Source of the DNA: Komagataeibacter sp. FXV3
GTDB taxonomy: Bacteria; Pseudomonadota; Alphaproteobacteria; Acetobacterales; Acetobacteraceae
Direction of reading: 5' to 3'
NCBI RefSeq assembly: GCF_015155755.1
Contig: NZ_VWPI01000039.1
Coordinates: 1-52,247 of the forward strand
DNA length: 52,247 nucleotides
A program made the position numbers and the translations under genes. The notes under the pieces are model-generated. The model had not been told where the DNA came from and did no database searches. It saw nothing but the letters and a program-made list of their open reading frames with translations. This document shows, one piece after another, positions 1 through 52,247 of this stretch (its first letter is position 1; the number at the start of each line of letters is the position of its first letter).

Positions 1-141
1 AGAGACAGGCAACGGGTGTGCCGCGGGCGGGTGGCCATGCCGCCTGCGCCACGCGCCCGCCACCACCGCGATCGCAACACCCACAACGCCAATTTCCACC
101 GCCAGGCGGACCGGGGTCAGCAACAGGTGACTGATATCCAT
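1..141 (-). CDS. Small single-TM membrane protein, 3' end off the window
   Basis: An open minus-strand frame of 47 codons starts at ATG 141-139 behind a strong GGAGGAG ribosome binding site about 11 bases upstream and runs off the left edge. The product begins MDISHLLLTPVRLAVEIGVV, has one hydrophobic helix (about residues 8-30) and then a basic tail (WRRRHGH). It diverges from the portal gene. The 58-aa protein at the right end of the prophage (21448-21624) has the same plan of one TM helix followed by an Arg cluster. Function unknown; the ribosome binding site and clear TM segment make translation likely. Confidence 0.55.
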   Translation of the reverse strand, partial: MDISHLLLTPVRLAVEIGVVGVAIAVVAGAWRRRHGHPPAAHPLPVS

Positions 142-256
142 TTTCTTTTCTACTCCTCCACGCGGCCAGGTGCCCCACGGTGGCCTGTCTATCGCGGTTT
201 TGCCGCCGCATCACCACCAAATCCACCCCCATCGCCCACCATACCGGAGAGACAGC

Positions 257-1669
257 ATGGACTGGCAGGAACTGAGGAAAACATACCCCCGCGACCCGGA
301 CCTGCCCGCGCGCGCCCACAGGCTTGCAGCCCTGGGCCGCGTGCTGGGGGGCACGCAGTACGACGCCATCCCCAACCCGTTTGGCACCGAATATAACGGG
401 GCGGGGGAATATATCCCCCTGTCGCAGCGCCGGCCATCGGTGCGCACCAATATGTGCCGCGCGGTGGTGGATGATGCGGTGTCGCTGCTGTTCGGTGCCT
501 CGCACTGGCCCACCACGGCAGCCACCGACCCCGCATTGCCGGGCATACTGGCACAGGTCGCGGCAGGCACGGCGCTGCCCGCGCTGATGATGGACGCAGC
601 CACCCGCGGGTCGGTCGGATCGGTCGCGGTGCTGGTGGAAGCGGTGGACCGCCGCCTGCGCCTTGCGGTGCATGACACGCTGTACCTGACCCCGCAATGG
701 GACGGCACGGGCGAGCTGTCGGGCATGACCGAATGCTACAAGGTCACGGGCGCGACACTGGCGGGGCAGGGGTGGCCGGTCGGGCCTGATGACGCGACGA
801 CCGTGTTCTGGTGGCGGCGGGTATGGGACCGCGCGGACTGCCACGTCTATGTGCCACAGCGGGTCGATGCGGGCCTGCCCGCGCGGGTGGACCCCACGCG
901 CAGCACGCATCACGGCCTGGGCTTCGTGCCATGGGTATGGATGGCCAACCTGGCCGCCCCCGGCGTGGTGGACGGGCCATGCACGTTCGAAGCCGCCATC
1001 GATACGGTGATCGAGTGCGATTACCTGCTGTCCCAGTCCGGGCGTGGCCTGAAATACAGCGCCGACCCGCGGCTGGTGATCCGCGCGGGGCCGGACCCGT
1101 ATGCCGATGGCACGCCCGCATCATCCGGGGGGGCTGCATCCGCGCTGACGCTGCCGCTGGATGGGGATGCCAAGCTGCTGGAAATCAACGGTGACGCGGC
1201 GGGGGCCATGCGCGACCATTACCGTGAACTGCGCGCCAGCGTGATGGAGCAGATCCACGGCAACCGCGCGCAGGCCGACCGGCTGAGCGCCCCCACGTCG
1301 GGCCGCGCGATGGAAATGCTGTACCAGCCCCTGCTGTGGCTGGCGGACCGGATGCGCCTGTCATACGGCGAATACGGGCTGCTGGCGCTGTATCGCATGG
1401 TCTGCGCGTTTTCCCACGCCATTGCCGGTGGCCTGCGCATTGGCGGGCGCGATTACGCGGGGCTGGATGCGGATGGCCTGGCGTTGCAGTGGCCGCCCTA
1501 TTTCGCGGGGACGGAAGCCGACCTGGCGCAACTGGCGCAGGGGCTGGATACGGCGGTGCGCGGCGGTTTCCTGTCGCGGCAGACGGCGTGCGTGATCCTG
1601 GCCGCGCGCGCGGGCACGCCCAGCCCCCATGGCGAATGGGCGCGTATCGGCACCGAAAGCCCGAACTGA
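257..1669 (+). CDS. Phage portal protein (SPP1 gp6-like)
   Basis: The 470-aa product is a probable portal, the dodecameric ring at the capsid vertex through which DNA is packaged and ejected. Length is normal for the family. The N-terminal third contains a segment reading IPLSQRRPSVRTNMCRAVVD, followed by a region on anti-parallel strands and a C-terminal helical part, and the gene directly precedes a scaffold and a major capsid gene, the expected order. The ATG at 257 is preferred over the longer upstream frame because GGAGAG lies at 245-250. No terminase large subunit precedes it in this window; instead a divergent small gene lies upstream. Assignment rests on family resemblance and position. 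Confidence 0.65.
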   Translation: MDWQELRKTYPRDPDLPARAHRLAALGRVLGGTQYDAIPNPFGTEYNGAGEYIPLSQRRPSVRTNMCRAVVDDAVSLLFGASHWPTTAATDPALPGILAQVAAGTALPALMMDAATRGSVGSVAVLVEAVDRRLRLAVHDTLYLTPQWDGTGELSGMTECYKVTGATLAGQGWPVGPDDATTVFWWRRVWDRADCHVYVPQRVDAGLPARVDPTRSTHHGLGFVPWVWMANLAAPGVVDGPCTFEAAIDTVIECDYLLSQSGRGLKYSADPRLVIRAGPDPYADGTPASSGGAASALTLPLDGDAKLLEINGDAAGAMRDHYRELRASVMEQIHGNRAQADRLSAPTSGRAMEMLYQPLLWLADRMRLSYGEYGLLALYRMVCAFSHAIAGGLRIGGRDYAGLDADGLALQWPPYFAGTEADLAQLAQGLDTAVRGGFLSRQTACVILAARAGTPSPHGEWARIGTESPN

Positions 1670-1696
1670 TCCTTTATTCCCGAACGGAGGCATGAC

Positions 1697-2197
1697 ATGA
1701 CCCGATCAAGCGTTCCCGAAACCCCCGACATGGACACGATGCGCCGCGAACTGGCCGCCCTGCGCGCCGAACGTGACGAAGCCATGCAGGCCCGCACCAC
1801 GCTGGAAGCCGACCTGACCCGCGCCACCGAACAGGCCGCAAGCGCCCGCACCCGCGCCAGCCGCGCCGTGATCCGCGCCGAAGCCCGCGCCATGGCCGCC
1901 CGCATGGGGGCGGTCGAACCCGCCGATGTCGTGCGCCTGGTGGACCTGTCGGCCGTGACATTGGCCGAGGACGGCACGCCGCAGGGACTGGACGCGATCA
2001 TGCAGGCCGCGCGTGACAGCCGCGCCTACCTGTTCACCACGCCGCAGCCCGCATCAGGGGCCGCCAGCGGCACCACCGCATCCGGCCCCGCGCCACGCGC
2101 GGGCGATCCCGCCCCGTTCGATGCCCGCACGGCAGGCGCGCGCGATGTAAAGGCCGCCGCCAGTGCCGCGGGCCTGCGCTGGCCGGTCGCGCATTAG
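1697..2197 (+). CDS. Phage capsid scaffolding protein (GP20-like)
   Basis: The 166-aa protein has a charged coiled-coil N-terminal half (about residues 12-65, heptad-like Glu/Arg/Ala) and a motif around VVRLVDLSAVTLAEDG (residues 75-95) typical of GP20-type minor structural or scaffolding proteins that assist procapsid assembly. The C-terminus is Ala/Pro/Gly-rich and probably disordered. ATG at 1697 follows GGAGG. It lies between portal and major capsid genes, as scaffolds do, with the cupin gene inserted between it and the capsid gene. Confidence 0.68.
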   Translation: MTRSSVPETPDMDTMRRELAALRAERDEAMQARTTLEADLTRATEQAASARTRASRAVIRAEARAMAARMGAVEPADVVRLVDLSAVTLAEDGTPQGLDAIMQAARDSRAYLFTTPQPASGAASGTTASGPAPRAGDPAPFDARTAGARDVKAAASAAGLRWPVAH

Positions 2198-2310
2198 GGC
2201 TGTTGCGGCCCGTCGCGCCCGTCCCGCATCGCCGGGGGCAGGCGCAGGGACACGATCCATGGCTACAGGTGACGTGCAGGCCGCCTGATGTTACGATATC
2301 GGTCTGAAAT

Positions 2311-2331
2311 CCGCCCGGTGCGAACGGGCGG
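2311..2331 (+). terminator. GC hairpin before the cupin gene
   Basis: CCGCCCG (2311-2317) pairs with CGGGCGG (2325-2331) over a 7-base loop. It lacks a T-tract, so termination is uncertain. With the 3099-3139 hairpin it brackets the cupin gene. Confidence 0.35.
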
Positions 2332-2392
2332 ACATATACTGCTTGCAACAGGGTGGACGTGATATGCCACCTGCCTGAAGGACCGTGACCTG

Positions 2393-3088
2393 ATGAACCA
2401 GACCGACGTGACCGTGCGCAGCTTTGTTGACCTGCGCGCCTTTGCCGACACCTCCATGCCCGCGCCGGGTGATTTCCTGCTCGCCCGCACGAAGCTTGCG
2501 GGGCAGGGGGACGGGCTGTCGGTCATGGCCTGCGCACCGCAGGGCGCGGGACTGGTTACGGCCATGCCGGCGGATGAATTCGTGATCGTGCTGACGGGTG
2601 AGCTGAACATCGGCGCGAATGTCCTTGGCCCGGATGCCAGCATTGTCATCCCCAGGGGCAGCGCCTTCAGCTGGGCCGCCGCGCCGGGCACGCAGGCCAT
2701 CGCCATGCGCTGCGACACCAGCACGCCGGGGGCGCAGACGCCGGTGGTGATCGACCCCAACCCGGTCATGGCGCCGTCGGCGTCGCCTTCGGCGGCGGTG
2801 CTGGTTGGTCCGGCGCCCACCTGCCACAGCTTCAATGACTATAAATCCGCCAATGGCGAACTGCGCTGCGGCACATGGTCCGCCACCCCCTATGCCCGCC
2901 GCGCCGTGCGGTATGACCATGCCGAACTGATGTACCTGACCGAAGGCAGCGTGACGCTGGTGGATGGCGCGGGACGGGAAAAGACGTTTGTGAAGGGCGA
3001 CATCTTCTTTGTCGAACGCGGCGCCGAATGCGCATGGGACAACCGCGAGACGGTCAGGAAAGTCTATGTGATCTTCCGCCCCGCCTGA
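2393..3088 (+). CDS. Two-domain cupin protein carried in the prophage (moron candidate)
   Basis: The 231-aa protein has a C-terminal cupin half (about residues 140-231) resembling the Cupin_3/EutQ-like family: HAELMYLTEGSVTLVDGAGR then GDIFFVERGAECAWDN. The N-terminal half repeats the fold in weaker form (VIVLTGELNIGANVLGPDAS then a Pro-Arg-Gly-Ser turn), so this looks like a bicupin. Start ATG 2393 has AAGGA at 2378-2382. It is not a structural phage protein and breaks the usual scaffold-capsid order. Hairpins lie on both sides and the downstream spacer is AT-rich, the usual look of a lysogenic-conversion cargo gene. Substrate and metal use cannot be read from the sequence. Confidence 0.7.
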   Translation: MNQTDVTVRSFVDLRAFADTSMPAPGDFLLARTKLAGQGDGLSVMACAPQGAGLVTAMPADEFVIVLTGELNIGANVLGPDASIVIPRGSAFSWAAAPGTQAIAMRCDTSTPGAQTPVVIDPNPVMAPSASPSAAVLVGPAPTCHSFNDYKSANGELRCGTWSATPYARRAVRYDHAELMYLTEGSVTLVDGAGREKTFVKGDIFFVERGAECAWDNRETVRKVYVIFRPA

Positions 3089-3098
3089 TGCATGGCGC

Positions 3099-3139
3099 GG
3101 CATGCGGGCCAGCGGGCGCCATGTCCCGGCCCGCATGCC
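3099..3139 (+). terminator. 12-bp hairpin after the cupin gene
   Basis: GGCATGCGGGCC (3099-3110) pairs perfectly with GGCCCGCATGCC (3128-3139), starting 10 bases after the cupin stop. There is no T-tract. It may end or stabilise the cupin transcript. Confidence 0.45.
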
Positions 3140-3516
3140 ATCGCATGGGACACGCAACAGTGGCCAGCGGGTCAGGGCCGCGCTGGTCCTGAATACTATT
3201 TCAAAAGTAAAGGTATCACAGCCCTTAAGGTTAAAATAAGTTTTTTTGGTAAAGCGTTATGAAAAAGCGCCACCGGAAACGTCCCCGTAATTGCAGGGTA
3301 TTTATTTCCTGCCCTTACGATTTCTGGAACTGAAACCCACCCGTAATGTGAAAGAGATGCGTGGGGCCACCATGCCCCGGTATCACCCCTTGCCCGTTCC
3401 GCGCCCCATCATGCCGCGCGGAACCGGCAAGGGGCCTGCAACCGGCCAGACGCGCCGCACCCCTGATCCATCCACCCGGCCCATCCATGGCGCAGCCCGT
3501 CATGGCCACCCCTGCC
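3140..3516. other. Non-coding, AT-rich spacer upstream of the capsid gene
   Basis: No supported gene. Bases 3190-3345 are clearly more AT-rich than the prophage around them and hold a degenerate copy of the dispersed hairpin element (3238-3280). This is the likely site of a promoter for the capsid block, but I cannot pick a -35/-10 pair with confidence. Confidence 0.5.
3238..3280 (+). repeat. Degenerate copy of the dispersed multi-hairpin element
   Basis: AAGTTTTTTTGGTAAAGC followed by GAAAAAGCGCCACCGGAAAC keeps the order of the family's 5' arm, internal stems and 3' arm (compare 4981-5059), with both internal stems degraded. Confidence 0.5.
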
Positions 3517-3549
3517 GCCGCCAGTGCATCCCTGCATGGCGGCTTTTTT
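3517..3549 (+). terminator. Intrinsic terminator just upstream of the capsid gene
   Basis: GCCGCCA (3517-3523) pairs with TGGCGGC (3537-3543), extended by TGCA/TGCA, and is followed by six T (3544-3549). The capsid ribosome binding site begins only about 10 bases later. It is one of four hairpins in this position in the prophage. Confidence 0.75.
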
Positions 3550-3573
3550 CGTTTTTTCAAGGAAATGAAATTC

Positions 3574-4926
3574 ATGGCCATTGCCAATTTCCCCGCCGCC
3601 CTGCAGCCGGTCATCCAGCAGGGTTTCCTGTCGCGTGCGTTCCAGGATGCGCTGCAGTCACGGCTGGGCTTCCGTTCGATCGCGGACCAGATGGAATTCC
3701 CCGCCCGCATCGGCCAGACCATTACCGACACCCGCGCGGGCCTGCTGCCACCGGCGACAACCCCGCTCAACCCCACCGCCAACACCAGCTTTGACAACGG
3801 CATGACCCCCGCCGAATGGTCGGTCGAGCAGTACACGCTGACCATCAACCAGTACGGCAACACCATGGACCTGAACCAGGTGACCGAAGGTGTCGGCATC
3901 GCCAACCAGTTCCTGGCCAATGCATCGCGCCTTGGCATCAATGCACGGCAGACGCTTGACCGCCTGGCGCGCAACGCGCTGTTTGGCGGGGCGCAGAACG
4001 GGGTGGGCGGCTATCTGGGTGGCAATACCCGCGTCACCACCACGCTGGGGGCGGCTGGCGGCACGGTGGCGGTGGATGACATCCGCGGGTTCCAGACCAT
4101 CCTGTCCGACGAGGGGCAGGTGATATCCGTTGGCGCGTCGGCTGGCATGACCGTCACCATCGGGGCCGGGTCGTACACGCTGGTGGGGACAACGGCGGAC
4201 GCCACCAATACCTCCACGGCACCCGACGGGGTTTCGGGCACGCTGACGCTTTCGGCATCCGTCAAGGTTGCGGACGGCACGGCGGGCAACGCGGTCATTG
4301 CCGCAACCGCACCGCTGGTGCTGCGGCCCAATGCACGCGCCACCACGGCGGCGCTGGCGGCGGGCGACCTGCTGGGCGTGCAGTCCATCCTTGGCGCGCT
4401 GGCCACCCTGCGTGACAACAACGTGCCGACGCCCGATGGCGGGGTGTACCACTGCTATCTGGACAATGCGCAGCTTCTGGGCCTGTTCCGGGACGAGGAT
4501 TTCAAGCTGCTGTATCGCGGGCAGTACGGGTCCGATACGTACCAGAACGGCCAGATCTTTGACCTGCTGGGCGTGCGCTTCATTCCCACGACCGAGGCCC
4601 CGCAGCAGGCATCGCTTGGCGCGGGCAACATCCACCGCGCCATCATCTGCGGGCAGGGCGCGCTGGTCGAAGGCGACTATGCCAATATCGGCACCCATTA
4701 CGCGCCCCTGCTGGATGGTGGCGAACTGACGGATGTGGAGGGCGTGTGCATGATTACCCGCCCCGCGCTGGACCGTCTGGCGCAGATCATCGCGCAGTCA
4801 TGGTCGTGGATTGGCGGCTTTGCCCTGCCGACCGACCTTACGGCCGATACATCGGTCATTCCCACCGCGACCAACAGCTATCTCAAGCGCGGGGTGGTGA
4901 TCGAAAGCCTGGGTGCCGGGGCGTAA
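3574..4926 (+). CDS. Phage major capsid protein (HK97-fold type)
   Basis: The 450-aa protein builds the capsid shell. The N-terminal part (ALQPVIQQGFLSRAFQDAL, then NPTANTSFDNGMTP) and the C-terminal part (DLLGVRFIPTTEAPQQ, then VEGVCMITRPALDRL) match the style of HK97-fold coat proteins of alphaproteobacterial contractile phages. A Thr/Gly/Val-rich stretch at about residues 150-255 looks like an inserted beta domain. ATG 3574 is preferred over the in-frame ATG 3565 because AAGGAA (3559-3564) gives proper spacing only for 3574. The gene lies behind its own terminator-like hairpin and is followed by a full copy of the dispersed element, so it may be an isolated transcription unit. Confidence 0.78.
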   Translation: MAIANFPAALQPVIQQGFLSRAFQDALQSRLGFRSIADQMEFPARIGQTITDTRAGLLPPATTPLNPTANTSFDNGMTPAEWSVEQYTLTINQYGNTMDLNQVTEGVGIANQFLANASRLGINARQTLDRLARNALFGGAQNGVGGYLGGNTRVTTTLGAAGGTVAVDDIRGFQTILSDEGQVISVGASAGMTVTIGAGSYTLVGTTADATNTSTAPDGVSGTLTLSASVKVADGTAGNAVIAATAPLVLRPNARATTAALAAGDLLGVQSILGALATLRDNNVPTPDGGVYHCYLDNAQLLGLFRDEDFKLLYRGQYGSDTYQNGQIFDLLGVRFIPTTEAPQQASLGAGNIHRAIICGQGALVEGDYANIGTHYAPLLDGGELTDVEGVCMITRPALDRLAQIIAQSWSWIGGFALPTDLTADTSVIPTATNSYLKRGVVIESLGAGA

Positions 4927-4980
4927 TTCCCAATGCGGGTGGCGGGATCGTGCCGTCACCCGCATCGTACAGGACATAAG

Positions 4981-5059
4981 GAAGTTTTTGGTGAAGCTTT
5001 TTCCAAAAAGCTTCGGAAGACGCCGCCTTTTTGAAAAAAGGCGGCACCCGGAAACTTTT
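4981..5059 (+). repeat. Dispersed multi-hairpin element, full copy
   Basis: Best-preserved copy. Outer arms AAGTTT (from 4982) and AAACTT (5052-5057) enclose two perfect hairpins: GAAGCTTTTT with AAAAAGCTTC (4993-5014), and GCCGCCTTTTT with the complementary AAAAAGGCGGC (5022-5045). The second can work as a terminator after the capsid gene. Confidence 0.85.
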
Positions 5060-5120
5060 ATTTTTCCAACGGCCTGTTTCCGGGACGGCCGCATTATGCA
5101 CGGAGGCGACAGCAACAGGC

Positions 5121-5552
5121 ATGACCGACACGGATACGACCACGGCAGCCAGCGGGTCCGCCACGGATACCGGGGATACGCCGCTGGCGGATAGCGAACT
5201 GGCGCAGGCGCGGCGTTACATGGGCTATCCCGCCATGGGCAGCCAGGACAGCGGCATGCAGTCATGGCGGTTTTTCCGGGTTTACGGCTTCAACGAATGG
5301 CGGCTGCGCAACCTTGCCCCCGCCGAATGCGCGCAGGCGCGGGCCTTCATCATGCAGTGCCAGGTGCTGGAGGGCGCGATCATGGCGGCCACCGCCAACC
5401 TGGACACCGACCGCGCGGCGGTGTGGACCCGCAACCGCACCGAGGTCACGGACCGCTTTACCCTGTACACGCGCTGGCGGGTGCAGCTGTGCAATTTCCT
5501 GGGCATTCCGCCGGGGCCGGGCCTGCGCGGGGTGGGGGAGATCGTGATCTGA
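5121..5552 (+). CDS. Phage head-tail connector/neck protein, putative
   Basis: The 143-aa protein has a Thr/Ala-rich N-terminus (residues 1-30, probably disordered) and a helical, Trp/Arg-containing core (WRFFRVYGFNEWRLRNLAP). Position after the major capsid and before a second small protein fits head-completion or neck proteins. ATG 5121 is chosen because the preceding in-frame codons lie inside the dispersed element; GGAGG lies rather far upstream at 5102-5106. The stop overlaps the next start (TGATG), indicating translational coupling. I do not recognise a specific family. Confidence 0.55.
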   Translation: MTDTDTTTAASGSATDTGDTPLADSELAQARRYMGYPAMGSQDSGMQSWRFFRVYGFNEWRLRNLAPAECAQARAFIMQCQVLEGAIMAATANLDTDRAAVWTRNRTEVTDRFTLYTRWRVQLCNFLGIPPGPGLRGVGEIVI

Positions 5553-6202
5553 TGGACCAGACAGCCCTGTGCCGCCTTGCCGCGCGCGGGTTTGCCCTGG
5601 CGGCGGGCCACGTGGGGGCGGCCACCGTGCAGTACCGCCCCGCAACCGCTGCCAGCCCGTGCGCCACGCCGTATGCCCGGACCATGGCGGCGTTCAGCAA
5701 TGACCGGGCCTTCGGCTTTGCCGGGCCGGCGCTGTGGGACGTGCCCTTTGTCTATGCGCTGATGGATACGACGGATGTGCGGACAGGGGATATCCTGACC
5801 TGTGGGCATGATACGTATTTCATCGCCCGCGTCGAACCCTTCCGTCCACCCCTGTGCGTGCTGTGCAACGCAGTGGTGGACATTACCGCAACCATGGCGC
5901 AGGCGGCGGACGTGGCGGATCCCGGCGGCTACGCCACATCAGGCGACGTGACAACACAGGTCCCGTGCGCCACCGGCTGGCCCGCCATGATCCGTCCCGG
6001 CAGCGGGGCGGGCATTCCCGGCCCGGCACAGCCCGGCGCAATCCATTCGGGCGGGTTCGAGATGTTCCTGCCCGCCATTCCCGGCGTCACCATCCAGCCC
6101 GCCATGTGGGCACGGGACGGGGGCGGCACGCGCTACACCATCGGCGGCGCCCGCGCCGGGCCGTGGGGCACGCGCTGCCAGCTGGGCCAGCAGCAGGTCT
6201 GA
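5552..6202 (+). CDS. Phage head-closure/tail-completion protein, putative
   Basis: The 216-aa protein begins at ATG 5552, overlapping the upstream stop by one base. It has a beta-rich centre (DTTDVRTGDILTCGHDTYFI, about residues 70-90) of the sort found in head-closure proteins, and a Gly/Pro-rich C-terminal half. Position between a neck protein and the sheath supports a connector or tail-completion role. The family is not recognised. Confidence 0.5.
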   Translation: MDQTALCRLAARGFALAAGHVGAATVQYRPATAASPCATPYARTMAAFSNDRAFGFAGPALWDVPFVYALMDTTDVRTGDILTCGHDTYFIARVEPFRPPLCVLCNAVVDITATMAQAADVADPGGYATSGDVTTQVPCATGWPAMIRPGSGAGIPGPAQPGAIHSGGFEMFLPAIPGVTIQPAMWARDGGGTRYTIGGARAGPWGTRCQLGQQQV

Positions 6203-6415
6203 TCCCCCACGACGGCCCGTTGCCCCATGCGGACACGCAACACGCACCGCCCGGACGATACGACACCGGCATCACCCCGCGCGGCCACCGCCATGACAGG
6301 CCCGCCAGCCATCCGGTCCCGCGCCACGGGCGCGCGCCCCGCATGCAGGGCAGGGGCCGGACGCCAATCCATGACATCATTCCCCCGGCACGGGGGGAGC
6401 AGGAGCCGATATGAC

Positions 6416-7285
6416 ATGGCCGACATCTCCACCATCTCCACCACGATCGCGGCGGCCCTTGCCGCGGCCCTGTGCCCCGATGGCACGGCGTCGGGGGCCG
6501 TTACCGGGCGGCCGCTCGTCATCCGCCGGGGCGCGCTGACGCAGGCCGATCTGGGGGATGCGGCCCGTACGCTGCAGCAGGGCTGTGACTTCATCACCAT
6601 TGCCGACCTGGCCGAAAGCTGGGCGCGGGTGGATGAACCGCTGGGCCGCCCATGGCGCATGGATGCAACAGCGCCCGCCACCGTACACATGGCGGTCAGC
6701 GGCACCACGGCCACCGTAACGGTGGATGCCGGGGCCACGCCGTCAGGCACGGTGGGGCTGCGCGCCCGTGGCCTGCCGGGGGTTCCGGGCAATGCATGCA
6801 GCCTGCATGTGGCGACCGCGACGGACACGGCGGCCACCATTGCCGCCACCATCGCAACCGCCATGCCCGGTGCCGCCGCCAGCGGGGCCAGCATCACGCT
6901 GCCCGCCACGGCCGTGGCGCAGGCCATCAACGCGGGCACGCTGTCGGCGCGCTGTGTCGCGCGCAGGCAGCAGCAGGTCTTTGTCATCACCGCATGGTCG
7001 GCTACCCCCGCCGGGCGGGACGCGCTGGGCCGCGCCATGGCCGATGCGCTGGCGCTGACCGACTGGCTGACGGATGCAGGCGGCTCCACCTTCCGTATCG
7101 AAGCGCGCGCCACCACCAACGACGACACCGCCATGAACCGGGGCATCTTTGCCCGACCCGCGCGCTTCCTTGTCACCTATGACACCGACCTGACCCGCGT
7201 GGTCCCGGCCATGCTGGCCGGTGGCACGGGCATCGGCCCCGATGTCACGCGCGGGGACGTGCTGCTGGACACCGGCGGCGGCTGA
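6416..7285 (+). CDS. Phage tail-region protein of unknown function
   Basis: The 289-aa protein starts at ATG 6416 with AGGAG at 6401-6405. The N-terminal third is helical (residues 1-75). The middle is Ala/Thr-rich with alternating beta-like segments (HMAVSGTTATVTVDAGATPS). The C-terminus (FARPARFLVTYDTDLTRVV, then VTRGDVLLDTGGG) looks structural. It lies just upstream of the sheath gene, where tail-terminator or completion proteins usually sit. The 213 bases before it show no gene. Confidence 0.5.
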   Translation: MADISTISTTIAAALAAALCPDGTASGAVTGRPLVIRRGALTQADLGDAARTLQQGCDFITIADLAESWARVDEPLGRPWRMDATAPATVHMAVSGTTATVTVDAGATPSGTVGLRARGLPGVPGNACSLHVATATDTAATIAATIATAMPGAAASGASITLPATAVAQAINAGTLSARCVARRQQQVFVITAWSATPAGRDALGRAMADALALTDWLTDAGGSTFRIEARATTNDDTAMNRGIFARPARFLVTYDTDLTRVVPAMLAGGTGIGPDVTRGDVLLDTGGG

Positions 7286-7651
7286 ACCGCTGTCCACCAC
7301 CATTCAGGCAGCCCGCCGGATGCCCACCCGCCTGACCATGCCCCCGGCCATGCCGGCCCGTGGGAACACCGGCCCGACGCATCATCGCGCAGGGAACCGG
7401 ACATGGCACGCGGGCACCACGGGCCGGGCGGTGATGGCTGGCTGCCGCATCGTGTCCGGGGGATGCGCCATTATGTGCGTCCCCGTTCATGACACGCGCC
7501 CGACCTGCATGACGGGGCCATGCGGCCCGGCGTCATGGGGATACGGCGTGACAGGCGCGGGCGGCCCGGCATCCGGCCCGGCGGTCCTGCGCGCCACACC
7601 ACACCCGACTTTTCACGCGGCCATGCCGCGCAACAGGGAAATACAGATACA
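7286..7651. other. 366-base stretch without a supported gene, before the sheath gene
   Basis: A plus-strand frame stays open across this stretch and ends in an ATGA overlap with the sheath start, but its translation is Met/Cys/Pro/His-rich and unlike a folded protein, and it starts inside the upstream gene. I treat the stretch as untranslated. No terminator or repeat copy is visible. Confidence 0.4.
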
Positions 7652-9139
7652 ATGACCATTTACCAGTCCGGGCAGCTCAACACCAACAGCCTGAACGTGC
7701 CTGACCTGTATGTGCAGGTCCTGCGCCCGCAGACGCTGGCGCTGAACGGCGTGCCGTCGGGGCGGATCGGCCTGGTCGGCACCGCTGCGTGGGGGCCGGT
7801 GGGCACGCCGGTCATCGTCGGTGCGATGGGGGACTGCCTGTCCGCCTTTGGCCCCAAGCAGGCGCTGTCCAGCGATATCGGCACGGCGGTCAACATCGCG
7901 CTGTTGCAGGGGGCGGCGGATTTCCGCTGCGTGCGCGTGACCGATGGCACGGACGCAGCCGCCACCGGCACGCTGGATGGCGTGACCCTGACCGCCCTTC
8001 ATACCGGCAGCGCGGGCAACGCCATTGCCGCCACCGTGACGCAGGACGGCATCATCACCACCAATTACACCCTGACCATTGCCCATGCGGTGCTGGGCAG
8101 CCGGACCTATCGCGGTACCACGTGGGCCATGCTGGCGGCGGCGGTGGCGGCTGACGGCACGGCGCTGGTGCGCATAACGGTGCCCGGCACGGTCCCGGCG
8201 CTGGCGGCGGGCACGGTCACGCTGGCGGGGGGCGCGGATGGCGGCGCGCCGGGCACGGCGGCGTTCGTGGGCACGGATGGCGTGGCGCGGACCGGCCTGT
8301 ATGCCCTGCGCGGGCAGGGTTGCGCGCTGGGGCTGCTGCACGGCGTCAGCGACAGCACGTCATGGACCACGCAGGCCGCCTTTGGCCTGTCCGAGGGGAT
8401 GTACATGATCGCCTGCGGCCCGGCGGGCGACACCATTGCCAACGCGGCGGCCATGAAGGCGGCGGCAGGCGTGGACAGCTACGCCATCAAGCTGATGCTT
8501 GGCGACTGGCTGTGGTGGGATGATGACACCAATGGCGACATGCTGGTGCCGCCACAGGCCTTTGTCGCCGGGATGCTGGGTGGCCTGTCGCCCGAGCAGT
8601 CCAGCCTGAATAAAGAACTGTCGGGCGTGATCGGCAGCCAGAAGGCGGGGCTGGTATCCAGCGGGCAGGCCGCGACCTATTCCACGGCCGAGCTTTCGGC
8701 GCTGTTCGGCGCGGGTATCGACGTGATCTGCAACCCTGCCCCCGGTGGCAGCTACTGGGCGGTGCGCGGCGGGATCAACACCAGTTCCGATGCGGATACG
8801 GATGATGACAGCTATACCCGCCTGACCAACTACATTGCCGAAACCATCAATTCCGGCATGGGCGCGTTTGTCGGTGCCGTCATCGGCACCACGCTGCTTG
8901 GCGATATCCGCGCCGTGCTGCTGGGCACGCTGTCCAACATGGTGGGCAGCGGCATACTGGGGGCAACCACGGATTACGCGGTGGTGTGCGACACGTCCAA
9001 CAATCCGCAATCGGCCACGGCGCTGGGTTACGTGCGGGCCGATGTGCAGGTGCGTTACCAGGGCATCAACCGCTTCTTTGTCGTCAACCTGCAGGGCGGG
9101 GCGAGTGTCACGGTCAGCACCGCCACACCCGCCACCTGA
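7652..9139 (+). CDS. Phage contractile tail sheath protein
   Basis: The 495-aa sheath subunit polymerises around the tail tube and contracts on infection. Family features: the N-terminal opening (PDLYVQVLRPQTLALNGVPS), the glycine-rich domain start (GRIGLVGTAAWGPVGTPV), and the C-terminal strand exchanged between subunits (YVRADVQVRYQGINRFFVVN). Residues 110-200 form an Ala/Thr/Gly-rich insertion likely to face outward. ATG 7652 is chosen because sheath homology begins there; the ribosome binding site (AGGGAA) is weak. The stop is directly adjacent to the stop of the convergent small gene 9140-9292. Confidence 0.85.
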   Translation: MTIYQSGQLNTNSLNVPDLYVQVLRPQTLALNGVPSGRIGLVGTAAWGPVGTPVIVGAMGDCLSAFGPKQALSSDIGTAVNIALLQGAADFRCVRVTDGTDAAATGTLDGVTLTALHTGSAGNAIAATVTQDGIITTNYTLTIAHAVLGSRTYRGTTWAMLAAAVAADGTALVRITVPGTVPALAAGTVTLAGGADGGAPGTAAFVGTDGVARTGLYALRGQGCALGLLHGVSDSTSWTTQAAFGLSEGMYMIACGPAGDTIANAAAMKAAAGVDSYAIKLMLGDWLWWDDDTNGDMLVPPQAFVAGMLGGLSPEQSSLNKELSGVIGSQKAGLVSSGQAATYSTAELSALFGAGIDVICNPAPGGSYWAVRGGINTSSDADTDDDSYTRLTNYIAETINSGMGAFVGAVIGTTLLGDIRAVLLGTLSNMVGSGILGATTDYAVVCDTSNNPQSATALGYVRADVQVRYQGINRFFVVNLQGGASVTVSTATPAT

Positions 9140-9292
9140 TCAGCCTGCTTTCGCGCGGCGGTTTTCTTCCGACAGAACGCGGCCGCACAGTTCCTTTATT
9201 TCCTCATGCGTCAGCTTTTCCGGGTGGCTCAGCCCCCGTGCGGCAATGGCGGCGAGGTCTTTCGTGGGTGGTTTTTCGGGTGTGGTGCCCAT
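9140..9292 (-). CDS. Small conserved hypothetical protein, antisense within the tail operon
   Basis: The 50-aa product (MGTTPEKPPTKDLAAIAARG...) ends in Glu/Arg-rich helices and contains the pattern GLSHPEKLTHEEIKEL, which I recognise from small alphaproteobacterial proteins of unknown function. The ATG at 9292-9290 has a well-placed GGAG (9300-9303, reverse strand) 7 bases upstream, better than the in-frame ATG at 9322. It lies on the minus strand between the sheath and tube genes, and its stop codon abuts the sheath stop. Expression would oppose the late transcript, suggesting a role in the lysogen or in regulation (inference). Confidence 0.6.
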   Translation of the reverse strand: MGTTPEKPPTKDLAAIAARGLSHPEKLTHEEIKELCGRVLSEENRRAKAG

Positions 9293-9387
9293 CGGGGTGC
9301 TCCATGCGGGGTAAGGCCCCATGTTCACGCCCGCGTGACCCGCGCCGCCACATAAAAATACGCATGACATCCATGCGCAACAATGAT

Positions 9388-9414
9388 GGGCCACCCGCGC
9401 TGTGGCCCTTTTTT
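9388..9414 (+). terminator. Intrinsic terminator just upstream of the tail tube gene
   Basis: GGGCCAC (9388-9394) pairs with GTGGCCC (9402-9408) and is followed by six T (9409-9414). The tube gene's GGAG (9418-9421) begins 4 bases after the T-run. Confidence 0.8.
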
Positions 9415-9427
9415 CATGGAGCGACGA

Positions 9428-9859
9428 ATGTCCGCCAAACCCTTCAATATCGGACGCGACTGCCGCGTGGTGCTGGTTTATGACGGCAGCCGCGTGGACC
9501 TGCCCACCGTCACCGGCTTTACCGCGCAGCAGCGCACGCACCAGCTGACATCCAACCCGCTGAACGACATGCCCCTGTTCTATGACGTGCCGGGCGGCTG
9601 GGGTGGTCAGTTCACCTTCCAGCGTGACGGGGCGGGGGCAGATGACCTGTTTGCCGCCATCGAAAGCGGCTTCTGGTCAGCGGGCACGGTGGTGCTGGGC
9701 AGCATTTACCAGTACGTGACGGAATGCAACGGCTCGCTCAGCACGTATGAATTCGTCGGCGCGTCGCTGCAGCTGTCCGATGCGGGGCGGTACCAGTCCG
9801 AAACGCTGGTCAGCCAGACCATCACGTTTGCCGCCCGCGCGCGCAACCGTATTTCCTGA
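9428..9859 (+). CDS. Phage tail tube protein
   Basis: The 143-aa protein has the length and beta-rich pattern of contractile-phage tube subunits that stack as hexamers inside the sheath (DGSRVDLPTVTGFTAQQRTH; DVPGGWGGQFTFQRDGAGAD). It directly follows the sheath gene in the structural order. Start ATG 9428 has GGAG 6 bases upstream. It is isolated between a terminator hairpin (9388-9414) and a partial dispersed element (9861-9910), so tube expression may be set independently, which would suit a high-copy product. Confidence 0.75.
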   Translation: MSAKPFNIGRDCRVVLVYDGSRVDLPTVTGFTAQQRTHQLTSNPLNDMPLFYDVPGGWGGQFTFQRDGAGADDLFAAIESGFWSAGTVVLGSIYQYVTECNGSLSTYEFVGASLQLSDAGRYQSETLVSQTITFAARARNRIS

Positions 9860-9860
9860 A

Positions 9861-9910
9861 CGTTTCGGGGGTGCCGTCTTTTTTCAACAGGACGGCACCC
9901 AGAAACTTTT
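9861..9910 (+). repeat. Partial dispersed element acting as terminator
   Basis: GGTGCCGTC (9870-9878) pairs with GACGGCACC (9891-9899) around a T-rich loop and is followed by AGAAACTTTT, the family's 3' arm. The first internal hairpin is missing. It sits directly after the tube gene stop. Confidence 0.7.
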
Positions 9911-9969
9911 ACTGTCTTTTATCAACAGGTTGTTTTCAAACACGCCCTGACAGCCAGAAGGCCCGCAGC

Positions 9970-10281
9970 ATGAGCGAACACACCGTAAAAACCAGCGATG
10001 GCCGCACCATAACCTACCGCGAGCGCGGGCCGGGGGATGTGCTGGCGCTGCTGGAATTCGGCCCGGACAGCCCGTCGCCCGCATGGGTGGAATACGCGCT
10101 GATGGTGGCATCGGTCGAGGCAATCGACGGCGTGCCCGCCATTCGCCCCGCCAGCCGCGTGCAGCTGGAACAGCTGGCCAACCAGATTGGCAATACCGGC
10201 ATTACCGCCCTGTCGGATGCGCTGTATGGCGCGGATGGGGACGACGTGGCGGCAGCGGAAAGCCTTGCCGCAAAAAACTGA
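9970..10281 (+). CDS. Tail assembly chaperone, short form (G-like)
   Basis: The 103-aa zero-frame product starts at ATG 9970 with AGAAGG at 9956-9961. It has a compact beta-then-helix layout (KTSDGRTITYRERGPGDVLA; VEYALMVASVEAID) and ends in acidic/Ala residues before Lys-Asn-stop. The final codons GCA AAA AAC TGA form the slippery site. It lies between tube and tape-measure genes, the standard place for this chaperone pair. Short-form excess over the fusion is expected from known systems. Confidence 0.75.
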   Translation: MSEHTVKTSDGRTITYRERGPGDVLALLEFGPDSPSPAWVEYALMVASVEAIDGVPAIRPASRVQLEQLANQIGNTGITALSDALYGADGDDVAAAESLAAKN

Positions 10282-10454
10282 GCCGGCACCCCGCCCTGAT
10301 CGAGGTCGCGGCCCTGGTCAGGAACGGGGTGCCGTGGGACGTGGCCATGACCATGCCGCGCGTGCGGCGCATGGCCTTTCTTGTAGCGTTTGGCGAGCTG
10401 GCGGGCGGACGATATGACTGGACTGCGCAAAGATGGGACGACCCCGATGGCTGA
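9970..10454 (+). CDS. Tail assembly chaperone fusion (G-GT type) by -1 frameshift
   Basis: Predicted long product: the 103 residues of the upstream frame, a -1 slip at A_AAA_AAC (10272-10278), then 58 residues read from 10278 to the TGA at 10454. The shifted part (HPALIEVAALVRNGVPWDVA, then MPRVRRMAFLVAFGELAGG) is a helical domain typical of the downstream half of tail assembly chaperones and has no start codon of its own near its N-terminus. By analogy with lambda gpG/gpGT, the minor long form would bind the tape measure and recruit tube subunits. Its end overlaps the next start by 8 bases. Confidence 0.75.
10272..10278 (+). promoter_or_regulatory. Programmed -1 frameshift slippery heptamer A_AAA_AAC
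   Basis: The heptamer is in the correct register (codons AAA 10273-10275 and AAC 10276-10278), immediately before the zero-frame TGA (10279-10281). Both tRNAs can re-pair after a -1 slip. The frame entered is open to 10454 and encodes a conserved-looking domain. Confidence 0.8.
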
Positions 10455-11586
10455 AATCTCCCGCGTCATCGCGCGCCTGCCACGTGACGGGCAACCGGGC
10501 ATGCCGGGACGGCTGGCGATGGTTGTCGGGCGCATTACCCGTCATGCCCGCGCGGGACAGCGCAGCGTGGTGTTTGTTCCCCATCCCGGCGCACCGGGGG
10601 CAAAGGCGGCTTCCATCCCCACGCCCGCCATGCCCGCGCGCAGGCCCATATCCAGGCCTGTATCCGCGCCCGGCTGGCCTGTCCGCATCCCGGCGCGGCA
10701 TGGTCCGCCCGCATCCGCTCCCGGCGGCCGGAACGGGGGCGGATACGCCATGCCCCGCCCCATGCCATGCCGGAACGACGGGCAGGGGACGACACGCGCC
10801 CCGGCCATGACCCGTCCCGTGATCCCGGCACTGCCATCATTGCCTGATCCCGCGCGGGGGAAGGCGGCCGTGCCATGCCCGCCCGCGCGCGCTGCCGCCA
10901 TGCCATGGGCCGGGCGGGTTGCATCCCGCGCCCGGCCTGTCGGGGCGGCAGTCCCGGCATCATGGAAGCGGGCGGACGCCGTGGCGGCAGCCATCATGCC
11001 ACAGCGGCGCACCGCATCTGCGGCCGTCACGTCCCTCATGCCCCGGGATCATGCCCCCATTGCCGCTGCGCCGTACCGGATGCGCGGTACCACGGTGGCC
11101 CCTGTCATGCCGTCCGGTCGGGCCATATCCGTCGCAGCACCCCCATTGCCCCGCCAGCAGACGGGCAGGGCGCGCGCTGGCGTGGCGTCCCCCGCCATCC
11201 GCGCCATGGCGGCAACACGAACCCGCGCCAGTGCGGGGCCAGCCATGCCACGCACCGTGGCCATGTTTCCCACGCCACCACGCGGCATGGCCCCGTTCCC
11301 GGCATTCGTCCCCCCGCAGGACAGGGCGCGGGGCAGACCGCCCTTCATCAGCCCCGGTCCCGTTGAACGGACAGGTGCCCGCGCGTCATCCCCGCACACT
11401 GGCCAGCCCGGCGACCGCCCGCCGGTCCTGCAGGTCACCATTCCCGTCACCCTGGACCATCAGGCGGTGGGACAGGCCATGGCCCGGATCGACACCGCCG
11501 CCGCCCGGCACGAACTGCGCGCCACCGGCACCGCGCCCGACGTCATCCGCTATCCACAGATGCCGGGACGCGCGGTGGGGATATAG
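10447..11586 (+). CDS. Short Pro/Ala/Arg/Met-rich protein in the tape-measure position
   Basis: The 379-aa product occupies the slot of the tail tape measure protein, after the chaperones and before the baseplate genes. A normal tape measure for a contractile tail is usually far longer, helical and partly hydrophobic. This one is low in acidic residues and dominated by Pro, Ala, Arg and Met for some 300 residues, with no membrane segment or coiled coil. Only the last 55 residues look folded (VLQVTIPVTLDHQAVGQAMA, then a PQMPGRAVGI end), similar in style to tape-measure C-termini. ATG 10447 overlaps the chaperone stop. It may be a genuinely atypical tape measure or a decayed one. Confidence 0.5.
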   Translation: MAEISRVIARLPRDGQPGMPGRLAMVVGRITRHARAGQRSVVFVPHPGAPGAKAASIPTPAMPARRPISRPVSAPGWPVRIPARHGPPASAPGGRNGGGYAMPRPMPCRNDGQGTTRAPAMTRPVIPALPSLPDPARGKAAVPCPPARAAAMPWAGRVASRARPVGAAVPASWKRADAVAAAIMPQRRTASAAVTSLMPRDHAPIAAAPYRMRGTTVAPVMPSGRAISVAAPPLPRQQTGRARAGVASPAIRAMAATRTRASAGPAMPRTVAMFPTPPRGMAPFPAFVPPQDRARGRPPFISPGPVERTGARASSPHTGQPGDRPPVLQVTIPVTLDHQAVGQAMARIDTAAARHELRATGTAPDVIRYPQMPGRAVGI

Positions 11587-11704
11587 GCATCCGGCAATCA
11601 TCCTTCCAGCCTGCACGGTCTGGCGTTAGACAGGGGCAATGATGGCATGGCTGCGTCATACCGTACGCGCCGTGGCCTTTCCCCCCATTTTCCTGTTTTT
11701 CATC

Positions 11705-11729
11705 CCGCCCACGCGCCGCCTGTGGGCGG
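11705..11729 (+). other. 8-bp hairpin before the gpU-like gene
   Basis: CCGCCCAC (11705-11712) pairs with GTGGGCGG (11722-11729), 12 bases before the GTG start at 11742. There is no T-tract after it, so it may be a translational or processing signal instead of a terminator. Confidence 0.35.
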
Positions 11730-11741
11730 CGGCGGGCCAGC

Positions 11742-12674
11742 GTGGGGAGCGCGCCTTTGTCCCTGACCCTCATGAACGCACAGACGGCGATCGGATCGAT
11801 CGGGCGGCTGTGGGCGTCGGCCCCCGTGACCATTGGCGGGCTGACCCTGACCGGCATGGAGGTGCCGCACCTGATCCGCGATGGCGGCACCCAGCAGGTT
11901 GCCGTCCACCGCCTGCCCGGTGGTAACAAAATCATCGACGCGGTGGGCAACGACCCCGACCGGCTGGAACTGGCGGGCACGTTTGTCGGCCCCACCGCCA
12001 TTGAACGGGCGTGGATGCTCAAGCAGATGCGTATTGCGGGACAGCCCGTGGCCTTCAGCGGGGCGGGGCTGTCGCTACTGGTGCGCATCGTGCAGTATTC
12101 ATACGATTACACGCACAAAGGTATCGTCATTCCCTACCGGCTGGTGCTGGAACAGCCGCCGCAGGTGGCGGCCACGGCGGGCGTTGCCTCCGGCCTGTCG
12201 GCGCTGGTGGGGGATGACGCGGGGGCCGCCCTGTCGGGCATGGCCAGCGCCGTGGATGATGTCGCAACCATTGCAGGCAACATTACCGGCCAGCTTGGAA
12301 CCGTCATGGCGCAGGTTACCCCCATTGCCGACATGACCGGCGCGGGCGGGGTGTTTGCGGGCGTGCAGGACCAGCTTGGCATGGTGGGTGGCCTGTCGGG
12401 GGCGGGGGTCAACCTGGCATCCGCCCCCGACAGCGCCGCCAGCGTGGTGTCGGGGCTGGAGGCATCGGGTGCGGGCCTGACCACCGCCATCGGCCAGACG
12501 GGGGCGAACCTGGACGCGATGTCCCCCGCCAGTGCCGCCAGCCTGTCCACCCTGACCCAGAACGCGCAGCTGCACAGTGCCGCCGTCACGTCCGGCGCGC
12601 TGGTCAACCGTGCCTATGCCAACACGCTGTCGGCCACCGGCGCCACGCAGAATGGCCCGCTGGTCACCGCGTAA
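11742..12674 (+). CDS. Phage baseplate/tail protein (gpU or DNA-circularisation N-like)
   Basis: The 310-aa protein has an N-terminal domain (residues about 20-140) with the pattern NDPDRLELAGTFVGPTAIER and GIVIPYRLVLEQP seen in gpU-like or DNA-circularisation-N-like tail proteins near the baseplate hub. The C-terminal half is Ala/Gly/Ser-rich and helical. It precedes LysM/gpX and gpD-like genes, the expected order. The start is uncertain: GTG 11742 is the longest, ATG 11772 (MNAQTAIGSIG) is an alternative; neither has a strong ribosome binding site. Confidence 0.6.
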   Translation: MGSAPLSLTLMNAQTAIGSIGRLWASAPVTIGGLTLTGMEVPHLIRDGGTQQVAVHRLPGGNKIIDAVGNDPDRLELAGTFVGPTAIERAWMLKQMRIAGQPVAFSGAGLSLLVRIVQYSYDYTHKGIVIPYRLVLEQPPQVAATAGVASGLSALVGDDAGAALSGMASAVDDVATIAGNITGQLGTVMAQVTPIADMTGAGGVFAGVQDQLGMVGGLSGAGVNLASAPDSAASVVSGLEASGAGLTTAIGQTGANLDAMSPASAASLSTLTQNAQLHSAAVTSGALVNRAYANTLSATGATQNGPLVTA

Positions 12675-12687
12675 CAGGAGCGCAGAC

Positions 12688-12897
12688 ATGCCAACCACGA
12701 TCAGGGTCACGGGCAGTGACACCTCGCTTTACCACGTCGCGGCCCGGCAGCTGGGGGACGCCACGCAGTGGTGGCGCATCGCGCGGCTGAACGGCATGGC
12801 CGATCCCGACCTGTCGGGTTTCACCACGCCGGTCACCCTGTTGCTGCCCGCCCCCGATACCTCACAGGACAGTGGCGTGCCGGGGGTGACATCATGA
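12688..12897 (+). CDS. Phage tail protein X (LysM-like)
   Basis: The 69-aa protein begins with VTGSDTSLYHVAARQLGDAT and continues WWRIARLNGMADPDLSG, the LysM-like pattern of P2 gpX and similar baseplate-associated proteins that help load the hub. ATG 12688 follows CAGGAG with 7-base spacing, and the stop overlaps the gpD-like start (ATGA). Confidence 0.78.
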   Translation: MPTTIRVTGSDTSLYHVAARQLGDATQWWRIARLNGMADPDLSGFTTPVTLLLPAPDTSQDSGVPGVTS

Positions 12898-14045
12898 CCG
12901 CCGCCACGACATCCACACCGTCCATGTGGCGCATGCCGCGTGCGCGGGTGCTGGTGGGCGGGGTGGAACGCGCGGAAACCGGGCTGGAACAGTTCACCCT
13001 GTCGCGCACGCGCTACAGCCGCGCCGATACGCTGGACATGACGCTGGCGGTGGACCGGGCGCGCATCCCGTCGGGCGGGGCGTGGTTCGACCTGCAACCG
13101 GCGGGACAGGGCGAAACACTGCCCGATATCGACATTACGGTGCAGATGCGCGACGCGGCACAGGGGGGCGCGCAGTGGGTGACGATGTTCCGTGGCATCG
13201 TGGACCATGTGGGCCTGAACCCCGCCGCGACAACGGTGCGGGTACAGTGCCGTGACTATCTGGCGAAACTGCTGGACATGCGGGTGCGTGACGGGTGGAT
13301 GAACATGACGGGGGCCGACGTGGTCCGCGCCATGATTACAGCGGCCGGACTGACGCCCGATGTCACCCTGACCGACGCCATGGTGGGGCAGTTCTGGCAA
13401 CTGGAGCACAAGCGCGCATCCGCCGCCACCCACAGCCGGTTCCAGACCGCGTTCGACCTGGCGCGCGGCATCGCCACCATGGCCGGGTGCGACCTGTATG
13501 CCAGTGGCGCCACCATTGTCTGCGCGCCATGTCCCACGGCCACGACCGCCAATACCCATGTGCTGGATTATGCCGATACCGGGTCGGACAGTCCCATTGC
13601 CATGGGGGCGTACGGCCTGCATTTCGCACGCGATTACCAGGTGGGGCGCGGCGTGGTCGTGCATGTCATGAGCTGGGACAGCCGCCAGCGCAGCCGGGTC
13701 GATTATTACTGGTCCGCGGCAGGCGGCGCCACCACGCAGGGCGAGGGCACGGGCACGCTGCACAGCTTTGCCATGCCCGGCGCGCGGCTGGATGACCTGA
13801 AACGGATCGCGCAACAGAAATACAACCAGATCACGGCGCATGCGCGCACCATAACCGGCACCATTCCCGGCTGCGTGACGCTGGCGCCACGCGATTTCAT
13901 GCGCCTGACCGGCACGGGCACGACATGGGACGGCACGCTGGATGTGGACGCCGTGACCAGCAGCTTTTCATGGCAGGGCGGCTTTTCCCAGCACGTCACC
14001 CTGCGCGCGCGCAACGCCACACAGGACGGAGGAACGGATGACTGA
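12894..14045 (+). CDS. Baseplate hub protein (gpD/gp27-like, late control D family)
   Basis: The 383-aa protein matches the hub family of P2 gpD: paired beta domains that form the trimeric hub carrying the spike. Visible features include FRGIVDHVGLNPAATTVRVQ, then the segment MTGADVVRAMITAAGLTP, and a C-terminal half with DDLKRIAQQKYNQITAHART typical of this family. Length is normal. The start overlaps gpX by 4 bases and the end overlaps the spike gene by 8 bases, so hub parts are translationally coupled. Confidence 0.75.
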   Translation: MTAATTSTPSMWRMPRARVLVGGVERAETGLEQFTLSRTRYSRADTLDMTLAVDRARIPSGGAWFDLQPAGQGETLPDIDITVQMRDAAQGGAQWVTMFRGIVDHVGLNPAATTVRVQCRDYLAKLLDMRVRDGWMNMTGADVVRAMITAAGLTPDVTLTDAMVGQFWQLEHKRASAATHSRFQTAFDLARGIATMAGCDLYASGATIVCAPCPTATTANTHVLDYADTGSDSPIAMGAYGLHFARDYQVGRGVVVHVMSWDSRQRSRVDYYWSAAGGATTQGEGTGTLHSFAMPGARLDDLKRIAQQKYNQITAHARTITGTIPGCVTLAPRDFMRLTGTGTTWDGTLDVDAVTSSFSWQGGFSQHVTLRARNATQDGGTDD

Positions 14046-14718
14046 CACGCGCATGATCGCGGCCAACATGGCCGGTGCGCAGGCGCAGCCCGGTTTCGGG
14101 CTGGTCAGCGCCGTGGACCCGGTCAACCACGCCGTCAAGGTCATGGCCCAGCCAGCAGGCGTCGAAAGCGGATGGCTGCCCTATGCCGCGATACAGGTCG
14201 GCAGCCTGCGCATTGCCTGCCCGCCCGATATCGGCACGCATGTGCTGGTCGTGCATGTTGAAGGCGATGCGGAACACGGCGTGGCCGCCATGCCGGTTTA
14301 TGACGCGGTGGTCATGCCACCCCCATCGCCTGCCACCGGCAAACCGGCGCAGCCGGGCGAGATGCTGGTCGTGGCCGGATGCGGCGCGCCACCGGCAAAT
14401 GGCGGCACCGCACCGGGGAACGCCACGCAGGACGCCCCGTGGTGGCACATCACGAAAGACACGATCTACAGCGGGGCCGGGAACGCCACGGAAACCCTGA
14501 CCAATGGCGCCAAGGCGTGGAAGGTGGGGGACGTGGGCATGACGCTGGATGCGGGCGGCCTTGCCGTCACCGGCGGTCCGATCACGACCGACAAAGACAT
14601 GACCGCGCAAGGCACGGTCACCGGCAAGACGGACGTGCTTGCCGCAGGCATATCCGGCAAGGGCCACACCCACAATGGCGTGCAGCCGGGCAGCGGATCA
14701 ACGGGGGCACCGCAATGA
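14038..14718 (+). CDS. Baseplate assembly/spike protein (gpV-like) with HxH tip
   Basis: The 226-aa protein has an OB-like N-terminal domain (GFGLVSAVDPVNHAVKVMAQ; LRIACPPDIGTHVLVVHVEG), a beta-helix-like centre of alternating hydrophobic/Gly/Thr residues, and the C-terminal GKGHTHNGVQPGSGSTGAPQ. In P2 gpV and phi92 gp138 an HxH motif at the apex binds iron and forms the membrane-piercing tip; His-Thr-His here fits that. Its start overlaps the hub gene and its stop overlaps gpW (ATGA). Confidence 0.8.
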   Translation: MTDTRMIAANMAGAQAQPGFGLVSAVDPVNHAVKVMAQPAGVESGWLPYAAIQVGSLRIACPPDIGTHVLVVHVEGDAEHGVAAMPVYDAVVMPPPSPATGKPAQPGEMLVVAGCGAPPANGGTAPGNATQDAPWWHITKDTIYSGAGNATETLTNGAKAWKVGDVGMTLDAGGLAVTGGPITTDKDMTAQGTVTGKTDVLAAGISGKGHTHNGVQPGSGSTGAPQ

Positions 14719-15077
14719 GCGCCCTGTCCCACACCATGGGCGGTGACCTTGACCTGTCGGGCACCGGCGGCGTGGCCGTGGTCACGGGCGCGGAACAGAC
14801 CCGGCAGGCGCTGCTGCGCAGGCTATGCACCAACGCGGGCGGCTATATCTGGCAGCCCGACTATGGCGCGGGGCTGCCCGCCCGGGTCGGCAGCGTGATG
14901 GATGACGCGGGCATCCGCGCCCTTGTGCTGCAGCAGATGCAGGACGAAGCAGGCGTGGACCAGACCCAGCCCGTCACCGTGACCATCACCAGCCCGAAAA
15001 CCGGGGCCTGCCTGCTGGCCATATCCTACACCGACGCGCCGACCGGCACGGTGCAGGAACTGACATTGAGCACCTGA
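14715..15077 (+). CDS. Baseplate wedge protein (gpW/gp25-like)
   Basis: The 120-aa protein has the gp25-like fold signature: GDLDLSGTGGVAVVTGAEQT, then QALLRRLCTNAGGYIWQPDY with the invariant-looking YGAGL. It joins the wedge core with the J and I proteins and helps trigger sheath polymerisation. ATG 14715 overlaps the spike stop. A terminator hairpin follows its stop within 3 bases. Confidence 0.8.
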   Translation: MSALSHTMGGDLDLSGTGGVAVVTGAEQTRQALLRRLCTNAGGYIWQPDYGAGLPARVGSVMDDAGIRALVLQQMQDEAGVDQTQPVTVTITSPKTGACLLAISYTDAPTGTVQELTLST

Positions 15078-15079
15078 CA

Positions 15080-15105
15080 GGCGGTTCCCCGGAGCCGCCT
15101 TTTTT
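15080..15105 (+). terminator. Intrinsic terminator just upstream of baseplate J
   Basis: GGCGG (15080-15084) pairs with CCGCC (15095-15099), extended by TCC/GGA, followed by six T (15100-15105). The GGGAGG of the J gene starts at 15109. Confidence 0.78.
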
Positions 15106-15119
15106 AATGGGAGGCCCGC

Positions 15120-16244
15120 TTGGCCATAACCTTCCAGTCATTCAAGACAACGCTGGGCAACATGGTGGCGGCGGCGCAGGGCGCATGCCCATCGCTGCTG
15201 GACCTGAATGTCGGGTCCGCCGGCCGCGCCATGCTTGAAGCCGTCGCGGGGCTGGGGCTTTGGTTCCAGTTCATTGCGCTCCAGATCCTCTCGCGCACGC
15301 GCCTTGCGACCTCCATCGGGTCGGACGTGGACAGCTTCGTCGAGGATTTCGGCCTGACGCGTGAGCCGGGCACGGCAGCCACCGGCACGGTCACGTTCAC
15401 ATCCTTCACCCCCGCCAGCCAGTCCGCCACCATTGCCGTGGGCGCCACGGTCAAGACGGCATCGAACCTGATCTATGACGTGGTGGAGGACAGCACCAAC
15501 CCGGCCTGGTCGGCTGCCGACAGCGCCTATGTCCGGCCTGCGGGCACGGCGTCCGTCACCGTGCCGGTGCAGTGCGAGACAACCGGCAGCACCGGCAACG
15601 TCACGGCGGGCGCGATCTGCCTGCTGGGCACCGCGGTTGCGGGCATTGACACCGTCACCAACGCCGCAGCCCTGACCAATGGCAGCGATGGGGAGACGGA
15701 CGCCGCCCTGCGCACGCGCTTCGTGGCCTATATCAACAGCCGGTCCAAGGCGACGGTGGCGGCGATCGAGAACGCGGTGACGGATGTCTCCGCCGACCTG
15801 ATCTACCAGGTGGTGGAGAACGTGGACACGTCCGGCGCGACACTGCCCGGCAACGTGGTGGTGTTTGTCGATGACGGGTCGGGCGACGTGGCCGACAGCG
15901 TGATTGACGCGGTCTATACGGCCGTCGACGCCGTGCGCCCGGCGGCCGTGTCCATCATGGTGGTGCGGCCCAATGTGGTGAGGCCGCCTGTCACCATGAC
16001 CATCAGCGTGAACAGCACCGGCAACCTCGCCACGATCGAGGCCACCATCAGCACCAACATCGCAACCTATCTGAACGGCCTCGCCATCGGGGATGCGGCC
16101 AGCTATTCGCGCCTGATCCAGATTGCCTATGCCGCCAGCACGTCGGTCACCAACGTGACCGGCGTGACGCTGGCGGGCGGCACGGTGGACCTGCCCGCAA
16201 TCACCGGCACGGCCTACCGTGCGGGGACGGTGTCCTTTGGCTGA
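15120..16244 (+). CDS. Baseplate J family protein
   Basis: The 374-aa wedge protein matches the baseplate J family: N-terminal helix (MLEAVAGLGLWFQFIALQIL), a central beta domain with GTVTFTSFTPASQSATIAVG, DGETDAALRTRFVAYINSRS, and a C-terminal domain. Start is TTG 15120, chosen for the excellent GGGAGG at 15109-15114; no ATG lies nearby in frame. The stop overlaps the next gene by 8 bases. Confidence 0.82.
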   Translation: MAITFQSFKTTLGNMVAAAQGACPSLLDLNVGSAGRAMLEAVAGLGLWFQFIALQILSRTRLATSIGSDVDSFVEDFGLTREPGTAATGTVTFTSFTPASQSATIAVGATVKTASNLIYDVVEDSTNPAWSAADSAYVRPAGTASVTVPVQCETTGSTGNVTAGAICLLGTAVAGIDTVTNAAALTNGSDGETDAALRTRFVAYINSRSKATVAAIENAVTDVSADLIYQVVENVDTSGATLPGNVVVFVDDGSGDVADSVIDAVYTAVDAVRPAAVSIMVVRPNVVRPPVTMTISVNSTGNLATIEATISTNIATYLNGLAIGDAASYSRLIQIAYAASTSVTNVTGVTLAGGTVDLPAITGTAYRAGTVSFG

Positions 16245-16863
16245 TGTAACGCAGAACGGCTTTGCCCTGCGCATCCGCAGGCTGCTGCCGACCGGGTGGT
16301 TCCCCGCAGCCCCCGCAGCGGGCGAGGCGGAACAGGCCCCGGTGCTGAACGCCCTGTTGCAGGGTTTCGGCTGCGTGTTTGCATGGATATGGGCCATGCT
16401 GGCGGGAACGGCGGACCAGACCCGTCTGGCCACCATGGGTGGCGCGTTCCTGGACATGTTCGCGGCTGACTTCTTCGGCACGCTGCTGACCCGCAACCCC
16501 GGCGAAAGTGACGATGCCTTCCGCGCCCGGATCGAGGAAGCACTGTTCCCCTCATTGGGCACGCGGCCCGACGTGGTCAACACCATTGCCGATGAAGTGG
16601 GCACCGCAGGCCGCGTGATCGAGCCGCGCAATGCGACCGATTGCAAGGGCATCGCCAGCATGGCCAGTCCGGCCACTGGCGGCGGCTACGGCTATGGCGT
16701 GTCCGCCCTGCGCTACGGATCACGCGGCGCACCCTTCCAGCTATTTGCCCAGTTGCCCACCGGCGACACCAGCCCGCCCGCAACACAGACACTGGACCGC
16801 ATGGCCGATGTGATGCCCGCAGGCACCATCGCGTGGGTTCAGGACGTGGAGACCCTTGGATAA
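16237..16863 (+). CDS. Phage tail protein I-like
   Basis: The 208-aa protein follows J, where gpI-type wedge proteins sit. It has a helical N-terminal half (VLNALLQGFGCVFAWIWAML) and NPGESDDAFRARIEEALFPS, the pattern of phage proteins linking wedge and fibre. The start is probably TTG 16237, overlapping J by 8 bases, with GGGGACGG upstream; GTG 16219 would add 6 residues. The stop overlaps the fibre start by one base (TAATG). Confidence 0.62.
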   Translation: MADVTQNGFALRIRRLLPTGWFPAAPAAGEAEQAPVLNALLQGFGCVFAWIWAMLAGTADQTRLATMGGAFLDMFAADFFGTLLTRNPGESDDAFRARIEEALFPSLGTRPDVVNTIADEVGTAGRVIEPRNATDCKGIASMASPATGGGYGYGVSALRYGSRGAPFQLFAQLPTGDTSPPATQTLDRMADVMPAGTIAWVQDVETLG

Positions 16864-18539
16864 TGGACAGACAGATCGTCTACCCCGCGCAGATCCCGCT
16901 GGACAGTGACCAGCTGAACGCGCAGCGCAATGCGTATGTGGGGCTAGGCCAGCTTGCGGCCATGGCCTATGGCTGGGCCACGGTGGCCGCCAGTGGCTTT
17001 GCCTGCACGCCGGGCAGCGGGCTGGCACTGGTAATCGCCCCCGGTTCGCTGCTGGCCCCCGGCGTGGTGGATGCATCCGCCTATGGCACGCTGGCCGCCG
17101 TCGCCAGCCAGCTTGTGCGCCAGTATGCCAGCCGTGATCCCGTCACGCTGACGGTGCCGGGGGCAGGGGCGACCTACAGCGTCTATGTCACGCCCGCCAC
17201 GGTGGATACGGATGATACCGTGCTGCCGTTCTATAACGCCGCCGACCCGGCCGTGACCTATGCTGGTGCTGACAACAGCGGCAGGACCGCGCCGACCGTG
17301 CGGCAGGACGTGGCGCAGCTAAGCATTGGCACGACGGTGCCCGCTGGCGCGTATGCATTGTGGACCGTGACCGTGCCCGCCGGTGCGACAGCCATCACGG
17401 CGGACATGATCGCACAGGCCGATGGCGCGCCCTTTTATGAAACCATTCCCCAGCTGCAGGCCAGTGACGCCGCGGAAACCGCACGGGCAGAGGCGGCGGA
17501 AGCCGGAAAGGTCTCCGGCACCTTCGGCATGTCGGGCGAGGATGCGCAGGTGCAGTCCCTGTTGTGGGGGCAGGCAACAGACGGTTCGTGGCGTCCATTG
17601 ATCGGGTACGGGGATGTCATCGCTGAGACACAGTGGGACGCCGTAGCGCTGTATTCCGACATAGTGACCGTAACCGCAAGCATCAACACGGTACAGAGCA
17701 ACCTTACTGCAGCCGTAACCAGCCTGTCGGACACCATTTCCACCGAAACATCGCGTGCGGAGACCGCAGAGGCAACCAAGGTCTCCGGCACCTTCGGCAT
17801 GACGGGAACAAATGCGCAGGTGCAGTCCCTGTTGTGGGGGCAGGCGACAGACGGTTCGTGGCGGCCGCTGATCGGGTATGGCGATGTCATCACCAACACG
17901 CAGTGGAATTCTCTGGCGGTTTACTCCGACATCACTACGCTACGCACGGCGCATGGGGTCGTTACCCTCACCCCCGGCACGACATCATGGACTGTGCCAG
18001 CCAACGTTTACTCCATTGATGTCGAAGCACGCGGCGGCGGTGGCGGCGGTGGTGGCGCTACAGGAAAAGGCGCAGGAGCAGGCGGCGGTGGGGGCGGTTA
18101 CTGCCGTGGGCGGTTTTCTGTCACTCCCGGTCAGGAAATAAGCCTGTCAGTTGGCGCAGGTGGCACGGCCTCATCTGGTGGCGACGGCACGCTCGGCGGA
18201 GCCACGACCATTCTGGGAATGACCGCAGGCGGTGGCGGCGCAGGCGGAGCCGGGGCGAACGCGATTGACAGCGTGTATGGTGGGGCCGGCGGTTCTGCTG
18301 CCGGTGGCGCCGTGAACCAGCCCGGTTGTGCCGGGCAGGGCGCGACAGGAAACAGCAGCCTGTATGTCAGTGGTATGGGCGGGGCATGTTTTGGCGGCGC
18401 TGGCACCATGTTCGTTTCACAGAATACTGGCGGTTATTCCGGTGCCTTTCCGGGATGCGGTGGCGGCGGTGGCAGTTCACTGTCAGGCTCCTATCCCGGC
18501 GGTTCCGGTTCCGACGGCCACATCATCATCCACTGGTAA
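16863..18539 (+). CDS. Tail fibre/receptor-binding protein with glycine-rich tip
   Basis: The 558-aa protein is the probable fibre adhesin. Residues 1-200 form the baseplate-binding part. A roughly 40-residue unit containing VSGTFGM and then SLLWGQATDGSWRPLIGYGD occurs twice, at about residues 216-256 and 306-346 (DNA offset 270 bases), each preceded by an Ala/Glu/Thr helix. Residues about 395-558 are extremely Gly-rich with long Gly runs and end DGHIIIHW, like the polyglycine sandwich domains of S16-type adhesins. The duplicated unit and Gly-rich tip suggest a modular, exchangeable receptor-binding region. Confidence 0.72.
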   Translation: MDRQIVYPAQIPLDSDQLNAQRNAYVGLGQLAAMAYGWATVAASGFACTPGSGLALVIAPGSLLAPGVVDASAYGTLAAVASQLVRQYASRDPVTLTVPGAGATYSVYVTPATVDTDDTVLPFYNAADPAVTYAGADNSGRTAPTVRQDVAQLSIGTTVPAGAYALWTVTVPAGATAITADMIAQADGAPFYETIPQLQASDAAETARAEAAEAGKVSGTFGMSGEDAQVQSLLWGQATDGSWRPLIGYGDVIAETQWDAVALYSDIVTVTASINTVQSNLTAAVTSLSDTISTETSRAETAEATKVSGTFGMTGTNAQVQSLLWGQATDGSWRPLIGYGDVITNTQWNSLAVYSDITTLRTAHGVVTLTPGTTSWTVPANVYSIDVEARGGGGGGGGATGKGAGAGGGGGGYCRGRFSVTPGQEISLSVGAGGTASSGGDGTLGGATTILGMTAGGGGAGGAGANAIDSVYGGAGGSAAGGAVNQPGCAGQGATGNSSLYVSGMGGACFGGAGTMFVSQNTGGYSGAFPGCGGGGGSSLSGSYPGGSGSDGHIIIHW

Positions 18540-18560
18540 CGGCATAAAAGGGACATCCAG

Positions 18561-19133
18561 ATGACCGACACGACCACGACCACGACCACGAATACGGCCA
18601 CGGCGGCACAGAACTACATCCTCTACCGGACCGTGGACCTGATGTACCAGCCGGGTTACAGCTACCCCGAGGGCACGACCCCAACTCCCCCGGCTGCGCA
18701 GGTTTCCGCCGCCAGGGGGCTGGTTGTCTCCACCCAGTCGCTGACCGGCCTTACTGGCATTGTTGTGCCTGACGGTTTTGCCTATGCGCTGGATGCGGTG
18801 GGGAAATACCCGACTGGCAGCCTCTACACACCCTCCACGGCCTACACGCTGGCCGGTGCGTCCGTGGCGACGGCCGGGGCGGCGCTGGCACTGACCCTGA
18901 CGCCAGACAATGACGGACCGGGCACGGATACGACCGTCACACTGTCCGATGGCGGCGCAGGCGGCACATTCTCGCCCGCGACCGTGACGTTCGATGGATG
19001 CACGAATACGGCGCAGACAGTGACCTACACTCCAAAAGACGCCGGGGCCGTCACCATCAGCGCCACGAATGATGGCGCCCTGACCAACCCGGCCAGCCTG
19101 AATGTCACGGTTGCGACTGCCGCCACGTCCTGA
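18561..19133 (+). CDS. Ig-like domain phage protein downstream of the fibre
   Basis: The 190-aa protein starts with a Thr-rich run and has a C-terminal Ig-like domain (about residues 108-186): LTLTPDNDGPGTDTTVTLSD, TFSPATVTFDGC, AQTVTYTPKDAGAVTISATN. Such domains often decorate virions and may bind surface sugars. It lies 21 bases after the fibre gene, with GGGA upstream of ATG 18561, and is followed by a terminator. It could be an accessory fibre or host-contact protein. Confidence 0.6.
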   Translation: MTDTTTTTTTNTATAAQNYILYRTVDLMYQPGYSYPEGTTPTPPAAQVSAARGLVVSTQSLTGLTGIVVPDGFAYALDAVGKYPTGSLYTPSTAYTLAGASVATAGAALALTLTPDNDGPGTDTTVTLSDGGAGGTFSPATVTFDGCTNTAQTVTYTPKDAGAVTISATNDGALTNPASLNVTVATAATS

Positions 19134-19161
19134 CCGATCGGCTGAAACCTGCGCCTGCCCG

Positions 19162-19184
19162 ACCGCCCGTGAGGCGGTTTTTTT
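19162..19184 (+). terminator. Intrinsic terminator ahead of the lysis block
   Basis: ACCGCC (19162-19167) pairs with GGCGGT (19173-19178) over CGTGA and runs into seven T (19178-19184). The next gene starts 13 bases later at 19197. Confidence 0.82.
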
Positions 19185-19196
19185 ATGAGAAGATGA

Positions 19197-19628
19197 ATGA
19201 GCGAATACATGACACCGACCGTGCCCGGCGGGCAGGCCGCATCCATACGCTGCGCCACGGCCGAGGAAATGGCGCAGGTGCGCGAACGGCTGGCGAAGGT
19301 CGAAGGCGGCCACGACAACCTGCGTGACGGCCTGAACACGCTGTCACGGCAGTTTTCCGACCTCAGGCGCGACCTGACCCGCACCGTGTCCGAAAATGCC
19401 GCGCAGACGCGCCGGGAAATCATGGAACGCGTGGACGACATGACCGACACGGCCACCGCCCGCGATACCGAAATATCCGGCAGGCTGGCGCGGATCGAGG
19501 GCGGCCTGAAACTGACATCATGGGTGACCATGACCTTCATCGTGCTGGCGACCGGCCTGCTGGGCTGGGGGCAGATTGGCGATGCGGCGTGGTCGTTGTG
19601 CAAGCGCGCGTTCGGATACGGACCATGA
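19197..19628 (+). CDS. Coiled-coil protein with C-terminal TM helix (lysis block)
   Basis: The 143-aa protein has a charged coiled-coil region (about residues 20-105; RERLAKVEGGHDNLRDGLNT) and one TM helix near the C-terminus (TSWVTMTFIVLATGLLGWGQ), so it is probably tail-anchored in the inner membrane. It overlaps the endolysin gene (ATGA), suggesting a lysis-related role, but holin, spanin or other function cannot be separated. ATG 19197 is preferred; ATG 19193 is out of frame. Confidence 0.55.
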   Translation: MSEYMTPTVPGGQAASIRCATAEEMAQVRERLAKVEGGHDNLRDGLNTLSRQFSDLRRDLTRTVSENAAQTRREIMERVDDMTDTATARDTEISGRLARIEGGLKLTSWVTMTFIVLATGLLGWGQIGDAAWSLCKRAFGYGP

Positions 19629-20050
19629 CCGGGCAGCTTCCCCGCGGCATCCGCAATAACAATCCCGGCAACCTGGATTATGTCGGCCAGCCTGGCGCGC
19701 ATCTGGAAACCGGCGTGGCGGAACCGCGCTTTGCCGCTTTCCCTACCATGGCGGATGGTATCCGCGCCCTGCGTGACCAGTTGCTGCGCTATGCCGAGCG
19801 CGGACTGACCACGGTCGCAAGCATCATATCGGTCTATGCGCCACCCACCGAGAACGCGACCAGCGCCTACATCGCCAGCCTGTGCCGCCATATGGGCGTG
19901 CAACCCCAGACCGTTCTGGACCTGCGCGATGCCGCCACCATGCGGGGGCTGATTGAAGGCATCGCCACCATGGAGAACGGGCCGGGACATATCGGCCCGG
20001 CGCAGATTGCCAGCGCGCTGAATGCCGCGCCCGGCACGGCGGCCGGGTGA
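19625..20050 (+). CDS. Phage endolysin, structural lysozyme-like
   Basis: The 141-aa protein contains GIRNNNPGNLDY near the N-terminus and FAAFPTMADGIRALRDQLLR, a recurrent pattern of phage peptidoglycan-degrading lysozyme-like proteins (P5/structural lysozyme type). It then has SIISVYAPPTENATSAYIAS typical of that family. No signal peptide is visible, so export would need a holin, and the next membrane gene may serve. Start ATG 19625 overlaps the preceding stop. Confidence 0.72.
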   Translation: MTGQLPRGIRNNNPGNLDYVGQPGAHLETGVAEPRFAAFPTMADGIRALRDQLLRYAERGLTTVASIISVYAPPTENATSAYIASLCRHMGVQPQTVLDLRDAATMRGLIEGIATMENGPGHIGPAQIASALNAAPGTAAG

Positions 20051-20203
20051 GCGGCCATGTTTCCCCCGCATCATGACACGGCACGGGCAACCACCGCTCG
20101 CACCATGCCCGACGCACGGACGGGCTGATATTTCCAACCCCGGGGACAGGCGACATGGGCCGGTGGCCGGTCGCCGGGTTCCCGCAAGGCAGTGGGACAT
20201 GAC

Positions 20204-20599
20204 ATGACCATCAACCGCAAATTGTGCGCCGTGCTGGCGACACGCAACCATGTCCTGTCGGGCAATACGGCCAGGCTGGGCGGTCTTGGGGCCTTTGTCC
20301 TGTTCGTGCTGGACGCGGTGCCGGAACAGTACACGCTTTATGCCGCGGTCTTCGTACTGGCCTGTTCGGCCGTGTCCGCACTGGTTCCACCGCCCCATGC
20401 CGGCAGCCACTGGGCGGTGGCGTATCAGGTCATCACCACCATCGACCTGAACATCGGCTGGGCTGAAAACCACTTCAAGCCGGGGCAGTCGGGCGTGCGC
20501 GTGCCGCTGACGGACAAGCCCGCGGCCAAGCAGGCCGTGGCCTCGGCTGGTATCCCGGTCCTGAATTACAGGGGCCAGCCCGAAATGCCGACAAAATAG
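20204..20599 (+). CDS. Holin-like membrane protein
   Basis: The 131-aa protein has two adjacent hydrophobic segments (about residues 25-65; LGGLGAFVLFVLDAVPEQYT and YAAVFVLACSAVSALVPPP) and a polar, basic C-terminal tail. Position just after the endolysin gene suggests a holin, although the long soluble tail is unusual. ATG 20204 with GGGA at 20194-20197 is preferred over GTG 20192. Confidence 0.55.
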   Translation: MTINRKLCAVLATRNHVLSGNTARLGGLGAFVLFVLDAVPEQYTLYAAVFVLACSAVSALVPPPHAGSHWAVAYQVITTIDLNIGWAENHFKPGQSGVRVPLTDKPAAKQAVASAGIPVLNYRGQPEMPTK

Positions 20600-20872
20600 G
20601 GGAAGACAGCCCCGGCGCTAGGTGGATGGCCGATGCAATCCGGGGCTGCCTTGACGATCATACGCAACTTCAAGGCAGAAATATGTCGCGAAGTGCAATA
20701 AACGCCAGCCGCATCCCGCCACGCCCGACATCCGGGGCGCTGGCCCGACGCGGGCAGGACACAGTCCCGGCCATGGATGGATGACGGGATCAGCCGGGAC
20801 TGCCCGCACAGGCTGCACATTTCCGCCGCATGCGTCACTGACGCCGCGCAATTGCCCGAACGGAGCCTTTTC

Positions 20873-21451
20873 ATGCATATCAGTTTTTCCCGCCGGTCCC
20901 TGCTGCGCGCCGGGGCCGGAACGCTGGCGACTGGCTGGCTTGCGGCCTGCACGGCCACGAAATCCGGCAAGGTCACGACCATCACCCTGAACGTGGCCGA
21001 GGTCGTGGATTACGGCAATGCGATCCTGTCCTTCGCCAGCACGGCCATCAACGTGTCATTCGTAGCCAGCGCCATGGGCACGGCCAATCTTGCGCTGGCC
21101 AGTACTGTCATCTCGTCGTTGAGATCCGCGCTGGCTGCGTTCCAGTCCGCCGCCGGGTCCAGCACATCCGTCAGCTATGACAGCACCAGCGTCAGGGCGG
21201 CCTTCGACAGCATTCTTGCCGATGTGGAGAAGATCGACACGCTGATCATCGCGGTCATCACCGGCACGGCGGCCAACCTGTCCAGCAGCGTGGTGTCCGA
21301 AGCCAGGACGGCGGCCGGGGCGGCGGAAACGCTGATCGACCTGCTCAAGGCCATGGCTGACCTGTCCGGCACGCGCCTGCGTGGCGCATCACCGCAGGGC
21401 GGACAGGCCGCAATCGGGCGGATCGCCATTTTCGTGGCGGCACAGCCATGA
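20873..21451 (+). CDS. Tat-exported lipoprotein encoded by the prophage
   Basis: The 192-aa protein has a textbook twin-arginine signal joined to a lipobox: FSRRSLLRAGAGTLATGWLA then the lipid-acceptor Cys of LAAC. The mature part is helical, rich in Ala/Ser/Thr, with no enzymatic motif. It would be a folded, lipid-anchored periplasmic protein. ATG 20873 follows CGGAG. The 273 bases upstream (20600-20872) show no gene. Its stop overlaps the small TM gene (ATGA), suggesting the two work together, for example in superinfection exclusion or as an envelope lysis pair (inference). Confidence 0.68.
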   Translation: MHISFSRRSLLRAGAGTLATGWLAACTATKSGKVTTITLNVAEVVDYGNAILSFASTAINVSFVASAMGTANLALASTVISSLRSALAAFQSAAGSSTSVSYDSTSVRAAFDSILADVEKIDTLIIAVITGTAANLSSSVVSEARTAAGAAETLIDLLKAMADLSGTRLRGASPQGGQAAIGRIAIFVAAQP

Positions 21452-21624
21452 CCACCCACGCGCTGGCCGGTACGGGGCTGTTCGTCAGCGGGGCTGTGTT
21501 TTCGCAGGTGCTGGCGTTCGGTATCGCGGCATGGCGGGCCATGCGGCGCAGGCGGCAGATTGCCGAGATACTTGGCCCGCCCGTGCCGGACCCATCTGCC
21601 ATCAGGCCATCGCGCAGACCATAA
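21448..21624 (+). CDS. Small single-TM protein coupled to the Tat lipoprotein
   Basis: The 58-aa product (MTTHALAGTGLFVSGAVFSQ...) has one hydrophobic helix (about residues 8-26) followed by WRAMRRRRQ and a Pro-rich tail. ATG 21448 overlaps the lipoprotein stop, so it is probably translated by coupling. The last codon abuts a copy of the dispersed element, marking the end of the prophage block. It resembles the divergent protein at 1-141 in layout. Confidence 0.55.
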   Translation: MTTHALAGTGLFVSGAVFSQVLAFGIAAWRAMRRRRQIAEILGPPVPDPSAIRPSRRP

Positions 21625-21687
21625 GCAGGTTTTTGGTGACGCTTTGAAAGAGTGCCGCCTTTTTGAAACAAGGCGGCACCCGAAACC
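21625..21687 (+). repeat. Dispersed multi-hairpin element at the prophage right end
   Basis: GGTTTTTGGTGACGC opens the copy, then GTGCCGCC (from 21653) pairs with GGCGGCAC (to 21679) around a T/A-rich loop, then CCCGAAACC. The first internal hairpin is degraded. It starts directly after a stop codon. Confidence 0.75.
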
Positions 21688-21719
21688 CTTCATTCATTCA
21701 CAATTTATTTTCAGCTGCG

Positions 21720-22610
21720 TCAGGATGTGGCGTCAGGGCTGCGTTTGCGCGCGGGCAGCCGCAATTCGCTGGCTAGCACCCCCGCCACGATACACGCGGC
21801 CCCCGCCACCGATGTCGCGGGCAGCACATCACCCGCGATCCAGCCGACAATGCCACCCCATACCGGCTCACCCGCGTAAATGATGGTGGCGCGGGTGGGG
21901 GAAACCGCTTTCTGCGCCCAGTTCATGGTCAGCTGGATCATCACGCTGGCCGCACCCAGCCCCACGCCACCCGCAATCCATGCCCATGAAAAGGCGGGCA
22001 GACCTTCACCCATGACCGGCATGGCCGCCAGCGCCAGCACGCCCGTCACCACCAGCTGCACCACCGTAATGCGCCGGCTGTCGCCACGACCGGCAAACCG
22101 GCCGATCAGGATGATTTCCCCCGTCGTGGCCACCGCCGCCAGCAGGGTCGCGCATTCACCGGGGCCAAAGCCGCCCGACGCGGCCCCGGTACCCGACAGC
22201 AGCATGAGACCACAGAAGGCCAGCCCGATGCCCACCCAGCTCATCAAATGGGGGCGGCGGCGCAGCACCACCCATTGCGCCAGCGGCACCATGGGCACGT
22301 ACAACGCGGTCAGGAACGCGGAACGGCTGCTGCTGATGGTCCGCAGCCCGTATGTCTGGCTGGCATAGGCCACGCACATGCACAGCCCGATGGCCATGCC
22401 TGCGCGGATTTCCGTCGCCGTCACCCCCCGCAGCGCGCGGTGGAACACGGCAATCCCCATAAGCGAGGCGGTGCCAAAACGCACGCCCACGAAAAACAGC
22501 GGCCCGCAATACTGCTGCACCAGATGCACCGCCAGGAACGTGCCCCCCCAGCAGAAGGTCACGGCCATAAGCGCCACCTCCTGCCGGGACACGCGGATCA
22601 GCGATGACAT
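21720..22610 (-). CDS. EamA/DMT-family transporter
   Basis: The 296-aa inner membrane protein has ten predicted TM helices in two EamA halves: FCWGGTFLAVHLVQQYCGPL and RFGTASLMGIAVFHRAL in the first, and AGEPVWGGIVGWIAGDVLPA near the end of the second. DMT carriers export amino acids, nucleosides or drugs; the substrate here cannot be told. ATG 22610-22608 is chosen for AAGGGA about 9 bases upstream; the longer frame adds an Arg/His-rich, non-membrane N-terminus. It is divergent from the MgtC gene. Confidence 0.8.
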   Translation of the reverse strand: MSSLIRVSRQEVALMAVTFCWGGTFLAVHLVQQYCGPLFFVGVRFGTASLMGIAVFHRALRGVTATEIRAGMAIGLCMCVAYASQTYGLRTISSSRSAFLTALYVPMVPLAQWVVLRRRPHLMSWVGIGLAFCGLMLLSGTGAASGGFGPGECATLLAAVATTGEIILIGRFAGRGDSRRITVVQLVVTGVLALAAMPVMGEGLPAFSWAWIAGGVGLGAASVMIQLTMNWAQKAVSPTRATIIYAGEPVWGGIVGWIAGDVLPATSVAGAACIVAGVLASELRLPARKRSPDATS

Positions 22611-22829
22611 GGCCCGCGTCCCTTCCTGCTGGTGACCGGGGCGTGCGCCCGATGCGTCATGAACATCTCCATGGGGTTTTTCCCGCGCCGGGCAGCGACC
22701 TGCCCGGCAATGCCTTGCTTTTGTTTCCATACTGTTGTGACCCGTGCGGCGCGCGCAGGCAACCCCGCCCGCGCCTGCCGTGTTGATGGCATGACACACC
22801 GCCATGACAGACAGGGACCATGGGCACGC

Positions 22830-23633
22830 ATGACCATACAGCCATCATTCACACCGGCGACCGTGGGGGAGGGATGGCTGCAGCTGGGGGAACTGGCGCT
22901 GGCGTTCGTGCTGTCGGCGCTGGTGGGGCTGGAGCGGGAGTTCCGGCAGAAAAGCGCGGGACTGCGCACCTATACGCTGGTTGGGGTGGCGTCGGCGCTG
23001 TTCATGCTGGTATCGAAATACGGGTTCAATAACATTCTCGACAGCGGGCGGGTGGTGCTGGACCCGTCACGTATCGCAGCACAGGTGGTGTCGGGCATCG
23101 GGTTCATTGGCGGCGGCGTGATCTTCATGCGCCGCGACGTGGTGCGCGGGCTGACCACGGCGGCATCCGTGTGGCTGACGGCGGCGCTGGGCATGGCGTG
23201 CGGGGCGGGCCTGATCGCGCTGGCGGTCGCGACGGTCGTGGGCCACTTCATCATCATGCTGGGGTTTCCACGGCTGTCGCACCTGGTCCCGCGTGACCAT
23301 GCGGCGCGGTCGGCGGGGCTGTTCATATCCTATCCCGACGGGCGGGGGCTGCTGCGCGCCATCCTGATCCGCTGCACGCAGCTGCGCTTCACCATCCACC
23401 GCGTGCGCATCGAACCACCGGCCGGCGCAACCGCTGATCCCGAGGCATTGCAGGACCTGCGCGACCGCCAGCATAACACCACGGCACCCCCGGACCATGA
23501 CGCCCACGCCACGGTCACGCTGTTCATAAAGGTGCGGGGAAGGCGGCCGCTGTCGCACCTGGTGGCGGCATTGTCGGATATTGACGGCGTGATGGGCGTG
23601 GAAACCGAGGAAGCCGACAACGACCCCGACTGA
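22830..23633 (+). CDS. MgtC/SapB family membrane protein
   Basis: The 267-aa protein carries the MgtC hallmark: LVGLEREFRQKSAGLRTYTL, then QVVSGIGFIGGGVIFMRRD, and four to five TM helices in residues 15-150. The C-terminal part (about residues 175-260, TVTLFIKVRGRRPLSHLVAA) resembles the ACT-like domain of MgtC. Members act in growth at low magnesium, acid tolerance or F-ATPase modulation. Two ATG starts are possible (22791 and 22830); 22830 sits closest to the conserved core. No magnesium leader was recognised. Confidence 0.78.
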   Translation: MTIQPSFTPATVGEGWLQLGELALAFVLSALVGLEREFRQKSAGLRTYTLVGVASALFMLVSKYGFNNILDSGRVVLDPSRIAAQVVSGIGFIGGGVIFMRRDVVRGLTTAASVWLTAALGMACGAGLIALAVATVVGHFIIMLGFPRLSHLVPRDHAARSAGLFISYPDGRGLLRAILIRCTQLRFTIHRVRIEPPAGATADPEALQDLRDRQHNTTAPPDHDAHATVTLFIKVRGRRPLSHLVAALSDIDGVMGVETEEADNDPD

Positions 23634-23657
23634 ATCCCTGGCCTGCAGCCGACGGGA

Positions 23658-24002
23658 TCAGACCGGCAGGTCCACCCCGCCATCAGCCGTGCGCGCCACC
23701 GGGGCGGTGGCCACCACCGCGCCCACGGGCAGGGGCGCATACAGGTGCGGGAAAAGCTGCCCCCCGCGTGAGGGTTCCCAGCGCACCACCGCCGGGTCCA
23801 GCAGGGACAGGTCCACCGCCACCAGCACAAGCCCGGACTGACCGCTGAAATGCCTGTCCAGCGTGCCCGCCACCTGTGCTGCGGCCGACAGGTGGATGAA
23901 CCCGTCCGCGATATCGGCCGGCGAACCTGAAAAACTGCCCGCGCGGGTCAGGGCGTCATGTTCACCGGATGTCAGGATTTTATATACAATGCGATCGGTC
24001 AT
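23658..24002 (-). CDS. DUF952 family protein
   Basis: The 114-aa protein matches DUF952: IVYKILTSGEHDAL at the N-terminus, ADGFIHLSAAAQVAGTLDRH with the conserved His, then LVLVAVDLSLL and GQLFPHLYAPLPV. Members are small cytosolic proteins with an ADP-ribosyltransferase-like fold and unknown role. It is convergent with the MgtC gene and read in the same direction as the MFS gene. Confidence 0.85.
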   Translation of the reverse strand: MTDRIVYKILTSGEHDALTRAGSFSGSPADIADGFIHLSAAAQVAGTLDRHFSGQSGLVLVAVDLSLLDPAVVRWEPSRGGQLFPHLYAPLPVGAVVATAPVARTADGGVDLPV

Positions 24003-24062
24003 GGGGTCTTTCCTGTCTGCACGGCGCGACCATAGGCCATGGGCGTGGCCCCGCCAACCGGG

Positions 24063-25214
24063 TCAGCGCGTGGCCTGCCGTGCGTAATGCCGCCCCGCGC
24101 GCAGCACCCACAGCGCCACCAGCGCGATGCCGACACTCCACCCCAGTATGGCGTATGACCCGGCGGTGGACAGCGCCACGCCGCCACACAGCGCGCCCGC
24201 GCCAATGCCGGTATTGAACCCGGTCACGCAGAAGGAGCATGCGGCCTCACGCTCATCCGGGGCCAGTTCGATGGCGTAGCTCTGCGGTGTCAGGTTCAGC
24301 AGGGCCGCGACCACGCCCCAGATCACCATGTCCACCCAGACCAGCCCCGGCAGCCACCCCGACGCCACCAGCAGCCCATGGCAGAATACCATGGCGATGA
24401 TGGACAGCCCCATGGTCCTGCCAGCCGACCACGGCAGCCGCCCGCCGGCCCAGTTGCCGCCAATGCCCGCCACGCCATAGACCAGCAGCAGTACCGGCAC
24501 CAGCTTTTCCGGGCTGCGCGGAATGTCGTGCAGCAGCGGGATGATGTAGGTATAGGCCGTGAAATGCGCCATGATGACCAGCATGGTCAGCACTGCGATA
24601 TAACGCAGCAATGGCTGGCGCAGCAGCACCATGATGTTAAGGTGCCTGCGTTGGGAGGGCAGCGGCGGCAGCAGCGCCAGCAGCCCCGCCATGACCACCA
24701 GGGCCGCCACCCCGCATATGATGAACGCCGCCCACCAGCCCAGCCACTGCCCGATGGCCGACGCCATGGGAATGCCACAGGCAAACCCCATCGCCACCCC
24801 GGTAAACGCCAGCGCCGTGGCGCGGGTGACCGGCAGTTCGGGCGCCAGCCTGACCGCGACCCCCGATATGATCGACCAGAAAATGCCATGCCCCAGCGCC
24901 AGCATCACGCGCAGCACCGCCATGACCGCGTAACTGCTGACGAACGCGCACGCAATGTCCACCACGCCCGCCAGCGCCAGCAGGCCCGCCACCAGCACGC
25001 GCCGGTCCATGCCCGATGTCAGCAGCGTCAGCGGAATCGCGGTCAGCGCCACCAGCCACGCATACCCCGTGACCAGCATGCCGACCGAGCCGTCGGACAC
25101 ATTCAGCCCATGGGCGATATCCGTCAGCAGCCCGATGGGCAGCACTTCGGTCACCAGCCAGATGAATGCCCCGATCGAGAGCATGCCGATACGCATCATG
25201 AGCACGGACACCAC
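24063..25214 (-). CDS. MFS transporter, sugar-efflux (SotB-like) type
   Basis: The protein of up to 383 aa has twelve TM helices in the MFS pattern: FIWLVTEVLPIGLLTDIAHG in helix 1, matching the E-(F/L)-x-P-x-GLL motif of SotB/YdeA and drug:H+ antiporter-1 exporters, then DRRVLVAGLLALAGV in the 2-3 loop. Probable substrates are sugars or drugs. The start is uncertain: GTG 25214 gives 383 aa, ATG 25199 gives 378 aa. No regulator is adjacent on the same strand. Confidence 0.78.
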   Translation of the reverse strand: MVSVLMMRIGMLSIGAFIWLVTEVLPIGLLTDIAHGLNVSDGSVGMLVTGYAWLVALTAIPLTLLTSGMDRRVLVAGLLALAGVVDIACAFVSSYAVMAVLRVMLALGHGIFWSIISGVAVRLAPELPVTRATALAFTGVAMGFACGIPMASAIGQWLGWWAAFIICGVAALVVMAGLLALLPPLPSQRRHLNIMVLLRQPLLRYIAVLTMLVIMAHFTAYTYIIPLLHDIPRSPEKLVPVLLLVYGVAGIGGNWAGGRLPWSAGRTMGLSIIAMVFCHGLLVASGWLPGLVWVDMVIWGVVAALLNLTPQSYAIELAPDEREAACSFCVTGFNTGIGAGALCGGVALSTAGSYAILGWSVGIALVALWVLRAGRHYARQATR

Positions 25215-25431
25215 AGTGGATTGACAACAGGCGCGACACCGTGCGCGCAGGCAGCGGCGTGTCCGGCCGCTTTAGCCCCATCGAAGCGTTACGAAAAGGG
25301 GATGATCATGAAATCGTACCGGAAAAGGACGAAAGGGGCTGGCTTTTGGCGTCACGACACGGCACCCTGTCGCCATGCAACCGCAGTAAGCCGCGTCGTA
25401 CGCGGATATTCAGAACAGAGGTCCAAGCGTC

Positions 25432-25866
25432 GTGATGCGCCCCCAGAATGACAATTCCAGTCCGGCCGTTCTGCATTTCCCGCGCCGCAACATTCTTTCC
25501 CCGCGTGAGGCCTCGCATTACCTTGGTATCCGCCCGTCCCACCTGTGCATCATGAAATGGCTGCGCTGCGGGCCGAAACCCATCTCCATCAACCGCCAGA
25601 CACTCTATACCGAAGCGGAACTGCGCGCTTTCCGCCTCGGGCTGCTCCAGGCGGTGGGGGTGGGGGAACAGGACGGCCCCTACCGCGAAATGCACGGCCA
25701 CGCCCCGTCACTGACGGCGGGCGAGGAAGGCGGGACGGGGGAAAAACCCGCGACCGACCCGCTGCTGGTGCTGCTGTCAGCCAACCTGATCCGGCGGCGG
25801 GCGCTGGGGGTTTCCCTGTGGGGCATGCTGCTGCTGGGCATTGGCATCGACCTGATCCTGTTCTGA
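25432..25866 (+). CDS. Membrane-anchored helix-turn-helix protein
   Basis: The product of up to 144 aa has an N-terminal MerR/excisionase-like HTH (about residues 20-68; SPREASHYLGIRPSHLCIMK, then a wing with LYTEAELRAFRLG), a polar Gly/Glu linker, and one TM helix at the C-terminus (ALGVSLWGMLLLGIGIDLIL). That would tether a DNA-binding domain to the inner membrane from its C-terminal end. Start could be GTG 25432 or ATG 25435. A bidirectional terminator follows. Target genes are unknown. Confidence 0.6.
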   Translation: MMRPQNDNSSPAVLHFPRRNILSPREASHYLGIRPSHLCIMKWLRCGPKPISINRQTLYTEAELRAFRLGLLQAVGVGEQDGPYREMHGHAPSLTAGEEGGTGEKPATDPLLVLLSANLIRRRALGVSLWGMLLLGIGIDLILF

Positions 25867-25919
25867 CCCGCCCGGCCGCCTGACGCGGCGCAAAGGGCAG
25901 GGGACAGGGCACAAAAAAA

Positions 25920-25952
25920 GGGGCGTCCCGGCATGGGACGCCCCCCCTTTTT
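25920..25952. terminator. Bidirectional intrinsic terminator
   Basis: GGGGCGTCCC (25920-25929) pairs with GGGACGCCCC (25935-25944). A-tract upstream (25913-25919) and T-tract downstream (25948-25952) let it work for both convergent genes, the HTH gene and the His-rich secreted protein gene. Confidence 0.88.
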
Positions 25953-25971
25953 GCGCTACGATGGCTGCAGA

Positions 25972-26241
25972 TTACTGCTGCTGGCCTTCGTGGTCATGAT
26001 CGTGGTCGTGCTCGCCGTGCTCACCACCGTGCTCGCCGTGTTCGCGATCACCATGTTCGCCGTGCTCACGGTCACCGTTTTCGCCGTTCTGGCCGTTTTC
26101 TTCATGGTGCTTGCCATGATGCTTGCCGTGGTGTTCACCGTGGTGCTCGCCGTGGCGGCCCTGTTCGTTGTTGTCTTCAGCGTGGGCGACAACCGGCAGG
26201 GACAGACCAAGGACTGCAGCCAGGAGAAGGGACTTTTTCAT
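25972..26241 (-). CDS. Secreted histidine-rich protein
   Basis: The 89-aa precursor has a clean Sec signal (MKKSLLLAAVLGLSLPVVAHA, cleavage after AHA). The mature 68 residues are almost only His, Glu, Gly, Asp, Asn, with repeats of HGEHHGKHHGKHHEE and REHGEHG types and an HDHDHDH end. That composition suggests periplasmic binding of Ni, Cu or Zn, or simple buffering; no fold is expected. AGGAAA lies 9 bases before ATG 26241. The repeated triplets make the gene liable to slippage, so lengths may vary between strains. Confidence 0.75.
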   Translation of the reverse strand: MKKSLLLAAVLGLSLPVVAHAEDNNEQGRHGEHHGEHHGKHHGKHHEENGQNGENGDREHGEHGDREHGEHGGEHGEHDHDHDHEGQQQ

Positions 26242-26397
26242 GTATTTAATTTCCTACTTTACTAATCGGGTTTTAAAAACCTGCCATTGCCTTATAAAAT
26301 AACAACCAGCGACAAGAAAGCCTGTACCAGTAAATTATTTGTAACAGAATGCATCATACCCGCGGTTACTACGGGATATTATTGCGGATACGATACA

Positions 26398-26559
26398 TCA
26401 TGCCTCCTCATGCACGTAACCGTCATCGGGATGCACATGGGATGCATCCTGCGTGCGGACATAGCCGCGACGGTTTTTCCATGCATGGATCAGGGCTTCG
26501 CGCCATTCTTCATGTGGCTCTTTACGGGGTCTGGGGGTGGAGACGGCTTGCGTATTCAT
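26398..26559 (-). CDS. Small soluble hypothetical protein with strong RBS
   Basis: The 53-aa product begins MNTQAVSTPRPRKEPHEEWR and continues through EALIHAWKNRRGYVRTQDAS to an acidic end. A consensus AGGAGG (26570-26575 on the reverse strand) precedes ATG 26559-26557. It is soluble, Trp/His/Arg-rich, with no recognised domain. The ribosome binding site and balanced composition favour a real gene; the overlapping plus-strand frame is Met/Cys-rich and unlikely. Confidence 0.6.
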   Translation of the reverse strand: MNTQAVSTPRPRKEPHEEWREALIHAWKNRRGYVRTQDASHVHPDDGYVHEEA

Positions 26560-26575
26560 GATCCGGAAACCTCCT

Positions 26576-26907
26576 GATAAGGAGCCAGCACAGGCGCGGG
26601 CAGGAACAACCTAACAAAAACAATGGGCCATGAATGTGATGATTGTATGAATCTCCGATCACCGCTACGCGATCATCATGCTGGTTGAACGGGTGGCATA
26701 CGCGCAATGATTACTGATAAATTAATCCCCCCGATTAAAAAAATCCGTGCATACCTGAATTGCACACGGAAATAATTCCTGTTCCATAAACGATTACCAA
26801 TGAATTCCTGATAACAGGCACTGGTGGTATCTTTTTGTAACAATGCACGCCCTTTCATCTTCCGGGCAATTCTACAATGTTACCACTTTGTAACCCGGAG
26901 AAACATC
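26576..26907. promoter_or_regulatory. AT-rich intergenic region with an inverted repeat
   Basis: No gene is supported. Just before the repeat-protein gene, GTTAC (26879-26883) and GTAAC (26890-26894) form an inverted repeat around CACTTT, and another TTGTAAC lies near 26835. These could be operator or promoter parts for the downstream secreted protein. Confidence 0.3.
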
Positions 26908-27162
26908 ATGAAACGTACACTCATGTTCGTGCTGGCGCTTGGCGCATCGCTGCCGGTCGCCGCACAGGCCCAGTCCTTTTTTGGCAACCATGAAGAACAC
27001 CGCGAAGGCCGTGAAGGCGGCTTTGGCGGTGAGCATCGTGAAGGCCGCGAAGGTGGCTTTGGTAATGAACGCCGTGAAGGTGGTTTTGGCGGCGAACACC
27101 GTGAAGGCCGCGAAGGCGGTTTTGGCGGTGAACACCACGAAGACCACCACGGTCGTCGCTAA
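26908..27162 (+). CDS. Secreted Gly/Glu/Arg/His repeat protein
   Basis: The 84-aa precursor has a Sec signal (MKRTLMFVLALGASLPVAAQ, likely cleaved after AQA) and a mature part made of an imperfect 12-residue repeat, FGGEHREGREGG, occurring three to four times, ending EDHHGRR. It is intrinsically disordered and strongly charged. ATG 26908 follows CCGGAG. With the His-rich protein 670 bases away it forms a pair of small periplasmic low-complexity proteins. Confidence 0.7.
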   Translation: MKRTLMFVLALGASLPVAAQAQSFFGNHEEHREGREGGFGGEHREGREGGFGNERREGGFGGEHREGREGGFGGEHHEDHHGRR

Positions 27163-27260
27163 AACAGCCGTTTCCGTTTGACGGACTGTTCAGGGGAAGG
27201 GCCATGCCGGTCCTTCCCGTCCTGCCGCCCGGCATGTATCCGTGCCGGGCGGCAGGCATG
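27163..27260 (+). other. Three adjacent hairpins after the repeat-protein gene
   Basis: Hairpin A: TCCGT (27173-27177) with ACGGA (27181-27185), extended by AACAG/CTGTT across a bulge. Hairpin B: GGGAAGG with CCTTCCC (about 27194-27218). Hairpin C: CCTGCCGCCCGGCA (27221-27234) with TGCCGGGCGGCAGG (27243-27256), a perfect 14-bp stem with an 8-base loop. No T-tract follows. It may be a 3'-end stabiliser, a processing site or a structured RNA. Confidence 0.4.
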
Positions 27261-27506
27261 AAAGGCGTATCCGACCCGGCCGCCCCGCCATACGGGGATC
27301 CGGTGGGACCGGATGCGCCTTTCGCGCCCACGCAGATGCCGCCAGCACGGCGGACATCGGTAACAACAGGCATGATCGGGACCGCGCCACCGGCGGCCCG
27401 TCATTTAATCGTCGTGGTCCAACACCGGCGTAATCCCGCTGTCCATGGCGGCGACCATCTGCCATGATGGGGAAATTCCGGCCATCGTGGCCTGGTGGAG
27501 ATCATA
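27261..27506. other. Spacer upstream of sugE without a recognised element
   Basis: I see no gene and no guanidine riboswitch: the paired ACGR-loop hairpins of mini-ykkC were looked for and not found. Confidence 0.35.
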
Positions 27507-27824
27507 ATGGCGTGGATTGCCCTGATCGTGGCGGGCGTGTTCGAGATAATATGGGCAACCGCCATGAAACAGTCGGAGGGTTTTACCCGCCTGTGGCCTA
27601 CGGTTGTCACACTGGTGGCGGTGGCGGTCAGCTTCTGCCTGCTGCTGTGGTCCATGCGCACCCTGCCACTGGGCACGGCCTATGCCGTATGGACGGGCAT
27701 CGGGGCGGTCGGGGCCTTCCTTGCCGGTATCGCGATTTTTGGTGAGGCGGCAAGCCCGGCCCGCATCATCGCGGCCCTGCTGATCCTTGCCGGGCTGGTC
27801 ATCATGAAATCCGCCACGCCGTGA
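27507..27824 (+). CDS. sugE: SMR-family guanidinium exporter (SugE/Gdx)
   Basis: The 105-aa protein has four TM helices and works as an antiparallel dimer exchanging guanidinium for protons. Gdx signatures: the essential Glu13 in VFEIIWATAMKQSEGFTRLW, and LGTAYAVWTGIGAVGAFLAG in helix 3. These distinguish SugE/Gdx from EmrE-type drug pumps. ATG 27507 is chosen for GGTGGAG ending 6 bases before it; the longer frame adds MEII. The convergent secreted protein gene ends 2 bases after the stop. Confidence 0.88.
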   Translation: MAWIALIVAGVFEIIWATAMKQSEGFTRLWPTVVTLVAVAVSFCLLLWSMRTLPLGTAYAVWTGIGAVGAFLAGIAIFGEAASPARIIAALLILAGLVIMKSATP

Positions 27825-27826
27825 TG

Positions 27827-28138
27827 TCATTCATCCATGTTGCCCGTAGGTGGCGTGGAGGAAGATGAGGGCGCCGCGCCCCCGCCAGGCTGCGTTCCGG
27901 GTATGCTCGGGTTGCTCGGGTCCTTGCGCGGGCAGGGGCGGGAATGGCCATGTGCCGTATCCTGTGTCCGGCACTGGCTGTCCGGTGTCCGGGATGTGGA
28001 GGTAGAGGGCGCGCCATGTTCGGGCATGGTCTCGACCGGCATCCGCGGCGGCGTGTTGCCGCCCTGTGCGTGGGCTGCGGTATCAAGACACAGCGCAAAC
28101 GCCACAAGCGACGCGATACGAAGGGGGCGTACGATCAT
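27827..28138 (-). CDS. Secreted Pro/Ser/Thr-rich small protein
   Basis: The 103-aa precursor has an N-terminal signal (IVRPLRIASLVAFALCLDTA, cleaved around AHA) and a mature part rich in Pro, Ser, Thr and Gly with four-Ser and PGGG runs, hence disordered. Start ATG 28138 has AAAGGA about 9 bases upstream. No domain is recognised. Confidence 0.6.
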   Translation of the reverse strand: MIVRPLRIASLVAFALCLDTAAHAQGGNTPPRMPVETMPEHGAPSTSTSRTPDSQCRTQDTAHGHSRPCPRKDPSNPSIPGTQPGGGAAPSSSSTPPTGNMDE

Positions 28139-28323
28139 TGTCGTTTATCCTTTGACGGTAACGTCGCGACAGGCGGCGTTGTAATGTAACGCCCGTCATT
28201 ATTGCCGGTTTTATTTTATATCGACCCGCGACCGCATGAAAATCAGGTGGCCAGATCGATCGCAACCCATGCCCTGGGCCCACGTTCACCCGCCAGCACG
28301 ACAACCAGACGTGGAGGCATGCG

Positions 28324-29445
28324 ATGACACCCGATACACACACCCGGAAAATCCGTTACGCCGTCATCGGGGGCGGCCAGATTTCCCAGCAGGCCTTCAT
28401 GCCGGGCATGGCGCGGGCAAGGAATTCCGTGCTGGCGGCCCTGGTGACCGGCGACCCGGAAAAGGCGCGCAGGCTGGCGGCGCGCTACGACATCCCGGCC
28501 TGCCATTATGATGACCTGCCCACGCTGCTGCGTTCGGGGCAGATCGACGCGGTCTATCTGGCGACACCCAACGCGCTGCACCGGCAGTACGCGGTACCCG
28601 TGCTGGAGGCGGGGCTGCACCTGCTGCTGGAAAAGCCCATGGCGACCAGCGTTGCGGACTGCGAGGCCATGCTGGATGCGCAGAAGCGGGGCGGCGGGAA
28701 GCTCATGATCGCCTATCGCCTGCATTGCGAACCGGGGACGGTGGAACTGATCTCACGCTGCCGAAATGGGGATTTCGGGCACCTGATGGCCTTCAGTTCC
28801 ATGTTCGGGCAGAATTTTGCCGAAGCCAACCATCGCGGCCATTCCGGCTACTGGTCCGGCCCGGTGCCCGACATGGGCACCTATCCGCTGAATGCGGTAC
28901 GCAACCTGTTTGCGCGTGAACCGGTGGAAGTCCACGCCGTGGGCACGAAAACGCCGGGGCGGGGGTTCAATTTCGATGACACGGTATCCGTCACCCTGCG
29001 CTTTGCCGAAGGGCGGATCGCGCATTTCCTGGTCAGCTATGCCTGCGCGCCGGTCGAGAATTTCTCGCTGGTGGGGGACAGGGGCAGCGTGACCGCAGGC
29101 CCGTGTTACATGTTCGGCCCTGATGTCGGCATTACCTATACCACCAGCATAGACGGCCGGAAGCAGACATGCCGCCATGACCCGGTGGAGCAGTTTGGCG
29201 GGGAAATCGCCTATTTTTCCGACTGCATCCTGCATGACCGCGATCCCGAACCGGATGGGGAGGAAGGATTGCGCGACGTGCGCGTCCTTGCGGCGGTGGA
29301 ACGCGCGCTGCAGACCGGCCAGCCACAGAAGCTGGACCCCATGCCGCCCGCGCGCGTCGCACTGCCTGATCAGGTCATGACCCTGCCGCCGGTTCCTGAA
29401 CCGGGCGAGGAAGAGATGATCGGCATTATCCCGCAATCCGCCTGA
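28324..29445 (+). CDS. Gfo/Idh/MocA oxidoreductase, GFOR-like
   Basis: The 373-aa NAD(P)-dependent oxidoreductase has an N-terminal Rossmann domain (RYAVIGGGQISQQAF, about residues 11-25), the EKP motif (LLLEKPMA, about residue 105) whose Lys is catalytic in this family, and a C-terminal substrate domain with AYRLHCEPGT and DMGTYPLNAVRNLF. These last two are like glucose-fructose oxidoreductase and related sugar dehydrogenases. It lacks a Tat signal, so it is cytosolic, unlike Zymomonas GFOR. ATG 28324 follows GGAGG. The substrate is probably a pyranose or sugar derivative (inference). Confidence 0.82.
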   Translation: MTPDTHTRKIRYAVIGGGQISQQAFMPGMARARNSVLAALVTGDPEKARRLAARYDIPACHYDDLPTLLRSGQIDAVYLATPNALHRQYAVPVLEAGLHLLLEKPMATSVADCEAMLDAQKRGGGKLMIAYRLHCEPGTVELISRCRNGDFGHLMAFSSMFGQNFAEANHRGHSGYWSGPVPDMGTYPLNAVRNLFAREPVEVHAVGTKTPGRGFNFDDTVSVTLRFAEGRIAHFLVSYACAPVENFSLVGDRGSVTAGPCYMFGPDVGITYTTSIDGRKQTCRHDPVEQFGGEIAYFSDCILHDRDPEPDGEEGLRDVRVLAAVERALQTGQPQKLDPMPPARVALPDQVMTLPPVPEPGEEEMIGIIPQSA

Positions 29446-29500
29446 CGGCCGGTTCTGTGCACAAGGCGGCAGGTCATGACACCGCATTCATGGCCTGCCC

Positions 29501-29543
29501 AAAAAAAACCGCAGGCCATGGCATGACGCCGTGACCTGCGGTT
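29501..29543 (-). terminator. Terminator of the PRC-barrel gene
   Basis: On the reverse strand AACCGCAGG (29543-29535) pairs with CCTGCGGTT (29515-29507) and is followed by eight T (29508-29501). Confidence 0.85.
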
Positions 29544-29569
29544 GCATGTCCTGCCGGATCCGGCCCGGC

Positions 29570-29986
29570 TTACATTTTCGGCAGGTCGCCGTAATAGGTA
29601 TCGACCTGGCTGCCGTACTGGCTGTTGGTCCAGTCGGGGGACGTATCCTCGGCATAGGCGGGGGCAGCTTCAAGCTGCTCGCGCGTCAGGGCGACAATGT
29701 AGCCGCCGCGTTCCTTATCATAATGCAGAGCTTTCCACGGCAGGGGATGGTAGCTGTTGCCCATGCCCAGAAATCCGCCAAAACTCATGATGACATAGGC
29801 AACGTCGCCATTGACCTTGTCCACCATGAAATACCTGACCGTGCCAAGTTTTTCGCCCGACGGGGAGTACACGGACGTGCCCTCGACCTTGTCGGAAGAA
29901 ATCAGGTCATGCCGGCCGGCGATGTCGCCGGTCATTTTGCTGGTCATGGACCCGTCTGTCGTATTGTTTGTCATTGAAGCGGACAT
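29570..29986 (-). CDS. PRC-barrel domain protein
   Basis: The 138-aa protein has one PRC-barrel (about residues 28-105): LISSDKVEGTSVYSPSGEKL, VDKVNGDVAYVIMSFGGFLG, YHPLPWKALHYDKERGGYIV, LTREQLEAAPAY. The N-terminus is Thr/Met-rich and disordered. Cytosolic PRC-barrel proteins of this size are common stress or dormancy-related proteins of unknown mechanism in alphaproteobacteria. AAGGAG precedes ATG 29986. It shares direction with the KGG-repeat gene upstream. Confidence 0.85.
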   Translation of the reverse strand: MSASMTNNTTDGSMTSKMTGDIAGRHDLISSDKVEGTSVYSPSGEKLGTVRYFMVDKVNGDVAYVIMSFGGFLGMGNSYHPLPWKALHYDKERGGYIVALTREQLEAAPAYAEDTSPDWTNSQYGSQVDTYYGDLPKM

Positions 29987-30115
29987 GATGCTTCTCCTTG
30001 CGTGTCATGAAGGCCGCGCCGCCACCGGGGCGTGATCGCACCCCGCGTGGGGGACATTCATGGATAACGGGCAGGTTGGGCGGGCCCCGGTCAAAGGTCC
30101 CGCCCACCCGGTTGC

Positions 30116-30514
30116 TTACGACTTGCCGCCGTGGCTGTGCTGGCCACCCTTGCGCCCGGCTTCCGCCGCGCGTTCGGGATCATCGGCAAAGTTGCCCGAC
30201 CCGTGCTGCGTCGCCTTGTGCGTGCCGGTGGCATGGGTGCCGCCGGTACGGGTGCTGGCGGATGTCGATTTTTCCGCCGTCTGGCCGCCATGGCTGTGCT
30301 GGCCGCCCTTGCGGCCGGCTTCCGCCGCGCGTTCCGGGTTGTTCGCGAAATTGCCGGAACTGTGCTGCCCACCCTTGTGCCCGGCTTCGGACGCGCGGGC
30401 GGGATCATTGGCAAAGTTGCCGGGATTGTGCGCGGCCCCCCCACCACCACGGCTGTCGGCCGGTGCAAATGCGGGCTGGCTGGTACGTGTGTGCAGGGAG
30501 ATATGATAACTCAT
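30116..30514 (-). CDS. KGG-repeat stress protein (YciG/GsiB-like)
   Basis: The 132-aa hydrophilic protein has three copies of an approximately 21-residue unit with GNFANDPERAAEAG then KGGQHS, the stress-induced KGG motif. Such proteins are disordered, glycine-rich and made under stationary-phase, desiccation or heat stress. ATG 30514 is preferred to GTG 30523 for spacing to AAAGG. A separate linker rich in Ser/Thr/His divides repeats two and three. Confidence 0.82.
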   Translation of the reverse strand: MSYHISLHTRTSQPAFAPADSRGGGGAAHNPGNFANDPARASEAGHKGGQHSSGNFANNPERAAEAGRKGGQHSHGGQTAEKSTSASTRTGGTHATGTHKATQHGSGNFADDPERAAEAGRKGGQHSHGGKS

Positions 30515-30523
30515 GATCTTCAC

Positions 30524-30962
30524 CTTTCCATATCACAGCGGCTACAGAAGGTCCTTGTTTTTCCCCGGCCCCTGCCGGGCCATTGGGGAAGCAACCCCGA
30601 AAATACGCGCTGTGGGAGGTTCAACGGCATATCATCCCGGCGGTTCCGTATTCCATATATAAAATAAATAAGGCGCGGTTTCGCTTCGTTCAGACACAAA
30701 ACAGGTCAGTTTCATAATATAATTAAGACCATGCACTTTATAATTTCCTGTCACACATCACATACGAAGCCACGGACGGGCAGGCAAGCCGCCGTGTTCA
30801 CGCAGCCGCTTCGCTGCATGATGTAAAATACAGTAAATACATTTGTTATATCGCATCGTTACTTACATTGCACATGCGCAACATCATGGACGGCGCGCGA
30901 TGCCATCCGTGCTACACGCCCCGGACCAGACCGGCCCGGCCCCTGCACCCAAGGACCCTTTC
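30524..30962. other. Intergenic, AT-rich in the middle; no gene seen
   Basis: This divergent spacer between the KGG-repeat and alarmone hydrolase genes includes AT-rich runs at about 30650-30740 and 30820-30860 that could hold promoters both ways. A short GCAGC/GCTGC stem lies near 30801-30817. No RNA or protein gene is supported. Confidence 0.4.
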
Positions 30963-31487
30963 ATGACCAGCGACCTGATTGCCCGCGCGGATGCATTTGC
31001 CGAAGCTGCCCATGCCAGCATCGGGCAGACGCGCAAATACAGCGGTGATCCGTATATCATCCATCCCCGCCGTGTCGCGCGCATGGTGGCGCAGACTGGC
31101 GCGCGCGATGCAGTCATCGCCGCCTCCCTGCTGCATGACGTGGTGGAGGACACGCCCGTCACACTGGCGGACATACAGGCCACGTTTGGCGATGACGTGG
31201 CGGCGCTGGTTGAAATGGTGACGGATGTCAGCCGCCCAGGCGATAGCAACCGCAGGCGGCGCAAGGCCATGGACCGTGACCATCTGGCCATGGCATCGGC
31301 CGGGGGCCAGACGATCAAGCTGGCCGACCTGATCGACAATACGGCGTCCATCACGCAGCATGATCCGGGTTTTGCACGGGTCTATATGCGCGAAATGCAG
31401 GAACTGCTGGATGTGCTGACGCGCGGGGAGCGGAACCTGCACCGGCAGGCGGCAACACTGGCCACGCAGTATTTCCAGCGGGGATAG
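30963..31487 (+). CDS. Small alarmone hydrolase (Mesh1-like HD domain)
   Basis: The 174-aa protein is an HD-domain (p)ppGpp hydrolase without synthetase, TGS or ACT domains. Motifs: HASIGQTRKYSGDPYIIHPR (residues 18-37) with His34, LLHDVVEDTPVT with the His58-Asp59 pair, and KLADLIDN with Asp122 and Asn126, the Mn-binding and catalytic set of RelA/SpoT hydrolases and Mesh1. ATG 30963 follows AAGGA at 8 bases. It would remove ppGpp or related nucleotides. It lies near stress genes but is transcribed away from them. Confidence 0.8.
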   Translation: MTSDLIARADAFAEAAHASIGQTRKYSGDPYIIHPRRVARMVAQTGARDAVIAASLLHDVVEDTPVTLADIQATFGDDVAALVEMVTDVSRPGDSNRRRRKAMDRDHLAMASAGGQTIKLADLIDNTASITQHDPGFARVYMREMQELLDVLTRGERNLHRQAATLATQYFQRG

Positions 31488-31493
31488 AAGGAC

Positions 31494-31544
31494 AGAAGTT
31501 GTTGGTGAAGCTTTTTTTCACAAAGGCGACACCCCAGAACTTCT
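31494..31544 (+). repeat. Dispersed element, shortened copy
   Basis: Outer arms AGAAGTT (31494-31500) and AACTTCT (31538-31544) are a perfect inverted repeat. GGTGAAGCTTTTTTTCA and AAAGGCGACACC remain inside. It sits 7 bases after the hydrolase stop. Confidence 0.75.
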
Positions 31545-31585
31545 GTTTTCAGACAGCCTTCATAAATGCCATGCGGGCAGACCGG

Positions 31586-33778
31586 TCATGGGCGCTCTGC
31601 TTCGTAATATTCAATAAAAAACACCCGCATCTGTTCGTGGTGTTCCTGTATCATGGCTTCCATTCGTTCGTTGATGCCGACGCTATTATCGATTTCCATA
31701 TTTTTTGTAATAGCAAATAGCCAGGCCAGTTTCAGTGAATCATATCTGCCCGTTTTTCTGCCTTTTTCAAAAAACTCGTTTCTCTTGTCGGTAAAATTCT
31801 GGTTGCCGTACGCACTGTTCTCACCCGGATTCAGCAGGGCAAGATTACCGAAACAATGCAGGAGCTTCGGATTCAGGCGAGGCAGATTGCGCGGCGTCTG
31901 CGGATAGACGTGTTCAACCGAATTCCTGGACACGATCCGGTAGCGTCTGAACCTGTCTTTCATATCCCTGTCCGACAGGTTGGGAACCATTCCGTCGCGC
32001 GCCTTTTTCCACAATATATATTCCAGCTTCTGGAACCAGTAATGCGTGATATCGGGATATTTATTCTGCATCAGTGCAGCAATGACGTTCTCCGCCGCTT
32101 CATAAATGGGCGTGCCGGAACCGGACAGGTCAGCGGATAGCAGGTCGAAACTGGCAGCCTTCTGGGTATGGATGCCATTTTCCTGCTTGTCGGACGCAAC
32201 GCATGACAGCCGGTTATCCAGCCTTTCCAGCAGGCCCAGCACATGCGTATCTGTCGGGAACCAGTCTGCCACCCACCGATCATCTTTCCACTGGCCCTTT
32301 GCCAGTCGGCCCAGAAACGGCGTCAGCCAGTACTGCGCGCTGTGGTCACCCGTAAAATACCGCACGGTCTGCAACTGCTCCAGCGCGCCAGCCCAGCCAT
32401 CTGCCGTGGGGGTGGTGCGGGACAGGCGTTTTTTACCGGTTTTTGTATCCCTGATCTGCGCACGGAACATGATGGACTGGCCCGATTGCGGGTCCGTAAC
32501 CCGTTTCATGACCCACTGGTCAAACTGGTGGCGCACGGTCCACAGGCATTCGATAAACTGGCGTGCCTTTTCAGCGCCCATCTCCGCCGAGGTCGTAGTA
32601 CATTCCTTCAGAAAACCAGCGAAACATTCATTCAGACGATCCGGGGTGATGCTGGGAATATCACCATTATCCTCATCCTTATCTTTATCCGGTTTCTGCC
32701 CCTGCTGATGGCGGTAAATACGCAGCGTATGCAGCAGCAGTTGGGGAAAGGTCAGGATGGAGGTGGCATGCGTCAGGGCATTCTCATCTTCGCCATCGTC
32801 CTTTTCAGGCTCCCGGTCCTGCGTGCCCGATAAGCCTCCCCGCGCCACGATGTCCGACAGGGTCATGGCGGCTGTCTGGTCGGGGCTGCATCCCTCAAGA
32901 TAGAATTTTTTATGATCAAATGTTTTCAGCTCGTCATAAGAACAGTTTTCCCACTTGGCGTGGGGGAACACAGCGCGCAGGTTGCGTTCAAAAAAGCCGT
33001 TCATGTTTTCACAGGCCTGCCAGATGGCGTCATAATCCATCCGACGGCGGGCCGGAATCAGTTCCAGCAGGCGGGCCTTGATGATATCGGATGCTTCCAA
33101 CTGCACGCCGCTGGTATTCAGCGCAGTAAACAGGCGATTGAAATCGGTGCCCTGTGGCACGATGTTATTGACCCAGCTTACCTTGCTGAACAGATAGTTT
33201 CCGAATTCGCACAGTTCAGGACCTTTTTTGCCAGCCAGAAAGTCCTTCGCGGTCTTCAGGCCACCCGACAGGTCCTTTACGTACGCATCCCCTGAACCGG
33301 CTTCGACCTCCCCGGCCAGCCAGGCACGAAACAGGTCGCGTACCTGTTCACGAATGGCGAAATGCAGGCGGGGTTCATCATGCATTGTTGGATCGTAAAG
33401 AAATTTCTTCAATGCGCCATGCAGCAGCGTCAACCCCTTGTCTGGTTTTTGTGACTCAAGCACGCGGACAAATTCTTTTGACTCAATTACGCGGACAAAC
33501 GCCAGGAAAATCAGCATCAGCGTTGTCAGGCGCTGCTGCCCGTCAATCAGTTCGTAACAGGGTGGTTCGGCATCCGTTGCAGCCGTATTTGTTGTAATCA
33601 GCGTGCCGATGAAATAATGCGGCCGGGCCGCCTTCATGGCATTTTCTATGTCCTGCAGGAATTTTTCCACATCTTCGGGCTGCCAGACATACGGACGCTG
33701 ATAGCTGGGTATGGCCAGACGCGCCTTGCATATCCACAGTCTCCGCGCCGTCAGTACTTCGGTCTTTACCATTTCCAT
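31586..33778 (-). CDS. DUF262 + DUF1524 (GmrSD-like) nuclease-type protein
   Basis: The 730-aa protein has an N-terminal DUF262 domain: SYQRPYVWQPEDVEKFLQDI (from residue 25) and ELIDGQQRLTTLMLIFLAF with DGQQR at 79-83, which in GmrS-type proteins binds and hydrolyses NTP. The segment LNTSGVQLEASDIIKARLLE follows, also typical. The C-terminus carries DUF1524: NSVEHVYPQ (His623), CFGNLALLNPGENSAYGNQN and then FTDKRNEFF, an HNH/His-Me-finger nuclease signature. The ATG lies one base after the stop of the upstream DUF262 gene. Likely modification-dependent DNA cleavage or anti-phage function (inference). Confidence 0.82.
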   Translation of the reverse strand: MEMVKTEVLTARRLWICKARLAIPSYQRPYVWQPEDVEKFLQDIENAMKAARPHYFIGTLITTNTAATDAEPPCYELIDGQQRLTTLMLIFLAFVRVIESKEFVRVLESQKPDKGLTLLHGALKKFLYDPTMHDEPRLHFAIREQVRDLFRAWLAGEVEAGSGDAYVKDLSGGLKTAKDFLAGKKGPELCEFGNYLFSKVSWVNNIVPQGTDFNRLFTALNTSGVQLEASDIIKARLLELIPARRRMDYDAIWQACENMNGFFERNLRAVFPHAKWENCSYDELKTFDHKKFYLEGCSPDQTAAMTLSDIVARGGLSGTQDREPEKDDGEDENALTHATSILTFPQLLLHTLRIYRHQQGQKPDKDKDEDNGDIPSITPDRLNECFAGFLKECTTTSAEMGAEKARQFIECLWTVRHQFDQWVMKRVTDPQSGQSIMFRAQIRDTKTGKKRLSRTTPTADGWAGALEQLQTVRYFTGDHSAQYWLTPFLGRLAKGQWKDDRWVADWFPTDTHVLGLLERLDNRLSCVASDKQENGIHTQKAASFDLLSADLSGSGTPIYEAAENVIAALMQNKYPDITHYWFQKLEYILWKKARDGMVPNLSDRDMKDRFRRYRIVSRNSVEHVYPQTPRNLPRLNPKLLHCFGNLALLNPGENSAYGNQNFTDKRNEFFEKGRKTGRYDSLKLAWLFAITKNMEIDNSVGINERMEAMIQEHHEQMRVFFIEYYEAERP

Positions 33779-33779
33779 G

Positions 33780-35219
33780 TCAGGCGGCCCGTCCGGAAGC
33801 TGTCAATTTCCCAAAATGCTCTATCAGGTCAGTATCAAACTCGTTTTTTAACTGGTCTTTCTTAGTACATGACTGGTCCATCACGCCATACACGCTGCGG
33901 ACATACCGCGCCCGGATGCCACCCCCGTCCAACCCGTCCGGATCAATGTCATAGGTATAGGCACGCAGGTATTGCATAAGCTGCGCATGGTTGAAGCTGC
34001 ACGCGATATAGTCCAGAAGCTGGTGATCCAGACAGAACTTCTGCACGCCCTGTTCAAATACACGCAGCTTCGTCAGGCGCAGGCTGAAGACAAAGCGCAG
34101 CAGCCACAGCCGCGCTTCCGCCAGGTTGCTTTGCCCGAACCGGCTGGCGTAAAGCAGGATTGCAGTTTCGTACAGCGCACGCAGATACCGGCTTTCCGCG
34201 GCATCCATGATCGTCGCCTCAAGCTGTTCATGGCCATTTTTCACCATGGCGCCGCCATCGGGGTTTTCGCGCGGAAACAGGTCATTATGCAGTGTGCAGA
34301 AATACAGCAGGTAATTAATGGTATTGACCCCGCTGTTCAGGGGCTGGCGCATGGCATAGCCACATTCCGGCATAAGCTGTTGCCACAACCCGAAGGGCTG
34401 GTTCTGCCATACGCTCAGCCGGTACGCCGGGTCCTGTTCCGATGGCTGCGTATCATCCCCGAATTCGGCAATGATTTCATTGCGCAGTTCCGACCAGTAG
34501 AACTTTCGGACATGCAGATGGGTCCAGAACCGCCCGGCAATCAGCAGCCTGACCACATCATCCAGCGACGTGCCCGTCTTTTCCCATAACCGCGCGTAAT
34601 CATCCCGCTGCCCCGACGCAATGGCGCGCAGGTGATAGGCCTTGATGATATCCGTCCCCGACAGCCGCCGCCCGCCGGTGTTTATCGTCTGGAAAAAACG
34701 CCATGCGTCATCTTCCGACCGGGTCACGATCAGGGTGACGTTGATACTGCGCAGATCAAGTTTCGGGCGACTGGCCTGCTTTATCGCTTGCACAATGCCA
34801 AAATTGCGCCGGATCCGTTCATGGCTGGCCGGTGCGCGATAGGTCAGGTCCAGTATGGGTTGCAGACCCCACGCCTGGCACAGGATCGCCATGGTGGTCA
34901 GGCGCTGCTGGCCATCAATGATATCCAGCACCACTTCGCCCTGATCATTTTCATGCTGGTGCAGGACAATACTGCCAAGATAGAAGGCAACGGGCGGGGC
35001 CAGCCTGAAATAGGCCTCCAGATCCCCCACCAGTTGCCTGACCTGCTTTTCCCCCCAGCAATAGGGGCGCTGATAGACGGGCAGGTTCAGTTTTCCCTGC
35101 AGTTTTTTCACCCGTCCCTTGAAAAGCTCATCAAGGGTGGCCGATATGGGGTCAATACCAAAAATCAGCCTGCTACTTTCCACACCATTATCAGGTGCGG
35201 ACTCCGTATTATTTAACAT
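33780..35219 (-). CDS. DUF262 protein without nuclease domain, partner of the 730-aa protein
   Basis: The 479-aa protein has the DUF262 motifs LPVYQRPYCWGEKQVRQLVG (residues 46-65), VLDIIDGQQRLTTMAILCQA with DGQQR at 102-106, and FFQTINTGGRRLSGTDIIKA (about 175-194). No HNH or DUF1524 signature is visible in the C-terminal half, which is helical and of unknown fold. It is the first gene of a tight two-gene operon (one-base gap). AT-rich sequence upstream (35220-35275) with TATAAAAT probably holds the promoter. It could supply the NTPase or sensing half of the system. Confidence 0.8.
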   Translation of the reverse strand: MLNNTESAPDNGVESSRLIFGIDPISATLDELFKGRVKKLQGKLNLPVYQRPYCWGEKQVRQLVGDLEAYFRLAPPVAFYLGSIVLHQHENDQGEVVLDIIDGQQRLTTMAILCQAWGLQPILDLTYRAPASHERIRRNFGIVQAIKQASRPKLDLRSINVTLIVTRSEDDAWRFFQTINTGGRRLSGTDIIKAYHLRAIASGQRDDYARLWEKTGTSLDDVVRLLIAGRFWTHLHVRKFYWSELRNEIIAEFGDDTQPSEQDPAYRLSVWQNQPFGLWQQLMPECGYAMRQPLNSGVNTINYLLYFCTLHNDLFPRENPDGGAMVKNGHEQLEATIMDAAESRYLRALYETAILLYASRFGQSNLAEARLWLLRFVFSLRLTKLRVFEQGVQKFCLDHQLLDYIACSFNHAQLMQYLRAYTYDIDPDGLDGGGIRARYVRSVYGVMDQSCTKKDQLKNEFDTDLIEHFGKLTASGRAA

Positions 35220-35473
35220 ATATAAAATATATCCGGTAAAATCATGAATTCATTCTATCATGATAAAAAAAGCATGACCTGAATGACAAGCCATACCCTG
35301 ACACGCAACGCCCGCTGGCTCATGGTCCCGTCAGGAAACCGCAAAATGGGCAGGGCAGGGACTGCACCGGGGCATCGTGCAGATTATAGAAAAGCTTCAA
35401 AAAAAAGACGGCACCAGCAGGACAGCAGACGGGCAACCCGCATGAAGGGCCGCCCGCCTGCCGGTTTTGGGGG
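35220..35473. other. Intergenic, with promoter-like AT-rich DNA and a decayed repeat copy
   Basis: AT-rich sequence lies immediately upstream of the DUF262 operon and a degraded dispersed-element fragment at 35389-35417. The plus-strand frame here encodes a Lys/Arg-rich non-protein-like sequence and is not annotated. Confidence 0.4.
35389..35417 (+). repeat. Decayed fragment of the dispersed element
   Basis: GAAAAGCTTC, an A-run, then GACGGCACC keeps the order of the family's inner sequence, without clear outer arms. Confidence 0.35.
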
Positions 35474-35806
35474 TTACTGATTTTTCAGCGCGTCCGCTTC
35501 TTCCTGCCGCGTGGCAAAGGGGACTTCCTGCCTGTCATCCAGCTCATCCATGCTGCCGCCGGAATTGCCGAGGTTTTCTTCCAGGAACGCCTCCTCGACC
35601 GGCTGGCCGTTCGCGTCCAGCGGCACGGGGGAGTCCACGGGGATCTGTCCCGCATCGGGGTTGCTTTCCATCCCGATCAGTTCCGACGCATTTTCCCTGT
35701 AGGCATCCGGCCCGCAGCCCGGCCTGCCATCGGCTTCCCACAGTTCCTTTGCCTTCGCGGTGATGCGGGCCTCGGTCTGCGGGGTGGTTTCCAGTGGGTT
35801 GACCAT
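35474..35806 (-). CDS. DUF2934 domain protein
   Basis: The 110-aa acidic protein has a DUF2934 motif near its N-terminus (ARITAKAKELWEADGRPGCG, then YRENASELIGME), followed by a Pro/Asp/Glu-rich disordered tail. DUF2934 proteins are small, common in soil and acetic bacteria, and of unknown function. ATG 35806 is chosen because AAGGA is properly spaced for it; ATG 35812 would sit too close. A rightward oxidase operon follows. Confidence 0.78.
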   Translation of the reverse strand: MVNPLETTPQTEARITAKAKELWEADGRPGCGPDAYRENASELIGMESNPDAGQIPVDSPVPLDANGQPVEEAFLEENLGNSGGSMDELDDRQEVPFATRQEEADALKNQ

Positions 35807-35869
35807 GTTCATATCCTTATAAATGGACCAGAGGCGGGGCGCGTGGCCCGACTGTCGTGAACCAGACAT

Positions 35870-36221
35870 AGCGTAATCCCGTGCCCCCCGTCACCCGCAA
35901 CAGGGGGCATGGCAGTCGCGTTCCCATGCTGCAGCTACCATGCGCATCGGGAATACCCCTGTAACATACATGGCAAAATCCGGCCCGATATCAATGGTGG
36001 CAGGCCTGTTCCATACATGTGCCTTCTGACAGTCCACTGTTTGATAAGCCATGGTTATCATGACATGCGCAGAAGGTCTTGGACGCGCAACTTTTTACTG
36101 ATCTAGCACTGTGCCCGACGCGTTGTGGTTCATACCGCGACATTCCGTGTGACCGACAGGCCCGACCCGGGCCTGCCCTTGCACGGGCGTATCCCTGTTT
36201 TCAGGTTTGGGAAAGTTATCG
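35870..36221. other. Leader region of the cio operon; no gene seen
   Basis: 352 bases without a supported frame. A moderately AT-rich block (about 36010-36110) could be the cioA promoter; I do not see a clear Fnr, Anr or other operator palindrome. Confidence 0.4.
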
Positions 36222-37655
36222 ATGCACACCGTCCATGATCCCGCGCTATTGCTGGCGCGCTTCCAGTTCGCCTTTACCGTAGGCGTGCATATCATCTTCC
36301 CGGCGTTTTCAATCGGTCTGGCAGCGTACCTTGCCGTGCTGGAAGGGCTGTGGCTGCGAACGGGAAGGCCGGTCTTCCTTGATCTGTACCGATACTGGAT
36401 CAAGGTGTTTTCGATCGTATTTGGCATGGGCGTGGTGTCGGGACTGGTCATGTCGTACGAATTCGGCACCAACTGGTCGGTCTTTTCACGCAAGGCCGGG
36501 CCGATTACCGGCGTGCTGCTGTCCTATGAGGTCATGACCGCGTTTTTCCTGGAGGCAGGCTTTCTTGGCGTCATGCTGTTCGGCATGAACCGGGTCGGGC
36601 GCGGCCTGCATTTCGCCGCGACGTGCTGTGTCTCTGTCGGCACCCTGATTTCCATGACATGGATCCTGTCATCCAATTCATGGATGCAGACCCCGCGCGG
36701 CTACACCATCGACCCCGCCACGGGGCGGTTCATGCCTGCTGACTGGCTGGCGATCATCTTCAATCCGTCCTTTCCCTTCCGGCTGGTGCATATGGGGCTG
36801 GCGGCCTTCCTGTCGGTGGCGTTCATCGTGGGGGCCACGGGGGCATGGCATATGCTCAAGGCCCGCAGGCGGGGGCAGGTGGCCAGTGAACCCGTGCGGG
36901 TCATGTTTTCCATGGCGATGTGGATGGCCGCCATCGTCGCCCCCATCCAGATCATGGCGGGCGACGCGCACGGGCTGAACACGCTGAAATACCAGCCCGC
37001 CAAGATTGCGGCGATGGAAGGAGACTGGGTATCGGAAGACCACGCGCCCGAACTGCTGTTCGGCATTCCCAACATGAAGACCGAACATACGGATTATGCC
37101 GTCAGGCTGCCGCTGGCCGGGTCGCTGATCCTGACCCACAGCGTAAACGGCAGGGTACCGGGAATGAAGGACTTCCCCCGTGACCAGCGGCCGCCGTCCT
37201 ATGTCATTTTCTTCACTTTCCGCATCATGGTCGCCCTTGGCATGCTGATGGTGGCAGTGGGCATGTGGTCGCTGTGGCTGCGGCACCGGGGCAGGCTGTA
37301 TGATACGCCGCTTTTCCACCGCGTCGCCCTGTGCATGGCGCCTGCGGGTTTCCTGGCGCTGCTGTGCGGCTGGATCACGACGGAGGTCGGCCGCCAGCCC
37401 TGGACGGTCTATGGCCTGCTGCGCACATCCGACAGCGTGGCGCCCAATGCCCTGTCGTCCATGGCGGTGTCCATGACGGCGTTCGTGGTGGTGTACGTGC
37501 TGGTGTTCGGGTCCGGGATCGGGATGCTGGTGCGCCTGCTGGGCCACACGCCGCATACGGGTGAACACGGCACCAGCCCCGACCATGCCCCCGACATACT
37601 GGCCGCGCGCAGCCACCCGGCGGTCGTTGACCCCACCCATGGCGAAGGAGCCTGA
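36222..37655 (+). CDS. cioA: Cytochrome bd-type (cyanide-insensitive) ubiquinol oxidase subunit I
   Basis: The 477-aa polytopic protein binds hemes b and d and oxidises ubiquinol, reducing O2 to water. Features: RFQFAFTVGVHIIFPAFSIG with His23 matching E. coli CydA His19, FPFRLVHMGLAAFLSVAF with a second candidate heme ligand, and GWITTEVGRQPWTVYGLLRT near the end. The Q-loop is of the short CIO type. ATG 36222 is chosen over TTG 36207 because GGGAAAG is placed for it. Acetic acid bacteria use such oxidases beside bo3 under acid and low oxygen. Confidence 0.92.
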   Translation: MHTVHDPALLLARFQFAFTVGVHIIFPAFSIGLAAYLAVLEGLWLRTGRPVFLDLYRYWIKVFSIVFGMGVVSGLVMSYEFGTNWSVFSRKAGPITGVLLSYEVMTAFFLEAGFLGVMLFGMNRVGRGLHFAATCCVSVGTLISMTWILSSNSWMQTPRGYTIDPATGRFMPADWLAIIFNPSFPFRLVHMGLAAFLSVAFIVGATGAWHMLKARRRGQVASEPVRVMFSMAMWMAAIVAPIQIMAGDAHGLNTLKYQPAKIAAMEGDWVSEDHAPELLFGIPNMKTEHTDYAVRLPLAGSLILTHSVNGRVPGMKDFPRDQRPPSYVIFFTFRIMVALGMLMVAVGMWSLWLRHRGRLYDTPLFHRVALCMAPAGFLALLCGWITTEVGRQPWTVYGLLRTSDSVAPNALSSMAVSMTAFVVVYVLVFGSGIGMLVRLLGHTPHTGEHGTSPDHAPDILAARSHPAVVDPTHGEGA

Positions 37656-37658
37656 GAC

Positions 37659-38678
37659 ATGATGGACGTTTCCTACTGGCTGCCGGTCATATGGGCGGTG
37701 ATCCTTGTGGCCGCGATTTCGATATACGTCATCCTTGACGGGTTCGACCTTGGCATCGGCATGCTGTTCGCGCTGGAACGCGACCGGGGGTGCCGCGATG
37801 TGATGATCAACACCATCGCCCCCGTATGGGACGGGAACGAGACGTGGATGGTACTAGGGGGCGCGGTGCTGTACGGCGTGTTCCCCGGGGCCTATGCCAC
37901 GTTGCTGCCGGCGTTCTACATGCCGATCGTGGTGATGCTGCTGGCGCTGATCTTTCGCGGCGTGGCGTTTGAATTCCGTATCCTGACCCGCGATACCCCG
38001 CGTGAACGGCTGTGGGAGGGCGGGTTCATGGCCGGTTCCGCCATTGCCGCATTCTGCCAGGGGGTGATCCTGGGCGGCGTGGTGCAGGGGGTCCGGGTTG
38101 TTGACGGCGCGTTTGCCGGCGGCCCGCTGGACTGGCTGACGCCGTTCAGCATCCTGTGCGGGGTGGCGGTCATGTGCGGCTATGCCCTGCTGGGGGCGAC
38201 GTGGCTGGTATGGCGCACAACGGGCAGGCTGGAAGCGGCGTGCCGCCGGTGGGCGGGGTGGCTGGCCATCGGGCTGTTCATGGGCATTGTCGCGGTCAGC
38301 GCATGGACGCCGCTGCTGCATGCGCCCTACCTGCGGCGCTGGACCGACTGGCCCAACATCGCGCTTGTGGCCCCGGTGCCGGTGCTGGTGGTCATGCTGG
38401 GGATTGTGCTGGCGCGCTCACTGCGCCGTGGGCAGACGCGCGTGCCGTTTGCCTGCGCGCTGGGCTGGTTCGGGCTGTGCCTGTCGGGACTGGGGATTAC
38501 GATCTGGCCCTATGCCGTGCCGCCGGGGCTGACATTGTGGGACGTGTCATCACCGCCCTCCAGCCAGTTTTTCCAGTTGGTCGGCACGGCAATCATGATT
38601 CCCATCATCCTGACCTACACCATCCATTCGTATCGCGTATTTCGCGGAAAGGTGACCGAGAGCGATGGCTATCACTGA
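37659..38678 (+). CDS. cioB: Cytochrome bd-type ubiquinol oxidase subunit II
   Basis: The 339-aa membrane subunit has the CydB/CioB pattern: VILDGFDLGIGMLFALERDR near the N-terminus, NTIAPVWDGNETWMVLGGAV, and FRGVAFEFR. It pairs with CioA to form the oxidase. ATG 37659 lies 3 bases after the cioA stop; ATG 37662 is one codon downstream. The stop overlaps the small DUF2474 gene by 14 bases. Confidence 0.92.
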   Translation: MMDVSYWLPVIWAVILVAAISIYVILDGFDLGIGMLFALERDRGCRDVMINTIAPVWDGNETWMVLGGAVLYGVFPGAYATLLPAFYMPIVVMLLALIFRGVAFEFRILTRDTPRERLWEGGFMAGSAIAAFCQGVILGGVVQGVRVVDGAFAGGPLDWLTPFSILCGVAVMCGYALLGATWLVWRTTGRLEAACRRWAGWLAIGLFMGIVAVSAWTPLLHAPYLRRWTDWPNIALVAPVPVLVVMLGIVLARSLRRGQTRVPFACALGWFGLCLSGLGITIWPYAVPPGLTLWDVSSPPSSQFFQLVGTAIMIPIILTYTIHSYRVFRGKVTESDGYH

Positions 38679-38814
38679 TATTGTCGCGGGAAACGGGGAC
38701 AGGGCGCCCCGCCGCGTGGGCGTGCGGATCGCATGGTTCATCGCCATATGGTCGGTCAGCACGACGGTGTTCTTCGGTGTGGCCAGCCTGCTGCACCTGA
38801 TCGTGCCGCATTAA
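38665..38814 (+). CDS. DUF2474 small subunit of the CIO oxidase
   Basis: The 49-aa protein has an N-terminal polar part (MAITDIVAGNGDRAPRRVGV) and one TM helix (WFIAIWSVSTTVFFGVASLL), matching the DUF2474 family found next to cioAB, a functional counterpart of CydX. It starts at ATG 38665, inside the end of cioB, so translation is probably coupled. It likely stabilises the oxidase or its hemes. Confidence 0.82.
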   Translation: MAITDIVAGNGDRAPRRVGVRIAWFIAIWSVSTTVFFGVASLLHLIVPH

Positions 38815-38832
38815 GCACTGTTTCAAAAAGAC

Positions 38833-38911
38833 AAAAGTTTCTGGGCGCTGCCTTTTTTCAAAAAGGCAGCGGTCTCCTGAAGCTTCCTGAAACAGGCCTT
38901 GCCAGAAACTG
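38833..38911 (-). repeat. Dispersed multi-hairpin element, reverse orientation
   Basis: GCTGCC (38847-38852) pairs with GGCAGC (38865-38870) around a T/A loop; the reverse-strand 5' arm CAGTTTCTGG and AAAAGTTT at the other end are the family arms. It ends the cio operon. Confidence 0.78.
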
Positions 38912-38954
38912 TTATCCGATGCCCCGCCATGAACGGGCGGGGCACCTGACCGGT

Positions 38955-39260
38955 TCAGCCAACGCTGACGCTGACCTTGTGCAGTTCCGCCTTCACCTTC
39001 GCATCGGGGTGGCCGACGTGAAAGGGTTCAGCGGACAGCAGGCGGATGCCGGTCATGTCGGACAGCGGCAGCACGCTCCATTCGCCCGTGGGGGGCACGC
39101 GCTTTTCATGGGCGTCCTCGCCACGATAGATCAGGACATGTGGCGTGCCATCGCGCTCACCCAGCGCGTGGGGGGAACCGGTGTAGTTCTTGCCATCGAA
39201 GGTGAAGCCGACCACGGACTTCTTCTGGATGGCGTCACGAAGCGTGTTTTCAACTGACAT
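38955..39260 (-). CDS. Conserved hypothetical protein, WYL-like beta pattern
   Basis: The 101-aa protein reads MSVENTLRDAIQKKSVVGFT then FDGKNYTGSPHALGERDG, with RLLSAEPFHVGHPDAKVKAE near the end. The opening helix followed by VxFTFxGKxYxxxPHAxG resembles the small WYL-like/SH3-like proteins of alphaproteobacteria. Ligand and role are unknown. GGAAAA precedes ATG 39260. It is convergent with the cio operon. Confidence 0.62.
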   Translation of the reverse strand: MSVENTLRDAIQKKSVVGFTFDGKNYTGSPHALGERDGTPHVLIYRGEDAHEKRVPPTGEWSVLPLSDMTGIRLLSAEPFHVGHPDAKVKAELHKVSVSVG

Positions 39261-39586
39261 GCATGTTTTCCATTCTGGTTGAACCCGATACGGGTTGCCG
39301 CATGTTATAACGGGCCAGTCAGGATATAGCCTTTCTGGCGGCATGCAGAAGCGGCGGAGGTAATATATTGCTGCAATACTGCCCTGCATCGCGCCAGTTC
39401 TGGCGCGCCATGGCATAAATCCCGCCCGATGTCGTTGCGATAAAGTAAAGGACAGCCCTGCATGGAATGGACCGCATGGCATGCTTGATCTGTATCACGG
39501 TCGGGGCCGGATATTGCCCGCAGCATTCAGGGTGCAGGGCGGAAATGACCCAAAACAGACCGCTCAATGGTATGTATTGAGGAGCA
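39261..39586 (+). promoter_or_regulatory. Divergent regulatory region, including the hsp20 leader
   Basis: No gene is supported in these 326 bases between the hypothetical gene and hsp20. CTTGAT (about 39483-39488) might be a heat-shock sigma -35 element, but a matching CCCAT-type -10 is not clear. The last 25 bases are the candidate thermometer described separately. Confidence 0.3.
39562..39585 (+). promoter_or_regulatory. Candidate RNA thermometer hairpin over the hsp20 RBS
   Basis: CTCAAT (39563-39568) pairs with ATTGAG (39576-39581) over a 7-base loop; the ribosome binding site GAGGAG (39579-39584) overlaps the 3' arm. GCTC can alternatively pair with GAGC. A weak stem of this kind masking the ribosome binding site is how ROSE-like elements of small heat-shock genes work. 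Confidence 0.45.
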
Positions 39587-40060
39587 ATGACCATGATTGC
39601 ACGACCGACATTTGTCGCAACCCCGGTCCGTACGGCCACGGCGCGCACGGCCGATCCGTTCGCGGTGCTGCAACGCCAGGTGGGGCGACTGATCGATGAC
39701 TACCGCGCACCCGACACGTTCGGTTCCGGCCGGATCGGGTCCACGGACATTACCGAGGACGCAACCGGCTACCATATCTATATCGAAGTGCCCGGCTGTT
39801 CGGAAAAAGACATTACCCTGAACGCCAGCAACGGCGTGCTGAGCATCTCGGGCGAGAAGAAAAGCCCCGTGACGGCCGAGCAGAAACAGCATGTCGCCAC
39901 CCGCAGCTTCGGCGCGTTTTCCGAGCATTTCAGCCTGCCCGAAGGCGTGGATGAGGACAGGATCAGCGCCCGCATCCGGGATGGGGTGCTGCAGGTGACC
40001 CTGCCGCGCCGCGAACCGGCCAAACCGACCGAACGCCGGATCGAAATCCAGCCCGGCTGA
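39587..40060 (+). CDS. Small heat-shock protein, Hsp20 family
   Basis: The 157-aa protein has an alpha-crystallin domain (about residues 45-140): DITEDATGYHIYIEVPGCSE, GVLSISGEKKSPV, RSFGAFSEHFSLPEGVDEDR, RIRDGVLQVTLPRREP. The N-terminal arm is disordered and Thr/Arg-rich, and the C-terminal tail RRIEIQPG is the oligomer-binding type. It is an ATP-independent holdase that keeps unfolding proteins soluble. Expression probably depends on heat through the leader hairpin. Confidence 0.9.
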   Translation: MTMIARPTFVATPVRTATARTADPFAVLQRQVGRLIDDYRAPDTFGSGRIGSTDITEDATGYHIYIEVPGCSEKDITLNASNGVLSISGEKKSPVTAEQKQHVATRSFGAFSEHFSLPEGVDEDRISARIRDGVLQVTLPRREPAKPTERRIEIQPG

Positions 40061-40128
40061 CCGGGGCATCCGTCTTACGGTCACGTGGCCCGGGTACCGC
40101 TGGTATCCGGGCCATGCGTATGTACGCT

Positions 40129-40737
40129 TCAGTCCAGTCCTTCCTCACGCCGGGCCTGCTGTGCCGCGGGACGGGCAAACACCGCATCGCGCAGGGCGCA
40201 GGCGCGCGGATAGGCCGAAAGATCGATCCCCAGCGGGCCGGCCCAGCTCAGGATCACGGCCATCAGCGCATCCGCCTGCGTGAAACCCGCGGGCAGCATG
40301 TGCCCGTTGCCACCGGCCTCCAGCCACGCCTCGACCTGCTTCAGGCGGCGCGTGACATTCGCCAGCAGCCGTTCGCGCATCACATCGGGCAGGTCGGGGG
40401 CGAACAGCGCGCCGAATGCGCCATGTACGTCCTCACAAAAACCAATCGCTTCCAGCAGGTGGAAGAATTTGACCGTATCAGGGGCGGGGTGAAGGGCGAC
40501 ATTGCCCGACTGCTGCCCGATATAGGTCAGCACCGCCACGTTCTGCGTCAGTACCGTGCCCGGTTCGATTTCCAGCGCGGGCACGGCCCCGCGCTGGTTG
40601 ATTTTCAGGTAGTCGTCGCCGCTGGCGGTCTGTTTGGTCTTCAGGTCCACCCGTCCGAGGCTGTGCGGCAGCCCGGTTTCATTCAGGATGATATGCGCGG
40701 CAAGCGAGCACGCGCCCGGCGTGTAATACAGCTTCAT
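40129..40737 (-). CDS. Glutathione S-transferase, beta-class-like
   Basis: The 202-aa protein opens with MKLYYTPGACSLAAHIILNE, which matches beta-class GSTs such as E. coli GstA including Cys10, the glutathione-interacting residue. Next come DLKTKQTASGDDYLKINQRG and VPALEIEPGTVLTQ of the thioredoxin-fold domain, then an all-helical domain. It conjugates or reduces small electrophiles or peroxides. GGAAGG precedes ATG 40737. It is a monocistronic, minus-strand gene. Confidence 0.86.
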   Translation of the reverse strand: MKLYYTPGACSLAAHIILNETGLPHSLGRVDLKTKQTASGDDYLKINQRGAVPALEIEPGTVLTQNVAVLTYIGQQSGNVALHPAPDTVKFFHLLEAIGFCEDVHGAFGALFAPDLPDVMRERLLANVTRRLKQVEAWLEAGGNGHMLPAGFTQADALMAVILSWAGPLGIDLSAYPRACALRDAVFARPAAQQARREEGLD

Positions 40738-41130
40738 TGCAACGGCCTTCCGTCTGGGTCTGGCTGGGGCACGACGACAGCGTCCCGCCCCCTGTCGCCA
40801 GAACACTGGCACATGCGCCACACCATGAAAAGCACGGGCCCATGACCGGCACGCAGGCCACGGGCGGGGACCTGCCCGATTGTAACACCGTGCAGGGAAC
40901 CAATAGCCCACCAGCACTGTTTGTGACTGCAGGCGGGCAGCACGAGGGTTCTGCCCGGCCTGTTCCCTTTCCGCCAGGAGACTGTTTGAAAAGTCGCCCC
41001 AGGACCGCACCAGAAAACTGAAGGACGTTTTTGGTGAAGCTTTTTTTCAAAAAGGCGGCACCCAACAACTTTTGTTTTTCATCAGTCGGTTATCACCAGA
41101 CAGTTTCCTGAAATATAAAGGCATTTCCGC
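40738..41130. other. Intergenic between GST and the ACAD cluster; holds one repeat copy
   Basis: 393 bases. A plus-strand frame (40737-41021) shows no domain and overlaps the GST start, so it is not annotated. The only recognised element is the dispersed copy at 41026-41073. Confidence 0.4.
41026..41073 (+). repeat. Dispersed element, shortened copy
   Basis: CGTTTTTGGTGAAGCTTTTTTT, then CAAAAAGGCGGCACCC and AACTTTTG. The two internal stems have collapsed into one. Confidence 0.72.
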
Positions 41131-42240
41131 ATGACCTTTCCCTTCGACGCCCTGGCCACCTGTCGCGCGGAACTGGAGGAGGAAGCAACGGTCAACGACG
41201 CACGGGCCGCATTCCCCACCGGCGGGCTGGACCGCCTGCGTCACCTGGGCGTCCTGACCGCCGCCCTGCCACAGACGCTGGGGGGATCGGGCTTTGGCAC
41301 CGAAACCCACGGGGCGGCGGGACTTTTGCACATGCTGCGGCTGGTGGGACAGGGCAGCCTTGCCCTTGGCCGCGTGGTGGAAGGCCACATCAACGCCATC
41401 CGCCTGGTCGCGCTGTACGGCACGCCCGAACAGCTGGACCACGTCGCGGCGGAGGTGCATGACGGCGCGCTGTATGGCCTGTGGGTCACGGATGGCGCGA
41501 CACCACTGCGCATGGACCAGACGGCGCGCGGCATCATGCTGCATGGGGGCAAGGCCTTTGCATCCGGCGCGCGGCATGTCACCCGCGCCCTTGTCACGGC
41601 GCGAACGGGGCAGGACGTCACGCGCATGCTGCTGGTGGCAATGGGGGCAGGGCGCGCCGTCCATGATGCCCATGGCGGGCTGACCGGCATGCGCGGGGCG
41701 GGCACGGGACAATGTGACCTGACCGGCATGACCGTGCTGCCCGCGGCCCTGGTGGGGCAGGCGGGGGATTACCTGCGCCAGCCCGAATTTTCGGCCGGGG
41801 CGTGGCGCGGCATGGCCGTGGCGCTGGGCGGCATCGAACGGCTGACCACCCTGCTGCGCGGCCAGCTTGCGGCCCGCGGCCGCGCGGGCAGCCCGGCACA
41901 GCAGGCGCGGATTGGCATGGCGCTGATCGCGGCGGAAACCGCCCTGTTATGGACCCGCCGCGCGGCCCTGCTGGCCAGCAGTCCCGACCGGTTCGCGGCA
42001 GGCGACATTTCCGCCACCGTCAACCTGGCCCGGCTTGCGGTGGAACGCGCGGGGCTGGAGGTGATCGAACTGGTCCAACGCGGGCTGGGGCTGTCAGCCT
42101 TCGTGCGCGATAACGTGGTGGAACGGATCATCCGCGACCTTGCCACCTACCTGCGCCAGCCCGCCCCGGATGAGACGCTGTGCGAGGCCGCCGCATGGTT
42201 CACGCCGCGCGACATGCCCCAGCCGGACATCCGTGCATGA
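41131..42240 (+). CDS. Acyl-CoA dehydrogenase-like flavoprotein
   Basis: The 369-aa protein has the three-domain acyl-CoA dehydrogenase layout: N-terminal helices (GVLTAALPQTLGGSGFGTET), a middle beta domain (GLWVTDGATPLRMDQT), and a C-terminal four-helix bundle (about residues 215-345). I do not see the usual catalytic Glu context, and the middle domain is short, so it may oxidise an unusual substrate or act as a flavin oxygenase. It starts the three-gene coupled operon with the deacetylase and methyltransferase. A dispersed element lies upstream. Confidence 0.7.
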   Translation: MTFPFDALATCRAELEEEATVNDARAAFPTGGLDRLRHLGVLTAALPQTLGGSGFGTETHGAAGLLHMLRLVGQGSLALGRVVEGHINAIRLVALYGTPEQLDHVAAEVHDGALYGLWVTDGATPLRMDQTARGIMLHGGKAFASGARHVTRALVTARTGQDVTRMLLVAMGAGRAVHDAHGGLTGMRGAGTGQCDLTGMTVLPAALVGQAGDYLRQPEFSAGAWRGMAVALGGIERLTTLLRGQLAARGRAGSPAQQARIGMALIAAETALLWTRRAALLASSPDRFAAGDISATVNLARLAVERAGLEVIELVQRGLGLSAFVRDNVVERIIRDLATYLRQPAPDETLCEAAAWFTPRDMPQPDIRA

Positions 42241-42965
42241 AGGCGGCCCGCCTGCATGCGGCCCTGCGTAGCCAGCCCATAGCCCCCCTTGCCGCCATTG
42301 CGCCCGGCACCGCGCTGGTCCTGGCCCCGCACGCGGATGATGAAAGCCTGGGCTGTGGCGGGCTGATCGCCGCGTGCTGTGCGGCCGGGCGGCCGCCGCT
42401 TGTGGTCATCATGACCGATGGCGCGGCGTCGCACCCGCATTCGCGCCAGTGGCCCGCCCCGCGCCTGCGGATAAAACGCCAGCACGAAGCACGCGACGCG
42501 GTGGCGTGCCTGGGCCTTGCGCCCGACCGGCTTGCCTTCCTTGGCCTGCCCGACGCCGCCGCCCCGCATGACGGGCCGGTCTTTACCGACATCGCGGCAC
42601 GGCTGGCGCACCTGGCCATCAGTCATGGCTGCACCACGGTTTTCGCCCCATGGCGGGCGGACCCGCATTGCGATCATGAAGCGACGTGGAAAATGGGGGT
42701 GGCCGTGCGGGACCTGTGCGGGCTGCGGCTTCTGGCCTATCCCGTATGGGGCTGGCTGCTGCCACCCGAGAGCGAACTGGACCACCCGCCACCGCGCGGC
42801 ATGCGGCTGGACATTACCGCCCACCGCGCCGCCAAGGCGCGGGCGGTCAGCATGCATGAAAGCCAGTACGGCGGCCTGATTACCGACGATCCCGATGGTT
42901 TCCACCTGCCCGACAGCCTGCTTGCGGCGCTGGTGACGGATTTTGAGGTTTTTATCCATCCATGA
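42237..42965 (+). CDS. PIG-L family deacetylase (LmbE-like)
   Basis: The 242-aa zinc-dependent deacetylase has the family motif PHADDESLGCGG (from residue 31; the His-Asp-Asp set binds zinc and is catalytic), MTDGAASHPHS, ARDAVACLGL, and DPHCDHEATW with the third zinc ligand. PIG-L enzymes remove N-acetyl groups from N-acetylglucosamine units of small molecules or lipids. ATG 42237 overlaps the previous stop and its own stop overlaps the methyltransferase start, giving a coupled operon. Confidence 0.88.
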   Translation: MKAARLHAALRSQPIAPLAAIAPGTALVLAPHADDESLGCGGLIAACCAAGRPPLVVIMTDGAASHPHSRQWPAPRLRIKRQHEARDAVACLGLAPDRLAFLGLPDAAAPHDGPVFTDIAARLAHLAISHGCTTVFAPWRADPHCDHEATWKMGVAVRDLCGLRLLAYPVWGWLLPPESELDHPPPRGMRLDITAHRAAKARAVSMHESQYGGLITDDPDGFHLPDSLLAALVTDFEVFIHP

Positions 42966-43594
42966 ACGCCACAAGCTGGTCCCGGACCGTATTCGAACGC
43001 CTGCACCGACAGCGCACCGACCCATGGGGCGTGGCGACGCGAACCTATGAACATGACAAGTACCGCCGGACGCTGGCGGTCCTGTCAGGACAGCATTTCA
43101 GTCAGGCGCTGGAACTGGGGTGTTCGATTGGCATGATGACGGCGCGTCTGGCGCGGCAATGTGACCGGGTGCTGGCGGTGGACGTGGCCGAAGCCGCATT
43201 GAACCGCGCGCGCCACCGCTGTGCCGGGCTGCCGGGGGTGTCGTTTCATCGCGGGCAGCTGCCCGGCGCGTTCCCGCCGCTGCCCGCGCGGTCATGCGAC
43301 CTGATCGTGATTTCGGAAATGCTGTATTTCCTGTCCCGTCGCGATATCCGCACCCTTGCCGCGCACTGCCTGCGTGTGCGGCAGGCGGGCGCGCCGGTCG
43401 TGCTGGCCAACTGGACCGGTCCGACCGATACGCCATGCACGGGCAACGAAGCCGCCCGCCTGTTCATAAATACCTGCCGCGCCGCCGGCCTGCACGTGAC
43501 CCGCGCCCGGCGGTACGCGCAGTACCGCATCGACGTGCTCAACGGGCCGCAAATGCCGGCGGCGGAGCCATCCATCCCTGAAACAGCCGTCTGA
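42962..43594 (+). CDS. NodS-like SAM-dependent methyltransferase
   Basis: The 210-aa class I methyltransferase has the NodS-type start RQRTDPWGVATRTYEHDKYR and the SAM-binding motif LELGCSIGMMTARLA (about residues 50-64), then VLAVDVAEAALNRAR and LIVISEMLYFLS. NodS N-methylates deacetylated chitooligosaccharides; here the deacetylase directly precedes it. ATG 42962 overlaps the deacetylase stop. A dispersed element follows the stop. Confidence 0.82.
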   Translation: MNATSWSRTVFERLHRQRTDPWGVATRTYEHDKYRRTLAVLSGQHFSQALELGCSIGMMTARLARQCDRVLAVDVAEAALNRARHRCAGLPGVSFHRGQLPGAFPPLPARSCDLIVISEMLYFLSRRDIRTLAAHCLRVRQAGAPVVLANWTGPTDTPCTGNEAARLFINTCRAAGLHVTRARRYAQYRIDVLNGPQMPAAEPSIPETAV

Positions 43595-43601
43595 TCCGAT
43601 C

Positions 43602-43684
43602 GAAGTTTTTGGTGAAGCTTTTTCCAAACAGCTTTGAAGAACGCCGCCTTTCGGAAAAAAAAAGCCGGCACCCGAAAACCTTTA
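43602..43684 (+). repeat. Dispersed multi-hairpin element between convergent genes
   Basis: GAAGTTTTTGGTGAAGC opens the copy. GAAGCTTTTTCC with a partner CAAACAGCTTTG forms a degraded hairpin 1; CGCCGCC and CCGGCAC remain of hairpin 2; then CCCGAAAACCTTTAT. It sits between the methyltransferase and the glycosyltransferase gene. Confidence 0.75.
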
Positions 43685-43711
43685 TCCGCTCTATCTCGCG
43701 ATATGCCCCGT

Positions 43712-44839
43712 TCAGCGCACCGTGGATTCCGCTGCCGCGGCAGGCAAGACGTGGGGCATGGCCCGGGCCACTAGTAGACTGTTCACGATCCGCCGTGCCG
43801 CATCCATATGCATGGGCAGGTCGGCACGGCGGATGGGCACGCGCCGCAATACCGGACTCAATGCCGCCAGCCGGTCCCATGCCATGCCGCCAAACCGGGC
43901 ACGCGACATATGGGCCACGCAGCCTGCGGGCAGGCGCAGCAGGGCGGCCAGATCCGCAACCGCATCATGCCACGGGCCGGTGGCGGGCAGCAGGGCGCGC
44001 AGCCGGCGCAACGTCGCGCGCGCCTGCGCGCGGCGCAGGCTGGCCCGTGGCGGTTCAAGGCTGTCATCCAGCATTTCATCCTGCCGCACCATGCGCCGCG
44101 CCATGGTGTCCGCCATGCCACCACAGGCCCGCCCCGCCGTACGGCCCGACACCCACACCGTGACATCCGGCGCGTGGCGGATGGCGGCATCCACGTGCCG
44201 CAGGGCGCGCACGAAACCCCGGTCCTCGCCTAACGGCACGGCGGGAACGCCACCCGCGCGCCGCCAGGCGGCCACCGTTACCGCAATGCTGGCGCCGGAA
44301 TGTTCCGTATGGCGCGGCCACGGATCATGCAGGTCGGGATCAACCAGGTCATGGATACGGTCCAGCAGCGTGGCATAGGCGGTTTCCATGCGGTCATCTT
44401 CATGCAGGTGGGCGGGGATCAGCCGCGCTTCCTCCGGGTCGATCAGGGCGCGGCCACAGACCACCTCGGCCCCCGCGTCAAGGGCGGCCAGGGTATGGAC
44501 CAGCCAGTCGGGCGCAACACGGCCATCGGCATCGGTTGTCAGCACGATGCCATCCGGCCCTGCAAGGGCCGCCGCAACCTGCATGGCCGCCCGCCGGGCC
44601 GTGCCCGCATGGGCGATGGGCGGGGGATAGGTCCGCGGCACCACCACCACGCCAAAGGGCAGGGACGGGGCCAGCGCACGCACCACGCCGCACGTGTCAT
44701 CCGTGCAGTTGTTGAGCAGCAGGACAACATGGGACAGGCAGGCCCCGTGCTGTGCGGCAAGGGCGCGCAGGCAGGGGTCGATCCGCTGTGCCTCGTTACG
44801 TACCGGGATCGCCACGACAGGGGGGCGGGCAGGCGGCAT
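43712..44839 (-). CDS. Glycosyltransferase family 2 protein
   Basis: The 375-aa protein has the GT-A fold: VVAIPVRNEAQRIDPCLRAL (residues 8-27), LLLNNCTDDTCGVV, the metal-binding DADG in VLTTDADGRVAPDWLVH, and GEDRGFVRALRHVDAAI with the ED acid/base. No TM helices follow, so it is cytosolic or peripheral. It faces the ACAD-PIG-L-NodS operon. Together they form a sugar-transfer, deacetylation and methylation set. The start is ATG 44839. Confidence 0.83.
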   Translation of the reverse strand: MPPARPPVVAIPVRNEAQRIDPCLRALAAQHGACLSHVVLLLNNCTDDTCGVVRALAPSLPFGVVVVPRTYPPPIAHAGTARRAAMQVAAALAGPDGIVLTTDADGRVAPDWLVHTLAALDAGAEVVCGRALIDPEEARLIPAHLHEDDRMETAYATLLDRIHDLVDPDLHDPWPRHTEHSGASIAVTVAAWRRAGGVPAVPLGEDRGFVRALRHVDAAIRHAPDVTVWVSGRTAGRACGGMADTMARRMVRQDEMLDDSLEPPRASLRRAQARATLRRLRALLPATGPWHDAVADLAALLRLPAGCVAHMSRARFGGMAWDRLAALSPVLRRVPIRRADLPMHMDAARRIVNSLLVARAMPHVLPAAAAESTVR

Positions 44840-44950
44840 GGGTCACCTGTTGGAAGGGGAAATGGTAAACGCGGCGTGGACCGGACGGGTTGCACAAAGC
44901 GGACGAACCAGCAGGAGGGCATCTGGAACACTGCATTGATAAATAGATAT

Positions 44951-45000
44951 AAAAGTTTTTGGGTCCCGCTTTTTTTCAGGAAGCTTCACCAAAAACTTCT
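44951..45000 (-). repeat. Dispersed element, shortened, reverse orientation
   Basis: On the reverse strand AGAAGTTTTTGGTGAAGC, then TTCC and AAAAAAAGCGGGACCC, then AAAAACTTTT. Outer arms are intact, the inner part shortened. Confidence 0.75.
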
Positions 45001-45490
45001 TGATGGGTTTCAGGACGTTTTCTTTCCTGTGCCCGCCGTTACATGACGCAGGCATGAACCGGATAATTTTTATTTTAAAATCCCCGTAGGGCAGGAACCC
45101 ACCCGTATCGGGCGATAGTTCCCCGATGCCGAATTTTTTATTTATGAAATTACAAAATCAATAAATTATACTTCATAAATTATCGGAAATAATTACGAAC
45201 ATTTCCGGTAATGAAGATTATTTTAAATCTTATCTGTTCATACTTTGTAAAAAAAACCTGTATCTGTCGATTCAGGCAGATGCCGCATGACCCCATGCCG
45301 GCCCGCCCGTTACCGATCATGACGGAGCATCGTCCCATGTCCACCACCATGACCCGTAAACCCTAGGGGCCTGTCCGCCGCCGCGCGGGGCGCGGCCAAT
45401 CCATCCATACAGTAAAGACCGCATGCCAATACTGTGGCGCGTGCCCACGGTGCTGCGCGGTTCTTCGTGCTACAGGGAATTATCCATCCC
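45001..45490 (+). promoter_or_regulatory. AT-rich leader of the RND operon with inverted repeats
   Basis: No supported gene. TTTATGAA (45141-45148) and TTCATAAA (45172-45179) form a long-spaced inverted repeat; CGGAAAT (45184-45190) and ATTTCCG (45201-45207) another. Such palindromes in an AT-rich block before an efflux operon look like regulator sites, but no regulator gene is next to it. A 15-codon frame at 45319-45366 has no evidence for use. Confidence 0.4.
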
Positions 45491-48400
45491 ATGAATGCCA
45501 TCGTAGTGACCGCACTGCGTCGGCCCTATACCTTTGTGGTGCTGTCGATCCTTATCGTGGTCTTTGGCATCATGTCGGTATTGCGCACGCCGACAGACGT
45601 GTTCCCCAATATCAGGATACCGGTCGTATCCGTTGTCTGGACCTATGGCGGCATGCTGCCAGAGGAATTCGCCGGCCGTATCATCTACAATTACGAACTG
45701 ATGGTGACCTCGACCGTCGAGGGCATCGAACATATGGAAAGCAGTTCGTATTACGGGCGCGGTATCGTCAACATATACTTCCAGCCCGGCACCGATATCG
45801 GCAAGGCGGAAGCGGAAGTCACCGCCATATCGCAGACGGTCATAAAACAGCTGCCCGAAAACATCCCGTCGCCCATGGTGATGAGCCTTGATGCATCATC
45901 CGTGCCGGTACTCACGCTACAGGTCACGTCTGACAAACAGACACCATCCGACCTGTTCAAGCTGGCGATGATCCGCGTGCGCCCGCTGCTGGTCACCGTG
46001 CCGGGTGCGGTGGTGCCGCAGGCCTATGGCGGGATGGACAGCTTTGTCATGGTCGCGCTCAACCAGCAGCAGCTTCAGGCGCACCACCTGTCGGCCATGG
46101 ACGTGCAGAACGCCCTGCGCGGGCAGAATATCGTGCTGCCGGCGGGGGACCAGAAAATCTCGGCCACGGACTGGATGGTGCAGACCAACGCAACGCCCCG
46201 ATCCATGAAGGAACTGGGCGATATCCCGGTCAAGCGCGTAGGCAACGCCGTGATCTATGTCCATGACGTGGCCGAGGTCTATCGCGGCGGCCACCCGCAG
46301 ACCAACCTTGTGCTGGTGAAGGGCCAGCAGGGGGTGGAAATCGTCGTGATGAAAAGCGGCGATGCCTCGACGCTGGATGTCGTGGCGGGGGCCAAGGCGC
46401 TGCTGCCACGTATCCAGAAACTGCTGCCGCCAGATGTGAAGGTCAGCATACTGGGCGATGCCTCGATATTCGTGAAGGATTCCATTTTCGACGTCGTGCG
46501 CGAAATGCTGACGGCCGCCGCCCTGACCGGCATGGTGGTGCTTCTGTTCCTGGGGTCGTGGCGGCCTACGGTCATCATCGCGACATCCATCCCGCTGGCC
46601 ATCCTGTGCGCCATCATCGGCCTGCACTGGGCGGGGCAGACCATCAATGTCATGACGCTGGGCGGTCTTGCGCTGGCGGTGGGCATTCTGGTGGATGACG
46701 CCACGGTGATGATCGAGAACATCGACGCGCATCTGGAAATGGGCAAGGCGCTGGAACCCGCGATCATTGACGCGGCCAACCAGATTGTCATTCCCACCTT
46801 TGTCGCCACCACCTGCATCTGCATTGTCTGGCTGCCGCTGTTTGGCCTGAGCGGGGTCGCGGGCTGGCTGTTCATGCCCATGGCCGAAGCCATCATCTTC
46901 GCCATGATCGCGTCCTTCATCCTGTCGCGCACGCTGGTGCCGACCATGGCCAAATACCTGCTGGCCGGTCACAGCGTGGCGGGACACGGGGATTCCCACC
47001 ATTGCGAGCCGCAGGTGCATAACCTGCAATACCCCAAACGGCTGCCCGAACGCTTCCAGCAGGCGTTTGAACGCGGGTTCAACGCCTTCCGCGAAAACTA
47101 TGCGGGCGTGCTGGAACGCGCGATTGCGGGGCGCAGGCGGTTCGTGGGTGTGTTCCTTGGCGTCTCGGTCTGTTCGCTGGGGCTGTACCTGATCGCGGGG
47201 CGGGATTTCTTCCCCGAAACCAAATCGGGCACGATCCAGATGCACATGCGCGCGCCGCTGGGCACCCGGATCGAGGTGGCAGGGCGCGAGGCATCGCTGG
47301 TGGAAGACCGGATCAACCAGTTGTTCCCCGGCAGGGTGGACAGCATGATCGAAAACTGCGGCCTGCCCGAAGGTGCCCATAACCAGGCCTTCATTCCCAC
47401 GCCGACCATCGGCACGCAGGACTGTGACATCACCATTGCGCTGAAGGATGAGGAAACGCCGGTATGGGATGACCGCACCATCCTGCGCCACGACCTGTCG
47501 GCACGGTTTCCCGGCACGGTGTTCACCTTCCAGCCTGCGGACCTGACCGCCAAGATCCTGAACTTCGGCTCCCCCGCGCCCATCGACATCCAGATTTCGG
47601 GGCCGGACCTGCGCGACAATTACGACTATGCTCGCCTGCTGGTGAACCGCCTGCGCGCAGTGCCCGGCGCGGCTGATGTCGTAATCCAGCAGACCATGAA
47701 AACGCCGACCCTGTTCGTGCAGGGCAACCGCACCTTCGGTCAGGCCACCGGCATGACGGAAGCCGACCTGGCCAATAACGAACTCATGACCCTGTCGGGC
47801 AGCCAGACGGTGGACCCGCAATACTGGCTGGACCCGGCCACGGGCATCACATTCCCGCTGAATGTGTATGTGTCACAGGACCAGCTGACGCATTTCAACA
47901 ACCTCATGACCATTCCGGTGGACAAGGGTGATGGCGACCCGCAGGGGCGGCACATGCAGCTGCTGGGCGGTATCAGCAATGTCAACGCCACGGGCACGCC
48001 GGGGCAGGTCTCGCACTTCAATTCCATGCCGGAAGTCGACATCTATGTCTCCGCCGAGGGCGCGGACCTTGGGCAGGTGACAACCGGCGTGCAGCACGTG
48101 CTGGACCAGACGCGGGGCAACGTGCCGTCCACCGCCGCCGTGGTGGTGCGCGGACAGACCGAAACCATGCGCCATGCCTATGTCGAACTGGTGTTCGGGC
48201 TGGTGGTGTCGGTGCTGCTGATCTACCTGCTGATCGTGGTCAATTTCCAGTCATGGCTGGACCCGTTCATCATCATTACCGCATTGCCCGGCGCATTGGC
48301 GGGCATCGCATGGGCGCTGTTCCTGACGCACACCCGCCTGTCGGTCCCGGCACTTACGGGGGCGATCATGTGCATGGGCACGGCGACCGCCAATTCCATC

Positions 48401-48682
48401 CTTGTGGTGTCGTTTGCGCGTGAACGGATCGAGGAACATGGCGATGCGCTGCGCGCGGCGCTGGAGGCAGGCTACGGCCGTATCCGCCCGGTGCTGATGA
48501 CCGCACTGGCCATGGTGATCGGCATGGTGCCCATGGCCATGAGCAATTCCCAGAACGCGCCGCTCGGCCGCGCCGTCATTGGCGGGCTGCTGGTGGCCAC
48601 TGTCTCCACGCTTTTGTTCGTGCCCTGTGTTTACGCAATTTTGCACAACCGTCCGTCCCGTTTCCGGGGGGAAATGAAGTGA
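45491..48682 (+). CDS. RND efflux pump, inner membrane transporter
   Basis: The 1063-aa protein has the full RND layout of twelve TM helices and two large periplasmic loops: ALRRPYTFVVLSILIVVFGI in TM1, AVGILVDDATVMIENIDAHL in TM4 with Asp402-Asp403 of the proton relay, and AIMCMGTATANSILVVSFAR in TM10. In AcrB the last motif holds Lys940; here the matching residue is Ala967, as I recall for a subfamily of alphaproteobacterial pumps. The substrate is unknown (drug or organic compound more likely than metal). ATG 45491 is preferred to the longer frame. It overlaps the adaptor gene by one base. Confidence 0.85.
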   Translation: MNAIVVTALRRPYTFVVLSILIVVFGIMSVLRTPTDVFPNIRIPVVSVVWTYGGMLPEEFAGRIIYNYELMVTSTVEGIEHMESSSYYGRGIVNIYFQPGTDIGKAEAEVTAISQTVIKQLPENIPSPMVMSLDASSVPVLTLQVTSDKQTPSDLFKLAMIRVRPLLVTVPGAVVPQAYGGMDSFVMVALNQQQLQAHHLSAMDVQNALRGQNIVLPAGDQKISATDWMVQTNATPRSMKELGDIPVKRVGNAVIYVHDVAEVYRGGHPQTNLVLVKGQQGVEIVVMKSGDASTLDVVAGAKALLPRIQKLLPPDVKVSILGDASIFVKDSIFDVVREMLTAAALTGMVVLLFLGSWRPTVIIATSIPLAILCAIIGLHWAGQTINVMTLGGLALAVGILVDDATVMIENIDAHLEMGKALEPAIIDAANQIVIPTFVATTCICIVWLPLFGLSGVAGWLFMPMAEAIIFAMIASFILSRTLVPTMAKYLLAGHSVAGHGDSHHCEPQVHNLQYPKRLPERFQQAFERGFNAFRENYAGVLERAIAGRRRFVGVFLGVSVCSLGLYLIAGRDFFPETKSGTIQMHMRAPLGTRIEVAGREASLVEDRINQLFPGRVDSMIENCGLPEGAHNQAFIPTPTIGTQDCDITIALKDEETPVWDDRTILRHDLSARFPGTVFTFQPADLTAKILNFGSPAPIDIQISGPDLRDNYDYARLLVNRLRAVPGAADVVIQQTMKTPTLFVQGNRTFGQATGMTEADLANNELMTLSGSQTVDPQYWLDPATGITFPLNVYVSQDQLTHFNNLMTIPVDKGDGDPQGRHMQLLGGISNVNATGTPGQVSHFNSMPEVDIYVSAEGADLGQVTTGVQHVLDQTRGNVPSTAAVVVRGQTETMRHAYVELVFGLVVSVLLIYLLIVVNFQSWLDPFIIITALPGALAGIAWALFLTHTRLSVPALTGAIMCMGTATANSILVVSFARERIEEHGDALRAALEAGYGRIRPVLMTALAMVIGMVPMAMSNSQNAPLGRAVIGGLLVATVSTLLFVPCVYAILHNRPSRFRGEMK

Positions 48683-49869
48683 TGTCCACCCAGAACAACA
48701 GAAAAATCATCATGCTGGCCGGTGCCGCCGTCGTCGCGGGGTGGTGCGGGTACCTGCTGGTCGGGCGGGTGCAGCATGCAGCCGCCCTGCGGCGGGAGGC
48801 CGCCATTGCCTCCGTGCCCGATGTCATGGTCATCGCGCCGCGCCGGGAAGCCCGCCACGTCAGCCTGGACCTGCCCGGCACCATCGAGGCCTGGTACCAG
48901 GCCCCGATCTACCCGCAGGCATCGGGCTATGTGCGCATGTGGTACAAGGATTACGGCGCCCGCGTTGCGGCTGGCGACGTGCTGGCGGAAATCAACACCC
49001 CCGGCCTTGATGCCCAGTTTGCGCAGGCGCAGGCCGACCTGCAGTCATCACAGGCCAAATACGACCTGGCGGTGGTGACAGCCCAGCGCTGGCGGCTGAT
49101 GGGCAGGTCACAGGCGGTATCGGGCCAGTCGGTATCGGTTCAGGACGCGAACGAGAAATCGGCCGCTGCCGACCTGGAGGCCGCGCGCCACAACCTTGAC
49201 CGCTACGCCGCCCTTGAACGCTTCAAGGTCATTGTCGCCCCGTTTGACGGCGTGGTGACGGAACGCGACATCAACGTGGGCGACTACGTGCATGAAGGCG
49301 GCGGCAACCTGAATGCGTCGGGTGCGGCCAGTGAACTGTTCAGCGTGGCGGATACGCACCAGATGCGGCTGTTCGTATCGATCCCCGAAAACATGTCCTA
49401 CATCCTGCAGCCCGGCCTGCAGGCCAGCGTGCAGGTGCCACAGTTCCCCGACCGGCGGTTCGAGGCGAAGTTCCTGACCGTATCGGGCGGCTATGACCCC
49501 GACACCCGTACCAGCGTGAGCGAGTTCGTGATCGACAATACCGACCACGCCCTGTGGCCCGGAACCTTTGCCGCCGTCACCCTGAGCGCCCCCGAACAGG
49601 CTACCCACCTGACCATACCCACCGGCGCGCTGGTGTTTCAGGAACACGGCATGCAGGTGGCCGTGGTGGATGCACGGGACCACGCGCATTTCCACACCAT
49701 AACCGTGGGCCGCATGGGCGACGGGGCGACACAGGTGCTGTCGGGCATCGCGCCCGATGACCGGATCATCGACAACCCGCCCGCCGACCTGCTGGAAGGC
49801 GAACACGTGCGCGTGACCCAACCCGTGGCCGGATACAGCAACGACACCGACGAAAAGGACGATGAATGA
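48682..49869 (+). CDS. RND periplasmic adaptor (membrane fusion protein)
   Basis: The 395-aa protein has an N-terminal membrane anchor (KIIMLAGAAVVAGWCGYLLV), a lipoyl half-motif (IYPQASGYVRMWYKDYGARV), a helical hairpin (QAQADLQSSQAKYDLAVVTA), the second half-motif (FKVIVAPFDGVVTERDINVG), and beta-barrel and membrane-proximal domains. It bridges pump and outer membrane channel. The start is ATG 48682, overlapping the pump stop; its own stop overlaps the channel gene. Length is normal. Confidence 0.88.
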   Translation: MSTQNNRKIIMLAGAAVVAGWCGYLLVGRVQHAAALRREAAIASVPDVMVIAPRREARHVSLDLPGTIEAWYQAPIYPQASGYVRMWYKDYGARVAAGDVLAEINTPGLDAQFAQAQADLQSSQAKYDLAVVTAQRWRLMGRSQAVSGQSVSVQDANEKSAAADLEAARHNLDRYAALERFKVIVAPFDGVVTERDINVGDYVHEGGGNLNASGAASELFSVADTHQMRLFVSIPENMSYILQPGLQASVQVPQFPDRRFEAKFLTVSGGYDPDTRTSVSEFVIDNTDHALWPGTFAAVTLSAPEQATHLTIPTGALVFQEHGMQVAVVDARDHAHFHTITVGRMGDGATQVLSGIAPDDRIIDNPPADLLEGEHVRVTQPVAGYSNDTDEKDDE

Positions 49870-51452
49870 TGGCCCGTACCCTCCGCCGCGCCATGGGCAT
49901 GGGCGGCGTGTGCACCCTGTCGCTGCTGTCGCTGGCGGGGTGCGACCTGGCCCCCGCCTATCACGCACCCAGTTACGTCATTCCCGCGACATGGCAGGGG
50001 CAGGCCCCGTTTGGCGTGGCCCATCCCATGGACGACACCATTCCCGCGCAGTGGTGGGAAAGCTTTGCCGACCCGCAGCTGGATGATCTGGAAACCGCCG
50101 CCATGGCCCATAACGGCGACCTGCAGGCCGCCAGCGAGCGCTTTTTGCAGGCGCGCGCGATCGTAAGCGAGGCACGGGCCGACCTGCTGCCGCATTTTGG
50201 CGTGGCCTTTGGCGGCAGCAACAACAAAAGCTCGGCCGAGCGTCTGTTCCGCTACAAGGGACCGATTACGGATTCAGATGAATTCTATGGCGGCATGGCG
50301 TCGTGGGAACCGGATTTCTGGTCTTCCATCCGCAACCGGGTGCGCCTGCAGAAGGATTATGCGCAGGAACAGGCGGCACAATATGCCGCGGCAAGGCTGA
50401 GTTTGCAGGCCGAACTGGCCAGCGACTATTTCACCCTGCGCGGGCTGGATGCGCAGGCGGCGATCTATAGCCAGTCGATCCGGTATTATCAGGAATCCCT
50501 GCGCGTGACCCAGACACGGCTGGTGGATCAGGCGGCGTCACAGCTGGATGTGGCGCGCGCGCAGAACCAGCTGTACACCACGCAGGCCCGCCTGCTGGAC
50601 ATCCAGGCCCAGCGCGAGGTGATGGAACATGCGGTGGCCGTGCTGGTCAACGTCGCCCCGTCATCCTTCCATATCGCGGCGGATGCCCACCTCAACACCA
50701 CCCGCTTCGGGCTGCGTGCCCCCATGCCGTCGGACCTGCTGCAGCGCAGGCCCGACATTGCCATGGCCGAACGCCAGATGGCGCAGGCCAACCGGGCCAT
50801 CGGCATCGCGCGCGCCGCGTTCTACCCGCATGTATCCTTCCAGATGAACGGGGGGTTTGATGATAACGGCTTCAACCTGGCCAACCTTGCCAACTCCATG
50901 TGGTCCTATGGCGCGACCGTAACCATGCCGGTGTTCGAAGGCGGCCTGCGCCGCGCGCAGCTGCAGCAGAGCTGGTCCGCCTACCGTGAAACCCGCGACC
51001 ATTACCGTGTCACCATCCTCAACGCCTTCCGCGATGTGGAGGACGGGCTGTCGCGCACCAGCCGGCTGGATGGGGAAAACGGCCGCCTGCGCGCCGCAGT
51101 CGGCGCCGCCAGCCAGACACAGGACATTACCATGAACCTGTACAAGGGCGGTCTTGCCACCTACCTTGACGTCCTGATCGCACAGGTCAGCACGCTGGAT
51201 GCACGCATACAGCAGGCCGAAATCCAGACCCGTTACCTGCAGGCGCAGGTCGGCATGATCCGTGCGTGTGGCGGGGGATGGGATGCGGCCAGCCTGCCCG
51301 CGTCCAACAAACTGTTCGGGGTTGACCCGCTACAGTATTCCGGCCTGCACAACGCGCCGCCCGTGGGCGACGTGCCCGCGCCACACAGCCACGGCCCCGA
51401 CCCGGATGACAACCTGACCCGGCCCATGCTGTCGCCCGGCATGGGGCAGTAA
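49866..51452 (+). CDS. Outer membrane efflux lipoprotein (NodT/OprM family)
   Basis: The 528-aa precursor has a lipoprotein signal ending LSLLSLAGC, so the mature protein is lipid-anchored at Cys. Family features include PAQWWESFADPQLDDLETAA, a pair of TolC-type repeats with EARADLLPHFGVAFGGSNNK, DLLQRRPDIAMAERQMAQAN, and PVFEGGLRRAQLQQSWSAYR. It forms the trimeric exit duct of the RND system. A His/Asp/Pro-rich extra tail (about residues 490-528) is unusual. ATG 49866 overlaps the adaptor stop; a dispersed element follows. Confidence 0.9.
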   Translation: MMARTLRRAMGMGGVCTLSLLSLAGCDLAPAYHAPSYVIPATWQGQAPFGVAHPMDDTIPAQWWESFADPQLDDLETAAMAHNGDLQAASERFLQARAIVSEARADLLPHFGVAFGGSNNKSSAERLFRYKGPITDSDEFYGGMASWEPDFWSSIRNRVRLQKDYAQEQAAQYAAARLSLQAELASDYFTLRGLDAQAAIYSQSIRYYQESLRVTQTRLVDQAASQLDVARAQNQLYTTQARLLDIQAQREVMEHAVAVLVNVAPSSFHIAADAHLNTTRFGLRAPMPSDLLQRRPDIAMAERQMAQANRAIGIARAAFYPHVSFQMNGGFDDNGFNLANLANSMWSYGATVTMPVFEGGLRRAQLQQSWSAYRETRDHYRVTILNAFRDVEDGLSRTSRLDGENGRLRAAVGAASQTQDITMNLYKGGLATYLDVLIAQVSTLDARIQQAEIQTRYLQAQVGMIRACGGGWDAASLPASNKLFGVDPLQYSGLHNAPPVGDVPAPHSHGPDPDDNLTRPMLSPGMGQ

Positions 51453-51464
51453 GCAAAAACAGAT

Positions 51465-51543
51465 AAAAGTATCCGGGCGCCGCCTTTTTCTAAAAAAGGC
51501 GGCGGTCCCTGAAGCTTTTTGCAAAAAGCTTCACCAGAAACTG
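51465..51543 (-). repeat. Dispersed multi-hairpin element, full copy, reverse orientation
   Basis: Reverse-strand order matches 4981-5059: CAGTTTCTGG arm, then GAAGCTTTTTGCAAAAAGC with TTC closing the perfect hairpin 1, then CCGCC with GGCGG of hairpin 2 around T/A, then the far arm. It ends the RND operon. Confidence 0.85.
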
Positions 51544-51745
51544 CTTTATTCATGACTGACCGTCATGCTGCAGCCAACGGGTTATCCCAATGCGTAAATA
51601 TGGAACCTGCAAAAACACAAAACCCGCAGGCAGGACCGGCGTTACCTGAACCCGGACATATATGGCGGCGGGACATGCGATTATTTGCGCGCCCGTAAAT
51701 AATGGCGACATGCCGCTTCGCATCTCACGGACAGGGAACAGGACA

Positions 51746-52247
51746 ATGGGCACAAATCGTGGTGTGGTCTATCTTGGGCCAGAACATGTGGAAGTGCAGG
51801 ATATCGCCGACCCGAAAATGGAAACGCCAGCGGGCCGCCGTATCACGCATGGCGTCATCCTGAAGGTGGTTTCGACCAACATATGCGGATCGGACCAGCA
51901 CATGGTGCGCGGCAGGACGACCGCACCGAAAGGCATGGTGCTGGGCCATGAAATTACCGGCGAAGTCATTGAATGCGGCAGCGATGTCGAAATGGTGCGC
52001 AAGGGGGATCTGGTCTCGGTCCCCTTCAACGTGGCCTGCGGGCGGTGCCGGTGCTGCCGCGAGGGGGATACGGGCGTCTGCCTGACGGTCAATCCCGGCC
52101 GGGCGGGCGGCGCGTACGGGTATGTTGACATGGGTGGCTGGATCGGGGGGCAGGCGAAATACGTCATGGTGCCCTATGCCGATTTCAACCTGCTGCGCTT
52201 TGCCGACAGATCCATGGCGATGGAGCGTATCCGCGACCTGACCATGC
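51746..52247 (+). CDS. fdhA: Zinc-dependent formaldehyde dehydrogenase (glutathione-independent), 5' part
   Basis: 167 codons visible, running off the right edge. The product begins MGTNRGVVYLGPEHVEVQDI and has the MDR zinc features: STNICGSDQHMVRGR (catalytic Cys and His), VLGHEITGEVIECGSDVEMV (GHE), and ACGRCRCCREGDTGVCL with the four structural zinc Cys. GGAYGYVDMGGWIGGQAKYV fits glutathione-independent formaldehyde dehydrogenase. It oxidises formaldehyde to formate with NAD. ATG 51746 follows AGGAC. The NAD-binding domain lies outside the window. Confidence 0.85.
   Translation, partial: MGTNRGVVYLGPEHVEVQDIADPKMETPAGRRITHGVILKVVSTNICGSDQHMVRGRTTAPKGMVLGHEITGEVIECGSDVEMVRKGDLVSVPFNVACGRCRCCREGDTGVCLTVNPGRAGGAYGYVDMGGWIGGQAKYVMVPYADFNLLRFADRSMAMERIRDLTM

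Follow-up and report, generated by a model that had tools for sequence, protein, structure and literature searches.

A two-gene DUF262 cassette of Komagataeibacter sp. FXV3 is a candidate two-protein, modification-dependent restriction system

Do two adjacent genes that both encode a DUF262 domain work as one defence system, or does one of them simply accompany a nuclease that is sufficient in itself? We addressed this question at a locus in the window, the whole 52,247-nt stretch of Komagataeibacter sp. FXV3 DNA that was analysed. Gene A lies upstream and gene B downstream on the same (minus) strand, and the first-pass annotation was right to describe two adjacent minus-strand ORFs with a one-base gap, an NTPase-type motif in both proteins (QR, DGQQR and FxxxN align in A and B) and a DUF1524/HNH-like C-terminus only in the 730-aa protein, with GmrSD_C detected by Pfam in B and not in A. 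The best reading of the sequence evidence, with a probability of roughly 0.8, is a type IV (modification-dependent) restriction system built from two proteins, as in TgvAB and GmrSD-ECOR17. The features of the two genes are as follows:

33780..35219, minus strand: gene A (479 aa, TgvA/GmrS1-like), DUF262 plus DUF7834, no nuclease domain found (ORF call and Pfam)
34632..35108, minus strand: DUF262 (GmrSD_N) domain of A, residues 38-196 (Pfam PF03235, 3.3e-27)
34902..34916, minus strand: DGQQR nucleotide-binding motif of A, residues 102-106 (alignment)
33948..34607, minus strand: DUF7834 (PF25202) C-terminal domain of A, residues 205-424 (Pfam, 2.4e-27)
31586..33778, minus strand: gene B (730 aa, TgvB/GmrSD2-like), DUF262, middle region and DUF1524/His-Me nuclease (ORF call and Pfam)
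33065..33718, minus strand: DUF262 (GmrSD_N) domain of B, residues 21-238 (Pfam, 7.2e-30)
33530..33544, minus strand: DGQQR motif of B, residues 79-83 (alignment)
31739..32053, minus strand: DUF1524 (GmrSD_C) nuclease domain of B, residues 576-680, Pfam extent (Pfam, 3.3e-13)
31817..31915, minus strand: His-Me finger core of B, E622-H623 ... N645 ... N654 (alignment; 34/34 B rows)

The alignment placed the motifs of A at Y49QR51, D102GQQR106 and F176xxxN180, and those of B at Y26QR28, D79GQQR83, F217xxxN221, E622H623, N645, N654 and N659. We compared 34 aligned pairs, a chosen set comprising the window, two named Komagataeibacter, two more congeners, 13 other genomes, five viral contigs and 11 plasmid loci (eight from an A-first search and three from a B-first search). 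QR, DGQQR and the F and N of FxxxN were conserved in 34/34 A rows, as were DGQQR, F/N, EH, N645 and N654 in every B row, while QR of B was conserved in 33/34 (one B row lacks some 5' sequence) and one of 26 B rows, that of L170, has Asp in place of N659. Because they are conserved across these chosen pairs, the motifs of A and B are not a product of chance. Both genes are under purifying selection (dN/dS of 0.43 and 0.20 for A; 0.34 and 0.26 for B). The DUF7834 domain of A is helical by prediction, and the predicted structures are of moderate quality (pLDDT 69.4 and 67.7). The locus thus has the make-up of a two-gene GmrSD system, namely co-directional neighbours, an N-terminal DUF262 in each protein, DUF1524/HNH in one of them and QR/DGQQR/FxxxN in both. 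A classical heterodimer of GmrS and GmrD, encoded by a DUF262-only and a DUF1524-only gene, was rejected, since B has both domains.

A congener (G1171) carries an empty site without the pair, with a right flank 94% identical to that of the window, which supports the earlier proposal of an accessory insertion. Comparison with this site delimited the cassette and its junctions:

31517..35389, no strand: inserted cassette of 3,873 bp and 54.0% GC, holding A, B and short ends, with no counterpart at the corresponding place in G1171
31498..31516, plus strand: left junction, core of a dispersed repeat, GTTGTTGGTGAAGCTTTTT, present ~217 times in the genome
35390..35398, plus strand: right junction, where AAAAGCTTC forms the second half of the palindrome (junction comparison)

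The insertion point is one of the ~217 copies of the dispersed repeat, and the GC content of the cassette is 54% vs 64%. The first-pass annotation had placed repeat copies on both sides, which holds on the left, where the repeat core ends at 31516, but not on the right, where only half its palindrome is present (35390-35398). An HD-domain gene and a small gene with DUF2934 flank the pair, and Pfam or NCBIfam scans of 21 other window ORFs beyond the first 16 kb revealed no recognisable defence gene. Searches of the window for Rfam families and tRNAs returned nothing, and in 31300-35600 there were three promoter-like sites vs 3.4 expected (sd 1.8) and six terminator-like sites vs 4.2 expected (sd 2.3). 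P0002 gave one weak match against 50,697 phage records, and IMG/VR held seven contigs with an A of this pair's family, with B adjacent in five and the contig ending at A in two. Carriage on phage-like contigs therefore occurs and is rare in the phage records and IMG/VR searched; a phage-borne origin was rejected on these same counts.

We further examined whether A and B keep company elsewhere. B adjoined A in all 31 opened full-length A loci with room downstream (30 from the A-first search and one, L181, from the B-first search; window included), and two further contigs stop at A. Among plasmids, the A-first search returned 928 records with any A match, 854 of them Klebsiella, of which eight were opened. 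Starting from B in 246 genomes of one family, we found A upstream in 11/11 B matches above 390 bits, a count that leaves out the partial matches in G1116 (140 bits) and G962:C121 (111 bits). Within the genus (19 genomes, own genome included), A stood upstream of six of six full-length B genes, although in one of these loci it is interrupted by an IS3-like insertion; matches in G1181 (87 bits) and G1182 (77 bits) and a second G1175 match (C44, 98 bits) were left out of this count. The G1181 match is a lone DUF262 ORF, and that in G1182 opens another doublet, one of GrwAB-like type. B-first searching of plasmids found 15 records, and A was upstream in all eight opened (L036, L038, L042 and L234-L238, with L236 and L238 outside the 34 aligned rows). 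The ordered pair thus recurs widely, contrary to the possibility raised in the first-pass annotation that it might be found only in this strain, and the 479-aa gene is neither stray nor absent beside B, as A lay upstream in all opened B-first loci.

Three systems with two DUF262 proteins are in print, TgvAB (2024, PMC11411939), GrwAB (2025, PMC12137116) and GmrSD-ECOR17 (2025, PMC12373910). Both genes are required against phages with modified DNA in TgvAB (PMC11411939), GrwAB (PMC12137116) and GmrSD-ECOR17 (PMC12373910). These reports bear on the strongest rival, that B is self-sufficient in the manner of GmrSD, BrxU or SspE, with A as an accessory that counters phage inhibitors (e.g., T4 internal proteins) or tunes toxicity and is not an obligate subunit. 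The whole single-chain architecture is indeed present in B, whose matches by Foldseek and HMM were DndI, SspE and, weakly, BrxU, the best structural ones being SspE and DndI, and inhibitor bypass was named as a possibility by the TgvAB authors (PMC11411939). However, the opened B-first loci included no full-length B without an upstream A (one A being IS-broken), TgvB alone is unprotective (PMC11411939), as is GmrSD2 alone (PMC12373910), and GrwAB needs both genes (PMC12137116). TgvAB (PMC11411939) and GrwAB (PMC12137116) each depend on the DGQQR motifs of both proteins, and mutants of that motif in the non-nuclease partner are dead in each; the NTPase motif of A is likewise invariant in 34 rows. 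Since A adjoins B in every opened B-first locus, the window locus is not a single-gene GmrSD/BrxU/SspE system, and we consider a self-sufficient B unlikely. In a DUF262 tree, B stood apart from 27 other DUF262 proteins, which had been sampled without regard to their gene neighbours.

It is still harder to credit a toxin-antitoxin-like or abortive pair, in which a toxic nuclease B would be restrained by A until infection. GmrSD-ECOR17 is toxic to E. coli when both of its genes are over-expressed, but in the available part of its report (PMC12373910) the toxicity arose with both genes induced together, either gene over-expressed alone is described only as unprotective, and nothing is said of A relieving the toxicity of B. 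Moreover, A is needed for activity in TgvAB (PMC11411939), as is its counterpart in GmrSD-ECOR17 (PMC12373910), and the TgvAB authors conclude that their system likely acts directly on phages (PMC11411939).

The DUF262 domains of A and B are related (hhalign, 99.9% probability), and in the domain tree those of A fell on one single branch (31/31, SH-aLRT 96) and those of B on another (31/31, SH-aLRT 99). A and B distances agreed closely (Mantel r = 0.97 for 31 pairs and 0.94 for 14 thinned pairs; 0/9999 permutations as high in either case), an agreement that reflects joint inheritance, not contact. The C-terminal domain of A had no detectable similarity to that of B in profile comparison (0.2-0.3% probability), and the notion that A is B minus its nuclease was rejected on the lack of a profile match between DUF7834 and the C-terminal part of B. 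That the two genes arose by a recent tandem duplication in the strain, leaving A as a decaying copy without nuclease, would account for the shared DUF262 but has a negligible probability, given that all 31 sampled A domains share one branch and all 31 B domains another, that the C-terminal domains are dissimilar and that dN/dS is well below 1. A stray duplication was rejected by the same tree, in which A does not group with its own B; together with the adjacency of B in 31/31 loci and of A in the B-first surveys, this means that A is not a stray duplicate. Separate branches, matching distances and invariant NTPase motifs in both proteins suggest a doublet that is old and constant in make-up, so that A seems to be a true subunit of it.

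The reading of a heteromeric GmrSD-like defence system, as first proposed, is therefore upheld by the recurrence of the ordered pair and by an A that is no stray duplicate. Architecture, motifs, pairing and order, distances, purifying selection and cassette presence/absence support the candidate system here, whereas the need for both genes, the DGQQR motifs and the nuclease, and the action on modified-DNA phages, are taken from published relatives. The two genes most probably encode an enzyme of two parts for cutting phage DNA that carries chemical modifications. A and B would be made from one operon and may form a complex in which A is the obligate non-nuclease partner; NTP binding and hydrolysis, as well as the sensing of modified bases in DNA that enters the cell, would fall to the DUF262 domains, and NTP turnover in both subunits would license the His-Me nuclease of B to cut modified DNA but not the unmodified DNA of the host. 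The modification may be read by A rather than B, and the system may be active in this organism. A bolder and doubtful extension is an obligate "two-key" enzyme fixed before the two great clades split, in which DUF7834 of A would read the DNA mark and the nuclease of B could not fire unless NTP is turned over by both DUF262 domains; the branch in acetic acid bacteria would read a mark other than glucosyl-hydroxymethylcytosine on undescribed phages of vinegar bacteria. Clade-to-clade swaps could address why the nuclease subunit of the published two-DUF262 systems fails alone, and a cassette present in one species and missing from a near relative offers a natural test pair.

Compared with known systems, the single-chain BrxU, SspE, DndI and Eco94GmrSD share the domain order of B but are one protein with no A partner. 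GrwAB (V. cholerae VSP-II WASA) also has two DUF262 proteins with DUF1524 in one, but in GrwB the catalytic N521 and N530 follow H431 by 90 and 99 residues, compared with 22 and 31 in B of the window, and GrwB has an extended, different C-terminus, while A of the window is 479 aa with DUF7834; membership was rejected on the catalytic spacing. GmrSD-ECOR17 (GmrS1/GmrSD2, E. coli) is the same two-gene doublet (PMC12373910). In the E. coli homologue L234, E582/H583 correspond to the residues mutated in GmrSD2 (PMC12373910), and this stand-in, picked by residue numbers, falls in the other large clade and is 22% identical to the window in A and 25% in B. V. cholerae TgvAB resembles the window pair in its adjacent genes, an A with DUF262 and no nuclease, a B with DUF262 and DUF1524, QR/DGQQR/FxxxN in both proteins and H...N...N in B. 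The window pair, in contrast, lies outside a type I RM operon and in an acetic acid bacterium, although such an operon, from which TgvAB takes its name, is not required, because the TgvAB authors counted 1,341 tgvAB pairs against 79 five-gene operons (PMC11411939). L166, which groups in the window's clade (support 100/100 for A and 100/99 for B), has its genes in the published TgvAB order, hsdM-hsdS-A-B-hsdR, and its B carries H571 and N602, which equal the published TgvB numbers, though a single match at H571 can arise by chance among ~30 B proteins with a catalytic His between 505 and 623. It is 32-36% identical to the window and serves as a TgvAB stand-in picked by residue numbers, not VC1767/VC1766; as its HsdR motif lysine is residue 174 and the published one 172, it is not the published system itself. 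The heteromeric DUF262 idea is thus correct but already published in TgvAB, GrwAB and GmrSD-ECOR17, and the present locus places such a system, as a cassette, in cellulose and vinegar bacteria.

The two DUF262 genes lie side by side on the minus strand with one base between them, and their open reading frames bear out the coordinates, strand and gap of the first-pass annotation:

31586-33778, minus strand: gene B, downstream, 730 aa (ORF and Pfam)
33780-35219, minus strand: gene A, upstream, 479 aa (ORF and Pfam)

Pfam profiles above their curated cut-offs assigned GmrSD_N and DUF7834 to A, and GmrSD_N and GmrSD_C to B, while an NCBIfam profile search at 0.001 returned no match for either protein. 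We found the QR, DGQQR and FxxxN motifs in both partners, in agreement with the NTPase-type motif first ascribed to each, and the DUF1524/HNH-like end was likewise correctly placed in the downstream protein, as GmrSD_C and the EH...N...N motif are present in B only. The C-terminal domain of A had no profile similarity to the C-terminal part of B. In PADLOC-DB (2023) the matches were to related DUF262 families, the best 25 being Orf5, HEC-06 and SspE models plus one mREase_IV (for A). The AlphaFold2 models (10 and 13 sequences) reached moderate confidence (mean pLDDT: A, 69.4; B, 67.7), and A is predicted to be mainly helical beyond its DUF262 domain. Foldseek matched both models to DndI and SspE (E < 0.001) and more weakly to BrxU, with low TM-scores by query length (A, 0.26-0.30; B, 0.25-0.44). 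The same genome encodes a third DUF262 protein (G000:C42:378-1073; L055 357-2315; 652 aa), which the domain tree places at a distance from A and B alike.

The pair recurs well beyond this strain, contrary to one possibility raised at first. Starting from A, we found full-length relatives in K. swingsii (84%) and K. nataicola (54%), on plasmids, in further genomes and on viral-type contigs; a scan starting from B reached one more viral contig with the pair. B lay directly downstream of A on the same strand in 31/31 opened loci with room downstream (window counted), a count that excludes two further contigs ending at A. Across 26 measured pairs, A and B overlapped by up to 65 bases (taking the earliest possible start codons) or stood at most 3 bases apart; in a single outlier, locus L163, where B lacks its 5' part, the distance was 161 bases. 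B-first surveys also contradicted the idea that the 479-aa gene is mostly absent beside the 730-aa gene, since A stood upstream in all loci opened, once broken by an insertion sequence. B exceeded 390 bits in 11 of 246 genomes of one gammaproteobacterial family, with A present in 11/11; full-length B occurred in 6 of 19 genomes of the genus (own included), with A intact in 5/6; and A was upstream in all 8 plasmid records opened (of 15), one of which carries ISAba1 between A and B. In the congener G1175 (L231 4584-8663), an IS3-like insertion splits A and the B reading frame is still open. This locus is a naturally occurring A-minus, B-plus genotype. A search of 385 genomes of the class gave a single genome with an A match above 100 bits, that of the window; in a sample of 398 genomes from across the phylum, again including it, 4 had DUF7834. 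The two-gene system is sparse in distribution and constant in make-up.

We further compared 89 DUF262 domains (31 A, 31 B and 27 from other DUF262 proteins) in a tree from a quick search with SH-aLRT support only. All A domains fell on one branch (SH-aLRT 96) and all B domains on another (99), with the other 27 outside both, which speaks against A as a stray duplicate of B. The A and B trees agree in their main groups: the window, three other Komagataeibacter pairs, L036 and L165-L169 are set apart from most of the remaining pairs (support 100/100 in the A tree and 100/99 in the B tree), and inside this clade the trees disagree at one weakly supported fork. Distance matrices of A and B correlated at r = 0.97 (31 pairs) and, thinned at 50% identity, at r = 0.94 (14 pairs), and none of 9999 permutations reached either value; we read this as joint inheritance rather than contact, because common descent alone can yield such a correlation. 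The dN/dS values were 0.43 (A) and 0.34 (B) for the window versus L034, and 0.20 (A) and 0.26 (B) for L035 versus L176.

The congener G1171 (right flank 94% identical, left 89.6-90.8%) has both flanks adjoining and the palindrome GAAGCTTTTTGCAAAAAGCTTC unbroken. In the window its halves are parted, one ending at 31516 and the other starting at 35390, by a 3,873-bp cassette of 54.0% GC (window, 64.3%). The empty site is not perfectly clean, as the adjacent HD gene is also short of ~390 bp in G1171 (window 30890-31280). In another congener, G1180, the pair is flanked by the same neighbours and 90.6% identity extends from the 5' part of B through A into the right flank; the left junction differs, lacking the HD gene region and left repeat (window 30749-31545). 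Both observations led us to weigh loss of the pair in G1171 against separate gains, and loss is at least as likely.

The palindrome split by the cassette is part of a dispersed repeat family (core GTTTTTGGTGAAGCTTTTT), itself palindromic, that numbers 217 copies genome-wide at ≤2 mismatches (112 forward, 105 reverse; reversed control pattern, 0):

4984, 31498, 41027, 43605, 44978, 51523: dispersed repeat copies in the window

The HD-domain gene flank (30749-31545) is itself variable, being partly missing in G1171 and missing at this place in G1180. A cydA/cydB-like oxidase pair (36207-38678) lies right beside the cassette, and several congeners carry similar DNA in more than one location. Two more low-GC troughs (26001-27500 and 44501-46000; 50.5-56.6% versus 64%) lie outside the cassette, and the direct repeats at 30119-30446 stem from a KGG stress-repeat protein (30116-30523), which has three repeat units. 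G1171 carries another, divergent A-B pair elsewhere (L177 3053-13387), near FRG-domain, SMC/AAA-like and Fic-family genes.

A and B most likely form an enzyme for modification-dependent restriction, a reading whose anatomical and evolutionary steps rest on this analysis and whose biochemical steps are taken from published relatives. Enrichment of DUF262 genes beside GmrSD genes had already been reported by Machnicka et al. 2015 (PMC4619093). In a literature search that combined these two names with Komagataeibacter or with acetic acid bacteria, neither DUF262 nor GmrSD occurred in the 6 papers listed, out of 499 containing two of the terms. The heteromeric arrangement proposed at the outset was right in substance, and two-gene systems of this kind are already published: TgvAB in 2024 (PMC11411939), and GrwAB (PMC12137116) and GmrSD-ECOR17 (PMC12373910) in 2025, with a review comparing TgvAB and GrwAB (PMC12409362). 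The two-DUF262 idea itself is therefore not new, and the interest of the pair is modest for that reason. Both genes are reported to be required in all three systems (PMC11411939, PMC12137116, PMC12373910), and mutating either DUF262 motif or the nuclease reportedly abolishes defence by TgvAB and GrwAB (PMC11411939, PMC12137116).

A second kind of two-DUF262 doublet, in which the nuclease-type gene precedes its partner, occurs once in the Komagataeibacter genome G1182 (L233 2401-6572, minus strand) and on two viral contigs (L144 5989-10321 and L194 3915-7815). Its first gene (604/690/587 aa) combines DUF262 with a sub-threshold DUF1524, its second encodes a long DUF262 protein (826/757/721 aa), and both proteins contain DGQQR. 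It resembles GrwAB as described in print.

Kinship of the window pair to TgvAB and GmrSD2 was judged through stand-ins, L166 and L234, picked by residue numbers (and, for L166, gene order). L166 has the five-gene order hsdM-hsdS-A-B-hsdR, and its B has H571 and N602, the residues published for TgvB, a number match that, taken alone, could be due to chance. In its HsdR the motif lysine falls at position 174, whereas 172 is reported (PMC11411939), so L166 is a relative and not TgvAB itself. E. coli L234 has E582/H583, as published for GmrSD2 of GmrSD-ECOR17. Identity of the window pair to L166 is 32-34% for A and 36% for B; to L234 it is 22% and 25%, respectively. The published GrwA residues are spaced differently from those of the window family, and GrwAB therefore constitutes a separate branch.
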